Origin: an uncultured Acidimicrobiales bacterium
GTDB taxonomy: Bacteria > Actinomycetota > Acidimicrobiia > Acidimicrobiales > SZUA-35
Reading direction: 5' to 3'
Assembly (NCBI GenBank): GCA_937958015.1
Contig: CALGOA010000050.1
Span: 1 to 64,000, forward strand
DNA length: 64,000 bases
How positions within the stretch are numbered: position 1 is the stretch's first letter; the number at the start of each line of letters is the position of its first letter. The notes beneath the pieces are model-generated. The model did not search any database. It worked only from the letters and a program-made list of their open reading frames with translations, and was not told the DNA's origin. The translations under genes were made by a program, and so were the position numbers. Of this stretch, positions 1 through 64,000 are shown in pieces.

Positions 1-3000
1 GGCGGGCTTTCTGTCGGACAGCAGTACTGGGTCGGCGTTGATGCTGCGACCGTTCTACCCCCGTCCGGCACGACCGGCGTTGGGGTACCACTAGCCGAGC
101 AGACGTATGGCCCGGCGGGCTCGGTGTCCGATGCTGTCGGCACTCTGACCGGTTCAGCGGGACCGCTGTATGGAGGCCGCGATCCGGTCCTGAGCGACGT
201 GCCCGCCACCCTCATCGAAGCCGACCACCTAGCGTTGATGAGTCCCGGTGACCCCGTTGGGGAGTTCGGTTTCAGCTTCAATGTCGTCACGAACACCGAG
301 CCGACACAGGTACAGGGATCGATCTACCAGTTCGTGGCCAACGCCAATGGCGAGAACGGTCCCAACGCAATGCGGTTCGTACCGGCCGTCGCAACGAACG
401 CGACCGGTGCCGGCGCCAACTGGTGGCGGGTGAACGGCACCACCGATCTCGTCGTCTCCGATGCTCTCACGGCTATCGACGGCACCGTCTTCGACCCGGC
501 CGGAAACGTCACCGACTCCAATCCGGGCAAGCTTTCGGCAAATGCCGGCGCAACGGTGGGAACCCGAGGAGCCACGCTCACGGGCGTCGATCGACCGGAA
601 TTGCAGCTCGATGGTCGGATCATCTTCGAGGGGGCGAGTGGACTCACACCGTTCCAATCGGAGGTCCGAGATGTCCACGTGGGGTCGGGCGTCGGCTCGC
701 CGAGCGTCGAGGTCAACGGCATCTCGGGCGGGACCATCCCCGAGATCGTTGTGTCCGGTGTGGTGACCGGCACCGTAGATCCCACCTCGATCGCAGGCAG
801 TGCAGTCACCCGCTTCGCGGCGGTGTCGATTGATTGGAGCCCGGCGTCCCGGATCGAGAACAGTTTCTTGGGCCCGGTGACCGATAACCTGATCATCGTC
901 AACGAGAGCCCCGCCGTCACCCTTACCAACACCGAACTGGCCGGTGCGGGACTTGATGGGTTCAACGCCAACCCTGGATCCGAGGGAATGGTGGTGACCG
1001 GCAACCTCCTGTCGGCAGTCGATGACTACTGCATCGACTCTTTTCAGGATGGGCTAACGGTGTCGGACAACACTTTTGCAAACTGCGGCGATGGGGCGGG
1101 TCAGTCGGGCGGTATTCGGGTGGGCGACGGCAACGCAACCATCCGCTTCAATCGGTTCGAGAACAATGATGGTCCTGGAATTATCGTTGCCGGTGAGAAC
1201 AACTCAATGGGTCGCGATCGAGGGCTTGCGCTGATCTCACAGAACGAGTTCCTCGGAAACACCGGGATTTCGATCGATCTCGCTGATGCGACCAACGACA
1301 ACCTTGCCAACGGCGACGGAATCACCGAGAACAACGGCGCGCTGAACGTATCGAGCGGAAACCTGTCCCAGGAGTATCCCGTCATCACCGACGTCGTCGA
1401 TGCCGGGGGCGGAACCGTCGACGTCATCGGCACCGCGTGCGGCAGCTGTGTGGTCGAGATCTATCGATCCGAGTCCGGGGCCGGCGATACCAATCCAGCG
1501 ACGCTGGTTGCTCACGGCGAAGGTGCCGAGTTCCTGGGGTCGGGGCCGGTGGATGGCAGTGCAGTGTTCTCGATCAACATTCCTGCAACCGGTCTGACCC
1601 AGATCACCGCGACCGCCACCGGCAGCGGACTCACTAGCGAGTTCGCCCCCAACTATCCACTTCGAAACCTGAGCGGCCGGGTCCTGCTGGACCCGAACAG
1701 CGACGCTGACCTCAGTGACGGCACACCGATAGCTGGCGTGACGGTGCGGGTCTATCGCGACGTCGCCACCTCGGGTGGTCTCGAAGTCCCAACCGGAGCC
1801 GACACACTCGAAGCAACGTTGACCACCGATGCCACCGGCCGGTGGAGTTATCCCGACGCCCTGTCCGGCTTCTACTGGGTATCGGTGGACTCTCGCACGA
1901 TCGCACCCACCACCCTCAACGGCGGTTCGTTGGCAACCGATGCCTGGGCCGAACAAACCGCTGGTCCCGCAGGCAGTCTCCGAACGACGCCAACAGGCAC
2001 GGAAGCGACGACGGTCGATGGTCCCGTAATGGGAGGGCGTTCGATTCAGTCCGACTTCCCAGCAGACCCGACGACAGCGGAACACATCCTCAGGATCGAT
2101 GCGGATTCGCCCCGGATCGATCTCGATACCGGGTTCTCGTTCAACCTCGTCACTGAATACGACGGTGGCGGACTGGCGGACCTCGCCCCCGGAGAAGGAC
2201 GAACCGAGCAGGGGTCGGTTCGTCAGTTCATTCAGAACGCAAACGCCATCGCTGGACCCAACCAGATGCGCTTCATACCCACCAGTTCGCCGAACTCGTC
2301 GGGTGGACCCCACCAGTGGTGGACCCTCTTCGTTTTCAACAGCCTTCCGGCGATTGTCGACGCGGACACGGTGATCGACGGGCAGGCATTTCGATACGAC
2401 CTTCCCGCTGCCACGTTCGATGCGACCGCCAGTCCGATCCGCGCTGCCACGACTGTCGGAGCGAACGGTCAGCCGCTCGATTCTGTGGATATCCCGGAAC
2501 TGCAGCTCTGGGGCGATCGCTCCACCAACCCGAACATGGACGGCCTGCGTATGCGGGCTCCAGCGGGAACCGTGCGAAACCTCGGCATGATCGGCTTTCG
2601 CCATGGCGTGGAAGTCGGTTTCGGTGCCGGTGACACCACTTCGAGTGCAACGATCTCGGACAACGCGTTCGGCGTCGACTTCGCGAACGGCGGTGACCCC
2701 GGTGCCTCAAATCGGCTCGATCGGGGCGTCGTCATCAACGGTGGTGTCTCCTCGTCGGTGTCGGGCAACGTTGTGGCTTTCACGGCGAATAGCGGCGTCT
2801 CGATCGGCAGTGGTGCGTCGAACTTCGTGGTGAGCTCGAACTTCATCGAGCAAACCAGCCTGGCGTCGGTTGTCAATGACGGCATCATCGTTTCGGAGGA
2901 CTCATCCGGGTCGATTGACGGAAACGAAATCACCGGCTCCAGGGCTTTCGCTATCGACCTGTTCAGGAACTCCGGGATCGTCACCATCACCAACAACACG

Positions 3001-5139
3001 CTGGATGGATTCGGCACAGCTGGCTCAGAGGAGGCTGGCGTCCGCGTCTTTGGCGTGCGTTCGGTCGTCCGAGACAACGTGATCCAGAACGGAGTTGGCT
3101 CGGGAGTTGTCGTCGTGGGCGAACCCTCCGGCAACACCGAACCCAGTCGCCCCGGCCTTGAAATCGACATCGGTGGGAACGTGTACGGGCCGTTGACCGC
3201 AGGTGCGAACCTTCCTGCGGCAATCGACCTTGCGAGCCCGGCGAGCCCCGAGATCGGTGACGGTCCGACCGCCAACGATGGCGCCGAACCCTGTGGGGTG
3301 TCACCTGGATACGGCAACCGGGGCCCGGACACTCCGACGATCGCAGTGGAGCGATCCGGTTCGAACTGGATCGTGACCGGAACTGCGTGTGCCGACTTCC
3401 GGATCGATCTCTACGTGGGTGACAACGGCACCGGTCTTCCCACGATTCCGGCCGCCGTCACGACCGCCAACGGTGCCGGGATCATCAACGCCACGGTGCC
3501 GATCGCAAACCCCGCGGCCCTCGCAGCGACCCACGCGACGGCCTCGCAGACCAGCCCACTCTTCAATACCTCGGAGTTCGGGGCTCCGGTCCTGATCACT
3601 CAGAATCAACCGCCTACGCTCACCAACCCCGGACCGCAGACCGCAACGGAGAACCTGCCGTTCACGCTGAACCCGGTGGGCTCGGATCCCGACAGTGCGC
3701 CGCTGGTCTGGAGTGCGACCAACATGCCTGCTGGCATGACCATCAATTCCGGCACGGGCCAACTGAACTGGACTCCGGGCGAGACCGACGGCGGAGCTGT
3801 CCTGACGATCACCCTCAGCCTGAGTGCCGGCGGGGACACCGTGCAGGAAACGTTCACCCTCACGGTGATCGAGGACGACCAACCCCCGGTGGTCAATCCG
3901 ATCCCGGCCGGAACGGCAACGGTCGGATCCACGTCAACCCAGCCGGTGTCGGGATCGGACCCGGACACGCCGCCGGTAACCCTGACCTGGTCGTTGGTGG
4001 GCGTCGGACCGGATCCGGTGCCTGCCGGTATGACCATCGATCCGACCAGTGGAACGGTCAGCTACACCCCTCCCGTGGCGGGTACCTTCGCCGTCGAGGT
4101 GGTCGCTAGTCAGCCGAACAGCGTGTCCGGATCCACCGTCTGGAGCGTCACCGCATCCGATCCAATCGTCGTCCCGACCAACTCACCTCCCACCGTCACG
4201 CCGGTGCCCGATCAGAATGTGACCCTCGGCGACCGGGTCGAACTGACCGTCGCCGCCAGCGACCCCGATACTCCGCTCGTCTTCACCTTGCTCGCCGGCC
4301 CCCCGGGCATGACGATCGACGGCACGGGACGGCTCGTCTGGCCCGATGCCGACCCCGTGGGGGCCCAGAACGTGATCGTCCGGGTGAGCGACAGTGGGTC
4401 CCCGTCGCTGTCGACCGATGTCGCATTCACGATCACGGTGTCGACCCCCACCGTCACCCGCCCAACCCCTACCACCACACCGCCGAGTACCTCTACCAGC
4501 ACCACCGTCGACACGACCACCACCACGGTTGACTCGACAACCATCACGGTTGACTCGACAACCACCACGGTTGACTCGACCACCACCGAGCCGACGTCGA
4601 CCACGGACGGACCTACCACCACGGCGCCGCCGGTGACAACGCCGACGGTGCCGCCCCCCAGTGACCCCGTCGTGACGCCGCCGGCTCTCCCGGTCGATTC
4701 CGGAGTGGTGAACACCGTGGTGCCTCAGCTGCGGCCCCCGATCGAGGAACCGTTCGAGCCGACGATCTCGGTCACCTCGGGAATCGTCGGACTGCTCGAA
4801 GCACCCGGTTCGATCGACATCCCGCCCGTCACGGTCGGTCTGGCGGGAGCCTGGATCTTCATCCTCGGGGTCCCGCTGGTCCTGTGGGAACGTAAGCGCG
4901 CCGTCAGTGTTGTCGCCGGCATCGAGGCTGGCGAAAAGCTGCCGGTGTATGCCACCCGCAACAGCAGCTATCCATTCGCCTTCCTGCGGGCCGACGCCAA
5001 CATGCTCTGGAGCAGCTATCGCTTCATGGGACTGGGCGAAGGCCTACGCGTAAAGGTGGAGTCGCCGGTCGGTCCGGTTTGGGTGGAACGCAAACACCTC
5101 CGACCTCTGCACGAACCGATCGCCTCCCGTCACCACTAA
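1..5139 (+). CDS. Giant surface protein with beta-helix and Ig-like domains (5' truncated)
   Basis: The reading frame is open to base 1, so the N-terminus lies outside the window. Two homologous blocks follow one another (about bases 265-1430 and 2125-3290). Each opens with a GFSFN(V/L)VT motif, then QGS(I/V)xQF and NQMRF/NAMRF-type motifs, and continues into the short N/G/V-rich strands of a right-handed beta-helix. A CNA-B/SdrD-like domain (about 1660-1900) separates them. Three putative Ig/cadherin-like domains (about 3606-4440, NQPPTLTNPG and DPDTPP motifs) lead to a Thr-rich stalk with 7-residue VDSTTTT repeats. One membrane helix (4828-4889) is followed by about 80 polar residues, presumably cytoplasmic. 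It is probably an envelope adhesin or stalk; no catalytic motif is visible. It ends 9 bases from the convergent permease gene. Confidence 0.8.
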   Translation, partial: GGLSVGQQYWVGVDAATVLPPSGTTGVGVPLAEQTYGPAGSVSDAVGTLTGSAGPLYGGRDPVLSDVPATLIEADHLALMSPGDPVGEFGFSFNVVTNTEPTQVQGSIYQFVANANGENGPNAMRFVPAVATNATGAGANWWRVNGTTDLVVSDALTAIDGTVFDPAGNVTDSNPGKLSANAGATVGTRGATLTGVDRPELQLDGRIIFEGASGLTPFQSEVRDVHVGSGVGSPSVEVNGISGGTIPEIVVSGVVTGTVDPTSIAGSAVTRFAAVSIDWSPASRIENSFLGPVTDNLIIVNESPAVTLTNTELAGAGLDGFNANPGSEGMVVTGNLLSAVDDYCIDSFQDGLTVSDNTFANCGDGAGQSGGIRVGDGNATIRFNRFENNDGPGIIVAGENNSMGRDRGLALISQNEFLGNTGISIDLADATNDNLANGDGITENNGALNVSSGNLSQEYPVITDVVDAGGGTVDVIGTACGSCVVEIYRSESGAGDTNPATLVAHGEGAEFLGSGPVDGSAVFSINIPATGLTQITATATGSGLTSEFAPNYPLRNLSGRVLLDPNSDADLSDGTPIAGVTVRVYRDVATSGGLEVPTGADTLEATLTTDATGRWSYPDALSGFYWVSVDSRTIAPTTLNGGSLATDAWAEQTAGPAGSLRTTPTGTEATTVDGPVMGGRSIQSDFPADPTTAEHILRIDADSPRIDLDTGFSFNLVTEYDGGGLADLAPGEGRTEQGSVRQFIQNANAIAGPNQMRFIPTSSPNSSGGPHQWWTLFVFNSLPAIVDADTVIDGQAFRYDLPAATFDATASPIRAATTVGANGQPLDSVDIPELQLWGDRSTNPNMDGLRMRAPAGTVRNLGMIGFRHGVEVGFGAGDTTSSATISDNAFGVDFANGGDPGASNRLDRGVVINGGVSSSVSGNVVAFTANSGVSIGSGASNFVVSSNFIEQTSLASVVNDGIIVSEDSSGSIDGNEITGSRAFAIDLFRNSGIVTITNNTLDGFGTAGSEEAGVRVFGVRSVVRDNVIQNGVGSGVVVVGEPSGNTEPSRPGLEIDIGGNVYGPLTAGANLPAAIDLASPASPEIGDGPTANDGAEPCGVSPGYGNRGPDTPTIAVERSGSNWIVTGTACADFRIDLYVGDNGTGLPTIPAAVTTANGAGIINATVPIANPAALAATHATASQTSPLFNTSEFGAPVLITQNQPPTLTNPGPQTATENLPFTLNPVGSDPDSAPLVWSATNMPAGMTINSGTGQLNWTPGETDGGAVLTITLSLSAGGDTVQETFTLTVIEDDQPPVVNPIPAGTATVGSTSTQPVSGSDPDTPPVTLTWSLVGVGPDPVPAGMTIDPTSGTVSYTPPVAGTFAVEVVASQPNSVSGSTVWSVTASDPIVVPTNSPPTVTPVPDQNVTLGDRVELTVAASDPDTPLVFTLLAGPPGMTIDGTGRLVWPDADPVGAQNVIVRVSDSGSPSLSTDVAFTITVSTPTVTRPTPTTTPPSTSTSTTVDTTTTTVDSTTITVDSTTTTVDSTTTEPTSTTDGPTTTAPPVTTPTVPPPSDPVVTPPALPVDSGVVNTVVPQLRPPIEEPFEPTISVTSGIVGLLEAPGSIDIPPVTVGLAGAWIFILGVPLVLWERKRAVSVVAGIEAGEKLPVYATRNSSYPFAFLRADANMLWSSYRFMGLGEGLRVKVESPVGPVWVERKHLRPLHEPIASRHH
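4507..4590 (+). repeat. Four tandem 21-bp repeats in the Thr-rich stalk
   Basis: Four in-frame 21-bp units encode VD(T/S)TT(T/I)(T/E). They form part of a longer Thr/Pro-rich stretch (about 4440-4690) that probably acts as an extended cell-wall-spanning stalk. Copy number may vary between strains. Confidence 0.85.
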
Positions 5140-5147
5140 CCGCAGCT

Positions 5148-6722
5148 CTACGTGAGGGCGGCGACGAGATCCGGCGTCTTCTGGTCGGCTCGACGACCCG
5201 CCCGTTCGGTTGTCACGACGAAGAAGATGAATCCGTAGATCGGTGCCGCGACCACCATCAGGATCTGAGCCCACAGTTCGGTCCGGGCGTAGGCGAGACC
5301 CAGCAGGATCGGACCGGCCGTGAGCAAGCCGACGAAGGCACCACCGAAGGTGAAGATGCCGCTGACACATCCCTGGCCCATGTCGCCTGAGGCGAATGGG
5401 TTGGGGTTGGTTTCGTCGGGCAGCAGTACCGGAGCCAGGGTGGAGGTGAACGCACCGGTTCCCGATCCGGCGAACCCCATGCCGATGCTGGCGGCAAGGG
5501 CGGCCGGTGCGAACCGCCATCCGCCGGTCCAGATCGAGGTCCCCAGAATGACGATGGTTGACGCACCGACCCCGAGGAGGAAGAACGCGATCGCCCGGCC
5601 TCGAAGGATGGTCTTCATCGTGTCGATCGCCAGAACCTCACCCCACAGAGCTCGCCCATCGGCACCGAGCAGATTGGATGAGGTGATTCCCGCGGTCAGG
5701 GCAGGGATGCAGCCGAACAGAACCGATGTGGGATTCCGGTCCAGGATCGCCAGAAGGAACGGCGCGCCGCCGATGATGAGAACTATGAACTGGGAGACGA
5801 CCTGGACTCGATAGCGCGGATGGCGCCGCAGGTACCGAATCTCCTTGGCCAACACCGGTGCGTAGGGGCCGAGCCGGTGCAGCACCATGCCGGCCACACC
5901 GGTGGAGTCCATGAAGTGGGTTCGGCCGATCGAGTCGACGCCGCCTTCGGTTACCTCCGAGAGCGCCCGCTCCAGCGCAGCAATCCAGAACCATGCAACC
6001 GCCGCAGCCAGAAGCAGCGTTAGTGCTGTGGCCCCCATCGCCACGATAAGAGTGGAGCCGTCGCCGTTTCGTTGCATGGCTTCCAGCGCCCACCCGGTCC
6101 ATCCTCCGGGAAGCCAACGCGCCACTCGGCCGCCCTGGGTGATGCGTTCGGTAGAGAATCCTGTGAAGAGGATCACCTGGGAGAGGATGCCGATTCCGCC
6201 GGCGAACAACCCGGCGAAGAGCATCACCATGTCGCGGCGATTCCGCTTTCGCAGGAGGTTGCCGATGACGGTTTGGACCCAGCGCGATAGCACCGACGCC
6301 AGCAACACCGTGGAGAATGCCGCCGTCAGTCCCACCAGGATCTGAAGTGGGCCGCCGGTCTTGAACGCCATTGCGAACAGCGGCAGGCCGACGGCGATCG
6401 GACCCGGTCCGATCAGATTGGCCAGCGCCATGCCGGGAGCGAGTTGGCGGGCCGGTACCGGAAACAGTGCCAGGCGGGTGGTGTCGATCGTTTCATCCGA
6501 TCCGCCGAACAGCAGTGGACCGAAGGACCATGCGATCAGCAGCAGTGCTCCCATCAGAGGCAACAGCCCTGGTTGCACCCGATCGGCTCCTACCAGTCCG
6601 ATGGTGACCATCGACGAAAACAGCAGGGCGAGGATGCTGAAGAGCACGAACGCAAGCGCCCCGTCGGTCTTGAAAACGTTGCGTAGAAGTCGCAGGCGCA
6701 ACGTCACAAAGATCGCGATCAT
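5148..6722 (-). CDS. ABC-2 type exporter permease, 524 aa
   Basis: A hydrophobic multi-pass protein whose first 45 residues already contain a membrane helix (LAFVLFSILALLF). More hydrophobic segments are spread to the C-terminus, separated by short basic loops. It starts 21 bases after the stop of the ATPase gene on the same strand, so the two should form one exporter. It lacks family-diagnostic residues, so the substrate is unknown; the length is in the range of large permeases paired with drug or lipid export ATPases. The add-ATPase-permease order suggests one transcript. Confidence 0.8.
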   Translation of the reverse strand: MIAIFVTLRLRLLRNVFKTDGALAFVLFSILALLFSSMVTIGLVGADRVQPGLLPLMGALLLIAWSFGPLLFGGSDETIDTTRLALFPVPARQLAPGMALANLIGPGPIAVGLPLFAMAFKTGGPLQILVGLTAAFSTVLLASVLSRWVQTVIGNLLRKRNRRDMVMLFAGLFAGGIGILSQVILFTGFSTERITQGGRVARWLPGGWTGWALEAMQRNGDGSTLIVAMGATALTLLLAAAVAWFWIAALERALSEVTEGGVDSIGRTHFMDSTGVAGMVLHRLGPYAPVLAKEIRYLRRHPRYRVQVVSQFIVLIIGGAPFLLAILDRNPTSVLFGCIPALTAGITSSNLLGADGRALWGEVLAIDTMKTILRGRAIAFFLLGVGASTIVILGTSIWTGGWRFAPAALAASIGMGFAGSGTGAFTSTLAPVLLPDETNPNPFASGDMGQGCVSGIFTFGGAFVGLLTAGPILLGLAYARTELWAQILMVVAAPIYGFIFFVVTTERAGRRADQKTPDLVAALT

Positions 6723-6743
6723 GGCCGCTCCGCAGGCACTGTT

Positions 6744-7549
<806 letters not shown>

Positions 7550-7553
<4 letters not shown>

Positions 7554-8638
7554 GAATCCATCAGAGCCGCATAGCCGGGTTTGATGACGTTGTTGATCAG
7601 GTCGAGTCGCTCCTGGAATGGCCAGAAGCTGCTCTTCATCGCATTCACGGTGAGCCACTGCATGTCGCTGAGATCCCAATCGAAGGAGCGGCAGGACTTT
7701 TCGAACTCGTCGGTCATGCTTACGTCGCTCATCAGACGATTGTCGGTGTTCATCGTGACCCGGTACCTCAGCTCTCGCAGCAGTTTGATCGGGTGGCTCT
7801 CGTAGGTGTCGGCAGCCCCGGTGTTCACGTTCGAAGTGGGACACATCTCCAACGGGATTCGGCGATCCCGCACGTAGGCGGCCAGGCGCCCCAGAACCGG
7901 TTCGCCCTCCGAGTCGAAGGTGATGTCGTCGATGATGCGGACGCCATGGCCCAACCGTTCGGCCCCGCAGTACTGCAGCGCCTCATGGATGCTGGGAAGG
8001 CCAAACGCCTCGCCGGCATGGATCGTGATGTGGAAATTCTCCCGCATGATCAGCTGGAAGGCGTCGAGATGGATGGTGGGTGGAAACCCTGCCTCCGCGC
8101 CAGCGATGTCGAATCCGACCACACCCTGGTCGCGGTACTTCACGGCCAATTTGGCGATCTCGAGGCTGCGGGCTGCGGTTCGCATGGCTGTAACGAGGGT
8201 GCCGATGATGATGGGCTGCCCCGCCCGGGCGGCGTTCGCCATGCCGGTCCGGAACCCTGCCAGCACGGACTCGACGACCTCGTCGAGAGAGAGGCCCTTC
8301 TCGGTGTGGAGTTCGGGGGCAAATCGGATCTCGGCGTAGACGACACCATCGGCGGCGAGATCTTCGGCAGCCTCGGCTGCGGCCCGGGCCAACCCTTCGG
8401 GGGTCTGGGTGACTCCAACCGTGTGGGCGAAGGTTTCGAGGTAGAGCTCGAGGTTTCGTCGGTCGGCACCGCGGGTGAACCAGGAGGCCAGTTCGTCGGG
8501 GTTGTGGGTGGGGAGTTCGCTGTAACCCTGCTCGGCAGCCAACTCGATGACCGTCAGCGGCCGCATGCCCCCGTCGAGGTGATCGTGGAGCAACACTTTG
8601 GGGGCCTTGAGGATCTGTTCTCGGGTGGGCGTCTCCAT
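7550..8638 (-). CDS. add: Adenosine deaminase, 362 aa
   Basis: Hydrolyses (deoxy)adenosine to (deoxy)inosine and ammonia in purine salvage. Visible family motifs are the metal-binding HDHLDG near residue 19, HAGEA (HxGE catalytic region), CPTSNV, and MNTDNRLMSD near the C-terminus (metal Asp region). The length fits the family. A TACCGT hexamer at 8645-8650 lies exactly 6 bases before the ATG, which suggests a leaderless transcript. The end overlaps the ATPase start by 4 bases. It is divergent from the HAD gene. Adenine deaminase is the main alternative, but the motif set favours adenosine. Confidence 0.92.
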
Positions 8639-8688
8639 TGAGCAACGGTACCGGCTGAGCGCTGACTAACTCAGTACCCTCGGACGTC

Positions 8689-9396
8689 ATGAGTGGCACG
8701 GATCGATCGTTCGACCCCGAGCAGATCGATGTGATCGCATTCGACGGCGACGACACGTTGTGGCTGTCGGAGAGCTTCTTTGTCCTCACCCAGCAGCGAT
8801 TCGATGCGCTGCTCTCACCGTGGTGCGCCCCCGAGGAGACCGCCGAGCGGTTGATCGAACGGGAACGCAGCAATCTCGAGTTCTTCGGGTATGGCGTGAA
8901 GGGTTTTGCGCTGTCGATGATCGAGACCGCCATCGAGGCGTCCGAGGGTGCGATTCCCAGTGCGGCGCTGGGCGAGATCGTGGAATGGGCCCGGGAGATG
9001 ATGGACCATCCGGTGGAGCTACTCCCCGGTGTTACCGAAACCCTCGACGGCATCGGTGATCGCTTTCGCACGATCATCGTGACCAAGGGTGATCTGTTCC
9101 ATCAGGAGTCCAAGGTGGCCGCATCGGGAATCGCCGACCGCTTCGAGTCGGTGCACATCGTGAGCGAGAAGGACCCCGCCACCTACGCACGGGTGGTCGC
9201 TGAGGTGGGGATTCCCGCTGAGCGATTCCTGATGGTTGGCAACTCAACCCGGTCCGATATCGAACCGGTCCTGCAGATCGGCGGCCATGCCATTCACGTT
9301 CCCCACGATCTCACCTGGGCGTTGGAGCACGCGGACGCCGAACTCGACGTTCCTGTCCTGGGCAATCTGGTGGAGCTTCTCGACCTGCTGGTCTAA
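8689..9396 (+). CDS. HAD-superfamily phosphatase, 235 aa
   Basis: HAD motif I is FDGDDTLW (residues 19-26; nucleophile Asp and acid/base Asp). Motif II is IIVTKGD, the motif III lysine is in QESKVAASG, and motif IV is GNSTRSDIEP. The cap region is alpha-helical (C1 type). It should be a cytosolic small-molecule phosphatase; the substrate cannot be read from sequence. A TACCCT hexamer (8675-8680) lies 8 bases before the ATG with no Shine-Dalgarno, so the mRNA is likely leaderless. It is convergent with the TetR gene. Confidence 0.85.
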   Translation: MSGTDRSFDPEQIDVIAFDGDDTLWLSESFFVLTQQRFDALLSPWCAPEETAERLIERERSNLEFFGYGVKGFALSMIETAIEASEGAIPSAALGEIVEWAREMMDHPVELLPGVTETLDGIGDRFRTIIVTKGDLFHQESKVAASGIADRFESVHIVSEKDPATYARVVAEVGIPAERFLMVGNSTRSDIEPVLQIGGHAIHVPHDLTWALEHADAELDVPVLGNLVELLDLLV

Positions 9397-9413
9397 CCCA
9401 TGAGCCCCAACAC

Positions 9414-9950
9414 CTACGTAACGCCCAACCGGGCTGCGGCTCGATCGGCAGCGTCGGGTCCTGCGAGCTGGCGAACCAGTAGGAGGCCGTCCATCAACGC
9501 AATGGCCGTTTCGGCCTCGACCCGCTTGTTCTGAGGCGTGCCGACGACGAACGTGGCCAGCCATTCGATCCATCCCTCGACCAGGTTTGGGACGAGCGAG
9601 CGATACGGTTCGGTCCCGCTGGCGGCAAGGCCGTTCGCTTCGAAGAACAGTGCAAATGCTCCGTCGGCTTCGTCCGAAGCCAGCAGCGGCCATGCCCGGC
9701 GCAGTAACTCCAGGTAGTCATTAGCCGGCGTAGAGAACGCATCGCTCAACGTCTCTTGAAGGCCGCCCCCCAGAGCGATGATCACCTCGCTGATCAGGTC
9801 GATCTTGGTGGGAAAGTAGTACACGATGACCCGGTCGCTTATCCCCAACCGTTTGGCCAGCCGTCCGAACGTGAGCTGGCTCAAACCGTTGTCGAACGCG
9901 GCCTCGAGGGCCCCTTGCAGGATCTCCGCCTTGGTGTGCTTGTGGCCCAC
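9414..9950 (-). CDS. TetR-family transcriptional regulator, 178 aa
   Basis: The N-terminal helix-turn-helix reads LTFGRLAKRLGISDRVIVYYFPTKIDLISEVI (given here as start LTFGRLAKRLG and end YYFPTKIDL, residues about 24-52), the hallmark of TetR proteins. The C-terminal ligand domain is alpha-helical and unassigned. The GTG start is preceded by TACAAT (minus strand, 9957-9962) with a 6-base gap, so the transcript is probably leaderless. This -10 lies inside a long inverted repeat (9958-10001), which points to autoregulation and control of the divergent hydrolase. Confidence 0.9.
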   Translation of the reverse strand: MGHKHTKAEILQGALEAAFDNGLSQLTFGRLAKRLGISDRVIVYYFPTKIDLISEVIIALGGGLQETLSDAFSTPANDYLELLRRAWPLLASDEADGAFALFFEANGLAASGTEPYRSLVPNLVEGWIEWLATFVVGTPQNKRVEAETAIALMDGLLLVRQLAGPDAADRAAARLGVT

Positions 9951-9957
9951 GGGTTGA

Positions 9958-10001
9958 TTGTAGTGATCACAGCGATTATCGTTTCGCAGTGACCACTACA
10001 A
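9958..10001. promoter_or_regulatory. Putative TetR operator: 17-bp inverted arms
   Basis: Arm 1 TTGTAGTGATCACAGCG (9958-9974) and arm 2 CGCAGTGACCACTACAA (9985-10001) are inverted copies matching at 15 of 17 positions, with a 10-base spacer. Each arm is itself nearly palindromic around GTGATCAC/GTGACCAC, so two dimers could bind. The site covers the -10 of the TetR gene and lies upstream of the hydrolase gene. Confidence 0.75.
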
Positions 10002-10058
10002 ACCTTGGTTGACGGACTGATCACGTTTCTCCGACGACCTGACACGGAAGGATCCCCC

Positions 10059-10928
10059 ATGACAGACCTGACCCCCGCCCAAGCATCCGACATGTTCCGA
10101 CGACCTCCAGACCGTTTGCTCGACGTTGGCGCCGGTGAAGCCGCGTACCGACGAGTCGGCAGTGGCCCTGACGTCCTGTTCGTCCATGGCTGGCCGGTCA
10201 GCGGCGCTACGTTCCGGAAGCTGCTTCCCTGGCTCGCCGACAAGGTGACCTGCCACGTGATCGACCTGCCATCGGCAGGGTCCAGTCGCTTCGATGAGCA
10301 CACTACGCTGTCGGTCGATCAGCACATCACGTCAGTGAAACGAGTGGTGGACATCCTCGGGCTGGAGGATGTCGCCCTCGTTGGACACAACAGCGGAGGC
10401 CTGATCGCCCGCCACGCCATGGCCGGTGATGAACGGCTTCGGGCGATGGGCTTGATCAATACCGAACCGCTGGAAGTCAGCTGGCGATTCAAGGCCTTCC
10501 TGATGGCCCGAAACCTGCCTGGTTTCGCCGCTGGACTGGGCTGGGTTGCTGGCCAACCGAAAATCCGTCGAAACGGGTTCGTGCTGGGCGACGCATTCGC
10601 CGATAGGTCGCTGCTCGACGGCGAATTCGACGAGTTCTTCCTACGGCCGCTGCATGAGGATCGGGCCAGGTTGCGCGCCGCAGTACGGGTGCTGAAGACT
10701 TTTGACCACGAACTCATCGAGCGGTTCCCGGAGGTTCATCGGAAGATCACCGCGCCGGTTCAGCTGGTATGGGGCGACCAGGATCCGTTCTTCCCGGTGG
10801 CCCAGGCCCGTCCGATGGTCGGTTCCTTTCCCAATGCCAAGCTCGACATCATCCAGGGCGCCGGCCTGTTCTCCCACGAGGAACGACCCGAGGAGGTCGC
10901 ACGTTCGTTGCTCGCGGCCATCGGCTGA
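10059..10928 (+). CDS. Alpha/beta-hydrolase, 289 aa
   Basis: An oxyanion-region HGWPVSG motif, the nucleophile elbow GHNSGG (Ser), an Asp in WGDQDPFF and a terminal His in FSHEERPEEV give a complete Ser-Asp-His triad. The ATG at 10059 is chosen over an upstream TTG because of the GGAAGGA Shine-Dalgarno just before it. The substrate is unknown; haloalkane dehalogenase/epoxide hydrolase-like relatives have the same layout. It is divergent from the TetR gene and probably derepressed when TetR binds its ligand. Confidence 0.87.
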   Translation: MTDLTPAQASDMFRRPPDRLLDVGAGEAAYRRVGSGPDVLFVHGWPVSGATFRKLLPWLADKVTCHVIDLPSAGSSRFDEHTTLSVDQHITSVKRVVDILGLEDVALVGHNSGGLIARHAMAGDERLRAMGLINTEPLEVSWRFKAFLMARNLPGFAAGLGWVAGQPKIRRNGFVLGDAFADRSLLDGEFDEFFLRPLHEDRARLRAAVRVLKTFDHELIERFPEVHRKITAPVQLVWGDQDPFFPVAQARPMVGSFPNAKLDIIQGAGLFSHEERPEEVARSLLAAIG

Positions 10929-10952
10929 CGTCTGACTTCGCGGGCAGAGGCC

Positions 10953-12233
10953 TCAGGTGATTCGTTTGAGCACCATCGGTCGAACGGCCGGTTCGGCGTC
11001 GGAGAAGCCGAGACTCTCAAGACACAACGTTGAGGCGAGCTCGAATCGTGACTCGTCGTCGGCATACAGACGGAAGATGGTGTCGCCGGCTTCTACTTTT
11101 TCGCCGGGTTTGTGGACACATTCAATGCCTGCGCCGTATTCGATCGTGTCTTCCTTGCGGGCTCGTCCAGCCCCCAGCCGCATCGAGGCGATGCCGACGG
11201 TGAGCGCATTCATCGAGTCGATCCAGCCCGCTTGGGGAGCGACGACATCGAAGGTGTTTGCAGCCCGTGGCAGCGGGGCCTCGGGATCTCCACTGTGGCC
11301 TCGGACGATGTCGTTGTAGATCGCCAGCGTGTCACCCGAGGCGAGCACTGCAGCCGGATCGGCATCGAGTCCGGCCAGACGGCACATTTCCTCAGCGAGC
11401 GCGATCGTGACGTCGATCAGATCGGCTGGCCCGCCGCCCTGCATCACCTCGATCGACTCGTCGACCTCGAGCGTATTTCCCACCATCTTCCCGAGCGGCA
11501 CATCCATCTGGGTGAGGAGCGCACTGGTGTTGACCCCGGCGTCCTTTCCGATCTGCACCATCGTCTCGGCCAACAACGTCGCATCGTCGACATTGGTCAT
11601 GAACGCTCCGGCCCCCACCTTCACATCGAGGACCAGGTTCTGTGTCCCGCCGGCGATTTTCTTGCTCATGATCGACGATGCGATCAGAGGAATACTGGCC
11701 ACCGTGCCGGTGGTGTCGCGCAGCTGGTAGAGCTTGGCATCGGCGGGAGCGATACGGGAACCGGCGGCTGCGAACACTCCACCGATCGTGTTGGACTGCT
11801 GGATCAACTGTTCGGGAGTGAGAAACGGATCGAAACCCGGATGGGACTGCAACTTGTCGATGGTCCCGCCGGTGTGGCCCAGACCCCGGCCTGCCAGCTG
11901 AGGCACCGAGGCCCCGCAGGCGATCATCAACGGGATCAGTATCAGCGAAACCTTGTCGCCAACGCCACCGGTGCTGTGTTTGTCGACGGTCGGGCGGACG
12001 ATGCCGGACAGATCGGCCCGGTCGCCGGTGTCGATCATCGCTTCGGTCCACGTGTGCAGTTCGGCTGCGGTCATGCCGTTGAGAAAGACCGCCATACACA
12101 ACGCAGCAGCCTGCTCGTCGGCGACGACGCCGTCGGTGTAGTTCGTGATGAACCATTGGATGGCGTCGGCGGGTAGTTCGTTGCCATCGCGCTTTTCGAT
12201 GATGACGCTCGTGGCATCCCAGCGATCGGACAT
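10953..12233 (-). CDS. deoA: Thymidine/pyrimidine-nucleoside phosphorylase, 426 aa
   Basis: Phosphorolyses thymidine or other pyrimidine nucleosides to base and (deoxy)ribose-1-phosphate. The N-terminal helical domain starts IEKRDGNELP. The phosphate-binding loop is STGGVGDKVSL and the family signature region is GRGLGHTGGTIDKL; the C-terminal alpha/beta domain contains VDSMNALTVG-like sequence. The length is typical. It is the last gene of a minus-strand operon with only one base between it and cdd. Substrate range (thymidine only or also uridine) cannot be decided; hence deoA/pdp. Confidence 0.93.
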   Translation of the reverse strand: MSDRWDATSVIIEKRDGNELPADAIQWFITNYTDGVVADEQAAALCMAVFLNGMTAAELHTWTEAMIDTGDRADLSGIVRPTVDKHSTGGVGDKVSLILIPLMIACGASVPQLAGRGLGHTGGTIDKLQSHPGFDPFLTPEQLIQQSNTIGGVFAAAGSRIAPADAKLYQLRDTTGTVASIPLIASSIMSKKIAGGTQNLVLDVKVGAGAFMTNVDDATLLAETMVQIGKDAGVNTSALLTQMDVPLGKMVGNTLEVDESIEVMQGGGPADLIDVTIALAEEMCRLAGLDADPAAVLASGDTLAIYNDIVRGHSGDPEAPLPRAANTFDVVAPQAGWIDSMNALTVGIASMRLGAGRARKEDTIEYGAGIECVHKPGEKVEAGDTIFRLYADDESRFELASTLCLESLGFSDAEPAVRPMVLKRIT

Positions 12234-12234
12234 A

Positions 12235-12648
12235 TCAACCTCCCTCGAGGCGGTTCAGGTCGAAGTGGCCCGGCAGTAGCGACGCAATCGGTGTCGGGCC
12301 CGATGGTGTGTCGATCACCGCGTCGGGCGCGGCGTGCTCGACCAGCAGTTGCCGACAGCGACCGCACGGGCTGCAGTAGTCGCCGGATCCCGAGACCACA
12401 ACGAGGGCCACGATCTTGCCAGCTTTGTGGCGGGCGAGGTCGGACACGATCCCGCACTCGGCGCACAGGCTGAGTCCGTAACTCACGTTTTCGACATTGC
12501 AGCCGGTCACGACCGCCCCAGACGTCGTCAGCGCTGCTGCTCCGACGTGGAAGTTCGAGTACGGAGCGTAGGAGTGTTCGGTCATCTTCCGGGCTGCGGT
12601 GCGAAGCAGGTTCCAGTCGATCTCGGGCAGGGAACCGTCGGTGCTCAT
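12235..12648 (-). CDS. cdd: Cytidine deaminase, 137 aa
   Basis: Deaminates cytidine/deoxycytidine to uridine. The catalytic CAEC motif (Glu proton shuttle, Cys zinc ligand) and the PCGRC motif (two zinc Cys) are present, plus the substrate-binding NFHVGAA segment. The frame is open upstream, but the ATG at 12648 overlaps the upp stop as ATGA and gives the usual length of a homotetrameric enzyme. It is third in the purK-upp-cdd-deoA operon; its uridine product feeds deoA and its base product feeds upp. Confidence 0.94.
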   Translation of the reverse strand: MSTDGSLPEIDWNLLRTAARKMTEHSYAPYSNFHVGAAALTTSGAVVTGCNVENVSYGLSLCAECGIVSDLARHKAGKIVALVVVSGSGDYCSPCGRCRQLLVEHAAPDAVIDTPSGPTPIASLLPGHFDLNRLEGG

Positions 12649-13289
12649 TTGTCGGTGCCGTAGATTCGGTCGCCGGCGTCGCCCAACCCGGGGGTGATGT
12701 ACTTGTTCGTGGTGAGGCCCGGATCCTTCGCCGCCAGCGTGATCGGCACATCGGGATGCGCTCCGTGCACGGCGGCGACACCTTCGGGGCAGCCGATGAT
12801 GCACAACAGGCGCAGCTTCTCGGCGCCGTTCTGTTTCAGATGGTCAAGCGCAGCTACCGCCGACCCTCCCGTGGCGAGCATCGGGTCGACCACGATGACT
12901 TCACGTTCGGCTAGGCGGCTGGGCAGTTTGTCGTAGTACCAGGACGGCTCGTGGGTTTCCTCGTCCCGCTGCATGCCGAGGTGGCCGACGCGGGCATGGG
13001 GGACCAGGGTCAGGATGGCTTCGACCATCACCAGACCGGCGCGGAGAATGCCGATGATCGCCGGCGCAGGCTGCGTGAGGATCTGGGCGGTCGCGGTGTC
13101 GACGGGCGTTTCGATCGTGGTTTCGGTGGTGGCGAGATCCCGCAGCCCTTCGTAGGCGGTGAGCAGGGTGATCTCCGAACATGTGCGTCGAAACTGTTCG
13201 GGCTGGGTTTCGACCGAACGCAGCGTTGCGACCTTGTGGCTGACCAGAGGATGTTCGACGACGCGCAGGAGTGGACCCGACTCGTTCAC
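12645..13289 (-). CDS. upp: Uracil phosphoribosyltransferase, 214 aa
   Basis: Makes UMP from uracil and PRPP. The PRPP-binding loop VDPMLATGGS is present, as is the C-terminal uracil-binding region with PGLGDAGDRIYGT. The GTG start (13289-13287) overlaps the purK stop as GTGA, and the gene ends in ATGA with cdd, so the operon is translationally coupled. Length is as expected for the family. Confidence 0.95.
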   Translation of the reverse strand: MNESGPLLRVVEHPLVSHKVATLRSVETQPEQFRRTCSEITLLTAYEGLRDLATTETTIETPVDTATAQILTQPAPAIIGILRAGLVMVEAILTLVPHARVGHLGMQRDEETHEPSWYYDKLPSRLAEREVIVVDPMLATGGSAVAALDHLKQNGAEKLRLLCIIGCPEGVAAVHGAHPDVPITLAAKDPGLTTNKYITPGLGDAGDRIYGTDK

Positions 13290-14431
13290 TGGAAACGCCG
13301 GTTCATGAGAGCGGCCTCGGTTCGGCGGGCGAGCTCCCGGGCCTGTTCCATATCGTCTCCCAGAGCTGTCACATGGCCCAACTTACGCCCAGACCGCGGC
13401 CGCTTGCCATAGAGGTGCACGCTGGCCCCCTCGACCGCCAGGGCTTCGTGCAGGTGATCGGCCGGATCAACCTCTTCGTATCCGCCGATGACGTTTACGG
13501 TGACGCTGGCCTTGGCCAGTGCGTGCGTGGGACCGAGCGGCAGGTCCAAGATCGCCCGCACGTGGTTCTCGAACTGGCTTGTCGGCGCATTCTCGAGCGT
13601 GTGGTGGCCGGCGTTGTGGGGGCGGGCGGCGACCTCGTTGACGATCAGTCCGCTGGTCGTGAGGAAGAACTCGACGGCGATCACACCCACCGCATCCAGT
13701 TCGCGGGCGATCTGGCGGGCCTTCTCCATAGCCTCGGTTGCTACTTTGCTGCCGATGGCGGCGGGAGCGCGGACCTCTCGACAGGCGCCATCGGCATTGG
13801 TGACTTCGGCGACGGGATAACAGCGCGCATTGCCGCCGGGTCGCCGAGCCACCACGACGACCAGTTCTTTCACGATCGGCTGGAACTGTTCGATGAACAG
13901 TTCGCGATCCGCCTGTTCGGCCATCACCCGGAGGGCGTCGTTCTGATTGTCGACGACCCATGCGCCCCGTTCGGCTTGACCACCCGAACGAACCGATTTG
14001 ATGACCGCCGGGAAGCCGAACATCTTTGCGAAATCGAGGAGATCGTCGGGTCCCCGGAGATCGGCGTAGGGAGCAAAGTCATACCCGCGGTGGGTGAGGA
14101 ATCGTCGCTGATGCATCTTGTCCAACGCGGCGCGGAGCGCCTTGGCGCCGGGGCGGATGATCTGCCCACCGGCCTCCATGTGTTCGAGCATGCCCAGGTC
14201 GATTCGTTCGTGCTCGAAGGTGACGACCTCACAGAGTTCGGCAAACGACGCCAACGCATCGGGGTGGCGGAAGCTGGCGCCCGGTGCGGCGAGGGCCGCG
14301 GAATCGCCGGAGTCCTCGGCCATGAGGCGGGGCGTGATGCCGAGTTTCACCGCCGCACTATGAATCATTCGAGCGATCTGGCCCGACCCGACAATGCCCA
14401 GCGGGTAGATCGAAGGAAGCTCATTTGGCAC
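13286..14431 (-). CDS. purK: 5-(carboxyamino)imidazole ribonucleotide synthase, 381 aa
   Basis: ATP-grasp enzyme that carboxylates AIR in purine synthesis. The N-terminal pre-ATP-grasp fold begins GIVGSGQIARM; later parts include EQFQPIVKELVVVVAR and the metal/ATP region AVEFFLTTSGLIVNEVAARPHNAGH. A purE partner is not in the window. The GTG start has TAGTCT (14438-14443, minus strand) 6 bases upstream, so the operon promoter probably gives a leaderless transcript. It heads purK-upp-cdd-deoA, which links purine synthesis and pyrimidine salvage. Confidence 0.93.
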   Translation of the reverse strand: MPNELPSIYPLGIVGSGQIARMIHSAAVKLGITPRLMAEDSGDSAALAAPGASFRHPDALASFAELCEVVTFEHERIDLGMLEHMEAGGQIIRPGAKALRAALDKMHQRRFLTHRGYDFAPYADLRGPDDLLDFAKMFGFPAVIKSVRSGGQAERGAWVVDNQNDALRVMAEQADRELFIEQFQPIVKELVVVVARRPGGNARCYPVAEVTNADGACREVRAPAAIGSKVATEAMEKARQIARELDAVGVIAVEFFLTTSGLIVNEVAARPHNAGHHTLENAPTSQFENHVRAILDLPLGPTHALAKASVTVNVIGGYEEVDPADHLHEALAVEGASVHLYGKRPRSGRKLGHVTALGDDMEQARELARRTEAALMNRRFQ

Positions 14432-14559
14432 CCTCTCAGACTACTGCGGGCACGCCGATCACGTGATCTGCGCGGGGTTGTTTCGAGCGAGGGTGAATCT
14501 CCGGGTTTGGCCGGGGTTTGACCCGAACCGCGACCCGTATCGATCTAGTCTCGAACGAA

Positions 14560-16149
14560 GTGGATCAGAACCGTCGGCGCTTTCTCATCAGTCTTGGTTA
14601 TGGCGCCACCAGCGTCGCCGCTTTGGGTGCGATCGGAGCGGTCTCCACCACCGGCCCCTCCAACAAACCCAACCCCGATCCCACCGATCCCACCGAACCA
14701 CCGCCCGACGGTATGGCCAGCAATGAGATTCAGGTGGAAGGCCAGACGCAGGTCCCGACGACACCGCCGGTCCTCGATCCCTCCCTCATGGTCGACCCAT
14801 CGACCAACTTTGATGTTGTTCTTTCGGGCGGCCGGGTGATGGATCCGGCGACCGAATTCGATCAGGTGATGAACGTCGGAATTCTGAATGGGGTGATCGG
14901 CTACATAGGACCCGAACCGCTCACCGGTCAGACCATGATCGACGCCACCAACCAGGTGGTCGGCCCCGGGTTCATCGACATCCTCAGCTACCGACCCAAC
15001 CCTTTCGGGGTGTGGTTCAAAGTCGCCGACGGTGTCACCACCAACCTCGGGATGCACGGCATCAACAACTACGCAAATGCGTTCTTCAACCGTTTCACCG
15101 GTGCGGTGCCGGTCAACTTTGGCGGCGCCTTCCATCAGCAGTTCCATCGAGGCCTCCTGAACGCCGCCCCCGATCGTGCCCTTAGCGCCCCTCAACTCAC
15201 GAAGTTCGAGCAGGTCGCTACCGAACAGCTGGCTAACGGCTTCGCCGGAATCGCGTTCTCGCCCGAGTACGCGCCGGGAACCACGACCGATGAAATTCTC
15301 CGAATCGCAGACAAGGTGCGGGACCGCAATGGAGTTCTCTTCTTCCATGCCCGCCATAGCGACGACGAAGCGCCGGGCACCAACGCCGAGGCGGTAGCGG
15401 AGATCCTGGACGTCGCCCGTGAGACGGGACTGGGCGTCCACATCTCCCACATCACCAGCACCGGCGGCACGTTCACGATGGCCGACACGCTGGCCACGGT
15501 GAATCAGGCCCGGGCGGAGGGCATCGACGTGACAGCGTGCCTGTACCCGTACGACTTCTGGGCTACCCGGCTCGGCAGTTTCCGATTCGCCGGCGACTGG
15601 CGTCAACGATTCAGAATCGACTACGGCGATCTTCAGATCGGTGGCACCGATATTCGGCTTACCGCCGATACCTACGAACAGGCCAGGGCCGAGAACAAAC
15701 TGGTCGCGGCGTTGGGATCCATCCCTGCCGACGAGGTCGACATGGCGATGCAGGCCCCGTGGACCATCGTCGCCTCCGACGCGATCGCCGAACCCGATGG
15801 CAACAATCATCCGCGGGCCGCCGGCACCTTCGCTCGGACCCTCGGTGTCTATGTCAGAGAACGTCAGGTCCTCAGCCTGATGCAGGGACTCGGCAAGATG
15901 ACGATCCTTCCTGCCCAGCGGGTGGAGGGGATGTTGCCCGCGATGGCCCGCAAGGGTCGGATGCAGATCGGCGCTGACGCAGATATCACCGTGTTCGATC
16001 CCGCCACGATCATCGACCGGGCCACCGTCGAGGTTCCCGGAACCGAATCGGCGGGAATCAGTACCGTGCTCGTGAACGGAGTTGGTGTGCTCGAAGGCGG
16101 TGTGTTGCGCCGCGACCGCCTACCCGGCGAGGCCCTCCGAGCCAGCTGA
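14560..16149 (+). CDS. Tat-exported D-aminoacylase-like amidohydrolase, 529 aa
   Basis: The N-terminus has a twin-arginine signal (NRRRFLIS then a hydrophobic AALGAIGAV stretch), so export to the cell surface is expected. An Asn/Pro/Thr linker (about residues 40-85) precedes the amidohydrolase barrel (FDVVLSGGRVMDP, then GFIDILSYRP, FFHARH, HISHIT, VASDAIAEPDG, GRMQIGADADITVFD). The family-typical HxH after GFID is absent here (ILSYRP instead), while the later His and Asp ligands remain. I chose GTG 14560 because TAGTCT (14546-14551) lies 8 bases before it and it gives a short Tat n-region; TTG 14518 is the alternative. Confidence 0.8.
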   Translation: MDQNRRRFLISLGYGATSVAALGAIGAVSTTGPSNKPNPDPTDPTEPPPDGMASNEIQVEGQTQVPTTPPVLDPSLMVDPSTNFDVVLSGGRVMDPATEFDQVMNVGILNGVIGYIGPEPLTGQTMIDATNQVVGPGFIDILSYRPNPFGVWFKVADGVTTNLGMHGINNYANAFFNRFTGAVPVNFGGAFHQQFHRGLLNAAPDRALSAPQLTKFEQVATEQLANGFAGIAFSPEYAPGTTTDEILRIADKVRDRNGVLFFHARHSDDEAPGTNAEAVAEILDVARETGLGVHISHITSTGGTFTMADTLATVNQARAEGIDVTACLYPYDFWATRLGSFRFAGDWRQRFRIDYGDLQIGGTDIRLTADTYEQARAENKLVAALGSIPADEVDMAMQAPWTIVASDAIAEPDGNNHPRAAGTFARTLGVYVRERQVLSLMQGLGKMTILPAQRVEGMLPAMARKGRMQIGADADITVFDPATIIDRATVEVPGTESAGISTVLVNGVGVLEGGVLRRDRLPGEALRAS

Positions 16150-16177
16150 TGAAGGGCCCGAGCCCAGGTATCGCCCC

Positions 16178-16657
16178 ATGGTGAAACACTCGGCGGGCAT
16201 CGTGTTGTGGCGCTCCTCCCGCGAGGACGGCCATCCGGAACTTCTCCTCGCCCATCCCGGCGGCCCGTTCTGGAAGGGCAAGAATCAGCACGGATGGAGC
16301 ATTCCAAAGGGCGAATTCGATCCCGATGAGGAGAAGCCGATGCATGCCGCGCGGCGGGAATTCGCCGAAGAGCTTGGCAGCGCGGCGCCAGAGGACGACG
16401 AGTTGCTCGAACTGCCGGTCGTCAAGGCGTCCGGAAAACACATCTACCCGTTTCTGGCTAGGGGCGACTTCGATCCTGAATCGTTAGTCAGCAACATGAC
16501 CGAGATCGAATGGCCCCCTCGGTCGGGCACTCGAATCTCGATTCCCGAGGTCGATGCGGTGGCATGGATTCGCCTCGAATCAGCGCGTGAGTACCTGCAC
16601 AAGGGGCAGGCTCGGATCGTCGAGCACGTGCGGGCCGAGCTGGAGGTCCAGGACTGA
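16178..16657 (+). CDS. Nudix hydrolase, 159 aa
   Basis: The Nudix box region reads WSIPKGEFDPDEE followed by ARREFAEELG. The spacing from Gly to the first Glu is one residue longer than the classical Gx5E pattern. The start HSAGIVLWR is typical of the COG4119-like NTP pyrophosphohydrolases. The ATG at 16178 is chosen because the fold begins right there. It lies 28 bases after the amidohydrolase stop on the same strand, so it may be cotranscribed. Substrate unknown. Confidence 0.85.
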   Translation: MVKHSAGIVLWRSSREDGHPELLLAHPGGPFWKGKNQHGWSIPKGEFDPDEEKPMHAARREFAEELGSAAPEDDELLELPVVKASGKHIYPFLARGDFDPESLVSNMTEIEWPPRSGTRISIPEVDAVAWIRLESAREYLHKGQARIVEHVRAELEVQD

Positions 16658-16665
16658 CACGGGCA

Positions 16666-17097
16666 TTAGAGCTTGGCGGCGAAACGGCCAACGAGCGTTC
16701 GCAGCTGCTCGACGTACTCGGCATGGGCGCTGCCCTGGCCCTCGAGCGATTCGATGAAACGCTGCATGATGTGGAACGTGACCACGCCGTGAGCAGCCAG
16801 ATCGTCCTCGGTCACCCATGCCGCAACGGTGGCCGAATGCAGCGCCCGTTCCAGTGAATGCAGCAGGAACTCGGCTTTGTCGGGTTCGAGATCTCCACGC
16901 CAGCTGAAGGACTTCTCACCAAGGTTTAACTGGGCCGCCCAGTCGTCGACCAGATCACACCAGTCGTTCAAGAGGCTCTTGGCAAACTGGCTGTCCATGT
17001 CGCCCGGCTCGGTGCGCAGATCACACATGAGTCGACGGGCGAAACGGAGCCAACCCTCCATCTGGGGGGCATCGACCGGACCGAGGTGAACCAGCAC
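16666..17097 (-). CDS. Conserved-looking protein of unknown function, 143 aa
   Basis: I do not recognise the family. The protein is acidic, probably all-alpha, with several Trp residues (NDWCDLVDDWAAQL, SWRGDLEPDKAEF) and no signal peptide or membrane segment. The GTG start has TACGAT (minus strand, 17105-17110) 7 bases upstream, which supports a real leaderless gene. It is divergent from the oxidoreductase gene. Confidence 0.65.
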   Translation of the reverse strand: MLVHLGPVDAPQMEGWLRFARRLMCDLRTEPGDMDSQFAKSLLNDWCDLVDDWAAQLNLGEKSFSWRGDLEPDKAEFLLHSLERALHSATVAAWVTEDDLAAHGVVTFHIMQRFIESLEGQGSAHAEYVEQLRTLVGRFAAKL

Positions 17098-17133
17098 ATG
17101 GAAAATCGTACCGGTCGTGGAATGATGTCGCCC

Positions 17134-18111
17134 ATGACCATTCGATTCGGTGTCTTCGGCGCCGCCCGCATCTCCGACAAGGCCCTGTACGTCCCGGCTC
17201 GTGATACCGACGGGGTTTCACTCGAAGCGATTGCCGCTCGAGACCGCAGCCGAGCCCAGGCTCACGCCGACCAGTACGGCATTACTCGGGTACTCGACAG
17301 CTACGACGCCCTGCTCGCCGATCCCGAGGTTGACGCGATCTACAACCCGCTGCCCGTCAACCTGCATCACACCTGGACTATCCGGGCACTCGAGGCTGGA
17401 AAACATGTTCTGAGCGAGAAACCCTTTGCCGCCAACGCCGACCTGGCCCGTGACATCGTGGCTGCCGCCGAGGCCAGCGGCATGGTGTGTATGGAGGCCT
17501 ACCACTGGCGTTATCACCCGTTGGCCGATCGGATTCGCCAGATCCTCGATTCGGGCGACCTCGGTGACATCGAGCGGGTCGACTCGGCGTTCGACGTGTA
17601 CATCGACCCCTCCGACGATGTACGACACTCGTTCGAGTTGAGCGGTGGTGCGCTGATGGATCTCGGCTGTTATCCGGTTCAGTGGGCCCGTTGGGTGATG
17701 CCCGGCCAGGAGCCCAGGGTTATCTCGGCCACGATGGAGCAGGGTCGCCCCAACGCTGACGTCGACACCACGATCCAGATCGAATACCCGAACGGGGTGC
17801 CCGGAACGCTCGGCACGAAGATGACGGCCGGTACCGAGTTCCACGCTGAGCTCAAGGTCACCGGCTCCAAGGCCACGCTGGTGGTGACCAACCCTCTCGC
17901 TCCCCACAACGGCAATCGGGTGGTTGTGGAGGAGCTGGGAATCGACGAGGAGATCGAGGGTCGGACCACCTACCACCATCAGATGGAGGCGTTCGTCGAT
18001 GTGGTGGTCAACGGGGCCGAGATGCCAACCGGCGGTACGGACGCCATCGCCACGATGGAGTTCATCGACGCCGCCTACGAGGCTGCCGGCCTACCTCGCC
18101 GCACCGCCTGA
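17134..18111 (+). CDS. Gfo/Idh/MocA-family oxidoreductase, 325 aa
   Basis: NAD(P)-binding Rossmann fold (FGVFGAARIS), the family motif EKPFAAN (EKP lysine), and the C-terminal beta-sheet domain containing GGALMDLGCYPVQWAR. Such enzymes oxidise or reduce sugars or trans-dihydrodiols; similarity of the GxYxxxWAR segment suggests a dihydrodiol or sugar dehydrogenase subgroup. In-frame ATGs at 17122, 17125 and 17134 are all possible; the fold starts at 17134. It ends one base before the methyltransferase start. Confidence 0.87.
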   Translation: MTIRFGVFGAARISDKALYVPARDTDGVSLEAIAARDRSRAQAHADQYGITRVLDSYDALLADPEVDAIYNPLPVNLHHTWTIRALEAGKHVLSEKPFAANADLARDIVAAAEASGMVCMEAYHWRYHPLADRIRQILDSGDLGDIERVDSAFDVYIDPSDDVRHSFELSGGALMDLGCYPVQWARWVMPGQEPRVISATMEQGRPNADVDTTIQIEYPNGVPGTLGTKMTAGTEFHAELKVTGSKATLVVTNPLAPHNGNRVVVEELGIDEEIEGRTTYHHQMEAFVDVVVNGAEMPTGGTDAIATMEFIDAAYEAAGLPRRTA

Positions 18112-18112
18112 C

Positions 18113-18724
18113 ATGTCCGACGACTTCCTCTCCAACGTGTACGACCTCGACTCTCAGGAGAAGACCGACGCCTACTACTCGAAGTGGGCGCCGACGTATG
18201 ACCGGGAGTTGATCGACAACGGATACCGGTCACCGCAACGGTGCGCCGAGGCGTTGGCCCAGTTCGTCGGTCCGGATCAGCCGATTCTCGACATCGGATG
18301 TGGCACCGGCCTGTCGGGCCGGGCCCTCGCCGCGGTGGGTTTCACAAACGTCTCGGGCCAGGACGTCAATGCCGAGATGGTCGAGGTCGCCCGCGCCGCC
18401 GACATCTACCGCGAGCTCAGGGTTGTGGATCCCGCCAACTCATTCCCATTCGACGTGGGAACCTACGACGCGATGGCTGCCGTTGGAGTGATCGGCGCCG
18501 GCGCCGCACCGGCCTCGGTTCTTCCCGAGAGTCTGTCGCGGCTCGCTCCGGGCGGGCATCTGGTGTTCTCGTTCAACGATCATGTCATCGAAGACTCCGA
18601 GTATGCGGACGTGTTGGCCGAGCAGCTTGATTCCGGTGTCGCCGAGTCGGTCTTCTGTGAATACGGACCTCACATCGAGGCATTGGGATCGGGTGCGAAC
18701 GTTTACGTGCTGCGTCGGCTCTAA
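18113..18724 (+). CDS. Class I SAM-dependent methyltransferase, 203 aa
   Basis: The SAM-binding motif I is LDIGCGTGLSG (about residues 58-68), followed by the acidic end of strand 2 (GQDVNAEM) and motif III-like SRLAPGGHLVFSFND. An N-terminal YYSKWAPTYD segment resembles the Williams-Beuren-like/UbiE-type small methyltransferases. The ATG starts one base after the oxidoreductase stop, so the two are coupled. Substrate unknown. Confidence 0.88.
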   Translation: MSDDFLSNVYDLDSQEKTDAYYSKWAPTYDRELIDNGYRSPQRCAEALAQFVGPDQPILDIGCGTGLSGRALAAVGFTNVSGQDVNAEMVEVARAADIYRELRVVDPANSFPFDVGTYDAMAAVGVIGAGAAPASVLPESLSRLAPGGHLVFSFNDHVIEDSEYADVLAEQLDSGVAESVFCEYGPHIEALGSGANVYVLRRL

Positions 18725-18727
18725 ACC

Positions 18728-19408
18728 TCAGTAGGCCATTCGGACGGGTCGATCCTCGGCGTCAGCCCGGCCGTCACCGAGCAGCGCTGCCGTTCCGGCC
18801 CGAAGATGCTGCGCGGTCACGAGCAATACGAGGGCATCCAGTGCATCCTCGACCGGCATGGTCCGGTTCGCCAGCAGATCGTCAACCTCGGAGACGCCAA
18901 ACCGCTGGCCCAGCAACTCGGTTCTGAGCTTGGCTCCCGCAGTTGACTTCTTCGGGTGGGGGAGTGGTGAACCGTACAGCCGCATGAACGCCAATTCCGG
19001 ATGGGCCTCGACGATGTGTCGGCGGCGTTCCTCCGAAACGAGGAGGGAATCTACCTCGGCGATCTTGGGTATCAGGTTGTACGCCTGGATCGAAAGGGAC
19101 TTGCCGGTCGCCGCGATCATCAGACGTTTAGCATCGGCGTAGTCGGCGGCAGCTAGAACCGAGCGGTGTGGCGGAGCAAACACCGACGAACGTCGGGGTC
19201 CCAACAGCCGTCGTGCTTGGAAGTCGCAACTGCGATCTCCAGGGAGGCCGATCGGCATATCGATCGCAACGCAACCCGGAGGTCCGGTGTCGAGATGGTG
19301 AACGAGCGCCGTCAGGTCTCTAGCGAACGAGAGGTCGACATGGCCGTCGGCGCATCGTGCGATCGCCCAGCCACCGGGAGCGCCATCGACTCCTGCGACA
19401 ACCTCCAC
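18728..19408 (-). CDS. DUF429-family protein, 226 aa
   Basis: The start VVAGVDGAPGGWAIAR and the motifs AIDMPIGLPG and SVFAPPHRSVL match the DUF429 family, an RNase H-like fold of unknown activity. The conserved Asp residues in GVDGA and DMPIG could bind metal. The GTG start lies 8 bases after the PIG-L gene stop, so it is last in the cofC/PIG-L operon. It is convergent with the methyltransferase (3 bases apart). Confidence 0.8.
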   Translation of the reverse strand: MEVVAGVDGAPGGWAIARCADGHVDLSFARDLTALVHHLDTGPPGCVAIDMPIGLPGDRSCDFQARRLLGPRRSSVFAPPHRSVLAAADYADAKRLMIAATGKSLSIQAYNLIPKIAEVDSLLVSEERRRHIVEAHPELAFMRLYGSPLPHPKKSTAGAKLRTELLGQRFGVSEVDDLLANRTMPVEDALDALVLLVTAQHLRAGTAALLGDGRADAEDRPVRMAY

Positions 19409-19416
19409 CGCCAGCC

Positions 19417-20184
19417 CTAGAGATCGGCGATGAGTTTGAATACTTCGGCGTGGGACATACCGGCCGCAGCTCCCGCCTCGGTCAGCTTGGTCTCGACCCG
19501 CTGTTCGAACTGTTCCATCGAACCACCCTCGCCTTTGATCATGGTCGACTCGAACTGGCTCTCATGTTGTTGCAGCGCCAACATTTTCATGGCGGCGAAA
19601 GCGCTGACGTCTTCGGCGTGATCGGGTTCGTCCGCCTCCCACAGCAACAGTTGATCCGGTCGAAAGTGGGGCACACCCTGTTCGGGAAAGAACTTGGGAT
19701 CGCGGGCGGCAACGATGCCTTCACACGCCAGCAGACCGGCGTGACGATGGTCAGGGTGGAGTCGGTATCGCTTCCAGGGATCGTGGCCGAGGACGATGGT
19801 GGGCCGTAGCCGACGGATCCACAGCGCAACCTGGGCCCGCGCCTGCAGGTGAGAAGGCAGTTCCCCGTCGGTGTAGCCGAGAAAGGCGACCTCACCGGTA
19901 GCTCCAAGAGCCCGTGTAGCTGCGGTCTGTTCCCGCTGCCGGGTGGCGATCAGCTCGGTCTCGTCGGTGGTTGGATCCCACGTTCCCTTCGATCCGTCGG
20001 TACATACCAGCACGCTGACCTCACAACCATCGGCCGCCCACTTGGCCAACGTTCCGCCGCATCCGAAGTCGGTGTCGTCGGGATGGGCCCCGATGGCCAA
20101 CGCCCGTTCAGGGGTTGGAAGGTTGCTGGTGTTGAGCTTCATCGTGAACGGCTCCGGGGTGAGGGGATTCTGGGCGGCGGTCAT
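19417..20184 (-). CDS. PIG-L/LmbE-family deacetylase, 255 aa
   Basis: The zinc motif AHPDD (ALAIGAHPDDTDFG) and the later HPDHRHAG motif define the LmbE N-acetylglucosaminyl deacetylase superfamily. In actinobacteria the family includes MshB and Mca of mycothiol metabolism; this copy shows no feature that ties it to mycothiol. Its first codons overlap the cofC stop as ATGA. Three members of this family occur in the window (also 50216 and 57416). Confidence 0.87.
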   Translation of the reverse strand: MTAAQNPLTPEPFTMKLNTSNLPTPERALAIGAHPDDTDFGCGGTLAKWAADGCEVSVLVCTDGSKGTWDPTTDETELIATRQREQTAATRALGATGEVAFLGYTDGELPSHLQARAQVALWIRRLRPTIVLGHDPWKRYRLHPDHRHAGLLACEGIVAARDPKFFPEQGVPHFRPDQLLLWEADEPDHAEDVSAFAAMKMLALQQHESQFESTMIKGEGGSMEQFEQRVETKLTEAGAAAGMSHAEVFKLIADL

Positions 20185-20780
20185 GGGGTCGACCTTTCGT
20201 CGGATCGATGATCTTCGAGATAGAGCGCGAGGTCCTCTGGGGTGTCTACGTCGAGGCCCATGGTGTCATTGATGATCTCGCACGGGAGATCCAAGCGGGC
20301 CGCTTCGTCGGCGTGTTTCCGCATCGATCCCACGCCGTAGGCGAACCGGAATCCGGTGCCGGTTGGGATGCTGACGATATTGGAGCCGTCGGCGTGGCGA
20401 TCGGTCCCGACGATCACGCGGTTGTCCGTTCGGTCGAAGGTTTCGAAACCGTCGGGCGAGGCAAGGTCGCCGTGGGTCACGATGACTCTGCGGACGCCTT
20501 CATGGTCGAGTTGGTCCACTGCGGCCTGTACCGCTGGACTGAGACCGCCGCCCCGCCAGATGACCTGGGCATCGTGGGTCAACGCGAATTCCGCGACCGC
20601 CCGGCTGTTGCAAACAACGAAACGGGGAAAGTCTCTGGCTGCGGCTAGCACCCCGGCGGCAAGGGTCCGCATCAGATCCTCCCGTTCGTTTTCGGTGAGC
20701 GAGGTGCCCAGCCGACCCTTCGCCGCTGCGAACGACTTCAACGGGACCAGAACGGCAGTGGTGTTCGCCGCGGCGGTCAT
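20181..20780 (-). CDS. cofC: 2-phospholactate/PEP guanylyltransferase (F420 biosynthesis), 199 aa
   Basis: Activates 2-phospho-L-lactate or phosphoenolpyruvate with GTP to start coenzyme F420 synthesis. The nucleotide-binding start LVPLKSFAAAKGRL, the GDLASP metal-binding motif and the C-terminal DVDTPEDL are typical of CofC/FbiD. The start has TAACGT (minus strand, 20788-20793) 7 bases upstream. Neighbours gpsA and PIG-L are on the same strand. Its presence implies that the host makes F420. Confidence 0.9.
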   Translation of the reverse strand: MTAAANTTAVLVPLKSFAAAKGRLGTSLTENEREDLMRTLAAGVLAAARDFPRFVVCNSRAVAEFALTHDAQVIWRGGGLSPAVQAAVDQLDHEGVRRVIVTHGDLASPDGFETFDRTDNRVIVGTDRHADGSNIVSIPTGTGFRFAYGVGSMRKHADEAARLDLPCEIINDTMGLDVDTPEDLALYLEDHRSDERSTP

Positions 20781-20790
20781 CCGAGCAACG

Positions 20791-21822
20791 TTATTGGTTC
20801 GGCCCGAGCACCCCTCGTTCGTGGCCCACTTCGCCCTTCAGCAGTTTCTCCTGAGCCCAGTCGAGGTCTCTCCCGTCGAAGCACACGCGGCTGAGGTAGG
20901 AGGCGATCGGCATCATCACATCGTGCTCCTTCGCCAATTCGAGAACGGCACGTGTGGCCTTCACCCCCTCCGCCACCTGTGACATCTCCTCGAGGATTTG
21001 ATCGAGCGACTTTCCTTCGCCGAGCATCCGGCCGACGTGGCCGTTTCGGCTCTGGGGACTGATGCAGGTGGCGATCAGGTCTCCCATCCCAGCCAGACCC
21101 GCCAGGGTCAGCGCCTCACCGCCCAGAGCGGTGCCCAGTTCGATCAGTTCGGCGAGGCCCCGGGTGATGACGCTGGCTCGAGCGTTGTCGCCCAGGTTCC
21201 GGCCCTCGACCGTGCCGGCGACCACGGCGTACACGTTCTTCAGCGCACCACCGAGCTCGCAACCGACAACGTCGTGGTTGGTAAAGACCCGAAACGTGGA
21301 GGTGGTGAACACCGATTGGAGTTCGGCGGCGATCTTGTGTTCGGTGAGAGCGATCACCGCAGCTGCAGGGTTGCCGGCCAGGATTTCCTTCGCCAGGTTC
21401 GGGCCGGTCAGCACGCCGATGGGACGGCTGGGAAGTTCCTCACCGATGATCTGGGTCATGCGTTTGTTCGTCTCGGCTTCGAACCCCTTCGCCAGGCTGA
21501 TGACCGGGACCCACGGTCGGAGCAGGGGAGCGGCTCGCTGACAGACCTCGCGGAACGCCCCGGTGGGTACACCCATGACCAGAAGGTCGGTGTTGGTGAC
21601 CAACTCGTCGAAGTCGCTGCTGGCGACAAGGTTGGGGTGAAGGTCGTAGTCGGCGAGGTACCGCAGGTTGCGGTGCTGGTCATTGATCGCCGCAACGGTC
21701 GCATCGTCCCGGGCCCAGAGCCGTGTCGGGTTGTTGTGGGCGGCGAGGTGAGCCACCGTCGTGCCCCACGAGCCACCGCCAAGCACCGTGACCCGTAGTT
21801 GTCGAGAGCTCTGATCAGCCAT
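20791..21822 (-). CDS. gpsA: Glycerol-3-phosphate dehydrogenase [NAD(P)+], 343 aa
   Basis: Reduces dihydroxyacetone phosphate for phospholipid synthesis. The NAD(P) motif is VLGGGSWGTTVAHL; GPNLAKEI, the catalytic Lys in GALKNVYAV and the substrate-binding GMGDLIATC with NGHVGRMLG are all present. The length is normal. A GCAGGA Shine-Dalgarno precedes the ATG, in contrast to the many leaderless genes here. cofC follows 10 bases later. Confidence 0.95.
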   Translation of the reverse strand: MADQSSRQLRVTVLGGGSWGTTVAHLAAHNNPTRLWARDDATVAAINDQHRNLRYLADYDLHPNLVASSDFDELVTNTDLLVMGVPTGAFREVCQRAAPLLRPWVPVISLAKGFEAETNKRMTQIIGEELPSRPIGVLTGPNLAKEILAGNPAAAVIALTEHKIAAELQSVFTTSTFRVFTNHDVVGCELGGALKNVYAVVAGTVEGRNLGDNARASVITRGLAELIELGTALGGEALTLAGLAGMGDLIATCISPQSRNGHVGRMLGEGKSLDQILEEMSQVAEGVKATRAVLELAKEHDVMMPIASYLSRVCFDGRDLDWAQEKLLKGEVGHERGVLGPNQ

Positions 21823-21891
21823 GACTCATCCTGCCCCACCGGTGCCACGCGTGCGAACCGAAGCCGGGACGATCGCCGGCTCGTCGTGGCG

Positions 21892-23442
21892 TCAGATGAA
21901 GGATTGACCCTCTTCGGGTGCTTCGCCGAGATCCTCGGCAACACCGGCCAAAAGAGCGTCACCCTTTCGGTCGGTGCTTGACCAGTCGGGATCGAGGGCG
22001 CGGCATCGGACCCGAACCGGCACCATCACATGCTCAGCCCGTTCGAATTCCCACAGCAGCGCCGGTCGATAGCCGTGCCATCGAAGAGCAGCCGAGACCG
22101 AGCCGAAAGCGGTTTCGATCGAGTGGAGCTCGACCGACCCACCCCGCCAGGCGCTGGCGAAGTTCGGGAACAGGTCGATCTCGGGTGCACCGTCGATCGA
22201 ATCCTCCCGTACCAACAGCGACCGAAGATCCGAGAGTGCACGGGCTGCTGGGGTGGCGTCGTCCTCACGCCACGAACCGGTCTCCGATGCCTGCTGCAAC
22301 CGCTCGGAGATCGACGCCACCGTGGCGGGTTCGTCCCACGGGCCATATCCCGACGACCTGTCAATTGAGGCGGCCGCCTGATGGTCGCCCGATATGGCGC
22401 TGATGCGCGCTAGGGCGCTGTGGGCTCTCGCCGCTGCGGCCGGTGACCCACGTTTCGCCGAAGACTGGGCGATCTGGATTGCCGCAGGCAGGAATTCCTC
22501 CGCCCACTGGGGCGCATACATCGCACACGCCCATCCGATCCCGTCGATCACGGCGGCCTGTGGCTCGGCTGGGGTATTCCGTTTACGACGGGGTGGAACC
22601 CAAAGGTCGGTCAGCAGCGAGCGGAGCACCTCGATCGCTTCCCGGGCCATGCCGCCATGGCATAACGCCGCCAGCTCATCGCCGGCTCCCGCCTCAACTG
22701 CGGAGATCCGAGACGCGAGATCGTGGGTGGATAACGACAGTCGGCCCCGGCTCTGATCGAAGAGGGCGGTCATGCGGTCGTCGGGCAACACCACCCGGGA
22801 GTCCCGGGCGATCAGGGTGTCCCAGCCGCTGATCGCTTCGTCGGCGGAGGGGAGGGGTCGGTCGGGCGTCGGTCCAACTGAGGCGTCGATCATGACCACT
22901 CGCAGGGTGGCACGATGAGGCAATGGCACGATCGCGGCATCCGGCTCCGGCACCAGATCTCGACGTTCAGAACTGAGCCATAGCGTCGTTTGGTCCGCGT
23001 CGATCCGATCGGCATGGATCTCTACCGAGGGCTCGGATGCGGAACCAGCGAGGTCGTAGGGCCGGATGGCCAACGCAAGACCAACGGGTGTTGCCGTGTC
23101 GTTTTCGAACTCGACCACGACGGCGGAACCGCCCGGATGCCGGCTGGCCCAGCACCGTTGGATCAGATCTCCCCCCGGGATTCGAACCGCGGTCTGAACC
23201 ACCGGACCAGCGCCCAAGCGGCTCTGTCGAACGGCGGCTTCGCTGGCGGGAGTGTGTAGACGATCCTCTGCAGCGATCCAAAAGTCCAGGGTCCACGAGG
23301 CACTGAGTAGCTGGATCGCTCCGCCCCGGTCGACCCTGGCAACCGGTTGTTCGCCGAAGACGCCGAGCAGGGTGGAGCCTGAATCACCGGGCCGGATCTG
23401 GCCCCGGGGACCCGAGGGGGGTGTAAAGGCGGTGGCGGTCAC
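21892..23442 (-). CDS. Six-hairpin glycosidase-like protein of unknown function, 516 aa
   Basis: The N-terminal half is beta-rich and resembles the N-terminal beta-sandwich of glycogen debranching-type proteins (LLSASWTLDFW, VVVEFENDTATPVGLALAIRPYD). The C-terminal half is helical (from about residue 220), like an alpha/alpha toroid. I cannot identify catalytic acids with confidence. The GTG start has TACGTT (minus strand, 23451-23456) 8 bases upstream and diverges from rnhB. Function is not assigned. Confidence 0.65.
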   Translation of the reverse strand: MTATAFTPPSGPRGQIRPGDSGSTLLGVFGEQPVARVDRGGAIQLLSASWTLDFWIAAEDRLHTPASEAAVRQSRLGAGPVVQTAVRIPGGDLIQRCWASRHPGGSAVVVEFENDTATPVGLALAIRPYDLAGSASEPSVEIHADRIDADQTTLWLSSERRDLVPEPDAAIVPLPHRATLRVVMIDASVGPTPDRPLPSADEAISGWDTLIARDSRVVLPDDRMTALFDQSRGRLSLSTHDLASRISAVEAGAGDELAALCHGGMAREAIEVLRSLLTDLWVPPRRKRNTPAEPQAAVIDGIGWACAMYAPQWAEEFLPAAIQIAQSSAKRGSPAAAARAHSALARISAISGDHQAAASIDRSSGYGPWDEPATVASISERLQQASETGSWREDDATPAARALSDLRSLLVREDSIDGAPEIDLFPNFASAWRGGSVELHSIETAFGSVSAALRWHGYRPALLWEFERAEHVMVPVRVRCRALDPDWSSTDRKGDALLAGVAEDLGEAPEEGQSFI

Positions 23443-23477
23443 AACGAGACAACGTACCGCCAGTACGATCGGCAGGG

Positions 23478-24179
23478 ATGACCACAGCCGTTCCCAAGCT
23501 CAGAAAAGCGTTGAAGAAGTCTTCGCCGGGGCTTCGGATTGAACGCGAACTGTGGGACGACGGCTGCGACCTTGTCGTCGGCATCGATGAAGTGGGGAAA
23601 GGTTCGTGGGCCGGTCCGTTGACGTTGGGCGCCGTCGTCGTGCCCAAGGATCGGCGAATCTACAAGTTGCGCGACTCCAAGCAGCTTCGACCCGGCGAGC
23701 GGGAGGCGATGTACGAGCGCATCGTGAACTGGGTCGACGCATGGTCGATCGGTCATGCCTCGCCCGCCGAGTGTGATCGGCTGGGGATGTCGGCGGCCCA
23801 GAAACTGGCGGCCCGTCGTGCCATCGACGGACTGGGGCTGGATCGGGCCCCCGACGCCATCGTGATCGATGGCAACTGGGACTTCGTCGGTCATCCACGG
23901 ACCGTGAAGCTGGTGAAAGGCGACAGCATCTCGCTTTCGATCGCGGCCGCCTCGATTCTGGCCAAGGTCACGCGGGATCGGATGATGATCGCCGATGCGG
24001 AGAGTTATCCCGGCTTCGATTTCGAGGCCAACAAGGGATATCCGTGCCCGCGCCACAAACTTGCGTTGCAGGCCTTCGGGCCCACCACGATCCATCGCCG
24101 GTCGTGGGTCTTCATGGACAACCTGATGTGGACGGGAACCCCCCGGGTCGCGCCGGGTTCACAGCTGACGCTGTTGTAG
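23478..24179 (+). CDS. rnhB: Ribonuclease HII, 233 aa
   Basis: Cleaves RNA in RNA/DNA hybrids and removes misincorporated ribonucleotides. The motif GIDEVGKGSWAGP (Asp-Glu metal ligands, about residues 36-48) is followed by DSKQL, IDGNWDF, KGDSISLSIAAASILAKVTRDR and a final GYPCPRH, a full RNase HII set. Compared with the common GIDEAGRG, this copy has GIDEVGKG. TACGAT (23464-23469) lies 8 bases before the ATG, which suggests a leaderless transcript. Confidence 0.95.
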   Translation: MTTAVPKLRKALKKSSPGLRIERELWDDGCDLVVGIDEVGKGSWAGPLTLGAVVVPKDRRIYKLRDSKQLRPGEREAMYERIVNWVDAWSIGHASPAECDRLGMSAAQKLAARRAIDGLGLDRAPDAIVIDGNWDFVGHPRTVKLVKGDSISLSIAAASILAKVTRDRMMIADAESYPGFDFEANKGYPCPRHKLALQAFGPTTIHRRSWVFMDNLMWTGTPRVAPGSQLTLL

Positions 24180-24194
24180 TTCGGTCCCGGTGGT

Positions 24195-25253
24195 CTAGCC
24201 CGCGATCACCACGGCGTAACCGGGGCGGTCCAGCTGAGTGATGGTGCCGCTGGACGGTTCGATCACCAATGCCGGCAGATCGCCGGAGCCATCGGCGTTG
24301 GCCGCTCGGCTGACGACAACCTTGCCGCCGGCGATGTCAACGCGAGTTGGATACCAGCCGTCGGCCGGACGTTCGAGGTCCACCCGGGTGAGTTCAGCGA
24401 AGTTCGATGCGCTGTTCAGAACCAGATCGAAGCCGGTTTCGGTTTCTGCGACCGCCACCTGGAAGACGGTTGCGCCGTCGGATCCGATCGTCACGGCCTC
24501 GGTGCAATCGGTAGAACGTTCATCGCAGGTTCCCAGATCGGCTTCGGGAGTGCCGAACAGTTTCTGGCCCGAGGCGAGGGAAACGGTCGTCCAGCCAGCC
24601 CCCGAACCCTCCAGATACACCGCTGACACGTAGCCGCCGTTGATCGAGATCCGTTCCGGGAACTCGCCGTCGCGAGCCACATCGGCGATGACCGAACCGT
24701 TCTCACCGCCGAGATCGACCCGCTCAAGGGAGGCGGACCCCGAGGTCTCGTTGGTGCGCAGGAAGACAACTTCGTTGGCGCCACCGATCGATTCGACGCC
24801 GACGAGCGAGATTCGTTCGCCGCTTCCAGCCTCGGCGACGTCGGTTTCCACCGCCGCCGCATCACGGCGCACGATCGGACCGTCGGTCGAACGCTGGAAC
24901 ACGAGCCCACCGGTGCCGTCGTAGTCGGCGATCACGGCGGCTTCCACCACGAGGTGGGCCTTGCCGTTGGGGTCGAGCCACCAGACGCCGTCGTCGCCTG
25001 CGACGGCCACGGTGAGGCCGTCGGGTTCGGTCTCGAACGTGGGACCGGCGACGGCCGGATCGATTCGGGTCGTCGTGGTGACCTCTTCGGGTTCTGGTTC
25101 GGTGACCGGTTGTTCACGGTCGTCGTCCTCGCCGGCGAAGGGCAGATCGGTCGTTCCGGCATCCTCGAGTTGGCCGCCAGCAGTGGAACAAGACGCGGCC
25201 CCAAGCGCCGTCAGGGCCAGGATCGAAAGAGTAGTGCGCAGGATCGGGGACAT
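24195..25253 (-). CDS. Lipoprotein with predicted beta-propeller-like repeats, 352 aa
   Basis: The N-terminal signal peptide ends in a lipobox-like ALGAASC, so it should be lipid-anchored on the outer face of the membrane. A disordered acidic/Thr linker (residues about 25-65, with TTTT) follows. The rest consists of repeated beta-strand units (DGVWWLDPNGKAH, GGANEVVFLR, GGYVSAVYLEG, GGKVVVSRAA), which suggests a propeller. It is a paralogue of the next gene upstream (25302-26444), which ends 49 bases before it. No enzymatic motif is seen. Confidence 0.75.
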   Translation of the reverse strand: MSPILRTTLSILALTALGAASCSTAGGQLEDAGTTDLPFAGEDDDREQPVTEPEPEEVTTTTRIDPAVAGPTFETEPDGLTVAVAGDDGVWWLDPNGKAHLVVEAAVIADYDGTGGLVFQRSTDGPIVRRDAAAVETDVAEAGSGERISLVGVESIGGANEVVFLRTNETSGSASLERVDLGGENGSVIADVARDGEFPERISINGGYVSAVYLEGSGAGWTTVSLASGQKLFGTPEADLGTCDERSTDCTEAVTIGSDGATVFQVAVAETETGFDLVLNSASNFAELTRVDLERPADGWYPTRVDIAGGKVVVSRAANADGSGDLPALVIEPSSGTITQLDRPGYAVVIAG

Positions 25254-25257
25254 CGGG

Positions 25258-25270
25258 CCTCACTGTGAGG
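25258..25270. promoter_or_regulatory. 13-bp palindrome before a lipoprotein start codon
   Basis: CCTCACTGTGAGG is a perfect 6-bp inverted repeat with a one-base centre, ending 4 bases before the ATG of the 24195-25253 gene. On the minus strand its GTGAGG could serve as the Shine-Dalgarno. It may be an operator; no binding protein can be named. Confidence 0.35.
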
Positions 25271-25301
25271 TTCGAGGGTTGGCGCCCGAAGACGCCGCCG
25301 A

Positions 25302-26444
25302 TCAGGGCAAACGGACGAATCCGACCTCGCTGAGCGGCTCAACCGAACCCGAATCGGGATCGATCACTACTCCTGTTGTCGGCCGAATTCGGTTCGGATC
25401 AACCGATCGGGAGAGAAGAATTCTCCCGTCGGGAAGCTCCGACATGTGCTCGGGATACCACTCGCCCTCGAGGTCGGTTAGCTCGACCCGTGCGGTCACC
25501 TGTCCGTTCTCGGAAAGGGAGACCAACAGGTCGTATTGACCCGGCAGTGCATCGGCGGTCGACGGCACGATCCGGAAGACCGAATCGATGTCGAGCGACA
25601 AGGATGCGAGGCGGGCACAGGTGGTTCCGACACCGGCGGCGCACGCCGCTTCGATATCGGGGAAGCTGCCGCCGATGGCTCGACCGGTGCCGCTCTGATA
25701 GACGGTCCAACCAGCGGCATTCGGACGTTCCCACGTGGTGACGATGAATTGCCCGTCGACCTGGGTCGATTTCGATCCGAACTCGGCGTCGTCGACCACG
25801 GTGAGTTCTGTAACGACCAGAGTTTCGAGGTTGATGCGATTGAGTGAACGATTCGTCGACTCGGGGGACGTGACGCTGAAGACCGCTTCGGCCGATCCGC
25901 TGACGGTCGTGACCCCGTGTAGTTCCACCCGCTGCGCACCCTCGGGGATGAAGATGGCATCGGGCGTGATCGAACCGACCGGTTGCCACAGGATCGAGCT
26001 TTGCGGACCGGGCACGAGTTCTCGCTGGAAGACGACACCGCCACGGGTGTCACCGGCCACCCGAACCGCGTCGTCGCGTTGGAGCAACGTGACCCCACCA
26101 TCGGGTTCGATCAGCTTGATCGAGTCGCTGAAGGTGAGGATGGCCACGTCGAGGCCCGTCGGGTCGGCGTCGTCGGGTTCGACATCGTCGGCGGGAGTTG
26201 TGGTGGTGGTTGGCGCAGCGGTTGTTGTGGTGGCCTCGGTCGTAGTGGTGGCCTCGGTCGTCACGCCGCCGACGGCCGGTTCGGTATCACCAGCCAGATT
26301 GGGGTCACCCAACTGGGTGTCGGCGTTGGAGCACGCGGCGGCGAAGAGTGCACAGGCCAATAGGGCGCCGATGGCCCGGAAACGGGCGGCAACGGGACGT
26401 GCGGGGCGTCGCCGGGGGAGATGTTGATGGATGTACCACGCCAC
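25302..26444 (-). CDS. Lipoprotein paralogue with beta-propeller-like repeats, 380 aa
   Basis: A basic N-terminus (HLPRRRPARPVAARFR) leads to a hydrophobic stretch and lipobox LFAAACS, then a Thr-rich linker with EATTTT repeats. The remaining strands (VAILTFSDSIKLIEPDGGVTLL at its start VAILTFSDS, FVTTW-like GQFIVTTW, DGRILLSRS) parallel those of 24195-25253, so a duplication is likely. GTG 26444 is preferred: TTGAAT lies 6 bases before it; TTG 26456 is the alternative. It is probably a surface-exposed, non-enzymatic or ligand-binding protein. Confidence 0.72.
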   Translation of the reverse strand: MAWYIHQHLPRRRPARPVAARFRAIGALLACALFAAACSNADTQLGDPNLAGDTEPAVGGVTTEATTTTEATTTTAAPTTTTTPADDVEPDDADPTGLDVAILTFSDSIKLIEPDGGVTLLQRDDAVRVAGDTRGGVVFQRELVPGPQSSILWQPVGSITPDAIFIPEGAQRVELHGVTTVSGSAEAVFSVTSPESTNRSLNRINLETLVVTELTVVDDAEFGSKSTQVDGQFIVTTWERPNAAGWTVYQSGTGRAIGGSFPDIEAACAAGVGTTCARLASLSLDIDSVFRIVPSTADALPGQYDLLVSLSENGQVTARVELTDLEGEWYPEHMSELPDGRILLSRSVDPNRIRPTTGVVIDPDSGSVEPLSEVGFVRLP

Positions 26445-26550
26445 CCCTCTATTCAATCACTCCGACCCCTCGGACTGGTGTTCTAACGGCACTGATCGAT
26501 TCGAGGTTTTGCTGCTTGCCTCAACAGGAAAAACGGCTCATGATCGGGGC

Positions 26551-27651
26551 ATGAGCAACGCTGGGGAAGTGGTGAAATGGTTCGATGGCACAACGGAGGT
26601 ATCGATTCCACTCCGCTGGTTGCGGTTTGAGTGCCCCTGCGAAGACTGTCGCGTGGCCCAAACCAACGAGCGCCGTTGGCTTCCGGGCGACATCGCCGAG
26701 TTCTCCGCAGCAGAAATACTGTCGGGTGACGATGGCATCGATGTCAGTTGGATCTCGGGCCACCACACCCACTTCGATGCAGCCAGGCTGCGTCGGAGCC
26801 TCGGAATTCGCGATCGGGCCCGCAGTCGTCCGCGGCTCTGGGGCGGGGGAGGGGAACCGACCCGATTCGATCACGATCTCGTGGCCAACGATCCCAACGT
26901 GATGCTGGAGTTCATGTGTTGTTTCCGAGACGAGGGCACGGCCATCCTCACTGGAACCCCTTCGGTTTCGGGGCAGCTGGAGCAGACGATGTCGATGCTG
27001 GCGCTGCCCCTGCGGGAGACGTTCAGCGAACGTATTCACGACGTCTTCGTCGATCCGGCCGGCTACAACATCGCCCACACCAGCGAGGCGCTGCCGCCGC
27101 ACTCGGACTACCCGTCCTACACCCACCCGCCCTCGGGTCAGGTCCTACACATGTTGGTCAACGAGTGCAGCGGCGGAGACTCGTTCGTAGTCGACGGCTG
27201 GAACGCAGTGGAGAACCTGCGGGCGGAGTCGCCCGAACTGGCAGAGATTCTGGCCGAGGTGCCGATTCCGTTTCGGCAGTACTCGATCGACCGCGAGTCG
27301 TTTGCCCGGTCGCCGTTGGTAGCCACCGATCGTCACGGCAACGTCGTCGGGTTCCGGTACTCCAATCAGCTGATGCAGCCCCTTGCCGCTGATCATCCGC
27401 AGTTCGATGAGTGGATGGACGCCTACGTCCGGCTGACCGAATTGGTAACAGATCCGTCGAATCACCGGATCTTCCGCCTGGATGCGGGCGATGCGCTCTT
27501 CGTTCACGGTCACCGCGTGCTCCACGCCAGAACCGAATTCAGCGTCGATGGCAAACGGCACCTGCAGGACTGTTACTTTGATTTTGATGACATTCTCGCA
27601 CGGGTTGACCGGTTGTCGGGTCTCGCCGACGCCAAGGTGGTGAGTGGTTAA
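26551..27651 (+). CDS. Gamma-butyrobetaine hydroxylase-like 2-oxoglutarate dioxygenase, 366 aa
   Basis: The N-terminal DUF971-type zinc domain has Cys28, Cys30 and Cys33 in CPCEDC and a later HHTHF. The TauD/TfdA-type jelly roll follows, with the iron motif PHSDYPSY (HxD), a distal His in FVHGHRVLHAR and the 2-oxoglutarate Arg just after it. This two-domain layout is that of gamma-butyrobetaine dioxygenase and trimethyllysine dioxygenase; the exact substrate is an inference. CATGAT (26539-26544) lies 6 bases before the ATG. The next gene starts directly after its TAA stop. Confidence 0.87.
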   Translation: MSNAGEVVKWFDGTTEVSIPLRWLRFECPCEDCRVAQTNERRWLPGDIAEFSAAEILSGDDGIDVSWISGHHTHFDAARLRRSLGIRDRARSRPRLWGGGGEPTRFDHDLVANDPNVMLEFMCCFRDEGTAILTGTPSVSGQLEQTMSMLALPLRETFSERIHDVFVDPAGYNIAHTSEALPPHSDYPSYTHPPSGQVLHMLVNECSGGDSFVVDGWNAVENLRAESPELAEILAEVPIPFRQYSIDRESFARSPLVATDRHGNVVGFRYSNQLMQPLAADHPQFDEWMDAYVRLTELVTDPSNHRIFRLDAGDALFVHGHRVLHARTEFSVDGKRHLQDCYFDFDDILARVDRLSGLADAKVVSG

Positions 27652-28140
27652 GTGGAGCAGTTGAGTCGCGCCGCCCGCTGGGGTGTGCCTCTACTCACGG
27701 TTTGGTCGCTGGTCGTCTGGGGAAGTCGAATCCGCAACATCCTCCGTGACGACGGCGTCGATGTGCCGATCACCTGGCGGCCAAGTCCGGTCATCGATGG
27801 ATTGCAGGAGAACCGCAGCTTCTTCCTGTCGGTCTTTTTCATCCTGATCTCGTTTTGGGTTTTCCGCTCGGCCTATGGGCTTTGGCGGGACGGAGCTTCG
27901 GATCCGCTCACCTGTGTGTCGGGCGCTGCGCTCACGCTGGCGCTGGCCAATGTGATCGTGTGGCCCATCAGGGCCTACGGAATTCTGGGGGACGACTGGA
28001 GCGGCGCATTCAAGGCCGTGCACACGCTGCTGGCCACCGTCTCCGTTGTCCTTGGATTGTTGGTACTATTCCACCGCTATGGGAGAGCCGGTAACAGTCG
28101 TCCAGTCCGCCACCGCAAATCCGTCGCGGATCCGGTTTGA
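27652..28140 (+). CDS. Predicted membrane protein, 162 aa
   Basis: Four hydrophobic segments are visible (VPLLTVWSLVVWG, FFLSVFFILISFWVF, GAALTLALANVIVW, LLATVSVVLGLLVLF), with a basic C-terminus. No known family is recognised. The GTG start follows the dioxygenase stop without a gap. Its last 62 bases overlap the start of the Nfu-N gene in another frame. Confidence 0.7.
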   Translation: MEQLSRAARWGVPLLTVWSLVVWGSRIRNILRDDGVDVPITWRPSPVIDGLQENRSFFLSVFFILISFWVFRSAYGLWRDGASDPLTCVSGAALTLALANVIVWPIRAYGILGDDWSGAFKAVHTLLATVSVVLGLLVLFHRYGRAGNSRPVRHRKSVADPV

Positions 28141-28399
28141 AACCAACCGTTCCTTCACGGGGATGGGCCACGAGCGGTACCTCGACGGCGAAGAGATTCT
28201 GGGCGATCGTCCACCGGACGCCGTAGCCAAGGCGCTGCTGGGCACCGGTCAACTGGACGCGGTTCACGTGTATCAGCAGACGATCACCGTGACCGTTTCG
28301 GCCGGCAAGACCGCCGACGGCCTCAAAGAGATCATCGAGAGCCTCTACACGTACTACAAGCCGGGCGTTCGGGTTCCCACCGAAGCCGACTTCGCCTGA
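28079..28399 (+). CDS. Stand-alone Nfu/NifU N-terminal domain protein, 106 aa
   Basis: The segment NPSRIRFETNRSF, then GEEILGDRPPDAVAKALL and VHVYQQTITVTV matches the Nfu_N domain, a small alpha/beta fold linked to Fe-S cluster scaffold proteins. The C-terminal CxxC domain that carries the cluster in full Nfu proteins is absent. The ATG at 28079 lies inside the preceding membrane-protein gene. The next gene, a GHMP kinase, begins 4 bases after its stop. Confidence 0.8.
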   Translation: MGEPVTVVQSATANPSRIRFETNRSFTGMGHERYLDGEEILGDRPPDAVAKALLGTGQLDAVHVYQQTITVTVSAGKTADGLKEIIESLYTYYKPGVRVPTEADFA

Positions 28400-28403
28400 G
28401 GGT

Positions 28404-29411
28404 TTGTTTCAACACACCGTTCCGGCCCGGGTGGGGCTGCTCGGCAATCCATCCGACGGGTACGGCGGACGCACGCTGGCCCTTGCGATTGCCGACCTTG
28501 GCGCCACCGTGTCGGTCATCGAAGATGATGCGGTCCGGATAAGCGGTCCCCGTCCGGACCCGTTCGAGTTCGAATCGGTGGCCGAGTTCTCGGGTTTCGT
28601 CGACCGGTACGGCTACGGAACGGGCGAACAGTTGCTGGCGGCGACGTTGCGCACCTTCGTCGACCTCGCGTCATCGCAGGGTTGGGCCCTGCCGTCCGGG
28701 GTGGACATCAGCTATAACACCAGGATTCCCCGCGGCGTTGGGTTGGCCGGTTCGTCGGCGTTGGTGATCGCGCTGTTGCGATGCCTTCTGGACCTCTGTG
28801 AGCAGACCCTCGATTCCGAACTGTTGCCGTCGCTGGCGCTTTCGGTCGAGGTGGATCAACTTGGCATCTCTGCCGGTCTGCAGGATCGGGTGGTGCAGTC
28901 GCTCGGTGGTCTGGTGGCGATGGACTTTGGTTCGTTTACCACCGACGCCAGAACCGGACTTCTTCGGGGCGGGTACGAGGCGCTCGACCCGGCCGGGCTT
29001 CCCACACTGTTTGTGGCGTACTCGTTGGAGGCCGCTGAACCCAGCTCGCAGTACCACGCGGTCCTGCGCCAGCGTTATGACCGGGGTGAACCCCTGACGA
29101 TTGCCGGCCTGCAGGAGCTGGCTGGTCTCGTCGCTCGTGGCAAAGCCGCGTTGCGCTGGGGCGGGGCCGGCTTCGGTGACCTGCTCGTGCGGAACATGGA
29201 GCTGCGATCGTCGCTGGCGCCGGTTTCGGACAACCAATTGGCTCTGGTGGACCTGGCCAACGAGTTCGGTTTGCCGAGCACCTTCACCGGTTCGGGTGGT
29301 GCAATCGTTGGGGTCTACGAGGATGGAGCACAGCTCGATGCGCTGGCCGCTGCCATTCCAGACCCCGAGGCTGTGGTTCGACCGATCGAGCCTTTTTCCT
29401 ACTCCGGCTAA
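28404..29411 (+). CDS. GHMP-family kinase, 335 aa
   Basis: The N-terminal PARVGLLGNPSDGYGG and the ATP-binding motif PRGVGLAGSSALV (motif 2) place it in the GHMP superfamily; motif 3 is near FTGSGGAIVG. It phosphorylates a small molecule; the glucuronokinase-like N-terminus GNPSDGYGG favours a sugar acid, but this is an inference. The TTG start is chosen because the fold starts immediately and a TGAGGG precedes it. It is the last of a tight four-gene cluster. Confidence 0.83.
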   Translation: MFQHTVPARVGLLGNPSDGYGGRTLALAIADLGATVSVIEDDAVRISGPRPDPFEFESVAEFSGFVDRYGYGTGEQLLAATLRTFVDLASSQGWALPSGVDISYNTRIPRGVGLAGSSALVIALLRCLLDLCEQTLDSELLPSLALSVEVDQLGISAGLQDRVVQSLGGLVAMDFGSFTTDARTGLLRGGYEALDPAGLPTLFVAYSLEAAEPSSQYHAVLRQRYDRGEPLTIAGLQELAGLVARGKAALRWGGAGFGDLLVRNMELRSSLAPVSDNQLALVDLANEFGLPSTFTGSGGAIVGVYEDGAQLDALAAAIPDPEAVVRPIEPFSYSG

Positions 29412-29472
29412 ATATTCGGGCCGATTCGGCCGAATAGGTAGATGCTTGTAGAAGCAAGCGTATGGAGTAACA

Positions 29473-30141
29473 ATGTCTGTCATCGTCGAAACCAGTATGT
29501 TCCCGGGCCCGCAGCCTTCGGCACCACCGGTGGTTGGATCATCCCCCTCCAATCGCCGGTGGTCCGCCTTCGCTGGTAGTGACATCGTTCGTCGAACCGG
29601 AGCACTCGCAGCTTTTGCGTTGGCGGTCATCATCGTGATGCTGTCGGCTGGGGGTGCGTGGGCTCAGGTCGACACCGACAACGACGGACTTTCCGACGCC
29701 GACGAGTCGGGCACGTACGGGACCGATCCAGCTATTGGAGATTCCGATGGTGACGGCCTTCCCGATGGTGTCGAGGTGGATCTGGGCACCAATCCGCTGG
29801 AAGCCGATTCCGACGGTGACGGGGCAACCGACGCCGAGGAGTACCTCGCAGGCGACGATCCGCTGGTGGCGGTCGCGGCGCCGGTGGTGGTTGCGGTCAC
29901 TCAGGTGCCAACGACGGTGCCCGCCCGTTCCGGAGTTGAAGCCGACGCGGTTCAGACCCAGGTGACCGTGTCGCCCGAGGTAGCCGAGGTGGTGCCGACC
30001 GACGTTCTGGCCTTCACCGAGGTGGGGGCCGAACGCCCTCGTCTGTGGCCGCTCTACATTCTGTTCGCCGTGGCGATCGGCGTGGTGATGTTCCGTGCGG
30101 TCGTCAGCATGCCTCAACTCCACGCCGACCGTACCTACTGA
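29473..30141 (+). CDS. Membrane-anchored calcium-binding (thrombospondin-type-3-like) protein, 222 aa
   Basis: After a long N-terminal region, a hydrophobic segment (ALAAFALAVIIVMLSAGGAWA) ends in AQ and looks like a signal peptide or membrane helix. Asp-rich motifs then follow: DTDNDGLSDADE, DSDGDGLPDG and DSDGDGATDAEE, the DxDxDG type of calcium-binding repeats. A Val/Pro/Thr-rich linker and a C-terminal membrane helix (PLYILFAVAIGVVMF) complete it. It is likely a surface protein. A GGAG Shine-Dalgarno precedes the ATG, and two small hairpins (29417-29455) lie in the leader. Confidence 0.82.
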   Translation: MSVIVETSMFPGPQPSAPPVVGSSPSNRRWSAFAGSDIVRRTGALAAFALAVIIVMLSAGGAWAQVDTDNDGLSDADESGTYGTDPAIGDSDGDGLPDGVEVDLGTNPLEADSDGDGATDAEEYLAGDDPLVAVAAPVVVAVTQVPTTVPARSGVEADAVQTQVTVSPEVAEVVPTDVLAFTEVGAERPRLWPLYILFAVAIGVVMFRAVVSMPQLHADRTY

Positions 30142-30183
30142 CCAACCCGCATGGGTCCGGTCTCCTGCTGCTTTGACGACCGT

Positions 30184-30783
30184 CTAGAGCAGGTTGCGCC
30201 GGCGAGCTTCGGATATGGCGCTGGTCCGGTCTGTGGCGCCGAGCCGGTGGTACAGCTGATTGAGCTGCCGGTAGAGCGATCGCTCCGAATACCCGGCGAT
30301 CGGGGCGAGTTGCCCAATCGTGAGCCCGTCGTCGAGGTGTGTGAGCCACTGCCGTTCAGCGTCGCTGATACCGGTGCTGGCGAAACCGTTCTGCATCACC
30401 CAATCGAGCGTCGGGGTTTCGAGCGCAGAGATTCCTGCGAGGGCCAGTCGAATCGATGCGATCACGAGGTCTTCGTCAGTGTCGATCGGTAACACCGACG
30501 TGGCACCTGCGCCCAAAACGTCGGCAGTGAGGTCAGCATCGCGATAGTCGGTGAGGGCTACGAGCGGCGTGTTCGCAACGTTGGTTGCCGCACATTCTCG
30601 CACCTCGCCAACGCCTCGGGAGGTGCGCACGAGGACGATGTAACAGTCGTGTGATCCGGCCGGGTTCGACGTCTCGGCCAGTGCGGCATGAAGTCCAGCC
30701 GTTTCGAACAGCGCCATCAGGGCAGATCCGATGAGGGGTGCAGAGCAGACGAGACCTATGGACGGTTGTGTCGCCTTGGTCAT
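30184..30783 (-). CDS. Orphan regulator with receiver-like and HTH domains, 199 aa
   Basis: Residues 1-115 look like a receiver fold (SIGLVCSAPLIGSALMALFETAG at its start, ending GATSVLPIDTDEDLV), but the phosphoacceptor Asp position reads LVRTSRG, so normal phosphorylation is unlikely. The C-terminus (ISDAERQWLTHLDDGLTIGQLAPIAGYSERSLYRQL, shown as ISDAERQWL to SERSLYRQL) is a LuxR-like helix-turn-helix. TACGTT (minus strand, 30791-30796) lies 7 bases before the ATG. It lies directly downstream of an ABC operon and terminator. Confidence 0.72.
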   Translation of the reverse strand: MTKATQPSIGLVCSAPLIGSALMALFETAGLHAALAETSNPAGSHDCYIVLVRTSRGVGEVRECAATNVANTPLVALTDYRDADLTADVLGAGATSVLPIDTDEDLVIASIRLALAGISALETPTLDWVMQNGFASTGISDAERQWLTHLDDGLTIGQLAPIAGYSERSLYRQLNQLYHRLGATDRTSAISEARRRNLL

Positions 30784-30796
30784 ATCTCAAAACGTA

Positions 30797-30828
30797 CCGA
30801 GTGCCCGGAGTTATCTCCGGGCACTCGG
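30797..30828 (-). terminator. Terminator after the ABC exporter operon
   Basis: A perfect 14-bp stem (CCGAGTGCCCGGAG and its complement) with a 4-base loop sits 31 bases beyond the permease stop. On the minus strand it is followed by TACGTTTTGAG, a short T tract. The same TACGTT may be the -10 of the next gene, so stop and start signals are interlaced. Confidence 0.75.
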
Positions 30829-30858
30829 GAATTTCGCTCTCGGCTACCGGTTGGCGAA

Positions 30859-31935
30859 CTAGCTCACATCACGATGGAGGAACGACGCACCGGAGAACAG
30901 CAACGCTCCGGCGGCGGCCGTCGCCAGGAGAAGCCCGGCTGCGAGGTACCCGTGGCCGACCACTCGATCCCAGGTCAATGCGCCTTGGAAGGACTGTTCA
31001 AGGATGTACGCCACGTCGGCACGAGCGATGAAGGCGTTGGTGTTCTCGCCGAGCGTGATGAACGCCGTCCATCGCCCGGGAGTGTTGATCAGGAACGAGC
31101 CACCTATAAAGGCGACCAGCACCCCGACCACGCCAGCCACGGTATTTCGGGCCAGCAGGGCGAGTCCACCGCCGATGATCGCCATCATGGCCGCCATCGC
31201 TGCGGTTCGGAAAGTAACTCCGATGACGTCCATCCAGAACGCTCCGTCTGCAACGCCGAAGTCACCCCGCCAGATCGCACTCGGTGTCACCGCAGCAACG
31301 TAGAGGCTCGTGAACAGCATCGATCCGGCGGCCGACACGGCTCCAATGGCGGCGAACTTCCCGCCGATCAGTCGACGGCGATTTGGAATGCGAACCATCT
31401 GGCTTTCAATGATTCCCGAGCGCCAGTCTGCGCCAACGTAGGTGGCGCCGAGCACGGCAGCCAGAAGGCTCAGGGCAGTCGCAAACGACACCAGTCCTCC
31501 ACTGAATCCGTAGGACGCTTGCTGAACCGGCAGGATGACCGGTTCTTCTTCGGCCGACTCCTGCACCTTGTAGACATCGCCCCGTTCCTGGATCGAGGCG
31601 GTGATCTCGGTCCACGATTGTCCGTCCTGGCCCACCGCCAGGATCTGGTTCATGTGGAACTTGGGATCGTCGACGTACCACAGCGGGTCGCTGAAGCAGG
31701 TGGTCGCAATGTCGGCAGCAGCGATGCCGGAGTCCGGTTCGCTGGCCCAACTCATACAACCGGCGGTGTTTTCGGCTGCAAGTCGTCGTGCGGCTGCCAT
31801 GTCGGGAGCTGCGTTGGTATGGCTGAGGAACGTGGTGCCGCCAATGGCGAACAGTCCCAGAGTGAGGACGCCGGCCGCCACTTTCGTGGCGCGGCGGGAA
31901 GTGATTCGCTCGACTTCTGAGCGGAAGACGGTCAT
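30859..31935 (-). CDS. ABC-2 type transporter permease, 358 aa
   Basis: An N-terminal helix (AAGVLTLGLFAIGGTTFL) is followed by an extracytoplasmic domain of about 130 residues rich in Asp/Glu, then five or more hydrophobic segments (GGLVSFATALSLLAAVLGATYVG from its first part, AAMAAMMAIIGGGLALLA). This layout is typical of ABC-2 permeases with a large first loop. The start overlaps the ATPase stop by 4 bases as ATGA. Substrate unknown. Confidence 0.83.
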   Translation of the reverse strand: MTVFRSEVERITSRRATKVAAGVLTLGLFAIGGTTFLSHTNAAPDMAAARRLAAENTAGCMSWASEPDSGIAAADIATTCFSDPLWYVDDPKFHMNQILAVGQDGQSWTEITASIQERGDVYKVQESAEEEPVILPVQQASYGFSGGLVSFATALSLLAAVLGATYVGADWRSGIIESQMVRIPNRRRLIGGKFAAIGAVSAAGSMLFTSLYVAAVTPSAIWRGDFGVADGAFWMDVIGVTFRTAAMAAMMAIIGGGLALLARNTVAGVVGVLVAFIGGSFLINTPGRWTAFITLGENTNAFIARADVAYILEQSFQGALTWDRVVGHGYLAAGLLLATAAAGALLFSGASFLHRDVS

Positions 31936-32894
31936 TGCATTTCCTTGATTTTGACGCCGGCAGCGCCGGATGGGGTTTGGTTGGTGGTCATTGTGAGGAA
32001 CGCTTCCTCGAGGCTGAGTTCGTCAGCGGTGATCGAGGTGGCGAAGAGCCCCTCGTGGGCGAGAACCCGATTGACGTCGGCGGGAGTTGCCGAGCCCTGA
32101 ATCTGAACGACGATCGCAGAGCCGTCCAGAGTTGGCATGGCGGTGAGTCCAGCTCGTTCGAGGGTGGCGAGTGCTACCTGGTGGTCGTCGATCTTGACGA
32201 GAATTCGATTCCCGGCCGCGGCACCTACGATTTCCTTGACCGATCCCTGGGCGATCACCCGACCATCTCGGAAGATGATCACTCGATCGCAGATCTGCTG
32301 GATCTCGTGGAGTTGATGGCTGGACACCAGGACGGTTCGTCCTTCCGAAGCGAGTTGGCGAACCAGACGACGAACGTCAGCCATGCCGGCCGGGTCGAGG
32401 CCGTTGGTTGGTTCGTCAAGGATCACGAGCTCGGGATTGTTCAACATCGCTGACGCGATGCCGAGCCGCTGGCTCATTCCGAGTGAGTAGGAAGACACCG
32501 GATCATCAGCCCGATCGGTCATTTCGACCAGAGCCAAGACGTCATCGATACGGGAGCGCTCGACGTCGGCCAGCGAGGCGAACAGCTCAAGGTTCTTTCG
32601 ACCCGACAGGGCCGGAGAGAACTTCGGTCCTTCGACGAGGGCGCCCACTCGGCCGATAACGGTGCTCAGATTGGAGACATCCTGGCCGAGAACCGTGACC
32701 GTTCCAGCGGTTGGCTTGACGAGGCCCAAGAGACTGCGGATAGTCGTGGTCTTGCCCGATCCATTCGGGCCGAGGAGGCCGTACACGCCGGGGCCGGATA
32801 TTTCGAAGTCGACGCCGTCGAGGGCGACGGTCGTGCGGCCCCTCAGGCTGCGATATTCCTTCCGCAACCCCTGCACTGTGATGACTGCTGCCAT
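31932..32894 (-). CDS. ABC transporter ATP-binding protein, 320 aa
   Basis: Walker A is LGPNGSGKTTT, the signature is YSLGMSQRLGIA, Walker B is LVILDEPTNGLDP and the switch His is in VSSHQLHE. The about 90-residue C-terminal extension (after IIFRDGRVIAQG) is common in ATPases of antibiotic-resistance and lipid exporters. The ATG 32894 is chosen for its AAAGGAA Shine-Dalgarno. It forms an exporter with the next permease. Phased repeats at 32968-32995 lie about 75-100 bases upstream. Confidence 0.9.
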   Translation of the reverse strand: MAAVITVQGLRKEYRSLRGRTTVALDGVDFEISGPGVYGLLGPNGSGKTTTIRSLLGLVKPTAGTVTVLGQDVSNLSTVIGRVGALVEGPKFSPALSGRKNLELFASLADVERSRIDDVLALVEMTDRADDPVSSYSLGMSQRLGIASAMLNNPELVILDEPTNGLDPAGMADVRRLVRQLASEGRTVLVSSHQLHEIQQICDRVIIFRDGRVIAQGSVKEIVGAAAGNRILVKIDDHQVALATLERAGLTAMPTLDGSAIVVQIQGSATPADVNRVLAHEGLFATSITADELSLEEAFLTMTTNQTPSGAAGVKIKEMQ

Positions 32895-32967
32895 CTTGAT
32901 TCCTTTGTTCTGGGCCAACACGTCATCAGCCACTGGGAGAACTATCGAACCGTTTCCCGGCGCAGGC

Positions 32968-32995
32968 AATGACAAGTGACTGACAGTCACTGACA
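32968..32995 (-). promoter_or_regulatory. Three phased heptamer repeats upstream of the ABC operon
   Basis: On the minus strand the heptamer TGTCAGT occurs at 32989-32995 and 32979-32985, and TGTCATT at 32968-32974. The start-to-start spacings are 10 and 11 bases, about one helical turn. The central part is also a palindrome (32975-32991). Helically phased heptamers are the usual target of SARP/OmpR-type activators, so this is a candidate activator site for the exporter. Confidence 0.5.
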
Positions 32996-33078
32996 GTGTT
33001 TTGGCAGGCGTTTCGACGACTGCGGTACCCGAGGATCGGATGTGCCTTCAGGTGTGGCATCGTCTGGGTTGCGCGATA

Positions 33079-33098
33079 CGAACACGTGTTCGTATCAT
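33079..33098 (+). promoter_or_regulatory. LexA (SOS) box and -10 of imuA
   Basis: CGAACACGTGTTCG (33079-33092) is a perfect match to the Gram-positive SOS box CGAACRNRYGTTCG. TATCAT (33093-33098) follows at once and lies 6 bases before the imuA ATG, so LexA would cover the promoter of a leaderless transcript. Confidence 0.9.
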
Positions 33099-33104
33099 CG
33101 GGGG

Positions 33105-33815
33105 ATGAGCGGGCAGACATCCGGTTTGGCGACCATCGACCCCAGCGTGCTGGAGGCGGTCAGGCCCACAACCCTTAGCAAAGAGCAACTTCTCGACGTG
33201 CCCGAAGTGCTTCAGCCCCTCTTTCCGTGGAAGGGGTTGCAGCGGGGGTGGTCGGTTGGTGTGTCCGGGGGCGGAGCGTGGATGTTAACCGCCGCCATGT
33301 TGGCACCGTCGCTGGGGGAGGAGGGCTGGATGGCGGTGGTGGGTGCTCCGTTGATCAACCTGGCTGCTGCGGCCGAGGTCGGGTTGCGTATGGACCGGGT
33401 GTTGGTGGTCGATACCCCTCCCGCGGGGCAGTGGGGGACGGTGATCGCATCGTTGCTCGAGGCGGTGCAGGCCGTGGTGATCGAACCGGCAACGAGGATT
33501 GGCGCCCGGGATGCCCGAAGGATCGGGGCCCGATTGCGGGAGCAGCGGGGAACGTTGGTGCATCTCGATGGGGGATCGTCGTGGCCGAGTTCGCTCGACA
33601 TGGGACTTACCTGCGTTACCGACGAGTGGCAGGGCATCGGCGAAGGTCACGGGTATCTGCGCTATCGGCGGGTGTCGGTATCGGCGGTTGGGCGTCGCTC
33701 AGCATCTCGACCTCGATCGGTGTCGTTGTGGATGCCGGGTCCCGATGGGCCTCTCACCACCGCAGAACCGGTGGAGGAGTTGGCAACCGTTCGCCAGCTT
33801 CGTCCGGTCTCGTGA
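33105..33815 (+). CDS. imuA: ImuA-type RecA-like mutasome accessory protein, 236 aa
   Basis: The position in front of imuB, the LexA box and the RecA-like layout (LQRGWSVGVSGGGAWMLTAAML at its first part, then RVLVVDTP and TLVHLDGG) indicate the actinobacterial ImuA'. The Walker A region reads GVSGGGAW and lacks the Lys-Thr of an active P-loop, as reported for ImuA' proteins. It supports ImuB and DnaE2 in damage-induced mutagenesis. The ATG at 33105 is chosen because it lies 6 bases after the -10. Its stop overlaps the imuB GTG. Confidence 0.82.
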   Translation: MSGQTSGLATIDPSVLEAVRPTTLSKEQLLDVPEVLQPLFPWKGLQRGWSVGVSGGGAWMLTAAMLAPSLGEEGWMAVVGAPLINLAAAAEVGLRMDRVLVVDTPPAGQWGTVIASLLEAVQAVVIEPATRIGARDARRIGARLREQRGTLVHLDGGSSWPSSLDMGLTCVTDEWQGIGEGHGYLRYRRVSVSAVGRRSASRPRSVSLWMPGPDGPLTTAEPVEELATVRQLRPVS

Positions 33816-35626
33816 CTCCCGAAGAGGTGCTCGCCACCGGACACCCCTCCACCCAACACCTTCAATCGAGCGCAGGCGAGCGAAGGCATGTTGAGCGAAG
33901 GCGTCCTGCTGCGGAGGGACGGAGCAGCCTAGAGGGCTCTATGGGCTTGATTGAGCGAAGCGAGACCGGAGCGACCCGGGAGCGAGGAACGAGCGGAGGC
34001 GAGCGAAGGCATGTAACCGCAACACGTTATGTAACGGTCCTCTGTCCCGACTGGCCCGTGGTGGCATGGGGGATCCCGTTGGAGGAGCCGGCGGCGGTGT
34101 TCGTCGCTAACCGGGTAGTGGCATGTAGTCCTGGTGCTCGTCGCGATGGAGTGGCGGTGGGGCAGCGTCGGCGAGACGCCCAGGGTCGATGCCCTGATCT
34201 CGCCATTCTTGAACAGGACATCGACCGTGAGGCCCGCCTCTTCGAACCGGTTGCGGGTGCGCTCACCGACATCACTCCCGAGGTTGAAGTGTCGGGACCC
34301 GGTGTCGTCGGCTTCCCGACGTTGGGTCCTTCCAAGTTCTTCGGCGGTGATGTCGCCCTGTCGGAGAAGATCGCCGAGACCCTTGCCCCGATCCTCGGTG
34401 ATCGGGGGAACCTGTATCTCGGTATCGCCGATGGGATGTTCGGATCCCGGCTCGCCGCAAAGACATCGGCCCAGGTGGGCGAGTTCGCAGGAGAGTCGAC
34501 GCCGATCATCGTCGATGCCGGTGGGAGCGCAGGATTCCTCGCCGGGTTTGGTGTGTCGGAACTGGAGTTGCCGGATCTGGCCGATGTCCTGATGCGTTTG
34601 GGGCTGCGGACGCTTGGTGACTTTGCAGCACTTCATCAGAACGATGTGGTCGACCGGTTCGGGGCCGAAGGGCGGTTGGCTCACCGGTTGGCGAAGGGGA
34701 TCGACCAGTTCCCACCCAACCTTCGCAAACCCGCAGCCGACCTTGCTGCCACGTGGTGGTTCGACCCTCCGACCGAACGGATCGACACCTGCGCGTTTGC
34801 GGCCAAAGCTCTGGCCGACGAATTGAATCGATCGTTGAACGATCGGGGCCTGGCCTGCATTCGGGTGGCGATCGAGGCCGAGACCGAAAACGGCGAGGAG
34901 TTCAGCCGGTTGTGGCGTCATGAGGGCACATTGTCCGCTGCTGCATTGGCCGAACGGGCCCGGTGGCAGATGGATGGATGGTTGCATCAGGCTCGAATGG
35001 GGCATGCGTCGGCGGGAAACAATCCCGATGCGGGCGTGGGTTCGGCTATCGCCCGACTGTCGCTGATCCCCGATGAAGTTGTTCCCGCCACCGGCCGTCA
35101 GTTGGGGTTCTGGGGTGGCCGGGCCGAACGGGCCGACGATGTGTCGCGGGCCGTGGCTCGCATTCAGGGAATCCTTGGGGCCGAGTCGGTGCGGGTACCC
35201 GAATGGAGTGGTGGGAGGGGTCCGGCCGAACAGATCCGGTTGATCCCGGCCGCTGCGGTGGACCTTGGCGAACCTCGTGACGGTGCGGATCCCAACCACA
35301 TCGCACAACCCTGGCCGGGTCAGATTCCGCCGCCATCACCAAGTCAGATCGGTTCCGAATGGGGTCGTATTGACCTTCTCTCCAATCGTGGTGAACCGGT
35401 GGCGGTCACGGGTAGGGGAGAGTTGGTCGGTTCCCCCCAGTTGATGGTGATCGGTGGCGATGAGGTGGAGGTCGACCGATGGGCAGGTCCCTGGCCGGCC
35501 GATGAACGCTGGTGGGATCCCGCCGCCCACCGCCGTCGGGCTCGTATGCAGGTGGTTCTTGAAGACGGGACCGCACACCTGTTGGTCACCGAACAACAGC
35601 AGTGGACAATCGAAGCCACCTACTAA
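33812..35626 (+). CDS. imuB: ImuB-type Y-family polymerase-like protein, 604 aa
   Basis: The conserved part starts at about residue 72 (RYVTVLCPDWPVVAWG); a typical Y-family fold follows, and the catalytic acidic motif of active polymerases is replaced by PDWP, as in other ImuB adaptors. QLGFW near residue 430 is a candidate beta-clamp-binding motif. The C-terminal ImuB domain ends in TEQQQWTIEATY. GTG 33812 overlaps the imuA stop as GTGA. The first ~70 residues come from a repeat-rich stretch (33868-34014) that is not part of the fold. Confidence 0.85.
   Translation: MTPEEVLATGHPSTQHLQSSAGERRHVERRRPAAEGRSSLEGSMGLIERSETGATRERGTSGGERRHVTATRYVTVLCPDWPVVAWGIPLEEPAAVFVANRVVACSPGARRDGVAVGQRRRDAQGRCPDLAILEQDIDREARLFEPVAGALTDITPEVEVSGPGVVGFPTLGPSKFFGGDVALSEKIAETLAPILGDRGNLYLGIADGMFGSRLAAKTSAQVGEFAGESTPIIVDAGGSAGFLAGFGVSELELPDLADVLMRLGLRTLGDFAALHQNDVVDRFGAEGRLAHRLAKGIDQFPPNLRKPAADLAATWWFDPPTERIDTCAFAAKALADELNRSLNDRGLACIRVAIEAETENGEEFSRLWRHEGTLSAAALAERARWQMDGWLHQARMGHASAGNNPDAGVGSAIARLSLIPDEVVPATGRQLGFWGGRAERADDVSRAVARIQGILGAESVRVPEWSGGRGPAEQIRLIPAAAVDLGEPRDGADPNHIAQPWPGQIPPPSPSQIGSEWGRIDLLSNRGEPVAVTGRGELVGSPQLMVIGGDEVEVDRWAGPWPADERWWDPAAHRRRARMQVVLEDGTAHLLVTEQQQWTIEATY
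33868..34014 (+). repeat. Repeat-rich insertion at the 5' end of imuB
   Basis: A 24-bp unit beginning GAGCG(C/G)AGGCGAGCG occurs at 33868-33891 and 33991-34014 with one mismatch, 123 bases (41 codons) apart. The segment between contains a GCTGC/GCAGC stem and GAGCGAAGCGAG motifs. The part at 33971-34011 has a near copy inside dnaE2 (47899-47939, 36 of 41 bases identical) in the same reading frame. Confidence 0.8.
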
Positions 35627-35732
35627 CCCCCTTCCTCACACGTCTCGTGCCCTGGCGGGCGCCACCTGAATCTGATTCGTTTCGGGAGGGTGGGTGCTTG
35701 CCAAGGCTCACCGGGTAGGTCACAGTCGAGGT

Positions 35733-36668
35733 ATGAGCATCATCCACGTGGATCGACCGTTCGGCGAACTTGAGATCGAAGGCCATGAGATTGTGGGTCC
35801 GGGCGATGAGCGGCTTGACGAGGCGGTGATCGCCATCGTGGGCGGAGTCGAATGGGATGCGGCCCGGTTCGATCGTGCCCCGCGTCTGATCGGTTTGTGC
35901 CGCACCGGAATCGGTGTGGACGCTGTGGACCTTGCCGAAGCCACGCGCCGGGGAATCGCCGTGACCAACACACCCGATGGGCCCACCGTGTCGACGGCCG
36001 AACATGCGATCGCATTGATGTTCGCCGTCACCAAAACCCTTGGTCCCCATGCCGCCCGGCTTCGAGAGGCGACCGGCGGGTACGCGGCAGCCAGCACGGC
36101 CCTGGAGTTGGACGGCCTGACGCTTGGTCTTCTTGGTTATGGCCGCATCGCAAGCCGAGTGGCACGAATCGCCCACGGCATTGGCATGCGGGTGCTGGCC
36201 TACGACCCGTTCGTGTGGTCAACCGAGGACGAGACCGAACTGGTCGAGTGGGACCAGGTCCTGGCCGAGAGCCACGTCCTCTCACTGCATGCACCACTTG
36301 CTCCCGACACCACCGGCATTCTGAACGACGACTCGATCGCGCAGTGCCGTGAGGGGGTCGTGGTGATCAACTGCGCCCGGGGCGGACTGGTCGACCACGA
36401 TGCGTTGGTTCGAGGATTGGATTCCGGACACATCTGGGCCGCTGGTCTCGACGTCACCGAACCCGAACCACTCCCGGCCGACGATCCGTTGCTGCACCGG
36501 CCGAATGTGATCGTGACACCACACATCGCATCATCCACCGTGATCGGGCGCCAACGCATGCTGGACCAGAGCATCGAACAAGCAGGCATGATCCTGAACG
36601 GCCTGAAGCCGACCAACCTTGTGAACACCGACCTGTTGTCGCCGCACTGGAACGACCTAGAGGCGTAA
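35733..36668 (+). CDS. D-2-hydroxyacid dehydrogenase (phosphoglycerate-dehydrogenase-like), 311 aa
   Basis: The NAD motif is GLLGYGRIASRVA; the catalytic Arg is in NCARGGLVDHDAL, Glu in DVTEPEPL and His in VTPHIAS, giving a full catalytic set. An N-terminal RTGIGVDAVDL segment binds substrate. It lacks the C-terminal ACT domain of the SerA type, so glyoxylate/hydroxypyruvate or another hydroxyacid is possible. The ATG at 35733 follows a CGAGGT sequence. Confidence 0.88.
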   Translation: MSIIHVDRPFGELEIEGHEIVGPGDERLDEAVIAIVGGVEWDAARFDRAPRLIGLCRTGIGVDAVDLAEATRRGIAVTNTPDGPTVSTAEHAIALMFAVTKTLGPHAARLREATGGYAAASTALELDGLTLGLLGYGRIASRVARIAHGIGMRVLAYDPFVWSTEDETELVEWDQVLAESHVLSLHAPLAPDTTGILNDDSIAQCREGVVVINCARGGLVDHDALVRGLDSGHIWAAGLDVTEPEPLPADDPLLHRPNVIVTPHIASSTVIGRQRMLDQSIEQAGMILNGLKPTNLVNTDLLSPHWNDLEA

Positions 36669-36672
36669 CACT

Positions 36673-36742
36673 AGGGACAGGCTCCCGCGTTACACCTCCA
36701 CCGCTTCGCCCGGCGGTAAACGTAACGGCGGAGCCTGTCCCT
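36673..36742. terminator. Terminator-like inverted repeat between convergent genes
   Basis: Arms 36673-36693 and 36722-36742 match at 19 of 21 positions (core GGGACAGGCTCC), with a 28-base spacer. On the plus strand it is followed by TTTTGTTAC. It would stop the dehydrogenase and, read from the other side, the aldo/keto reductase transcript. The long arms suggest a member of a dispersed repeat family. Confidence 0.7.
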
Positions 36743-36746
36743 TTTG

Positions 36747-37709
36747 TTACTCGCCGTTGAGTCGGGCGACCAGTTCTGGTGTCAGCGCCTCGACGACCTC
36801 GATCGCTTCCATGTTCTCGACCACTTGGCTGGAGCGGCTCGCTCCGGTGATGACCGACGAGACGTTCGGGTTGGCGGCGCACCATGCCAGCGCAAGCTGA
36901 GCCGGTGTGCAGTCGAGTTCCTTCGCAACCTCGACCACCCGTTTGATCGTGGCGACGGCCTCCTCTTCTTCGAGGCGGTCCTTCAGGTAGCCATGGCCCT
37001 TGAGGGTGGCGCGACTGTCGTCGGGGATGCCGTCGAGGTACTTGCCGGTCAGCAGCCCGCCAGCCAGGGGGCTCCAGATGGTCGTGCCCAATCCAATATC
37101 CTCGTAGAGGCGCTTGAACTCGGTCTCGACCTTGTCGCGGTTGAGCATGTTGTATTCGGGCTGCTCCATGACCGGCTTGTGCAGATGGTGACGCTCGGCG
37201 ATCTCGTACGCGGCGCGGATCTCATCAGCGGTCCACTCGGACGTGCCCCAGTAGAGCGCCTTGCCCTGGTTGATCATGTCGTGCATCGCGTACACGGTCT
37301 CTTCGATCGGTGTATCGGGGTCAGCTCGATGGCAGTAGACCAGGTCGACATAGTCGAGTTGCAACCGCTCGAGGGAACGATCGATGGCGTTCATCAGGTA
37401 CTTGCGGTTGAGGGTGAAGTGGTTGTTGACGTCGTCGGAGATGCCCCAGAAGAACTTGGTGCTGATGACGTAGGTCTCGCGGGCCCAGCCGAACTCCTGC
37501 AGGGCCTGACCCATCAGGGTCTCCGATTCGCCTTTGGCGTAAACCTCGGCGTTGTCGAAGAAGTTGCACCCTCCGTCGCGCGCTGCACTCATCGACTCGG
37601 TAACGGCGTCGAGTCCCTGCTGGCCGCCGAAGGTCACCCACGACCCGTACGACAGCGTGCTTACCTTCAGCCCGCTCCGACCCAACCTGCGATATGTCAT
37701 TTCAGCCAT
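36747..37709 (-). CDS. Aldo/keto reductase, 320 aa
   Basis: The start [21 protein letters not shown], catalytic Asp/Tyr in [11 protein letters not shown], Lys in STKFFWG and His in YCHRADPD fit an NADPH-dependent aldo/keto reductase. The length and the YxHLHKP/QPEYNML segments resemble the potassium-channel-beta/YghZ group. TAGCGT (minus strand, 37716-37721) lies 6 bases before the ATG. The substrate is not known. Confidence 0.9.
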
Positions 37710-37768
37710 GAAGGCACGCTACCGGCTGCATCGAAAGGGACAGGCATCGTCGTGGCACCCGTTTTGGG

Positions 37769-38857
37769 TCAATCGAACATGATCACCTGGCGGGCAACCG
37801 TGCCCGTCTTGAGGTTGTCGAAGCCTTCGTTGATCTGATCCAACGAGAGGGTGCCGCTGATCATCTCGTCCAGTTTGAGACGCCCGTCGAGATACATATC
37901 GACATATCGCGGCATGTCGGTCCGGAACTGGGTGCTGCCCATGTTCGACCCGGTCAGCGTCTTTTCGTTGGTGAGCTCCACCCCGTGAATCTCGACCATC
38001 GTGCCCAGGGGGATCAGTCCGATGACCGTGGCCTGACCGCCGACCCGCAACATCTTGAATGCCTGCTCGGCCGTGGCCTTCAAGCCCACCGCCTCGAAGG
38101 TAAACCGAGCCCCACCGTCGGTGATCCGCTTCACGGCCTTCACCGGATCCTCGTCCGATGCGTTTACGACGTGCGTTGCGCCAAGAGTCTGGGCCAGCTC
38201 GAGCTTCGACGAATGCATGTCGACCGCGATCACACGGTTGGCTCCGGCGATGCGGGCCCCCTGGATCGCAGAGAGACCGATGCCGCCACATCCGATAACG
38301 ACCACGTCGGAGCCGGGGTCGACTCGGGCGGTGCGAAAGACGGCTCCGAGTCCGGTGGTAACCCCGCAACCGATGAGCGCGGCCTTCTCCAGTGGCATGT
38401 CTTTGCGGATCTTCACCAGCGCGTGTTCGTGAACCAGTAGTTTCTCGGCAAACGAGGAGCAGTGCAGAAACTGGGCGAGATCTTCGTCCCCCCGGGTGAG
38501 GCGGGAGTCCTCGTCTGGGTTGCGAACAAGGTCGGCGCCCTTGCGCTGGCAGCGGGCGGGATGACCACCGAGACAGTCCTCGCAGTGGCCGCAGAAGGCA
38601 GCGAGGCAGGTGATCACATGATCGCCCGGTTCCACGTAGTTCACCATGCTGCCGACCGCTTCCACGACACCGGCCGACTCGTGGCCAAGCACGGCGGGGA
38701 CCGCGGTGGTGTAGGTGCCCTCCATGAAGTGGAGGTCGCTGTGGCAGAGTCCTGCCGCGACCGTGCGAACCAATACTTCGCGCGGCCCGGGGGTGCCTAT
38801 GGAGACGTCCTGAATTTCCAGTCGTCCGGGAATCTCGTTGAGAACTGCAGCCTTCAT
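37769..38857 (-). CDS. Zinc-dependent alcohol dehydrogenase, 362 aa
   Basis: Class III/NDMA-type zinc ADH. Catalytic zinc ligands are CHSD and GHESAGVVE; the structural-zinc Cys cluster is AFCGHCEDCLGGHPARC; NAD binding is VVIGCGGIGLSAIQGA. ATG 38857 (MKAAVLNE) is preferred since a TATACA hexamer lies 6 bases upstream; an ATG at 38884 would add nine residues. It probably oxidises a primary alcohol or a thiol adduct; mycothiol-dependent formaldehyde dehydrogenase is a possible role but not shown. Confidence 0.88.
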   Translation of the reverse strand: MKAAVLNEIPGRLEIQDVSIGTPGPREVLVRTVAAGLCHSDLHFMEGTYTTAVPAVLGHESAGVVEAVGSMVNYVEPGDHVITCLAAFCGHCEDCLGGHPARCQRKGADLVRNPDEDSRLTRGDEDLAQFLHCSSFAEKLLVHEHALVKIRKDMPLEKAALIGCGVTTGLGAVFRTARVDPGSDVVVIGCGGIGLSAIQGARIAGANRVIAVDMHSSKLELAQTLGATHVVNASDEDPVKAVKRITDGGARFTFEAVGLKATAEQAFKMLRVGGQATVIGLIPLGTMVEIHGVELTNEKTLTGSNMGSTQFRTDMPRYVDMYLDGRLKLDEMISGTLSLDQINEGFDNLKTGTVARQVIMFD

Positions 38858-38891
38858 CGCGCTTGTATATCGCGTTCGTGCCATCGGCGCG

Positions 38892-40067
38892 TCAATCCTC
38901 GGTCGGGCGACCGAACTCTTCCATCGCTCGACGCTGAACCTCGTGCAGCGGCATCCTCAGAATGTGCGCCGCTCGAAGACAGTTGGCCAGTTCGGGTTTG
39001 GCCCGATGCGGTCCGATCTTGATTCGGATCTCCTGGCCCTGAACCACCACGGTCTCGAAGGTTCGTTCGACGGCGAATCGCTCGACGGTGCGTTGACGGA
39101 TTCCCAGCGAGCCGGTCTCGGCCATCACGATGGTTCGCAACGACTCGGCGACGTCGGCGGAACAGAGCACGTTGACGGTGTGTGCCGGTCGACCCTTCTT
39201 CATCACGATCGGCGCAATCCACGCATCGGCAGCGCCCTCGGCCAGGCAACGTTCGACGACCCACGCCAATACCTCTGGCGTGACGTCGTCGACGTTGGTC
39301 ACCAGTTCGACCATGGGCGTAGGGACAAACTTCCGCTCGCCAGTATCAACCGTGATCGCGGTCAGCACGTTCGGATGGCTGTCGGGGTCCCGTCCTCCAC
39401 ACCCGCGCCCGACGCCGGTGATGACGCCAGCCGCCGGATGAGGACCCTGCTCCGCAGCCATGGAGGTCAGTAGTGCGGCGCCGGTGGGCGTGACGGTTTC
39501 CATCTCGGCGCCGTGAAGTGGACGAGTGCTCCAGCCCTTTAGGAGCTCGACCACAGCAGGAGCGGGCAGTGGCAGACGGCCGTGCGAAGCCATCACCGTG
39601 CCGCTGCCCAGACCGAAGGTGCCGACGGCGACGTTCGGTTCGCCCAGCAGGTGCCATGCGATCCACGAACCAACGATGTCGGCGATTGCATCGAGCCCGC
39701 CGACCTCGTGGAAGTGCACCTCGTCGATGGTGGTGCCGTGGATCGAGGCCTCGGTCTCGCCCAAGCGGCGGAACGTGTGGCGGGCACCGAATTCGACCCC
39801 GTCGGGAAGGTTGGCGGTGGCGATCAGTTGGTCGATCTGACTCCACGCACGATGGACGTGATGATCCTCGTCGGGCATTCGGATCTCGGCCCGGGTGGCG
39901 GAGAGTTCATTGCGGAGTTCGGGCGAGGCTCGAACTTCGAGGCCATCGATTCCCAGCCGACCCAGGTGGTCGTTGAGCAGTTGTTCGTCAACGCCCAGCG
40001 CCAGGAAGGCGCCCAGAATCATGTCGCCCGAAGCACCGAAGGTCGGGTCGAACCAGAGGTCGTTCAT
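38892..40067 (-). CDS. larC: Nickel-pincer cofactor metallochelatase LarC, 391 aa
   Basis: Inserts nickel into the pyridinium dithio-carboxylic mononucleotide made by LarB and LarE. The start is LWFDPTFGASGDMILGAFLALGV (only its first part FDPTFGASGDM is quoted as motif); FHEVGGLDAIADIVG and the C-terminal VERFAVERTFETV-like and IKIGPHRAKPE regions are typical. It is one continuous frame. The ATG at 40067 overlaps the larB stop by 4 bases. Confidence 0.92.
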   Translation of the reverse strand: MNDLWFDPTFGASGDMILGAFLALGVDEQLLNDHLGRLGIDGLEVRASPELRNELSATRAEIRMPDEDHHVHRAWSQIDQLIATANLPDGVEFGARHTFRRLGETEASIHGTTIDEVHFHEVGGLDAIADIVGSWIAWHLLGEPNVAVGTFGLGSGTVMASHGRLPLPAPAVVELLKGWSTRPLHGAEMETVTPTGAALLTSMAAEQGPHPAAGVITGVGRGCGGRDPDSHPNVLTAITVDTGERKFVPTPMVELVTNVDDVTPEVLAWVVERCLAEGAADAWIAPIVMKKGRPAHTVNVLCSADVAESLRTIVMAETGSLGIRQRTVERFAVERTFETVVVQGQEIRIKIGPHRAKPELANCLRAAHILRMPLHEVQRRAMEEFGRPTED

Positions 40068-40705
40068 CGCTGCAGGATTCGGTGCGCGGCACATGCGGCG
40101 CCGTAGCCGTTGTCGATTCCAACGACCGAGATGCCGGGCGCGCAGCTGGCCATCATGGTCAGCAGTGCGGTGACACCTTCGAATGCACTGCCGTATCCGA
40201 CCGATGTGGGTACCGCAATGATCGGCTGGCCCGTGAGTCCGGCGAGCACCGTGGGGAGTGCGCCTTCCATACCCGCAATTGCGATGATGACGTCGGCGTC
40301 GTCGAATTCAGATGTGGCCGATGTCAGGCGATGCATTCCGGCGACGCCGACGTCGGTGATTCTCCGAACCGCGTGCCCCAGCGAGGTGAGCGTTAGAGCG
40401 GCTTCTGCGGCGACGGGCACATCACTGGTACCGGCGCTGACGATGGCGACGGTCCTCCCGCTGTGGGGCCGGTGGTTCCAAGACATCGTGGTGCCTTCTG
40501 CTGCGCTCGGAGCGAGCGCTGCGAGCGAGGGTCGCTGTTCCTCGGTGATCCTGGTGGCGACGACTGCGTCGTCAGCGCCGTCGAGGAGGCCCCGAACGGC
40601 ATCGACGGTCTGGTCGATCGATTTGAACTCGCACAGGACGGCTTCGGGCATCCCGATCCGCATGGTGCGCCCGAGGTCGAGCCGTAGATCAGGCGAGCGC
40701 GTCAT
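40064..40705 (-). CDS. larB: Pyridinium-3,5-biscarboxylic acid mononucleotide synthase LarB, 213 aa
   Basis: Carboxylates and hydrolyses nicotinic acid adenine dinucleotide in nickel-pincer cofactor synthesis. The AIR-carboxylase-like core shows SAGTSDVPVAAEA, DVGVAGMHRL and VGYGSAFEG, and the N-terminus has RIGMPEAVLCE. The ATG at 40705 lies within the larE end (17-base overlap), and the gene ends overlapping larC. The lar order here is E-B-C on one transcript. Confidence 0.9.
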   Translation of the reverse strand: MTRSPDLRLDLGRTMRIGMPEAVLCEFKSIDQTVDAVRGLLDGADDAVVATRITEEQRPSLAALAPSAAEGTTMSWNHRPHSGRTVAIVSAGTSDVPVAAEAALTLTSLGHAVRRITDVGVAGMHRLTSATSEFDDADVIIAIAGMEGALPTVLAGLTGQPIIAVPTSVGYGSAFEGVTALLTMMASCAPGISVVGIDNGYGAACAAHRILQR

Positions 40706-41483
40706 TGAGATTGCCCGATCGCAGTCCGGCGAGGTCCAACGTGACATAGCGGTAGCCGACTGCTTTCACGTCGGCATCGATGTGAGCGGCCAATTCGATG
40801 GCTCGTTCCATCTCGTTTGTGGGGACTTCGATTCTGGCGGTGTCCTGATAGTGCCGGACTCGAACATCGGAGAACCCAAGCGCCCGCATCGCAGCCTCGG
40901 CGCGGTCGATCCGACTGACGAGAGCGACGGTGACGTTCGTGCCGTAGGGGATTCGGCTGGACAGGCACGGCATGGCTGGCCGATCCCACACCTCGATGCC
41001 CCAGTGTTTTGCAATTTGGCGCACGTCGGACTTGTGGAGTCCGGCCTCGACCAGTGGGAACACGGCGCCGCGTTCTCGGGCCGCTTCCTGGCCGGGCCGA
41101 TGGTCTCCGAGATCGTCGACGTTGACCCCCAGTGCGACGTGGGCACCGCTGTCTTTGGCGATCGGTTCAACCGCGTCCATAAGTGCTGACTTGCACCAGA
41201 AGCATCGGTCGGCGTTGTTCTCCAGATAGCGCTGATCATCGAATTCGCCGGTGGCGACAGCAGTCCAGGGAATGTCCCATCGATCCGTGATCGAACGGCA
41301 GTGCTCGGCTTCGCCGGTGGCCAGGCTTGCTGAGTCGGCGGTGACGGCGTGGACGTTTTCGCGGCCGAGAGCCTTTCGGGCCGCGACCACCAGGAGCGCC
41401 GAGTCGACCCCGCCTGAGAAGGCGACGACCAGCTTCGAATACTCCGCCACGGCCGAGAGAAGGGCCCGCTCTCCAGAACTCAC
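40689..41483 (-). CDS. larE: ATP-dependent sacrificial/cluster sulfur transferase LarE, 264 aa
   Basis: PP-loop pyrophosphatase motif SGGVDS (residues 23-28). The conserved sulfur-donor Cys is C173 in MPCLSSRIPYG. Cys94 and Cys97 form a CFWC motif, so three cysteines could hold a [4Fe-4S] cluster as in the non-sacrificial LarE type. GTG 41483 is chosen: TACGCT (minus strand, 41490-41495) lies 6 bases upstream, although the frame stays open further upstream over folE. larA, the usual cofactor user, is not in the window. Confidence 0.9.
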   Translation of the reverse strand: MSSGERALLSAVAEYSKLVVAFSGGVDSALLVVAARKALGRENVHAVTADSASLATGEAEHCRSITDRWDIPWTAVATGEFDDQRYLENNADRCFWCKSALMDAVEPIAKDSGAHVALGVNVDDLGDHRPGQEAARERGAVFPLVEAGLHKSDVRQIAKHWGIEVWDRPAMPCLSSRIPYGTNVTVALVSRIDRAEAAMRALGFSDVRVRHYQDTARIEVPTNEMERAIELAAHIDADVKAVGYRYVTLDLAGLRSGNLNDALA

Positions 41484-41574
41484 CCGTTGAGCGTACCGAT
41501 GCCCAGCCGTTAAGGGGCTGTGCGGGGGCGGCGCCGGGTGAGTGAAACGGCGTCGTCTCGCTACATACTGTGGC

Positions 41575-42162
41575 GTGGCTGATGATCCGGTTTCAAAGTC
41601 CGTCGATGTCGCTCGCATCGAAGCGGCCGTGCGGGAGATCCTGAGCGCGGTGGGGGAGGACCCCGATCGCGATGGTTTGTTGGACACCCCTCGTCGGGTG
41701 GCCAAGGCCTACAACGAGATCCTCGGCGGGTATCAGGAGAATCCGGCTCAACATCTGGACAAACAGTTCGAGGTCGATCATCGGGAACTGGTGATCGTGA
41801 AGGACATCCCGTTCGCATCCCTGTGTGAACACCACATGCTGCCGTTCATCGGTCGGGCCCACGTGGCCTACATACCCGGCGACTCGGGCAAGGTATGTGG
41901 CCTGTCCAAGTTGGCCCGCCTGGTCGATGGTTACGCCCGTCGTCTGCAGGTGCAGGAGCGCCTGAATATGCAGGTGGCGAATGCGCTGATGGATCGGTTG
42001 GGAGCCGAAGGCGCAATGGTCGTTATGGAGGCCGAACACCTGTGTATGTCGATGCGGGGGGTTCGTAAGCCCGGAGCGATGACAACGACCTCGGCGATCC
42101 GGGGATGTCTGAAGGACAGCGCCGCCAGCCGCGCCGAAGCCCTCAGCCTCATCAACGCCTGA
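41575..42162 (+). CDS. folE: GTP cyclohydrolase I, 195 aa
   Basis: Converts GTP to dihydroneopterin triphosphate for folate/pterin synthesis. The zinc and active-site motifs [28 protein letters not shown] (first part GLSKLARLV) and [12 protein letters not shown] are complete. GTG 41575 is taken as the start with a TACTGT just upstream; an upstream ATG at 41542 would add 11 residues. It is divergent from larE with 91 bases between the start codons. Confidence 0.95.
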
Positions 42163-42212
42163 CCCACCCTCCCCCCAAATTTCTGCTGGCCACTACAAGT
42201 CTCGTAGTCCTC

Positions 42213-42252
42213 GGCAGACAGAACGAGAAGTTGTGGTCGCTGGCAGACAGAA
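42213..42252 (+). repeat. Direct repeat GGCAGACAGAA upstream of the PPOX gene
   Basis: GGCAGACAGAA occurs at 42213-42223 and 42242-42252 (29 bases apart), and a CAGAA/TTCTG pair around GAATTC follows. The 135-base gap between folE and the next gene contains no other clear signal. It may be a regulator site. Confidence 0.35.
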
Positions 42253-42297
42253 GCGAATTCTTTCTGCACTTCGACCGTGGTGTGAAACACTCCAACG

Positions 42298-42843
42298 ATG
42301 GGAAGAGCGTTCGAGTCAATCACGTCGCCAATGCGGTCGTTCATCGAGGCCCAGCATGTCTTCTTCGTTGGGACAGCACCGGCGGGGGCGGACGGCCACG
42401 TGAATCTCTCGCCGAAGGGGTACGACTGCTTTCGGATTCTCGGTGATAACCGGGTGGCATATCTCGATCTCACGGGCAGCGGAGCCGAAACGATCGCCCA
42501 TGTGCGGGAGAACCAGCGGATCACGTTCATGTTCTGTGCCTTCGAGGGCAAGCCGAACATCGTGCGGTTGTATGGCACCGGCGCTGTCCATCGACCGGGG
42601 GACCCCGAGTGGGACGAACTTCGATCGATGTTCGAGACCGACGGTGCGGTGAGGTCGATCATCACTTCTGACGTCCATCGAACCTCGAGCTCGTGCGGCT
42701 TTTCCGTTCCGTTCATGGACTTCCGGGAGGAGCGGAGCCGTCTCATCGATTGGGCTCAGGACAAATCCGAAGAGGACCTCAGCGACTACTGGGCTTTGAA
42801 AAACTCCACCTCGATCGACGGTCTTCCCGCCGTCGACAAGTAG
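42298..42843 (+). CDS. Pyridoxamine-5'-phosphate-oxidase-fold flavoprotein, 181 aa
   Basis: The split-barrel PPOX pattern is visible: HVFFVGTAPAGADGHVNLSPKG at its beginning, NRVAYLDLTGSGAETIAH and RITFMFCAFEG. Such proteins bind FMN or F420 and reduce or oxidise small substrates; since cofC is nearby in the genome, F420 use is possible but not shown. It lies 9 bases before the sugar-lactone oxidase gene and may be cotranscribed. Confidence 0.82.
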   Translation: MGRAFESITSPMRSFIEAQHVFFVGTAPAGADGHVNLSPKGYDCFRILGDNRVAYLDLTGSGAETIAHVRENQRITFMFCAFEGKPNIVRLYGTGAVHRPGDPEWDELRSMFETDGAVRSIITSDVHRTSSSCGFSVPFMDFREERSRLIDWAQDKSEEDLSDYWALKNSTSIDGLPAVDK

Positions 42844-42852
42844 GGAGCGGGC

Positions 42853-44184
42853 GTGGCCTCTGACCCGAATCACTCGAGCGCAACCTCGACGCACGAGTCG
42901 GGTCAACGCTGGTCCAACTGGTCCGGAAACGTCTCCTTTGCGCCAGATCGGTTCAGTCGTCCCCGCACGGTCGACGACGTGGTCGACACGGTGCGATCCT
43001 CCCCCGGTCGAATTCGCACCGTCGGATCGGGCCACTCCTTTACCGAACTCGCTGTCACCGACGGCACCCTCGTCTCGCTCAGCGATCTCGAGGGTGATGT
43101 GTCGGGGGTCGACCCCGTCAATCACCGGGCCTTGCTCAACGCCGGGGCCACACTGAACCGCCTGTCACGTTCTCTCGAGAGCTACGGATTGGGATTCAAG
43201 AACCTGGGCGATGTGGATGTTCAGTCCCTCGCCGGCGCGATCTCAACCGGCACGCACGGCACCGGTCGTACGCTGCCGTGCCTTTCGGCCGAACTTTCGG
43301 CGATCACGGTCGTGTTGGCGGATGGAGAGGTGCTGCGCATCGGCGATGGTGAGAACGATCACCTTCTTCCGGCAGCCCGGGTCTCCCTTGGATCACTCGG
43401 GATCATTGTGGATGCGACTGTGGATCTCCGCCCTGCGTACAAACTGCACCGAAGGACGTTCGTGCAGCCACTGACCGAGACGTTGGCCGACGCAACCAGC
43501 ATGTGGGAGAAGCACCGAAACTACGAGTTCTTCTATCTTCCGTTTTGCGACTACGCCTTCAACATCGTCCACGACATCACCACCGAACCCGACCGGTCCG
43601 AGGGTGGCGCGGGAGACGAGGATGCCCTTCGAGATCTGCGGCGGGTGAGAGGTGTCCTCCGGAGGGCCGGCCGGCTGCGGAGGACTCTTCTCAATCAGGT
43701 GGCAAAGCGCGCTCCCGCAGAAGATGTGATCGGCCCCAGTTGGCAGCTGCTGGCAAATGAGCGCACGTCGAAGTTCAACGAGATGGAATATCATGTGCCG
43801 GTCGAAAGCGGCATGGAGGCGTTCGAAGAGATCGTCGCTGCGGTCGAGGCGAATCCACTCGTGTACTTTCCGGTCGAGTGCCGTCGAACGGCCGGGGACT
43901 CTGCCTGGTTGAGTCCGTTCCAGGGTGGTGAGCGGGTGTCGATTGCGGTCCACATCGCTGAGGGGGACGACTATCGATGGTTGTTCGAAGTCATCGAGCC
44001 GATCCTTCGCCGTCACGGCGGTCGGCCGCACTGGGGCAAGTTGCACTCGATGACGGCTCGGGAACTCGCCGAGCTCTACCCCGACTTCCCCAAGTTCGCT
44101 GCGGTCAGAAAGGAACTCGACCCCACGGGCCGGTTCCTGAATCCGCACACGGCAGAGCTGTGGGGAGAGCCGTTCGGTGAGTGA
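42853..44184 (+). CDS. FAD-linked sugar-lactone oxidase, 443 aa
   Basis: The FAD-binding PCMH domain has RTVGSGHSFTE, with the GHS His that usually carries covalent FAD, and GAISTGTHGTGRTL. The C-terminal ALO domain ends HWGKLHSMTARELAELYPDF (first part HWGKLHSMTA) and LDPTGRFLNPH. This is the D-arabinono-/L-gulono-1,4-lactone oxidase layout, so it oxidises an aldonolactone or polyol with release of hydrogen peroxide. Its end overlaps the PLP-enzyme start by 8 bases. Confidence 0.9.
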   Translation: MASDPNHSSATSTHESGQRWSNWSGNVSFAPDRFSRPRTVDDVVDTVRSSPGRIRTVGSGHSFTELAVTDGTLVSLSDLEGDVSGVDPVNHRALLNAGATLNRLSRSLESYGLGFKNLGDVDVQSLAGAISTGTHGTGRTLPCLSAELSAITVVLADGEVLRIGDGENDHLLPAARVSLGSLGIIVDATVDLRPAYKLHRRTFVQPLTETLADATSMWEKHRNYEFFYLPFCDYAFNIVHDITTEPDRSEGGAGDEDALRDLRRVRGVLRRAGRLRRTLLNQVAKRAPAEDVIGPSWQLLANERTSKFNEMEYHVPVESGMEAFEEIVAAVEANPLVYFPVECRRTAGDSAWLSPFQGGERVSIAVHIAEGDDYRWLFEVIEPILRRHGGRPHWGKLHSMTARELAELYPDFPKFAAVRKELDPTGRFLNPHTAELWGEPFGE

Positions 44185-45367
44185 GCTCCCTGACCTTGAC
44201 GGCTACTTCGGATCGATCCGAACGGCGCTGACCGAAGCCGGCTTCAACCAGCCGGTGGTGGTCATCGACAAGTCCCGGCTCGATGCGAACCTGAACACTC
44301 TTCAACAGACCCTGCCAAGCCAGTTGGCCGTGCGGGTCGTCGCCAAGTCCCTGCCCTCGCTTCCGCTGATTCAGCACGTGGCTGATCATCTGGGGACCGA
44401 TCGGCTGATGACGTTCAATCTGCCGATGTTGCAGCAGCTGAGCCACCAGATGCCCCAAGCCGATCAGTTGCTGGGGAAGCCTTTTCCGGTTTCAGCTGCC
44501 GCGCAGTTCTACCGGGATGCGGGTGCTGAGGCAAACGAACGGGTCCGGTGGCTGATCGATACGGAGGAGCGGCTCGGCCAGTATGAGGCGTTGGCGAGTG
44601 AGGTCGGGGTCCGCATTCGGGTCTGTCTTGAACTGGACGTCGGTCTTCATCGAGGCGGATTCGATCCCGGGTCTACGTTGCGCGACGCCCTTTATCGAGT
44701 CAACGCCAGCGACGATCTGGAGTTCTCCGGTTTCATGGGGTACGAGGCTCACCTTGCCAAGATCCCCGAGCTCGGCCGGTTGCGGGACAAGGCCCTGCAG
44801 CAGTCGATGGAGTTGTACTCCGAATCGATAGATCTCGCGTCGGCGATCCTCGGGGCCGATCGGGTCGAGGGCGTGGTACGGAACTCGGCCGGCAGCATGA
44901 CCTACCGTCTGCACGATGGAAGCGATATCGCAAACGAGACGTCGATTGGATCCGTGCTACTGAAGGGCACCGACTTCGATCTCGATCTTCTGGAACCGTT
45001 CGAGCCGGCGGTGTTCATCGCCACCACTGTGCTCAAGGTTCTTGACTCGATCAGGCTTCCCGGCCTCGACTTTGCCCAGACGATCACCGATCGTTTGAGC
45101 TCGAAACGAAAGACGCTGTTTGTTCACGGTGGCCATTGGCTGGCTGAACCGGAGTTCCCGGTCGGGATGTCCAACTACTCCCTCTGGGGCCGGTCCAGCA
45201 ACCAGGAGATGTTCCACGTCGATCTGGCGACATCGGTCGCTCCGGATGACTTCGTGTTCCTCCGGCCTCATCAAACCGAAGCCGTGTTGCTGCAGTTCGG
45301 AGATATCGCCGTCTACGAGAACGGTTCGATCGTGGATTCCTGGCCGACACTGGCGGTGTCGGCGTAG
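44177..45367 (+). CDS. Alanine-racemase-fold PLP enzyme (D-threonine aldolase/D-serine dehydratase-like), 396 aa
   Basis: The PLP lysine is in RVVAKSLPSLPLIQ, within a fold-type III barrel; HRGGFDPG and a C-terminal beta domain with VHGGHWL resemble D-threonine aldolase and D-serine dehydratase. The usual zinc-binding His-x-Cys of D-serine dehydratase is not obvious. GTG 44177 overlaps the oxidase stop region. Substrate unknown; a D-amino acid is likely. Confidence 0.8.
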   Translation: MSELPDLDGYFGSIRTALTEAGFNQPVVVIDKSRLDANLNTLQQTLPSQLAVRVVAKSLPSLPLIQHVADHLGTDRLMTFNLPMLQQLSHQMPQADQLLGKPFPVSAAAQFYRDAGAEANERVRWLIDTEERLGQYEALASEVGVRIRVCLELDVGLHRGGFDPGSTLRDALYRVNASDDLEFSGFMGYEAHLAKIPELGRLRDKALQQSMELYSESIDLASAILGADRVEGVVRNSAGSMTYRLHDGSDIANETSIGSVLLKGTDFDLDLLEPFEPAVFIATTVLKVLDSIRLPGLDFAQTITDRLSSKRKTLFVHGGHWLAEPEFPVGMSNYSLWGRSSNQEMFHVDLATSVAPDDFVFLRPHQTEAVLLQFGDIAVYENGSIVDSWPTLAVSA

Positions 45368-45377
45368 CGCGCCGCGA

Positions 45378-45995
45378 TCAAACCGACAGGAGTGTGTGAC
45401 CATCCAGCGCTCGTTGGGCCATCACCGCCAGGACCACCCAGTAGCCGTCGGTTCCCTCCACCAGATCGCTTTGGCGGATCGATTCGGCCCCGGAATCGGT
45501 TGCGGTAGACGGTACCGAGACCTCGTAAGCGGGGTCCTGGAGGATCTGGAGTAGGTCAGCGGCGGAAATGTCGACAAGTCCTGCCACTTCGTCGAGCGGT
45601 GGGCGGTAGTCCTGGATTGGCCGATCGTCGAGCACGAAGAACACGTTGACCCGCTCGCGATTCTGGCCCTCCCCGTTGTCATCAGCCAGCAATCGTGTGC
45701 CGAGCGAAATCAATCGGTCGGGGTCCAGCGGAACGCCGAGTTCCTCTTCGAACTCTCGAAGTCCATCGAGCGGGGTTTCGCCTGCGGCCAGATGTCCGGT
45801 GACCGACAGGTCGAGTTGATTGGGGAAGGCGGCTTTGGTCGCGGCTCGGCGTTGGAGAACGATGGAACGGTTCGAGGGTCGAAGTACGAGGCAGTGGAAG
45901 ACCTGATGCCATGATCCTTGGGCATGCACGGCGGATCTGTCCGCTTCGCCGATCACCGCCCCGGTAGCGGGACTGACGATGTCGATCTTCTCCAC
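45378..45995 (-). CDS. Nudix hydrolase, IDI-like group, 205 aa
   Basis: The Nudix box is GHLAAGETPLDGLREFEEELG with the classical spacing (Gx5Ex7REx2EExG). Upstream HQVFHCLVLRPSNRSIVLQRR is the fold start typical of the isopentenyl-diphosphate-isomerase-like and NTP hydrolase group. The GTG start has TATCCT (minus strand, 46003-46008) 7 bases upstream. The substrate is unknown. Confidence 0.87.
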   Translation of the reverse strand: MEKIDIVSPATGAVIGEADRSAVHAQGSWHQVFHCLVLRPSNRSIVLQRRAATKAAFPNQLDLSVTGHLAAGETPLDGLREFEEELGVPLDPDRLISLGTRLLADDNGEGQNRERVNVFFVLDDRPIQDYRPPLDEVAGLVDISAADLLQILQDPAYEVSVPSTATDSGAESIRQSDLVEGTDGYWVVLAVMAQRALDGHTLLSV

Positions 45996-46137
45996 CTCGG
46001 CGAGGATACCGATTCGATCGTGGGCCTAAGGGTTCGTTCTGCCTGATGGGAGCGACATCGAGCGCGTTCTACCCCGTGTAGAGGCCGTCAGATGTAGTGC
46101 CCATCAGGAATTTGCAGGTGGGTGGGGCTGGACGAAG

Positions 46138-46158
46138 CGAACATGTGTTCGGTATCAT
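46138..46158 (+). promoter_or_regulatory. LexA (SOS) box and -10 of dnaE2
   Basis: CGAACATGTGTTCG (46138-46151) matches CGAACRNRYGTTCG at every position. TATCAT (46153-46158) follows after one base and lies 9 bases before the dnaE2 ATG. The layout copies that at imuA (33079-33098). Confidence 0.9.
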
Positions 46159-46167
46159 CGACGCCCT

Positions 46168-49100
46168 ATGGGATGGATGAATCCGCCGAAGCCGTGGAAG
46201 GAGATCGAACAAGCGCTGTCGGATCGTCCTATCCAAACCCCGGTCCAAAAGGAAGACTTTCCGGCCTGGGCCAATGGTGGGGATTCGCCGGCATGGAGCA
46301 GAAAGCGGCACAGCTATGAGGCGCCGGAGGGCCTTCGGGGCATGCGAGGGGCAACCCCCTATGCCGAACTGCACTGTCATTCCAGCTTCAGTTTCCTGGA
46401 CGGGGCGTCGGACCCTGAAGACCTCGTGGAGGAGGCGGCTCGACTGGGTCTGGAGGCTCTTGCAATCACCGATCACGATGGTTTCTACGCCGTTCCCCGG
46501 TTCGCTGAGGCGGCGAAGGCCGTGGGCCTTCCAACGATCTTCGGAGCGGAGCTTTCGATGGGTATTCCGCGACCGCCCAAATCAGGAGCTGACCCGGCCC
46601 CCGATCCCCACGGTGCTCACCTGCTTCTGTTGGCTCGGGATCCCAAGGGATACGCCGCGTTGGCCAGAGTGATCAGCGAATCACAGCTGGCCGGCGAAAA
46701 GACCGCTCCCAACATGACCTTTGCCGATCTGGACCGATGGTTGCAGCCCGGTGAGGCCCGACATCTCCTGGCTCTCACCGGCTGTCGTAAGGGGACGGTT
46801 CGATCGGCCCTCGAAGCGGAGGGCCCGGCGGCAGCCGACCGCGAACTCTCCCATCTGATCGATGTCTTTGGTGCCGACGGTGTTGTTGTCGAACTCTGGG
46901 ATCACGGTTCACCGTTGGACTCGGCCCGCAACGACGCTCTGGTCCAGTTGGCCGCTCGACGAGGGCTGGCGGTGGTTGCCAGCAACAACGTCCACTACGC
47001 CACACCGGCCAAACACAAGCTGGCGTCGGCTATGGCGGCGGTTCGATCCCGGTCGTCGCTCGACGACATGGCTGGCTGGCTTCCGCCGTCGGCGGGGGCC
47101 CATCTTCGATCCGGGGCCGAACAGTCCCGGCGGTTCGCCCGTTATCCGGGGTCGGTCGAAATGGCCGCCGAAATCGGGTTGAGCTGTGCCTTCGATCTTG
47201 CCCTGGTGGCGCCGCAGTTGCCGCCCTATCCCACCCCCGACGGGATGGATGAAATGGCGTTCCTGCGACATCTCGTCGAAGAGGGTGGGGTTCATCGTTA
47301 CGGCACTCGTGGTGATGAGTGTGTTCCGGGAGCCTGGAAGCAGCTCGATCACGAGTTGGACCTGATCGAACATCTCGGCTTCGCCGGCTACTTCTTGGTG
47401 GTGTGGGACATCGTCGAGTTCTGCCGGAACGCCGACATCCTCTGTCAGGGCCGGGGGAGTGCTGCCAACTCAGCGGTCTGTTACGTGCTCGGGATCACCA
47501 AGGCCGATGCGGTAAGTCTCGGGCTGTTGTTCGAACGGTTTCTGGCTCCCGAACGTGATGGACCTCCTGATATCGATCTTGATATCGAGTCGGACCGCCG
47601 AGAAGAGGCGATCCAGTATGTCTATGAGAAACATGGACGACGTCACGCTGCGCAGGTTGCCAACGTGATCACCTACCGGTCCCGGTCCGCTGTTCGAGAT
47701 GCAGCCAAGGCGCTTGGATATGCCCCCGGCCAGCAGGACGCATTCAGTAAGTCGATCGATGGTTGGACCGGACTGAAAGCTCAAGTGTGTGCGGAACGGG
47801 CATCGGCCGGTGCGCCCGTCGTCGCCCGTCAACAGCGGGGCAACAGCTCGGGTTATTCCTCAGGACCTGCCCCTGAACCCCTTCCATCCGCTCGTGTTGC
47901 GACCCGGCAGCGAGGAACGAGGGGAGGCGAGCAGGGGCAAGGTAGTGAATTGCCTGACGATGTGGTCGAGTTGGCGATGGAATTCGAGAACCTGCCCCGC
48001 CACCTTGGAATCCATTCGGGCGGGATGGTGATGTGCGATCGGCCGGTGATCGAGGTGTGTCCTGTCGAGTGGGGGCGGATGCAGGATCGGACTGTTCTTC
48101 AGTGGGACAAGGAAGACTGTGCAATCGCCGGTCTGGTCAAGTTCGATCTGCTCGGCCTCGGAATGCTGAGCGCCCTTCACTACGCCGTCGATCTGATCGA
48201 GGAACATCACGACACCCGGCTCGATCTTGCTGCACTGCCCCAGGAGGACGAGGTGTACGAAATGCTCTGCCGGGCCGATTCGGTTGGTGTCTTCCAGATC
48301 GAATCACGCGCCCAGATGAGCACCCTGCCCCGTCTGAAGCCCCGGAATTTCTACGACCTCGTTGTGGAGATCGCGCTCATTCGTCCCGGGCCGATTCAAG
48401 GTGGGTCCGTCCATCCCTATATTCGCAGACGCAACGGTCAGGAGCCGGTGACGTATCTTCACCCCCTCCTGAAACCGGCACTGGAGAAGACGCTTGGGAT
48501 CCCTCTGTTTCAGGAGCAGCTGATGCAGATGGCAATCGATGTATCGGGGTTCAGTCCGGCCGAGGCGGATGAACTTCGACGGGCCATGGGTTCCAAACGC
48601 AGCGTGGCTCGAATGACCAATCTGAAGGAACGGCTCTGTGCCGGCATGGCCGAGCGGGGTATCGACGAAGACATCCAGGAGCAGATCTGGGTCAAGTTGG
48701 TCGCCTTTGCCAACTACGGCTTTCCCGAGAGCCATTCGATCTCGTTCGCCTACCTGGTGTACGCATCCAGTTGGATCAAACTCCACTACCCGGCAGCGTT
48801 CTGTGCCGCTCTCCTCAATGCGCAGCCGATGGGTTTCTATTCACCTCATTCCCTGGTGCAGGACGCCCGTCGCCACGGTGTCCCCACCCTCACCCCCGAC
48901 ATCAATCTCTCCGGTGCCGACGCCGATCTCTGCTATCCCTCCGGGGGCCGTTCCGTCGCCACGGAGGCGCAGCCTCCGGGCGTTCCACAAGGCGCTCCAT
49001 CAGATGTCACCGGTCCAAACAATCCATCCCTCATCCCTCCGGGAGGACGCAACGACTGTTCCGTCGCCACGGAGGCGCAGCCTCTGGACGTTCCACAAAG

Positions 49101-49884
49101 CGCTCCATCAGATTCGGTTCCGCCGAAACATCTGACAGACCTTGGTAGGGCTACGTGGGCCCATCAATTTGATCACGGTCAGGCAATACGACTTGGTATC
49201 GGGTCGGTGCGGGGGATCGGTGATGACCTGGCCGAGACCATCGCCACCAACCGGCCATATCGCTCGATCGAAGAGGTGGCCCGCAAGACCGGCGCCAGCA
49301 AGGAACAGATGGAGGCTTTGGCAACCGCCGGTTGTTTCGATTCGTTCGGTTCGGATCGTCGTCAGGCTCTCTGGACCGCCGGTGCGGTGTCGGCCGCCAA
49401 CCGGCCCGGCACCCTGCCGGGCATCGTGACCGGTGTCCACGCCCCACAGTTGCCAGGTATGGAGGATCAGGAGGAAGCTCTCGCTGATCTGTGGGCGACA
49501 GGAGTGGCTCCGGAGGGCCACCCCACCATCTTTGTGCGGGACGAACTCAACGATCTGGGTGCACTGAGAGCGACCGACCTTCAACGGATCGATCAGGGCA
49601 AGAAGGTGATGGTTGGTGGAGTTGTTACCCATCGTCAGCGTCCGGCGACCGCATCGGGGGTTACCTTCATGAGCCTCGAGGACGAAACGGGTTTAATGAA
49701 TGTGGTGATCAGCGTCGGTTGCTGGGCTCGATTCCGGCGGGTAGCTCGTAATCACCCGGCTCTGTTGATTCGGGGCCGCCTGGAACGGACCGAGACCGGG
49801 GGCACCCCGGTCGTAAATATCGTGGCTGAACGGCTCGACCCGTTGGTGCTTGGGTCGGGGTCGATGTCACGCGACTTCCGATAG
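46168..49884 (+). CDS. dnaE2: Error-prone DNA polymerase DnaE2, 1238 aa
   Basis: C-family polymerase of the SOS mutasome. The PHP domain starts AELHCHSSFSFLDGA (near residue 65), with ITDHDG and GAELSM. The palm has GRGSAANSAVCY and the catalytic PDIDLDIESDRREE (about residue 467). A GIHSGGM segment, the finger region and a C-terminal OB-fold (VGGVVTHRQRP, FMSLEDETG) follow. It is longer than typical because of two low-complexity insertions, residues about 531-595 and 923-982, built from DNA repeats. It acts with ImuB; the SOS box drives expression. Confidence 0.93.
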   Translation: MGWMNPPKPWKEIEQALSDRPIQTPVQKEDFPAWANGGDSPAWSRKRHSYEAPEGLRGMRGATPYAELHCHSSFSFLDGASDPEDLVEEAARLGLEALAITDHDGFYAVPRFAEAAKAVGLPTIFGAELSMGIPRPPKSGADPAPDPHGAHLLLLARDPKGYAALARVISESQLAGEKTAPNMTFADLDRWLQPGEARHLLALTGCRKGTVRSALEAEGPAAADRELSHLIDVFGADGVVVELWDHGSPLDSARNDALVQLAARRGLAVVASNNVHYATPAKHKLASAMAAVRSRSSLDDMAGWLPPSAGAHLRSGAEQSRRFARYPGSVEMAAEIGLSCAFDLALVAPQLPPYPTPDGMDEMAFLRHLVEEGGVHRYGTRGDECVPGAWKQLDHELDLIEHLGFAGYFLVVWDIVEFCRNADILCQGRGSAANSAVCYVLGITKADAVSLGLLFERFLAPERDGPPDIDLDIESDRREEAIQYVYEKHGRRHAAQVANVITYRSRSAVRDAAKALGYAPGQQDAFSKSIDGWTGLKAQVCAERASAGAPVVARQQRGNSSGYSSGPAPEPLPSARVATRQRGTRGGEQGQGSELPDDVVELAMEFENLPRHLGIHSGGMVMCDRPVIEVCPVEWGRMQDRTVLQWDKEDCAIAGLVKFDLLGLGMLSALHYAVDLIEEHHDTRLDLAALPQEDEVYEMLCRADSVGVFQIESRAQMSTLPRLKPRNFYDLVVEIALIRPGPIQGGSVHPYIRRRNGQEPVTYLHPLLKPALEKTLGIPLFQEQLMQMAIDVSGFSPAEADELRRAMGSKRSVARMTNLKERLCAGMAERGIDEDIQEQIWVKLVAFANYGFPESHSISFAYLVYASSWIKLHYPAAFCAALLNAQPMGFYSPHSLVQDARRHGVPTLTPDINLSGADADLCYPSGGRSVATEAQPPGVPQGAPSDVTGPNNPSLIPPGGRNDCSVATEAQPLDVPQSAPSDSVPPKHLTDLGRATWAHQFDHGQAIRLGIGSVRGIGDDLAETIATNRPYRSIEEVARKTGASKEQMEALATAGCFDSFGSDRRQALWTAGAVSAANRPGTLPGIVTGVHAPQLPGMEDQEEALADLWATGVAPEGHPTIFVRDELNDLGALRATDLQRIDQGKKVMVGGVVTHRQRPATASGVTFMSLEDETGLMNVVISVGCWARFRRVARNHPALLIRGRLERTETGGTPVVNIVAERLDPLVLGSGSMSRDFR
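47899..47939 (+). repeat. Copy of the imuB repeat inside dnaE2
   Basis: Matches 33971-34011 of imuB at 36 of 41 bases. Both are read in the same frame: ATRQRGTRGGE here and ATRERGTSGGE in imuB. It lies between the palm and the conserved GIHSGG segment, in a stretch with no equivalent in ordinary DnaE2. Confidence 0.85.
48935..49005 (+). repeat. Palindromic repeat copy A in dnaE2
   Basis: Contains the hairpin CGGAGGC-GCA-GCCTCCG (7-bp stem). The flanks ATCCCTCCGGG and GTTCCACAA(G/A)(G/A)CGCTCC recur in copy B. In protein it reads SVATEAQPPGVPQGAPSD. Confidence 0.85.
49033..49113 (+). repeat. Palindromic repeat copy B in dnaE2
   Basis: Near copy of 48935-49005 with a 10-base extra piece; the shared SVATEAQP(P/L)xVPQ(G/S)APSD starts 108 bases (36 codons) after copy A. 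Reading frame is kept. The stem here is weakened by CCTCTGG in place of CCTCCGG. Confidence 0.85.
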
Positions 49885-49929
49885 CTGCACGCCTGCACAA
49901 GCAGAGCGATCTTGACCTAACGTCGAGCC

Positions 49930-50175
49930 ATGGGTTTCGTGCGAAACAAAGTCAGCAGTCGGTTTCCGGCGCTCGGTCGACTAGGCGACATCGTGCTCGT
50001 CGGCGGCGTTGTCCTTCGCTTCGCCAATCGTCGGGGTCTCATAAGCGACCAGACGGCTGCGAAGTTCGGTGCCCCCAGCAGTCCGGGTGGATCCGGCCTG
50101 TCGGTCAGTGAAATGGCTCTCGCTGGCGCCGCCGCCCTCCGGCTTCTCAAGGGCATGCAGAAGCGCAAGTCCTAA
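49930..50175 (+). CDS. Small basic protein of unknown function, 81 aa
   Basis: The N-terminus is basic, with one hydrophobic segment (GDIVLVGGVVLRF) and a C-terminal Ala/Leu/Lys-rich helix (ALAGAAALRLLKGMQKRKS). TAACGT (49918-49923) lies 6 bases before the ATG, which supports expression. No family is recognised; it is possibly membrane-associated. Confidence 0.55.
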   Translation: MGFVRNKVSSRFPALGRLGDIVLVGGVVLRFANRRGLISDQTAAKFGAPSSPGGSGLSVSEMALAGAAALRLLKGMQKRKS

Positions 50176-50181
50176 CCCTTC

Positions 50182-50209
50182 TTGACGGTGACGGGTCGCG
50201 CCCTATTGT
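50182..50209 (+). promoter_or_regulatory. Promoter of the PIG-L gene at 50216
   Basis: A -35 TTGACG (50182-50187) and -10 TATTGT (50204-50209) are separated by 16 bases. The ATG follows the -10 by 6 bases, so transcription should start at or next to the A of the start codon. It is the clearest two-box leaderless promoter in the window. Confidence 0.7.
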
Positions 50210-50215
50210 GAACCC

Positions 50216-50917
50216 ATGAGCCTCGAGACGTTTCCAGAGGACTGGACCAACGGTCTTGCGATAATCGCCCACCCCGATGACATGGAGTACGGAGCTGCGG
50301 CGGCGGTGGCACGGTGGACTCAACAGGGCAAACGAGTGAGCTACGTCCTGGTGACCGACGGCGAGGCTGGCATCAACTCGATGCATCCCGATGAGGTGGG
50401 TCCATTGCGCCGAGCCGAGCAGATTGCGGCCTGTGAGGAGGTTGGCGTCGAAACTGTCGAATTCCTCGGCCTTCCCGATGGGTTACTGGAGGAGGGTCTC
50501 GAACTTCGAGCCGCCCTGTGTGAACCGATCCGAAAGCATCAACCCGACGTCGTTCTCACGCTCAACTATCGCGACTCCTGGGGTGGTCCAAGTTGGAATC
50601 ACCCCGACCACCGGGCCGTTGGTCGGAGTCTGCTGGATGCGGTGCGGGATGCCGCCAACCCGTGGATCTTTCCCGAAGCGGGTCCGGCCTGGGACGGTGT
50701 TCGACTCACTGCGTTCTCCGGAAGCCCAGAGCCGACCCACGGGGTGGATGTCACCGAGACGTTCAGCGCCGGCGTCGAATCGTTGGCCCGCCACACGGTG
50801 TATCTCGAGAACCTCGACGGTGACATGGCGTCTCCCGATGCGTTCCTGCGGGGAGCAGCCACCGCTTCGGGGGAGCAGATGGGTGTCGAGCTGGCCACTA
50901 CCTTCGAGGTCAGGTAG
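50216..50917 (+). CDS. PIG-L/LmbE-family deacetylase, 233 aa
   Basis: The zinc site is AIIAHPDDMEYG, and the distal motif NHPDHRAVG matches the LmbE superfamily. This is the second of three members in the window. It could act on a GlcNAc-containing thiol or another acetylated sugar. It starts after a leaderless promoter and is followed 7 bases later by a small gene. Confidence 0.87.
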   Translation: MSLETFPEDWTNGLAIIAHPDDMEYGAAAAVARWTQQGKRVSYVLVTDGEAGINSMHPDEVGPLRRAEQIAACEEVGVETVEFLGLPDGLLEEGLELRAALCEPIRKHQPDVVLTLNYRDSWGGPSWNHPDHRAVGRSLLDAVRDAANPWIFPEAGPAWDGVRLTAFSGSPEPTHGVDVTETFSAGVESLARHTVYLENLDGDMASPDAFLRGAATASGEQMGVELATTFEVR

Positions 50918-50924
50918 GTCTCCC

Positions 50925-51239
50925 GTGGCGCTTCACTATCTTCTCGATGCCGCTGTGAACGAACTACTCGACGCGTGGTGCAAACACGACGATCTACGGG
51001 TCGGCGGACGAGCCGATCATGCCCAATTGGCGAAGAGCCGCTGGAAGCTCGAGGCCGCCCGGGAGCGGGCCCAGCAGTTGCGTTCGGCGTTGTGTCCGAT
51101 GGGTGAGATCATTCGACCGGGTTCCGTGGTGGCGTACTGTTCCACGCTCGATCAGGTGGTCGTCGTGGATCGCACCGGTGACGGCGCATGTATCTGTGGC
51201 CACGCGGTCGAGGGTTTGGGGCCGCCAGCGGCCTCGTAG
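50925..51239 (+). CDS. Small protein of unknown function, 104 aa
   Basis: The GTG start is preceded by CAGGTAGG, a good Shine-Dalgarno, right after the PIG-L stop. The protein has a helical N-terminal half (ALHYLLDAAVNELLDAWCKH, AQLAKSRWKLEAARERAQ) and a C-terminal SVVAYCSTLDQVVVVDRTGDGACICG part with three cysteines. I do not recognise it. It is likely coupled with the PIG-L gene. Confidence 0.55.
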   Translation: MALHYLLDAAVNELLDAWCKHDDLRVGGRADHAQLAKSRWKLEAARERAQQLRSALCPMGEIIRPGSVVAYCSTLDQVVVVDRTGDGACICGHAVEGLGPPAAS

Positions 51240-51450
51240 GGCCGTTGCTCTTGAACTCTGCGACAGTCCCGACTCGGACCTGTTGGAGCCACCACCGAAC
51301 GGCGCGGACTCGCACCCATCGAGAAAGACCATTCGGTTCTCTACGAGAAAGGGTGGCACCGGTTCGAGCCGGAACTGTGCAGATAACCCGGCGGCATCCC
51401 GGGTCTGGGATCACGTTAAGTGGTTGAAACTCACTGTAGGTAGAGGAAAT

Positions 51451-51470
51451 CCACCTGCCAAAACAGGTGG
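51451..51470 (+). other. Hairpin CCACCTG/CAGGTGG in an orphan 244-base gap
   Basis: A 7-bp stem with a CCAAAA loop sits 2 bases before a TAGGCT (51472-51477) that is 6 bases before the GTG of the next gene. The rest of 51240-51483 has no gene I can support. The hairpin with TTAG next to it resembles the right end of IS200/IS605-type elements, but no transposase gene remains. Confidence 0.35.
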
Positions 51471-51483
51471 TTAGGCTCTATTG

Positions 51484-52293
51484 GTGGTAGCCGACGAGTT
51501 CAGTGTCCATGCGGTTCCGATCTCGCCAGCTTCGACGGTTCTCCTCTTGGACGACCGCCCCGAACTGCATGTGTTGATGGTGAAACGCACGAGTCGGGTG
51601 GCGTTTGCCCCTGATGCCTGGGTTTTTCCCGGTGGGCGGGTCGATCCCGACGACGACGATCCCCGGCTCTGGAGTGCGTGTGACCACCTCGACGACGTCG
51701 CGGCCTCGGATCGCCTGCAGCTTCGGTCGGGTGGTCTTGCCTGGTGGGTCGCGGTCGTGCGGGAAACCCTCGAGGAGGCGGGGCTGCTGTTGGGAACCTC
51801 GCAGGGACTCGACGAGGCCGCTCTGGCCGAGCGGATCCGTCGTGACCCGCACTGTTTTGGCACCCTCGTGGAAGAGAACAACATCCGTTTCGACTGTTCG
51901 CTGATTCAGGAAGTGGCTCAGTTCATCACCCCGCTGGGCCCGCCCCGGCGCTTCGACGCCCGTTTCTTCGTTGCCAGAATGCCCGGCGGTCAGACCCCGG
52001 ACCACGACAACGGTGAAGTGGTGGCAACCAGGTGGGTGCAGCCCCATGAGGCCCTCGAACGACATGAGCGGGGCGAGTTCGAGATGATCTCACCCACGGT
52101 TCGGATGCTCGACTCACTTCAGGCGTTTGATTCGGTCGATCACGTGATGCAGGTGGCTGCTGAACGGCGGGAGTACCAGACGATCCGGATTCGCAATCCT
52201 GAGACCGAGTATCGGGCTGTGGTCCCGGGCGACGACGGCTACGAGACGGCGCGTTCGGACATCGAAAAGGGTTGGATCCGCCTGTATCGCTGA
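51484..52293 (+). CDS. Nudix hydrolase, NUDT19/NUDT7-like layout, 269 aa
   Basis: The Nudix box is split: WVFPGGRVDPDDDD, an insertion of about 36 residues, then VVRETLEEAGLLL. This insertion is typical of the CoA- or NUDT19-like subgroup; the substrate is not certain. GTG 51484 is chosen because TAGGCT lies 6 bases before it; TTG 51481 is a nearby alternative. It ends 17 bases from the convergent PEBP gene. Confidence 0.83.
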   Translation: MVADEFSVHAVPISPASTVLLLDDRPELHVLMVKRTSRVAFAPDAWVFPGGRVDPDDDDPRLWSACDHLDDVAASDRLQLRSGGLAWWVAVVRETLEEAGLLLGTSQGLDEAALAERIRRDPHCFGTLVEENNIRFDCSLIQEVAQFITPLGPPRRFDARFFVARMPGGQTPDHDNGEVVATRWVQPHEALERHERGEFEMISPTVRMLDSLQAFDSVDHVMQVAAERREYQTIRIRNPETEYRAVVPGDDGYETARSDIEKGWIRLYR

Positions 52294-52309
52294 GGTTAGC
52301 GAGTCGAGG

Positions 52310-52936
52310 TTAGGGCGCCTTGGAATCGATGCGCATCAGCACGGTCGCCGAATCGATCGAACGGGCAGCGATCTCGTCCCATGCCGTATTGCCGGGCGCT
52401 CCCGGTGAAACCCCGGATGGCTGACCCAGCGCATACAACCGGAACTGAAGGTCCCGCCGACCGTTCTGGAACGACTCCAGACACGGATTTCCCCAGCCGG
52501 GCTGCCCATAGTCATTGAGCGTCTCGAACGAACCTGCTGGCAGATCGCCCTGGGCCAACACTCCGGCGGCAGGATCGATGCCAGCCATCAACCACAGCAA
52601 CAGCGGGCTCTGCGGGTCGGTTTGATCGCTCAGCGTGATCGCCAATTCGGATGCGCCCTCGGGAACGTTCGACCATTGGAAACCCGGATGCAGGTTCACG
52701 CCGCCGCTGCACGTGGCGCTGACCGGCGCTTCGCCGCCCGGTTCAAAGTCGGGCGAGGACACGGTCATGCCTTCGAACCCGTCACTCTGGTTCGGCGCCG
52801 AGGTGGGTGGGAGCGGACGCGTAGTGGTGGTCTGATCAGGACTGGGCGTTGCGAGGTCCTTGCCATCGGTGGCGCAGCCGCTGGCGATGACGAGCAGCGC
52901 GATCACCACCAATTTGAACACTGCCCGAATCCTCAT
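52310..52936 (-). CDS. PEBP/YbhB-like lipoprotein, 208 aa
   Basis: Signal peptide with lipobox IASGC (VVIALLVIASGCATDG), then a Thr/Pro linker. The phosphatidylethanolamine-binding fold shows GGVNLHPGFQWSNVPEGASELA (first part), LLLWLMAGIDP and NDYGQPGWGNPC. It is lipid-anchored outside the membrane and may bind small anionic ligands. TACTAT (minus strand, 52945-52950) lies 8 bases before the ATG; longer upstream frames are not used. Confidence 0.85.
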   Translation of the reverse strand: MRIRAVFKLVVIALLVIASGCATDGKDLATPSPDQTTTTRPLPPTSAPNQSDGFEGMTVSSPDFEPGGEAPVSATCSGGVNLHPGFQWSNVPEGASELAITLSDQTDPQSPLLLWLMAGIDPAAGVLAQGDLPAGSFETLNDYGQPGWGNPCLESFQNGRRDLQFRLYALGQPSGVSPGAPGNTAWDEIAARSIDSATVLMRIDSKAP

Positions 52937-53021
52937 CGGGCCAAATAGTAGTAGGTGGCTCATGTGGTACTGAGCCGCCCGGGCGCGGTTCGTGTCGTTG
53001 GGTGTTCTACGATCGTCAACC

Positions 53022-54293
53022 GTGGCTACCCGTCGTCTCCGGTCGGTGGGGCGGGTTCGCCTCACGGTCCCCAGGCTTCGTTGGCGACCACTCGGCGGCA
53101 TCCTCGGCCCCGCCAAAGGAGACGCCGGCCAGAGTCTGGCGGCCCTCACCTTCAGCGCCGTGACCAGTGTGGTGGCCGGTCTGACCCTGGCATCGCAGGA
53201 AGATCAGATCGCGATGTTGCCCGGTCTCCTGCTGTTCATCCCGCCTGCGATCGGCCTACGGGGAAACGTTTTCGGGCCATTGGGGAGCCGGCTCTCCACC
53301 AATATCCAGATGGGTACGTTCTCGTGGACCTGGAAGCTCGACTCGGTTCTGGGCCAGAACCTGGTGGCCGTGCTGGTGAATTCGTTGGCGGCGAGCCTCG
53401 GGATCTCGCTCTTGGCCGAATTGCTGGCGCTCTTTCTCCGGAACGGCACCGTGCCCCCAATCGGATTCAGCGACTTCGTGGTGGCCGGCGTATTGGGTGG
53501 AATCCTCGCGTCGGTTGTGGTGCTCGGATTCACGCTGGCGCTTACCTTCGCAGCGGTCCGACTCGATCTTGACCTGGACAACGTGGTGGCACCGATGGTC
53601 ACCGCCGCGGGCGATCTGATCACCCTTCCCGCACTGGTGCTGTCGCTGGTCCTGGTTCGGCGGGGTGCGCTCACCAACATCACCGCCGCCGTGCTGAGCA
53701 TCGGCACGTTGCTTCTGATGTTGTGGCTGGTTCGAGCGGGTCCAACGGGAGCGCGAAGAATCGTGGGGGAGTCGCTTCCGGTTCTGATGATCGCGGGAGC
53801 GCTGAGCTTGATCGCCGGTGTCGCCATAGAGGCTTCCGACGAACGTCTGAGTTGGGTTCTGCTGGTGCTGCTACCCGGCTATCTGGGTACGGCCGGGGCG
53901 CTCGGTGGAATCTTGGCCAATCGCTTGTCGACCAAGGTGCATCTCGGAATCGTTCAGTTTTCGCCGATTCCGTCGGCTGAAGCTCGAAGCGACATGGCCT
54001 TCACCGCGGCTCTGGCTGCACCGATCTTCGCCTTCCTCGCCATCGTCGCCCAACTCACCGCCAACGTCGCCGGCCAGGAAACGCCGGGACTGCTCATGCT
54101 CATGGCGGTCGCCCTCACGGGCGGGCTGGCGGCCACGGTCTTCGTTCTCGCCATCGCCTACTACGGCACGTTGGCAACCGTTCGGTTCGGACTCGATCCG
54201 GACAACACCGGCATACCACTTGTGACAGCTGCCCTCGACGTGGTCGGAGCCCTGTCGTTGGTCGTAGCCGTGGTCGTTTGGAGGGTGGCGTGA
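53022..54293 (+). CDS. Tandem MgtE-like (SLC41-type) cation transporter, 423 aa
   Basis: Two homologous membrane halves: GLRGNVFGPLGSRLSTNIQMG and GYLGTAGALGGILANRLSTKVHLG (first parts GLRGNVFG and GYLGTAGA) align, as do DLDNVVAPMVTAAGD and DPDNTGIPLVTAALD. Classical MgtE has one such five-helix half per chain plus cytosolic N and CBS domains, which are missing here. The layout matches the eukaryote-like SLC41 fused type. GTG 53022 has TACGAT (53008-53013) 8 bases upstream. The next gene is its likely regulator. Confidence 0.85.
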   Translation: MATRRLRSVGRVRLTVPRLRWRPLGGILGPAKGDAGQSLAALTFSAVTSVVAGLTLASQEDQIAMLPGLLLFIPPAIGLRGNVFGPLGSRLSTNIQMGTFSWTWKLDSVLGQNLVAVLVNSLAASLGISLLAELLALFLRNGTVPPIGFSDFVVAGVLGGILASVVVLGFTLALTFAAVRLDLDLDNVVAPMVTAAGDLITLPALVLSLVLVRRGALTNITAAVLSIGTLLLMLWLVRAGPTGARRIVGESLPVLMIAGALSLIAGVAIEASDERLSWVLLVLLPGYLGTAGALGGILANRLSTKVHLGIVQFSPIPSAEARSDMAFTAALAAPIFAFLAIVAQLTANVAGQETPGLLMLMAVALTGGLAATVFVLAIAYYGTLATVRFGLDPDNTGIPLVTAALDVVGALSLVVAVVVWRVA

Positions 54294-54381
54294 CACCGCA
54301 AATGAGTGATAGCACTGATCTACGGTCTGTGAGCGTTGAGCGCTCCGGGCCCTTACCCCGGAAGAGAAGGCATCTGCCCTG

Positions 54382-55602
54382 ATGGACAGCCGAAATATGC
54401 GGACGATGCTCGCGGAAGCGAAAGACACCAGCGAGCTGATGGTCGACCTGGCCTACGCCGCCCTGTACTTCAACGATCCTGACATGGCCGATGAGGTCGC
54501 CAGCCTCGAGGCCACTCTGAACCAACTCGTCTACGACATGCGGGCTCTCTGCATCGTGGCGGTCCGCCATCCGAAAGAGGCCGAGTCGATGGCGGCGGTG
54601 TTGCAGGTCGTGGCTGCGGTCGAGCGCATTGGAGACGATGCCGTCGACATCACCCGGATCGTGACCCGAAAGCTCGGTATTCCCCTCGATCTGGTCAACG
54701 ATCTGTCGAACGCCGAGGAGGTAAGTCACCGACTGATGATCGCCCCCGGCTCCAGCTTCGCGAATCAACCGCTCAGCGCTTTCGAACTGCCGACCACGGT
54801 TGGCATGCGGGCGATGGCGGTCCGCCGGGAGCGGGACTGGATCGTCGACCCCACCGGCGACTTCGTGCTGGTCGCCGATGACGTGATCATCTTCCGCGGT
54901 TCGCCCGATGCGATCCCGAACCTTCGTGAACTCGCCGGTGCGCCGGAGTGGCGACCGCCAGAATTGGAGGAGCCAACGGTTCTGACCGACTTTGACCGCG
55001 CCATCGACACCCTGGTGGAGATGAAGGATCTCTCCGAAGTTGCAGTAGGTCTGGCGTACTCCACGCTGGTGTTGCAGGACCGCAGCCTCGCCGCCGAGGT
55101 TCGTCACCTCGAAGACCGTTTGGACGAGATGAACAATCGGCTCGAGTTGTGGGTCTTGCGGGCTGCGGGCGACTACGCCGGGGATCCCGGACAGTTACGT
55201 GGATTGCTGCAGTTGGCCCGGGCCGCAGAAGACATCGGCGATCAGGCCCAGCAGATGGTGTGGTTGGTGGAGAAAAGCTCCGAACTTCATCCGGTGCTCA
55301 GCATGGCGCTCGGCGACGCCGACGACGTCTTCATTCGGCTTCCGATAGGCAGTGGAAGTCAGATGGATGGTGCCTCGCTGGTGTCGCTTGCCCTTCCAGT
55401 GGAGCCCGGGTTCGCCGTCCTGGCGGTCGAACGAGACGACCGATACCAGTACCGGCCGCGAGGGACTGCGCAGCTACAGGCCGGCGATCACATCTTGGCC
55501 ACCGGCCCCGAGGAGGGCCAGGAGGCGCTGGCCGAGATGGCTGGGTGGCGACTCGTCGAGGACGAAGACACCGGAGAAATCGAGCTCGAACCGCTCGCCT
55601 AG
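54382..55602 (+). CDS. Duplicated PhoU/TrkA-C regulatory protein, 406 aa
   Basis: Domains run PhoU-like helices (residues ~1-105), TrkA_C-like beta domain (~106-190), PhoU-like (~205-300), TrkA_C-like (~305-400). The two halves are parallel: MRTMLAEAKDTSELMVDLAYAALYF against DRAIDTLVEMKDLSEVAVGLAYSTLVL. It is probably a cytosolic ligand-sensing partner of the upstream transporter, whose two halves are also duplicated. A GGAAGAGAAGG leader precedes the ATG. Confidence 0.8.
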   Translation: MDSRNMRTMLAEAKDTSELMVDLAYAALYFNDPDMADEVASLEATLNQLVYDMRALCIVAVRHPKEAESMAAVLQVVAAVERIGDDAVDITRIVTRKLGIPLDLVNDLSNAEEVSHRLMIAPGSSFANQPLSAFELPTTVGMRAMAVRRERDWIVDPTGDFVLVADDVIIFRGSPDAIPNLRELAGAPEWRPPELEEPTVLTDFDRAIDTLVEMKDLSEVAVGLAYSTLVLQDRSLAAEVRHLEDRLDEMNNRLELWVLRAAGDYAGDPGQLRGLLQLARAAEDIGDQAQQMVWLVEKSSELHPVLSMALGDADDVFIRLPIGSGSQMDGASLVSLALPVEPGFAVLAVERDDRYQYRPRGTAQLQAGDHILATGPEEGQEALAEMAGWRLVEDEDTGEIELEPLA

Positions 55603-55622
55603 CTCGGCAAACGGTCTGGTGC

Positions 55623-55660
55623 GGATGGACGCGAGCCCGTTTGTGGGCTTGGGTCCATCC
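55623..55660. terminator. Bidirectional terminator between convergent genes
   Basis: Stem GGATGGAC/GTCCATCC (55623-55630 and 55653-55660) with an inner AGCCC/GGGCT stem and a 6-base GTTTGT loop. It lies between the PhoU-like gene stop (55602) and the SPFH gene stop (55664). GGTTT follows on the plus strand. Confidence 0.65.
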
Positions 55661-55663
55661 GGT

Positions 55664-56836
55664 TTAGGAGCGGGGTGGTGGCGGGTTGAGGCGAGGGGCC
55701 GGTGGCACGTTTGAGGTGTCGATCGCCGGTTCGTCTAGTTCGGCCGCGATCTCGGTTGGCACACCCATCGTTTCGGCGATCTGTGCCGGCGCCGTGGCGG
55801 CAACCGCTGCTGCGGCAGAGGGGCGGGCCTGAATTTCGGGGGCGTCGGGCAGCGGTCGTTTGGTGCGTTCCTGCGCAGGCGCCTTGGGTTGACTGGCCGC
55901 TTCCTTGACCATCTCGGAGATTCCACCGATCGCGCCCAGAGTCGAGCTCATGTCGGCCGGCAGGAAGATCTTGGTGGCCTGACCATTTGCCATCTGGGCC
56001 ATGGTTTCGAGGTACTTGATCGCGATTACGCGGTCGTCGGTGCCCGCTTCCTGGATGGCCCGGTACACCCGATCGATGGCGTCGGCTTCACCTTCGGCCA
56101 CGATCGACTGGCGATACCGCTCGGCTTCGGCTCGGAGCCGGGTCGCTTCGGCTTCACCTTGGGCGTTAAGGACGTCCTTCTCTCGACGACCTTCGGCCGA
56201 GAGAATCGCAGCGGTCTTTTCACCTTCGGCTCTGGTAACGGCGGCCTCGCGGGAACCCATGGCTTCGGTAACAACGGCCCGTCGGGTTCGTTCCGCCTTC
56301 ATCTGTTCGTGCATGGCGTGCATGACGTCGGCGGGTGGGTCGATGCGTTGGATCTCGACTCGAACAACCCGTACGCCCCACTTGTCGGTGGCGTCGTCGA
56401 GGATCTGACGCAACGCGCCGTTGACGCGTTCACGGGAGGTGAACGCCTCGTCCAAGGTCATTTCACCGATGACGTTTCGCAGGTTGGTCTGGGCGAGCTT
56501 GGTAACTGCGAGTTGGAAGTTGCTGATGTTGTAGAGCAGACGCTGGGGGTCGGTGGGCTCGAAGTACACCACGGCATCTACGGCGGCGGTCACGTTGTCC
56601 TGCGTGATGACTTCCTGCGGGGGCACGTCGATGACCTGCTCCCGCATGTCGACCGCGCGAAGACGATCGACGAACGGCACGATGATTCGTAGTCCGGGGT
56701 CGACGGTCTCTTTGAACTTTCCGAGCCGTTCGACCACACCCTTCTGATAGGGCTGCACGATCCGAACGCCGGTCGCGATGATCACCAGGCCGATGAGGCC
56801 CAGCAGTACGAGGATTCCGAGAAGAATCTCAATCAT
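55664..56836 (-). CDS. SPFH/stomatin-like membrane protein, 390 aa
   Basis: An N-terminal membrane helix ([19 protein letters not shown]) precedes the band-7 domain ([47 protein letters not shown]) and a long coiled-coil with alternating Ala/Glu ([18 protein letters not shown] and following). The C-terminus is Ala/Pro-rich and disordered. It pairs with the NfeD-like protein encoded 20 bases upstream, the usual stomatin/NfeD unit of membrane microdomains. Confidence 0.92.
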
Positions 56837-56856
56837 TGGGGGTATTCCTTTCGTGC

Positions 56857-57339
56857 CTATTTCGGCAGTTCACGCATCGATTCGTTGTAGAAGTCAGGCT
56901 CGACGACCACCCGGTTGCCGATGACTTCGAGGATCTTGACGGCGGCGCCGGCTTCAAGCGAGGTCCCGTCTTCGGTGACAGCGGTCCAGACCTCGCCGCC
57001 GACCTTCACCTGTCCACTTACGTCGCCGGTTCCGATCGCCCGGATCACGGTGGCGTCGTGACCGACCAGACGGTTGGCGCCAAACCCCTTGGGGTTGGGA
57101 AGGTCGATGTCCAGCTTGGTGATCAGCGGCTTGAGGAGGACGAATCCGCCGCCCGACAGGACGACGAAGACGAGCAGGCTGAGCAGTAGGGAAGCTCCTG
57201 CGAAGCTGGCCACCGCGGCTCCCGCAGCTCCAACGGCAAGAGGTAGAAGGAAGATGGTGCCAGTGATGGCGAGTTCGCCGAAGCCGAAGCCGGCCGCCGC
57301 GACCAGCCAAAGAATGGCCCAGAGCGTCGAGCTTTCCAT
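56857..57339 (-). CDS. NfeD-like membrane protein, 160 aa
   Basis: Hydrophobic helices ([54 protein letters not shown] in its first part) precede a C-terminal OB-like domain [23 protein letters not shown]. This short form lacks the protease domain of full NfeD. ATG 57339 is chosen: TATCAT (minus strand, 57346-57351) lies 6 bases upstream. It is first of the SPFH pair and diverges from mca. Confidence 0.85.
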
Positions 57340-57415
57340 CAACCAATGATAGTTGATGGAGTTCCAAGGTGTATGCCCGGTCAGAAGCCGACCCGCTTCG
57401 CCGTATCCTTCCGGG

Positions 57416-58276
57416 GTGGCCCGATTGATGTGCATCCACGCCCACCCAGACGATGAAGCGTCGAAGGGAGCGCCGACGATCGCCAAATATGTCTCCATGG
57501 GACATGAGGCGAGCCTGATCTGCGCCACCGGCGGTGAGGAAGGCGACATTCTGAACGCCGCGATGGACCGTCCGGAGATTCGCGAGAACCTTCATGAGGT
57601 CCGGATGGAAGAACTCGCCAACTCGGTCAAGGCCATCGGGTATCACGAATGTGTGATGCTCGGATACCGGGACTCCGGCATGCCCGACACCGACGGCAAT
57701 ACCAACAGCGACTGTTTCGCCCAGGCGGACTTCGACGAGGCGGTCGGGCGTTTCGTCGCCGAGATCCGTCGTTTCCGGCCCCACGTGATTATCACCTATG
57801 CCGACGATCAACAGGGCTATCAGCATCCCGATCATTTGATGGTCCACGACATCTCGATCCCGGCGTTCGATCGAGCCGGTGACCCCGCCTGGTACCCCGA
57901 CGCCGGCGAACCGTGGAAACCCCTGAAGCTCTACTACTCAATGTGGACCAGAGCGCGCATCACCGCATGGCACGCCAAGTACGAAGAGCTCGGACTCGAA
58001 AGCCCCTACGACGAGAAGTGGTTCGAGCGTCCGGACATGGACGGTCGAATCTCCACCAAGATCGAAATCGAGGAGTTCTACGGCGTTCGATCCAAAGCGC
58101 TGCTCGCTCACGCCACCCAGATCGACCCGAACGAGAAGTTCTGGTTCGGATTGCCTGACGTAGAGGCGGCCAAGGCCTACCCATTCGAGGACTTTGTGCT
58201 GGCGTTGTCGCGGGTCCCCAGCGGCCAATACGAAACTGATCTACTCGAAGGTGTCGATGGCGGAGCCAAATTTTGA
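57416..58276 (+). CDS. mca: Mycothiol S-conjugate amidase, 286 aa
   Basis: Cleaves mycothiol S-conjugates so that the toxin leaves as a mercapturic acid. The zinc motif is HAHPDDEASKGA, then CATGGEEGD, YADDQQGYQHPDHLMVHD and the family C-terminus AYPFEDFVLALSRVP. These, with the length of ~290 aa, separate Mca from MshB. GTG 57416 has TATCCT (57404-57409) 6 bases upstream. Its stop overlaps the next start as TTGA. Confidence 0.92.
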   Translation: MARLMCIHAHPDDEASKGAPTIAKYVSMGHEASLICATGGEEGDILNAAMDRPEIRENLHEVRMEELANSVKAIGYHECVMLGYRDSGMPDTDGNTNSDCFAQADFDEAVGRFVAEIRRFRPHVIITYADDQQGYQHPDHLMVHDISIPAFDRAGDPAWYPDAGEPWKPLKLYYSMWTRARITAWHAKYEELGLESPYDEKWFERPDMDGRISTKIEIEEFYGVRSKALLAHATQIDPNEKFWFGLPDVEAAKAYPFEDFVLALSRVPSGQYETDLLEGVDGGAKF

Positions 58277-58593
58277 GCTTCGATCAGGAATGGCTCGACC
58301 AGGCCATCGAAGCCACCGCGGCCAGAGTTGAGACGGGGTTGGCTGGCACGGCGGCAATCCTGATCGGCAAGACCGTGCAGATTTCCTTTGGAATCGCGGA
58401 CGGCCGCATCGTTGCTCTCGGCGATGGCGAACCCGCCTGCGAACTGCCGTTCACGAAGGTGCAGATGGAGTCCTACCTCGCCGGTGAGATGAAGTTGGCT
58501 GTGGCGTATATGCGGGGCGACTTCAAACCGACCGGTTCCACCGGTTCGATCCTCGCCGCTATCGACGCGCTCGATGCTCTAGCACAGAGCTGA
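58273..58593 (+). CDS. SCP2-type sterol-carrier-like protein, 106 aa
   Basis: Small alpha/beta protein with the SCP2 pattern: VQISFGIADGRIVALGDGEPA and QMESYLAGEMKLAVAYMRGDFKPTGS, the latter the family hallmark (only parts quoted). It may bind lipid or hydrophobic ligand. The TTG start overlaps the mca stop, so translation is coupled. The role next to mca is not clear. Confidence 0.82.
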   Translation: MSFDQEWLDQAIEATAARVETGLAGTAAILIGKTVQISFGIADGRIVALGDGEPACELPFTKVQMESYLAGEMKLAVAYMRGDFKPTGSTGSILAAIDALDALAQS

Positions 58594-58599
58594 GGTCGG

Positions 58600-59451
58600 T
58601 TACCCGGCCCGTTGGGCTGTGGAAAGTTCACTCCAGCTGATCAGACGGGCGTTGGAGCGGTGCAAGAGTGCCCGGAAACCCCAGTCGTGCGAGACGAGGT
58701 GGGCATCACCAACCCGGGCGGCCCAGTGTGGCGTGAGCGCCCGAAGCTCGGGCGAGTCAGCCGCGGGCCGAGCCACGATCTCGGTCACACCCGGCTGTAG
58801 GTCGCGGAGCGCGTCAGCTGCGGCTTCGCGGACGTCACGTCCGGTGGGGGCCTGAATCACCCGATCGGGGGTGAGGACCCCTTCGTCGGCCGCCAGTTCC
58901 CGGGCGGGGAAGCCCAGGTCGACCGATGGGTCTGGCAACCGGATCGGCAGGTTGTGACCCAGGGCGACATCGAGGAAGGCATCGAAGAACTCGGGTCGAT
59001 ACGCGAGCGCATCGAGATGGGAGGTAAGGAACCGAGGGGTAAGGCCCCATTGGATCGCCCGTCCGATCTGCGCCCGACATTCCTTGAGGACCTCCGGCGT
59101 GTCGGCATGTTCCAGCAGATCCTCGACCGTGGAAGGCAACGCACCGGCCCCGTCGTTCAGCGACGGCCCGTGGGTGAGCGAACCCCACCGATAGGACTGG
59201 GGTGCACAATTCAACGTGAGTTCGATTCCCACGGTGGTGCCGAGCGTGGCGATCGCCGCTGCCCCTCCGGCTGCCCAAGGGCAGGGAACCTGTAGCGCGG
59301 TCGACATTGCCAGGGGTTGGCGACCGGATTGTGCGACCAGCGCGTTGGTGATTGCATCGTTGCCGGCGTTCGATGCGCCCAATCCGTCGACGGTCACCAG
59401 GACGAGGCGCTCGTCGGGGCCATAACCAAGTCGATGCGAGAGAGCGGTCAC
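58600..59451 (-). CDS. ChbG/HpnK-like (YdjC) carbohydrate deacetylase homologue, 283 aa
   Basis: The fold start LVTVDGLGASNAGNDAI parallels the family NADDFG start, with GIELTLNCAPQSY and SHLDALAYRPEFFDAF as the second and third motifs. Expected metal ligands differ: GIELTL in place of GLHLTL, and ALAYRP where family members have SHxHVH. It may therefore have lost or changed activity. TAGATT (minus strand, 59458-59463) lies 6 bases before the GTG. Confidence 0.72.
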   Translation of the reverse strand: MTALSHRLGYGPDERLVLVTVDGLGASNAGNDAITNALVAQSGRQPLAMSTALQVPCPWAAGGAAAIATLGTTVGIELTLNCAPQSYRWGSLTHGPSLNDGAGALPSTVEDLLEHADTPEVLKECRAQIGRAIQWGLTPRFLTSHLDALAYRPEFFDAFLDVALGHNLPIRLPDPSVDLGFPARELAADEGVLTPDRVIQAPTGRDVREAAADALRDLQPGVTEIVARPAADSPELRALTPHWAARVGDAHLVSHDWGFRALLHRSNARLISWSELSTAQRAG

Positions 59452-59475
59452 GAGTGGAATCTACCCAGCCAGACC

Positions 59476-60015
59476 TCAGCTGATGGGCTGGTCGGGGCCA
59501 TCGCAGTTCGCCCACAGTCCGACCGGGGCCGCCCGGGCCTCGTTTCGCAGGTCGATGAACTGACTCTGGAATGTGGTGTTCGGTTCGAAGAAGAGGGTGT
59601 CGGCGAAGCCGTTGGCGACCATCCACTCGTTTACGAAGAGATCATCGTCGGTTCGGTAGACATAGAGAAGAAGCCGACCGAATCGGTCCCGCGACTCTTG
59701 GTCACGGACCAACCGGACACTGGATCCAACCGGCAACAGGCCTTTGAGAGCGGTGCTGGCTTCGACGCCGAAACACTGAACTGGCGTGTCTCGGCTGACC
59801 GACTCGGGCGTGTCTATGCCGATGAGCCGCACCCGTTCCTGCTGCCCATCGATGATCAGGTCGATCGTGTCGCCGTCGATCACCCACTCGACCTCTCCTA
59901 CCTCGGGTGATGCGGCGATGGCACCCGAGTTGTTCTCTGCGCCCCGGACCCACAGAACGATCGCTACTGCAGCTGCAGCGAACGCAAGGAGAGTGGCGAG
60001 ACGCAGCGACTTCAC
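59476..60015 (-). CDS. Secreted or membrane-anchored thermonuclease-like nuclease, 179 aa
   Basis: The N-terminal helix (LATLLAFAAAAVAIVLWV) is a signal or anchor. The SNase fold has IDGDTIDLIIDG, catalytic Arg/Glu in ERVRLIGIDTPES, Arg in SRDRFGRLLLYVY and NEWMVANGFA. It hydrolyses DNA and RNA with calcium. The GTG start overlaps the stop of a small upstream gene as GTGA, so expression is coupled. Confidence 0.87.
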   Translation of the reverse strand: MKSLRLATLLAFAAAAVAIVLWVRGAENNSGAIAASPEVGEVEWVIDGDTIDLIIDGQQERVRLIGIDTPESVSRDTPVQCFGVEASTALKGLLPVGSSVRLVRDQESRDRFGRLLLYVYRTDDDLFVNEWMVANGFADTLFFEPNTTFQSQFIDLRNEARAAPVGLWANCDGPDQPIS

Positions 60016-60245
60016 GCTGCCAGTTTGGCGCGGTGTGGGGGAGTGGCGGCCGAAGGGGCGGACTCTTGGCCGGTGCCGGTGCTGAAACTGAGTTCCAGAG
60101 TCATCTGTGCCGGTTCGGTCTGATGGGCCGAAAGGATGGCCCGGGCCCGGGCGAGGCCCGCCTTGCCAATACGACGGGTTTCATCGGACAGTTCCCATGG
60201 GTAGAGGGTGCGGGTGGGGGCGAGGCGGAGGTGTGTTTGCTGCAT
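60012..60245 (-). CDS. Small protein coupled to the nuclease, 77 aa
   Basis: A 77-residue frame ends in a GTGA overlap with the nuclease start. CATGAT is 6 bases before the ATG. The motif YPWELSDETRRIGKAGLARARAIL (start YPWELSDETRR) looks like a helix-turn-helix-free amphipathic helix; similar short proteins occur in Acidimicrobiia in my recollection. No toxin or immunity motif is seen; an inhibitor of the nuclease is one possibility. Confidence 0.55.
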   Translation of the reverse strand: MQQTHLRLAPTRTLYPWELSDETRRIGKAGLARARAILSAHQTEPAQMTLELSFSTGTGQESAPSAATPPHRAKLAA

Positions 60246-60320
60246 GTATCCATCATGCAGGAGGGGTGTGACAGAGTTAGTTTCACCTGTTCACAGCCCT
60301 TTTCGGCCAAAACTGGAACA

Positions 60321-60344
60321 CCCGCCCGGCCGAAGCCGGGCGGG
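60321..60344 (-). terminator. Terminator of the TRAP operon
   Basis: A perfect 10-bp G+C stem (CCCGCCCGGC and GCCGGGCGGG) with a TTCG tetraloop on the minus strand lies 22 bases beyond the dctM stop. The UUCG loop is among the most stable RNA tetraloops. Only a weak T run follows. Confidence 0.8.
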
Positions 60345-60366
60345 CATCTCTTGGGAGGAGAACCAG

Positions 60367-61842
60367 CTAATTATTCTGAATGATGCCGGGTAACCAGAGC
60401 GCCAGCTGTGGAATCAACACCACAAGGAGGAGGCCAACGACCTGCAGTCCCATGAACTGGAACATGCCGGCGTAGATGTCCTTGAGGTCCCAGTGCGGTG
60501 CCACTCCTTTGAGGAAGTAGGCCGATAGGGCCACCGGCGGCGATAGCCAGGCTGTCTGCAGCGTGACGGCCACCAGAATGCCGAACCAGAGCTTGTTGAA
60601 GCCGTAGGCATCGACGACCGGCAAGAGGATCGGCACGAAGATCAGAACGATCGGCACCCACTCGAGCGGCCAGGCCAACACGAAGATCAACGCCAGGATG
60701 AGGAACAGCATGATCGACCAGTGGAAGTCGAGGTCGACCAACGCCTCCGCCATGTACGACGCACTTCCTGCGGTGGAGAACACCGCACCAAAGAAGTTCG
60801 ACGCAACGACGAGGATCATGATCATCGAGGTTGTTGACAGGGTGGCCCGGAGGCTTCCGGTCATCATCTTCAAATTGAGATTGCCCGTGACGAGCGCCAG
60901 CAGGAATGCGCCGAGCGCACCCATCGCTGAACCCTCGGTGGCGGTAGCAACACCGGCCAGAATCGAACCGAGCGTGGCCGCAATGAGGACCACGGGAGGG
61001 ATGATTCCGATCACGATCTCTTTGATGACAGCCGCCCCCTGCAGCGTGCGCTCCGATTCCGCCAGCGGCGGACCCAGTTCAGGATTCTTGTACGACCTGA
61101 TCATTGCGTATGCGATGTACAGGCCGGACAGGATGAGTCCCGGGAAGATCGCAGCAGCAAAGAGGTCGAGGACGCTCTCACCCAGCTGGGGACCCATCAC
61201 GACCAGCATGATGCTGGGCGGGATCAAGATTCCCAGAGTGCCGCCGGCGGTGATCGCCCCAGCGGACAGGCGAGTGTCGTAGCCACTCTTGGTCATCGAT
61301 GGGATCGCCATCAAACCGATCAGCGTCACCGAAGCACCAACGATGCCGGTTGCGGCAGCGAAGATGGTGGCGGCCGAGATAACGGCGAGATACAGCGAAC
61401 CCCGGAGGTTCGCCATCGATAACTGGAGCGCTCGGAAGAGTCGGTCCATGAGGCCTGCCTGTTCGAGCAGGTACCCCATGAAGACGAACAATGGGATCGC
61501 CGCCAGCGTCACCTCGTCCATCGTGCCGAACGACTGCAGGGTGAACAGGTTGAACACCGTGTCGCCGAGGGCCCAGTAGCCGAACGCAAAACTGACCACC
61601 ATCAGGGTCTGGGCTATGGGAAAGCCCAGCACGATGGCGCCGAAGAGGGTGAAGAGCATCAGCAGGCCGATGAACTCGCCGTCGACGTCGGGTAGCGGAT
61701 TCGGAACGAACCGAAACACGACGAGAACAACTGCCACTATCACAGCCAAGCTGCCGAGGATCACCGGCATCTCAGGAGCGGGGCGTCCAGATCCATTGGA
61801 TCCGGAGGCGGTTGAGGCGTAGGACTTTTCGCTAGTCACCAC
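60367..61842 (-). CDS. dctM: TRAP transporter large permease (DctM), 491 aa
   Basis: Large multi-pass membrane protein. It shows the DctM family segments: PLFVFMGYLLEQAGLMDRLF, GIVGASVTLIGLMAIP and GILIPPSIMLVVMG (each only in part). The N-terminal 25 residues are polar. It should drive sodium-dependent uptake of an organic acid together with DctQ and DctP. Its start overlaps the dctQ end by 11 bases. Confidence 0.93.
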   Translation of the reverse strand: MVTSEKSYASTASGSNGSGRPAPEMPVILGSLAVIVAVVLVVFRFVPNPLPDVDGEFIGLLMLFTLFGAIVLGFPIAQTLMVVSFAFGYWALGDTVFNLFTLQSFGTMDEVTLAAIPLFVFMGYLLEQAGLMDRLFRALQLSMANLRGSLYLAVISAATIFAAATGIVGASVTLIGLMAIPSMTKSGYDTRLSAGAITAGGTLGILIPPSIMLVVMGPQLGESVLDLFAAAIFPGLILSGLYIAYAMIRSYKNPELGPPLAESERTLQGAAVIKEIVIGIIPPVVLIAATLGSILAGVATATEGSAMGALGAFLLALVTGNLNLKMMTGSLRATLSTTSMIMILVVASNFFGAVFSTAGSASYMAEALVDLDFHWSIMLFLILALIFVLAWPLEWVPIVLIFVPILLPVVDAYGFNKLWFGILVAVTLQTAWLSPPVALSAYFLKGVAPHWDLKDIYAGMFQFMGLQVVGLLLVVLIPQLALWLPGIIQNN

Positions 61843-62440
61843 GGGCGGGCCTCCAGGTCTCTTCGAAGTAGGCCCGAACCGACTTCACGTATTCGGAAAC
61901 CGACTGCAGCGTCCAGAGGGCAAGACCCAATGGCAGCATCGCTTTGAGAGGCCAGATTGGACCTCGCCACGGGCTCTGAATCACACGTTCACGCTGTTCG
62001 AATGATCTCCAAGCAAACTCGGTACTGACTTTGATGGCGATCAGCATGACGGGAATGAAGAACACCGCATAGGTGATCAGGTCCACCAGCGACTGGCGCT
62101 TGACGCCCCAGTTTCGGTAGACGAAGTCGGTCCGAATGTGACCGCTGTTCTTCAAGGTGTAGGCGGCGCCAAGGAGGAAATGGGTGGCGTAGATCATGTA
62201 CGCAACATCCGAGGCCCACCGTGTGGACTGATCGAAGAGGGAGCGACGAATCGCCTCAAAGGCCAGAACTGCCATGAGTGGCAGGACGAGCCATGCGACG
62301 ACTCGTCCTGTCCACTCACTGAGCAGAGCTATCCAGCCAATATTGCCCCCGTCGGTGTTCCACGGTTCGGCAATGCCTTCTGCTTCCTCATCGACCTCGA
62401 CGCCGTATCTAGCGGCTACTTCGTGGTCGGTGTTGGTCAC
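61832..62440 (-). CDS. dctQ: TRAP transporter small permease (DctQ), 202 aa
   Basis: Four predicted membrane helices: VVAWLVLPLMAVLAFEAIRR (first part), WASDVAYMIYATHFLLGAAYTL (first part), LITYAVFFIPVMLIAI, and PLGLALWTLQSVSEY. The WxxxxGxRxxxF-like sequences of DctQ are only loosely kept. Position between dctP and dctM makes the assignment firm. The start overlaps the dctP stop by 4 bases. Confidence 0.88.
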   Translation of the reverse strand: MTNTDHEVAARYGVEVDEEAEGIAEPWNTDGGNIGWIALLSEWTGRVVAWLVLPLMAVLAFEAIRRSLFDQSTRWASDVAYMIYATHFLLGAAYTLKNSGHIRTDFVYRNWGVKRQSLVDLITYAVFFIPVMLIAIKVSTEFAWRSFEQRERVIQSPWRGPIWPLKAMLPLGLALWTLQSVSEYVKSVRAYFEETWRPARGD

Positions 62441-63690
62441 GGAGTCTGGCCGACCTTTTCGGGGAAGTAGGTCTCACCGATGTTCTGGTAGAGCTCGGTG
62501 ATGGTGAGGCGATACGGCATCACCTTGTCGGCGTAGGCCTGCTGGGAGTCACGGACCTCCTTGAAGAAGGCGTCGCCGGCTTCAAGTTCGGCGGCAACAT
62601 CGTTCCAGGCGTTGATGAATTCGGAATAGAACTCGGGCGGCGTGGTGTAGATGTTGATGCCGTCGGCCTGGTAGTCGGCGACCGCCTGGGCGTTGACCGT
62701 GATCGACAGGTTCTGGCTGTCAACGATCGTGGCCTGAGTGGCGACGAGGATCATCTCCTGGAGGTCGGCGGGCAGTTCGTTCCACCAGTCCAGATCGAGC
62801 AGGAGTTCACCGATATCGGTGGACTGGTGCAGGCCCTGGAGGTAGTAGTTGCTCCACACGTCGCTCAGGCCGAGTGCCTGGTCATCGGCCGGACTGATCC
62901 ATTCGGCGCCTTCGATGATGCCGCTCTGGGCCGACGGGACGATGTCGCCGCCGGGCATGGCGATCGCTTCAAGGCCGAGTCGGTTGAACGTGAGTCCGGG
63001 CAGGCCGGGAGGTGAACGGAACTTGAGGCCCTGGACGTCGGCGACCGTACGGATCGGCTCGTTGAACCAACCGAAGGGGTCCGGACCCATCGGCATCATG
63101 GGCAGGGGCTTCACGTTCACGCCGATTTCTTCGGTGTACAGACGTTCGTACAGCTCGAGGCCACCGCCGTCGTACATCCACGCAAGGCTGGTCGACTGGT
63201 CCATGCCGGTGGAGCCCACGGGCGGGTTGGAGAACAGCGCGGCCGAGTCGCTCTTGCCGGTCCAGTAGTTGGACCAGGCCATACCAACCGGCACAACACC
63301 GGCATCGACGGCGTCGAGGATTTCGAGGGCGCCGACGACACCGCCGGAGGGTACGACCTCGGGCTGGAGGCGCCCGCCCGACATCAGCTCAAGGCGCTCG
63401 CCCCACTTGATGACAAGGCCGTGGTACACCGATGAGGCCGGAACACCGGTCTGAACGGTGAATTCGATGACTTCGCCACCGTCCTGAACCAGGTCGACCG
63501 GTTCGTCGCCGTCATCACCGTCGTCGGAGGAGTCGTCCCCACCGTCGTCGGAGGAGTCGTCGTTGTTCTGGTTGGCGTCGGCGTTGTCATCGACAGCGCC
63601 GCCGGTGCATGCAGCTGCTCCCAATGCGAGCGCAAGCAGCACTGCGAGAAGCCGGAGCAGTCTGCTCCTGGCGGAAAGTGGACGATTCAT
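62437..63690 (-). CDS. dctP: TRAP transporter solute-binding lipoprotein (DctP), 417 aa
   Basis: Signal peptide with lipobox LGAAAC (about residues 23-28), then an Asp-rich linker (DDSSDDGGDDSSDD). The DctP fold contains GLKFRSPPGL, which includes the conserved Arg that binds the carboxylate of the ligand, and WSNYYLQGLHQ. The linker may tether the protein to the membrane. The ligand is probably a carboxylic acid (lineage of mannonate/sialate/keto acid binders), not determined here. An AAGGGGAACC leader precedes the ATG. Confidence 0.92.
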   Translation of the reverse strand: MNRPLSARSRLLRLLAVLLALALGAAACTGGAVDDNADANQNNDDSSDDGGDDSSDDGDDGDEPVDLVQDGGEVIEFTVQTGVPASSVYHGLVIKWGERLELMSGGRLQPEVVPSGGVVGALEILDAVDAGVVPVGMAWSNYWTGKSDSAALFSNPPVGSTGMDQSTSLAWMYDGGGLELYERLYTEEIGVNVKPLPMMPMGPDPFGWFNEPIRTVADVQGLKFRSPPGLPGLTFNRLGLEAIAMPGGDIVPSAQSGIIEGAEWISPADDQALGLSDVWSNYYLQGLHQSTDIGELLLDLDWWNELPADLQEMILVATQATIVDSQNLSITVNAQAVADYQADGINIYTTPPEFYSEFINAWNDVAAELEAGDAFFKEVRDSQQAYADKVMPYRLTITELYQNIGETYFPEKVGQTP

Positions 63691-63743
63691 GGTGGGTTCC
63701 CCTTAGTGATGATGTTCGTAAACCCACCCTGATGCCAGAATGG

Positions 63744-63762
63744 GTTTCCACCATATGGAAAC
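63744..63762. promoter_or_regulatory. Putative IclR operator 1
   Basis: GTTTCCACCATATGGAAAC is an inverted repeat with 7-bp arms and a 5-base centre. It lies 54 bases upstream of the dctP ATG. Its TTCCA-N5-TGGAA core recurs in operator 2 and is the type of site bound by IclR-family proteins. Confidence 0.7.
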
Positions 63763-63805
63763 TTCACCAAGGGTGTCAGCGATGATTGAACCGAGCCCTT
63801 TGTTG

Positions 63806-63820
63806 TTCCACATAGTGGAA
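63806..63820. promoter_or_regulatory. Putative IclR operator 2
   Basis: TTCCACATAGTGGAA has the same TTCCA-N5-TGGAA core as operator 1. The cores start 60 bases apart, close to six helical turns, which would allow looping. The site lies 99-113 bases before the regulator ATG and would control both directions. Confidence 0.7.
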
Positions 63821-63918
63821 TGTGTATACCAATCGGTTGTAAACTCGCATATGTGGTTTGCTCTGTCAATCGAATCAGTGACACCTGACACGAAATTTCA
63901 ACTTCCACTGGAGAACCC

Positions 63919-64000
63919 ATGGCGGTAGCCAATTCGAGCCCCGACGCCCCGAAAGGGACCCAGGCCATCACGAGGGCGCTCGACGTCCTCGAGTGCTTCA
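63919..64000 (+). CDS. IclR-family transcriptional regulator (5' end only)
   Basis: The frame ATG GCG GTA starts at 63919 and runs off the window. It reads MAVANSSPDAPKGTQAI then TRALDVLECF, the usual lead-in to the IclR winged helix-turn-helix. It is divergent from the TRAP operon, and two TTCCA-N5-TGGAA sites lie between, so it is probably the repressor or activator of that uptake system. Confidence 0.75.
   Translation, partial: MAVANSSPDAPKGTQAITRALDVLECF

Follow-up and report, generated by a model that had tools for sequence, protein, structure and literature searches.

A clade of D-aminoacylase-like amidohydrolases with Tat-type signals in which LSY replaces the HxH motif

An amidohydrolase gene in the window (the whole 64,000-nucleotide stretch of DNA that was analysed, from an uncultured Acidimicrobiales bacterium) belongs to a clade of proteins in which the HxH motif closing the first barrel strand has been replaced by LSY, together with changes at several other active-site positions. 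As judged from the aligned sequences, the LSY site is a conserved remodelling of a well-known enzyme site and not a broken gene. The reading we prefer, with a probability of roughly 0.55, is that of an exported amide hydrolase of the D-aminoacylase fold whose metal site has been jointly rewritten around one beta metal, acting on an N-acyl or peptide-like substrate outside the cytoplasm. The HxH motif is a hallmark used for recognising and annotating the superfamily, and a large, strongly conserved clade without it offers a natural experiment in the rebuilding of such a site.

The features of the gene are collected in Table 1. The GTG at 14560 is kept in the three nearest relatives compared (L002, L003 and L008), and it is the likely start because of this conservation and because RRRFL and a hydrophobic stretch follow within five codons. 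An in-frame TTG at 14518, 42 bases upstream, could give a protein 14 residues longer; the conserved GTG is preferred. Just after the GTG stands the string NRRRFL, and the N-terminus (NRRRFLISLGYGA) thus combines the twin arginine and the hydrophobic stretch of a Tat substrate. An RRxFL-type motif is likewise found in 53 of the 56 homologue N-termini that were readable, which bears out, at the level of the motif, the Tat-type signal proposed in the initial annotation and supports the prediction that the protein is exported through Tat. The three N-termini lacking the motif come from two other actinobacterial genomes and from a Paenibacillus protein, whose hydrophobic N-terminus is of a different kind. 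Finally, in six members (L024, L025, L027, L037, L038 and L042) a lipobox-like (A/S)xGCS closes the twin-arginine signal, and these six may be anchored as lipoproteins.

Table 1. Features of the LSY-type amidohydrolase gene, in window coordinates
Feature	Position	Strand	Evidence
CDS, LSY-type amidohydrolase, predicted exported	14560..16149	+	529 aa from GTG; single open frame; NF006560 336.7 bits
Tat-type twin-arginine signal, R5-R6-R7-F8-L9 then hydrophobic stretch	14572..14634	+	sequence; homologue motif
GFIDILSYRP motif	14968-14997	+	
L142-S143-Y144, replacing HxH at barrel strand 1 end	14983..14991	+	alignments (HMMER, MAFFT, hhalign)
His166, at beta-metal ligand position	15055..15057	+	His in 57/57; alignments
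Glu236, after strand 4, clade-specific	15265..15267	+	57/57; alignment, strand from AlphaFold model
FFHARH motif	15340-15357	+	
His263, kept beta-metal ligand (predicted), = D-aminoacylase His220	15346..15348	+	HMMER vs PDB; 57/57
HISHITS motif	15439-15459	+	
His297, kept beta-metal ligand (predicted), = D-aminoacylase His250	15448..15450	+	HMMER vs PDB; 57/57
Cys327, replacing Asp/Glu before YPY	15538..15540	+	54/57; alignment
Tyr329, first Tyr of YPY, counterpart of carboxylate-pocket Tyr	15544..15546	+	57/57; role by PpOngB analogy
SDAIAEPD motif	15775-15798	+	
Asp407, kept catalytic Asp (predicted), = D-aminoacylase Asp366	15778..15780	+	HMMER vs PDB; 57/57
Arg419 of HPR, counterpart of carboxylate-pocket Arg	15814..15816	+	57/57; role by PpOngB analogy

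Homology over the barrel and catalytic domain places the protein in the D-aminoacylase-like branch of the amidohydrolase superfamily. It passes the Pfam cutoffs for PF07969 (Amidohydro_3; 32.2 bits vs. 29.7) and PF01979 (Amidohydro_1; 27.5 vs. 25), and its HMMER matches in the PDB over the barrel are chains of D-aminoacylase, N-acyl-D-glutamate deacylase and PpOngB, including 3GIP and 1M7J. The same enzymes come first in a Foldseek search with the predicted model (3GIP, TM 0.68/0.76). At 336.7 bits, the window protein falls just under the 340-bit cutoff of NF006560 (PRK09061); the LSY-type relative from Paenibacillus scores 367.9, and relatives of the HxH/Glu type score 421.6-716.1. Because clade scores lie right around this cutoff, the change in the site goes unnoticed when proteins are annotated by family score, and the only model that clade members match bears a generic name (“amidohydrolase family protein”).

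The replacement itself is clear in every alignment. In HMMER alignments against the PDB, Leu142 and Tyr144 fall opposite both HxH histidines of the Alcaligenes D-aminoacylase, which we take to be His67 and His69 in literature numbering. GFIDILSYRP shares its register with GFIDSHTH of D-aminoacylase and with GFIDLHAHGQ, GFIDTHSH and similar segments of PRK09061 relatives, so that alignment to the family, with hhalign as well as HMMER, confirms the observation that this segment stands where D-aminoacylase-like enzymes have GFIDxHxH. Among 57 distinct clade proteins, the residues at this position are LSY in 55, ESY in one and LSG in one, and HxH is absent from the strand 1 end in all 57, a distribution far beyond chance. 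The search for further carriers that the initial annotation had proposed thus found LSY in nearly the whole clade; homologues with a normal HxH at the same position, which it had regarded as counter-evidence, occur only in sister groups. A shift of the HxH by misalignment could be ruled out, since the PGFID flank is collinear and fixes the register, and phmmer, MAFFT and profile-profile alignment with hhalign concur. It is accordingly very improbable that the protein is an ordinary D-aminoacylase in which nothing has been altered and the HxH is recovered by another alignment or by another histidine. Other histidines are available, such as the clade-invariant His294 adjoining strand 6, but this residue is also present in 7 of 10 HxH-bearing relatives and hence does not replace the motif. 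Outside the clade, a D-aminoacylase-type relative from a genome of the order (L073; 1901 bases) has GFVNILSHSYL at the HxH position and a Glu near the third-ligand position; this combination is taken to be a separate, unrelated partial loss of HxH.

The loss of HxH is coupled to changes elsewhere in the site. Position 166 is Glu in all 10 HxH-bearing proteins of the PRK09061 type, Cys in D-aminoacylases and His throughout the clade. His166 is paired with the Glu by both MAFFT and hhalign; the D-aminoacylase Cys lies opposite His166 in phmmer and one residue later in MAFFT, a caveat for the cysteine comparison only. No clade member has Cys at 166 or 167, and the Cys/His/His zinc site of subtype V is therefore missing. 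Position 236, an invariant Glu in the clade, is Gly in 9/10 HxH/Glu-type relatives and various residues in the D-aminoacylase type. Likewise, the residue before YPY is Glu in 9/10 of the HxH/Glu type, Asp in 10/10 of the D-aminoacylase type and Cys in 54/57 of the clade. Conversely, the histidines after strands 5 and 6 and the aspartate after strand 8 (His263, His297 and Asp407) are invariant in 57/57, in agreement with the earlier statement that the later metal ligands (HARH, HISHIT, SDAIAEPD) are kept. The carboxylate-pocket Lys of D-aminoacylases is missing in the clade (N/T/P), as it is in HxH/Glu-type relatives. The initial annotation was thus right that the first HxH is missing, an absence that extends clade-wide, and incomplete in overlooking the changes at His166, Glu236 and Cys327; its suggestion of an altered, perhaps one-metal site is probably the best reading.

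Further residues, namely Trp334, Asn162, Asn415 and Asn416, are clade-specific and invariant or nearly so. Together with Glu236 and the lost acidic residue before YPY, they point to a changed active-site chemistry or substrate, and they would suit an enzyme of another kind (a lyase, a decarboxylase or a hydrolase of bonds other than amides, for example) that holds its metal with His166/Glu236/His263/His297. Such a departure seems unlikely, however, given that the catalytic Asp of the amidases and the carboxylate-pocket residues are retained, and no partner gene hints at a pathway. Specifically, the gene lies in a block at 10953-16657 of the window in which minus-strand genes for pyrimidine-nucleoside phosphorylase, cytidine deaminase, UPRTase and PurK precede two plus-strand genes, those of the amidohydrolase and of a NUDIX protein. 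These neighbours (purK, upp, cdd, deoA and NUDIX) are largely kept, in close relatives only; no neighbour recurring across the whole clade was found, and no neighbour gene indicates the substrate. On the Paenibacillus cellulosilyticus plasmid, the Bacillota relative (L050, 4707-6752) is extended at its C-terminus. It is followed on the same strand (7158-10843) by ORFs for a solute-binding protein and two permease-like proteins, which, by reading only, resemble a peptide ABC transporter.

Relatives were gathered by tblastn from GTDB contigs, 298 genomes of the order, 297 of the phylum, and plasmids, the whole-genome sampling being within Actinomycetota. A match at E <= 1e-80 was found in 48 of the 298 order genomes, and the site was read in most of these 48. 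The resulting clade of 57 comprises proteins from Acidimicrobiales, other Actinomycetota and one Paenibacillus, about 44-77% identical to the window protein; among viral contigs, a scan turned up a single relative, distant and partial. In a quick tree, built without bootstrap and after removal of the trait columns, a branch with SH-aLRT 99 separates the 57 proteins from the rest, with the HxH/Glu type next to them; some outgroup branches are long. The simplest reading of this topology is that the rewrite arose once, and no intermediate between the HxH and LSY types was found among the proteins collected. Strong purifying selection acts on the catalytic domain, with dN/dS values of 0.07-0.16 against three relatives that are approximate because dS is high. 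Lineage-specific decay and sequencing error could be ruled out, as the changes are kept across many groups and on the Paenibacillus plasmid, with low dN/dS. No account of the LSY clade was found in the open-access literature searched, and PRK09061 gave no match there.

Two AlphaFold models were built with 12 sequences. The overall fold is good; between strand 1 and a point beyond His166, pLDDT is about 35-55, trimming of the N-terminus brought no gain there, and the geometry of the altered site is thus unconfirmed by the models. The mechanism proposed here is instead transferred from PpOngB, for which PMC12017989 describes one zinc, in the beta site, on Cys97/His222/His252, with Asp368 as catalytic base and Lys254, Tyr285 and Arg379 among the residues around the presumed position of the substrate carboxylate. 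By this analogy, the LSY enzymes would be beta-mononuclear, probably with one metal ion on His166, His263 and His297 and possibly on Glu236 too. Asp407 would act as the base that activates a metal-bound water to attack the amide, and Tyr329 and Arg419 would hold the substrate carboxylate. The substrate would probably be an N-acylated amino acid or a small peptide-like compound found outside the cytoplasm. The HxH of PpOngB (His68/His70) does not bind the zinc, yet mutation of either His to Ala abolishes activity, again according to PMC12017989, and a working LSY enzyme must therefore compensate. From its conservation alone, Glu236 is the best candidate for this role, possibly as an additional ligand or as a base.

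Alternatively, the protein could be a pseudoenzyme that no longer hydrolyses a substrate and whose retained role, after export, is one of binding or structure, much like the metal-free CRMPs (dihydropyrimidinase-related proteins). Catalysis has been lost in some members of the amidohydrolase superfamily, CRMP chains appear among the weaker Foldseek matches of the model, and the motif that is gone is the one essential in PpOngB (PMC12017989). Nevertheless, Asp407, both beta-metal histidines and the pocket Tyr and Arg do not vary in any of the 57 proteins, and an invariant, metal-capable His occupies the third-ligand position. A decaying site would not yield such invariance, which disfavours a pseudoenzyme arisen by decay, and we regard this explanation as improbable. 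A rewritten, working hydrolase remains our preferred reading. The rewriting of the site is seen in the sequences themselves; catalysis, export, the substrate and the binding and geometry of the metal are inferred.

Among known systems, the PRK09061/NF006560 HxH/Glu type (e.g., Photobacterium, Vibrio and Phyllobacterium) is the nearest outgroup on the tree. It has in common with the clade the domain, the length, the histidines after strands 5 and 6, the SD after strand 8, YPY and HPR; where it has HxH, Glu, Gly (9/10) and Glu (9/10), however, the clade has LSY, His166, Glu236 and Cys. Subtype V enzymes (1M7J and 3GIP) and PpOngB (9KB1) share with the clade the fold, the beta-metal His pair, the catalytic Asp and the pocket Tyr and Arg, whereas their HxH, their Cys metal ligand and the Lys that closely follows the second metal His are missing from it. 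NagA-type (subtype IV) amidohydrolases, as described in PMC12017989, have an analogous two-His beta-metal site with a Glu as third ligand and an HxH-type motif, whereas the clade has a His as predicted third ligand and no HxH; no close sequence relation between the two was found. In subtype II, Glu can replace the carboxylated bridging Lys, but with HxH kept, according to PMC11342369. A one-metal site is not novel in itself, given that D-aminoacylase-type enzymes use a single beta-site zinc (PMC12017989). What may be new, a suggestion we hold tentatively and at somewhat less than even odds, is a type of metal site without HxH, with an all-His beta site and a clade-specific Glu236 that may do the work of HxH and of the Glu or Cys ligand, in an exported protein that is widespread in Acidimicrobiales and possibly acts on a substrate, or catalyses a reaction, new for D-aminoacylases.
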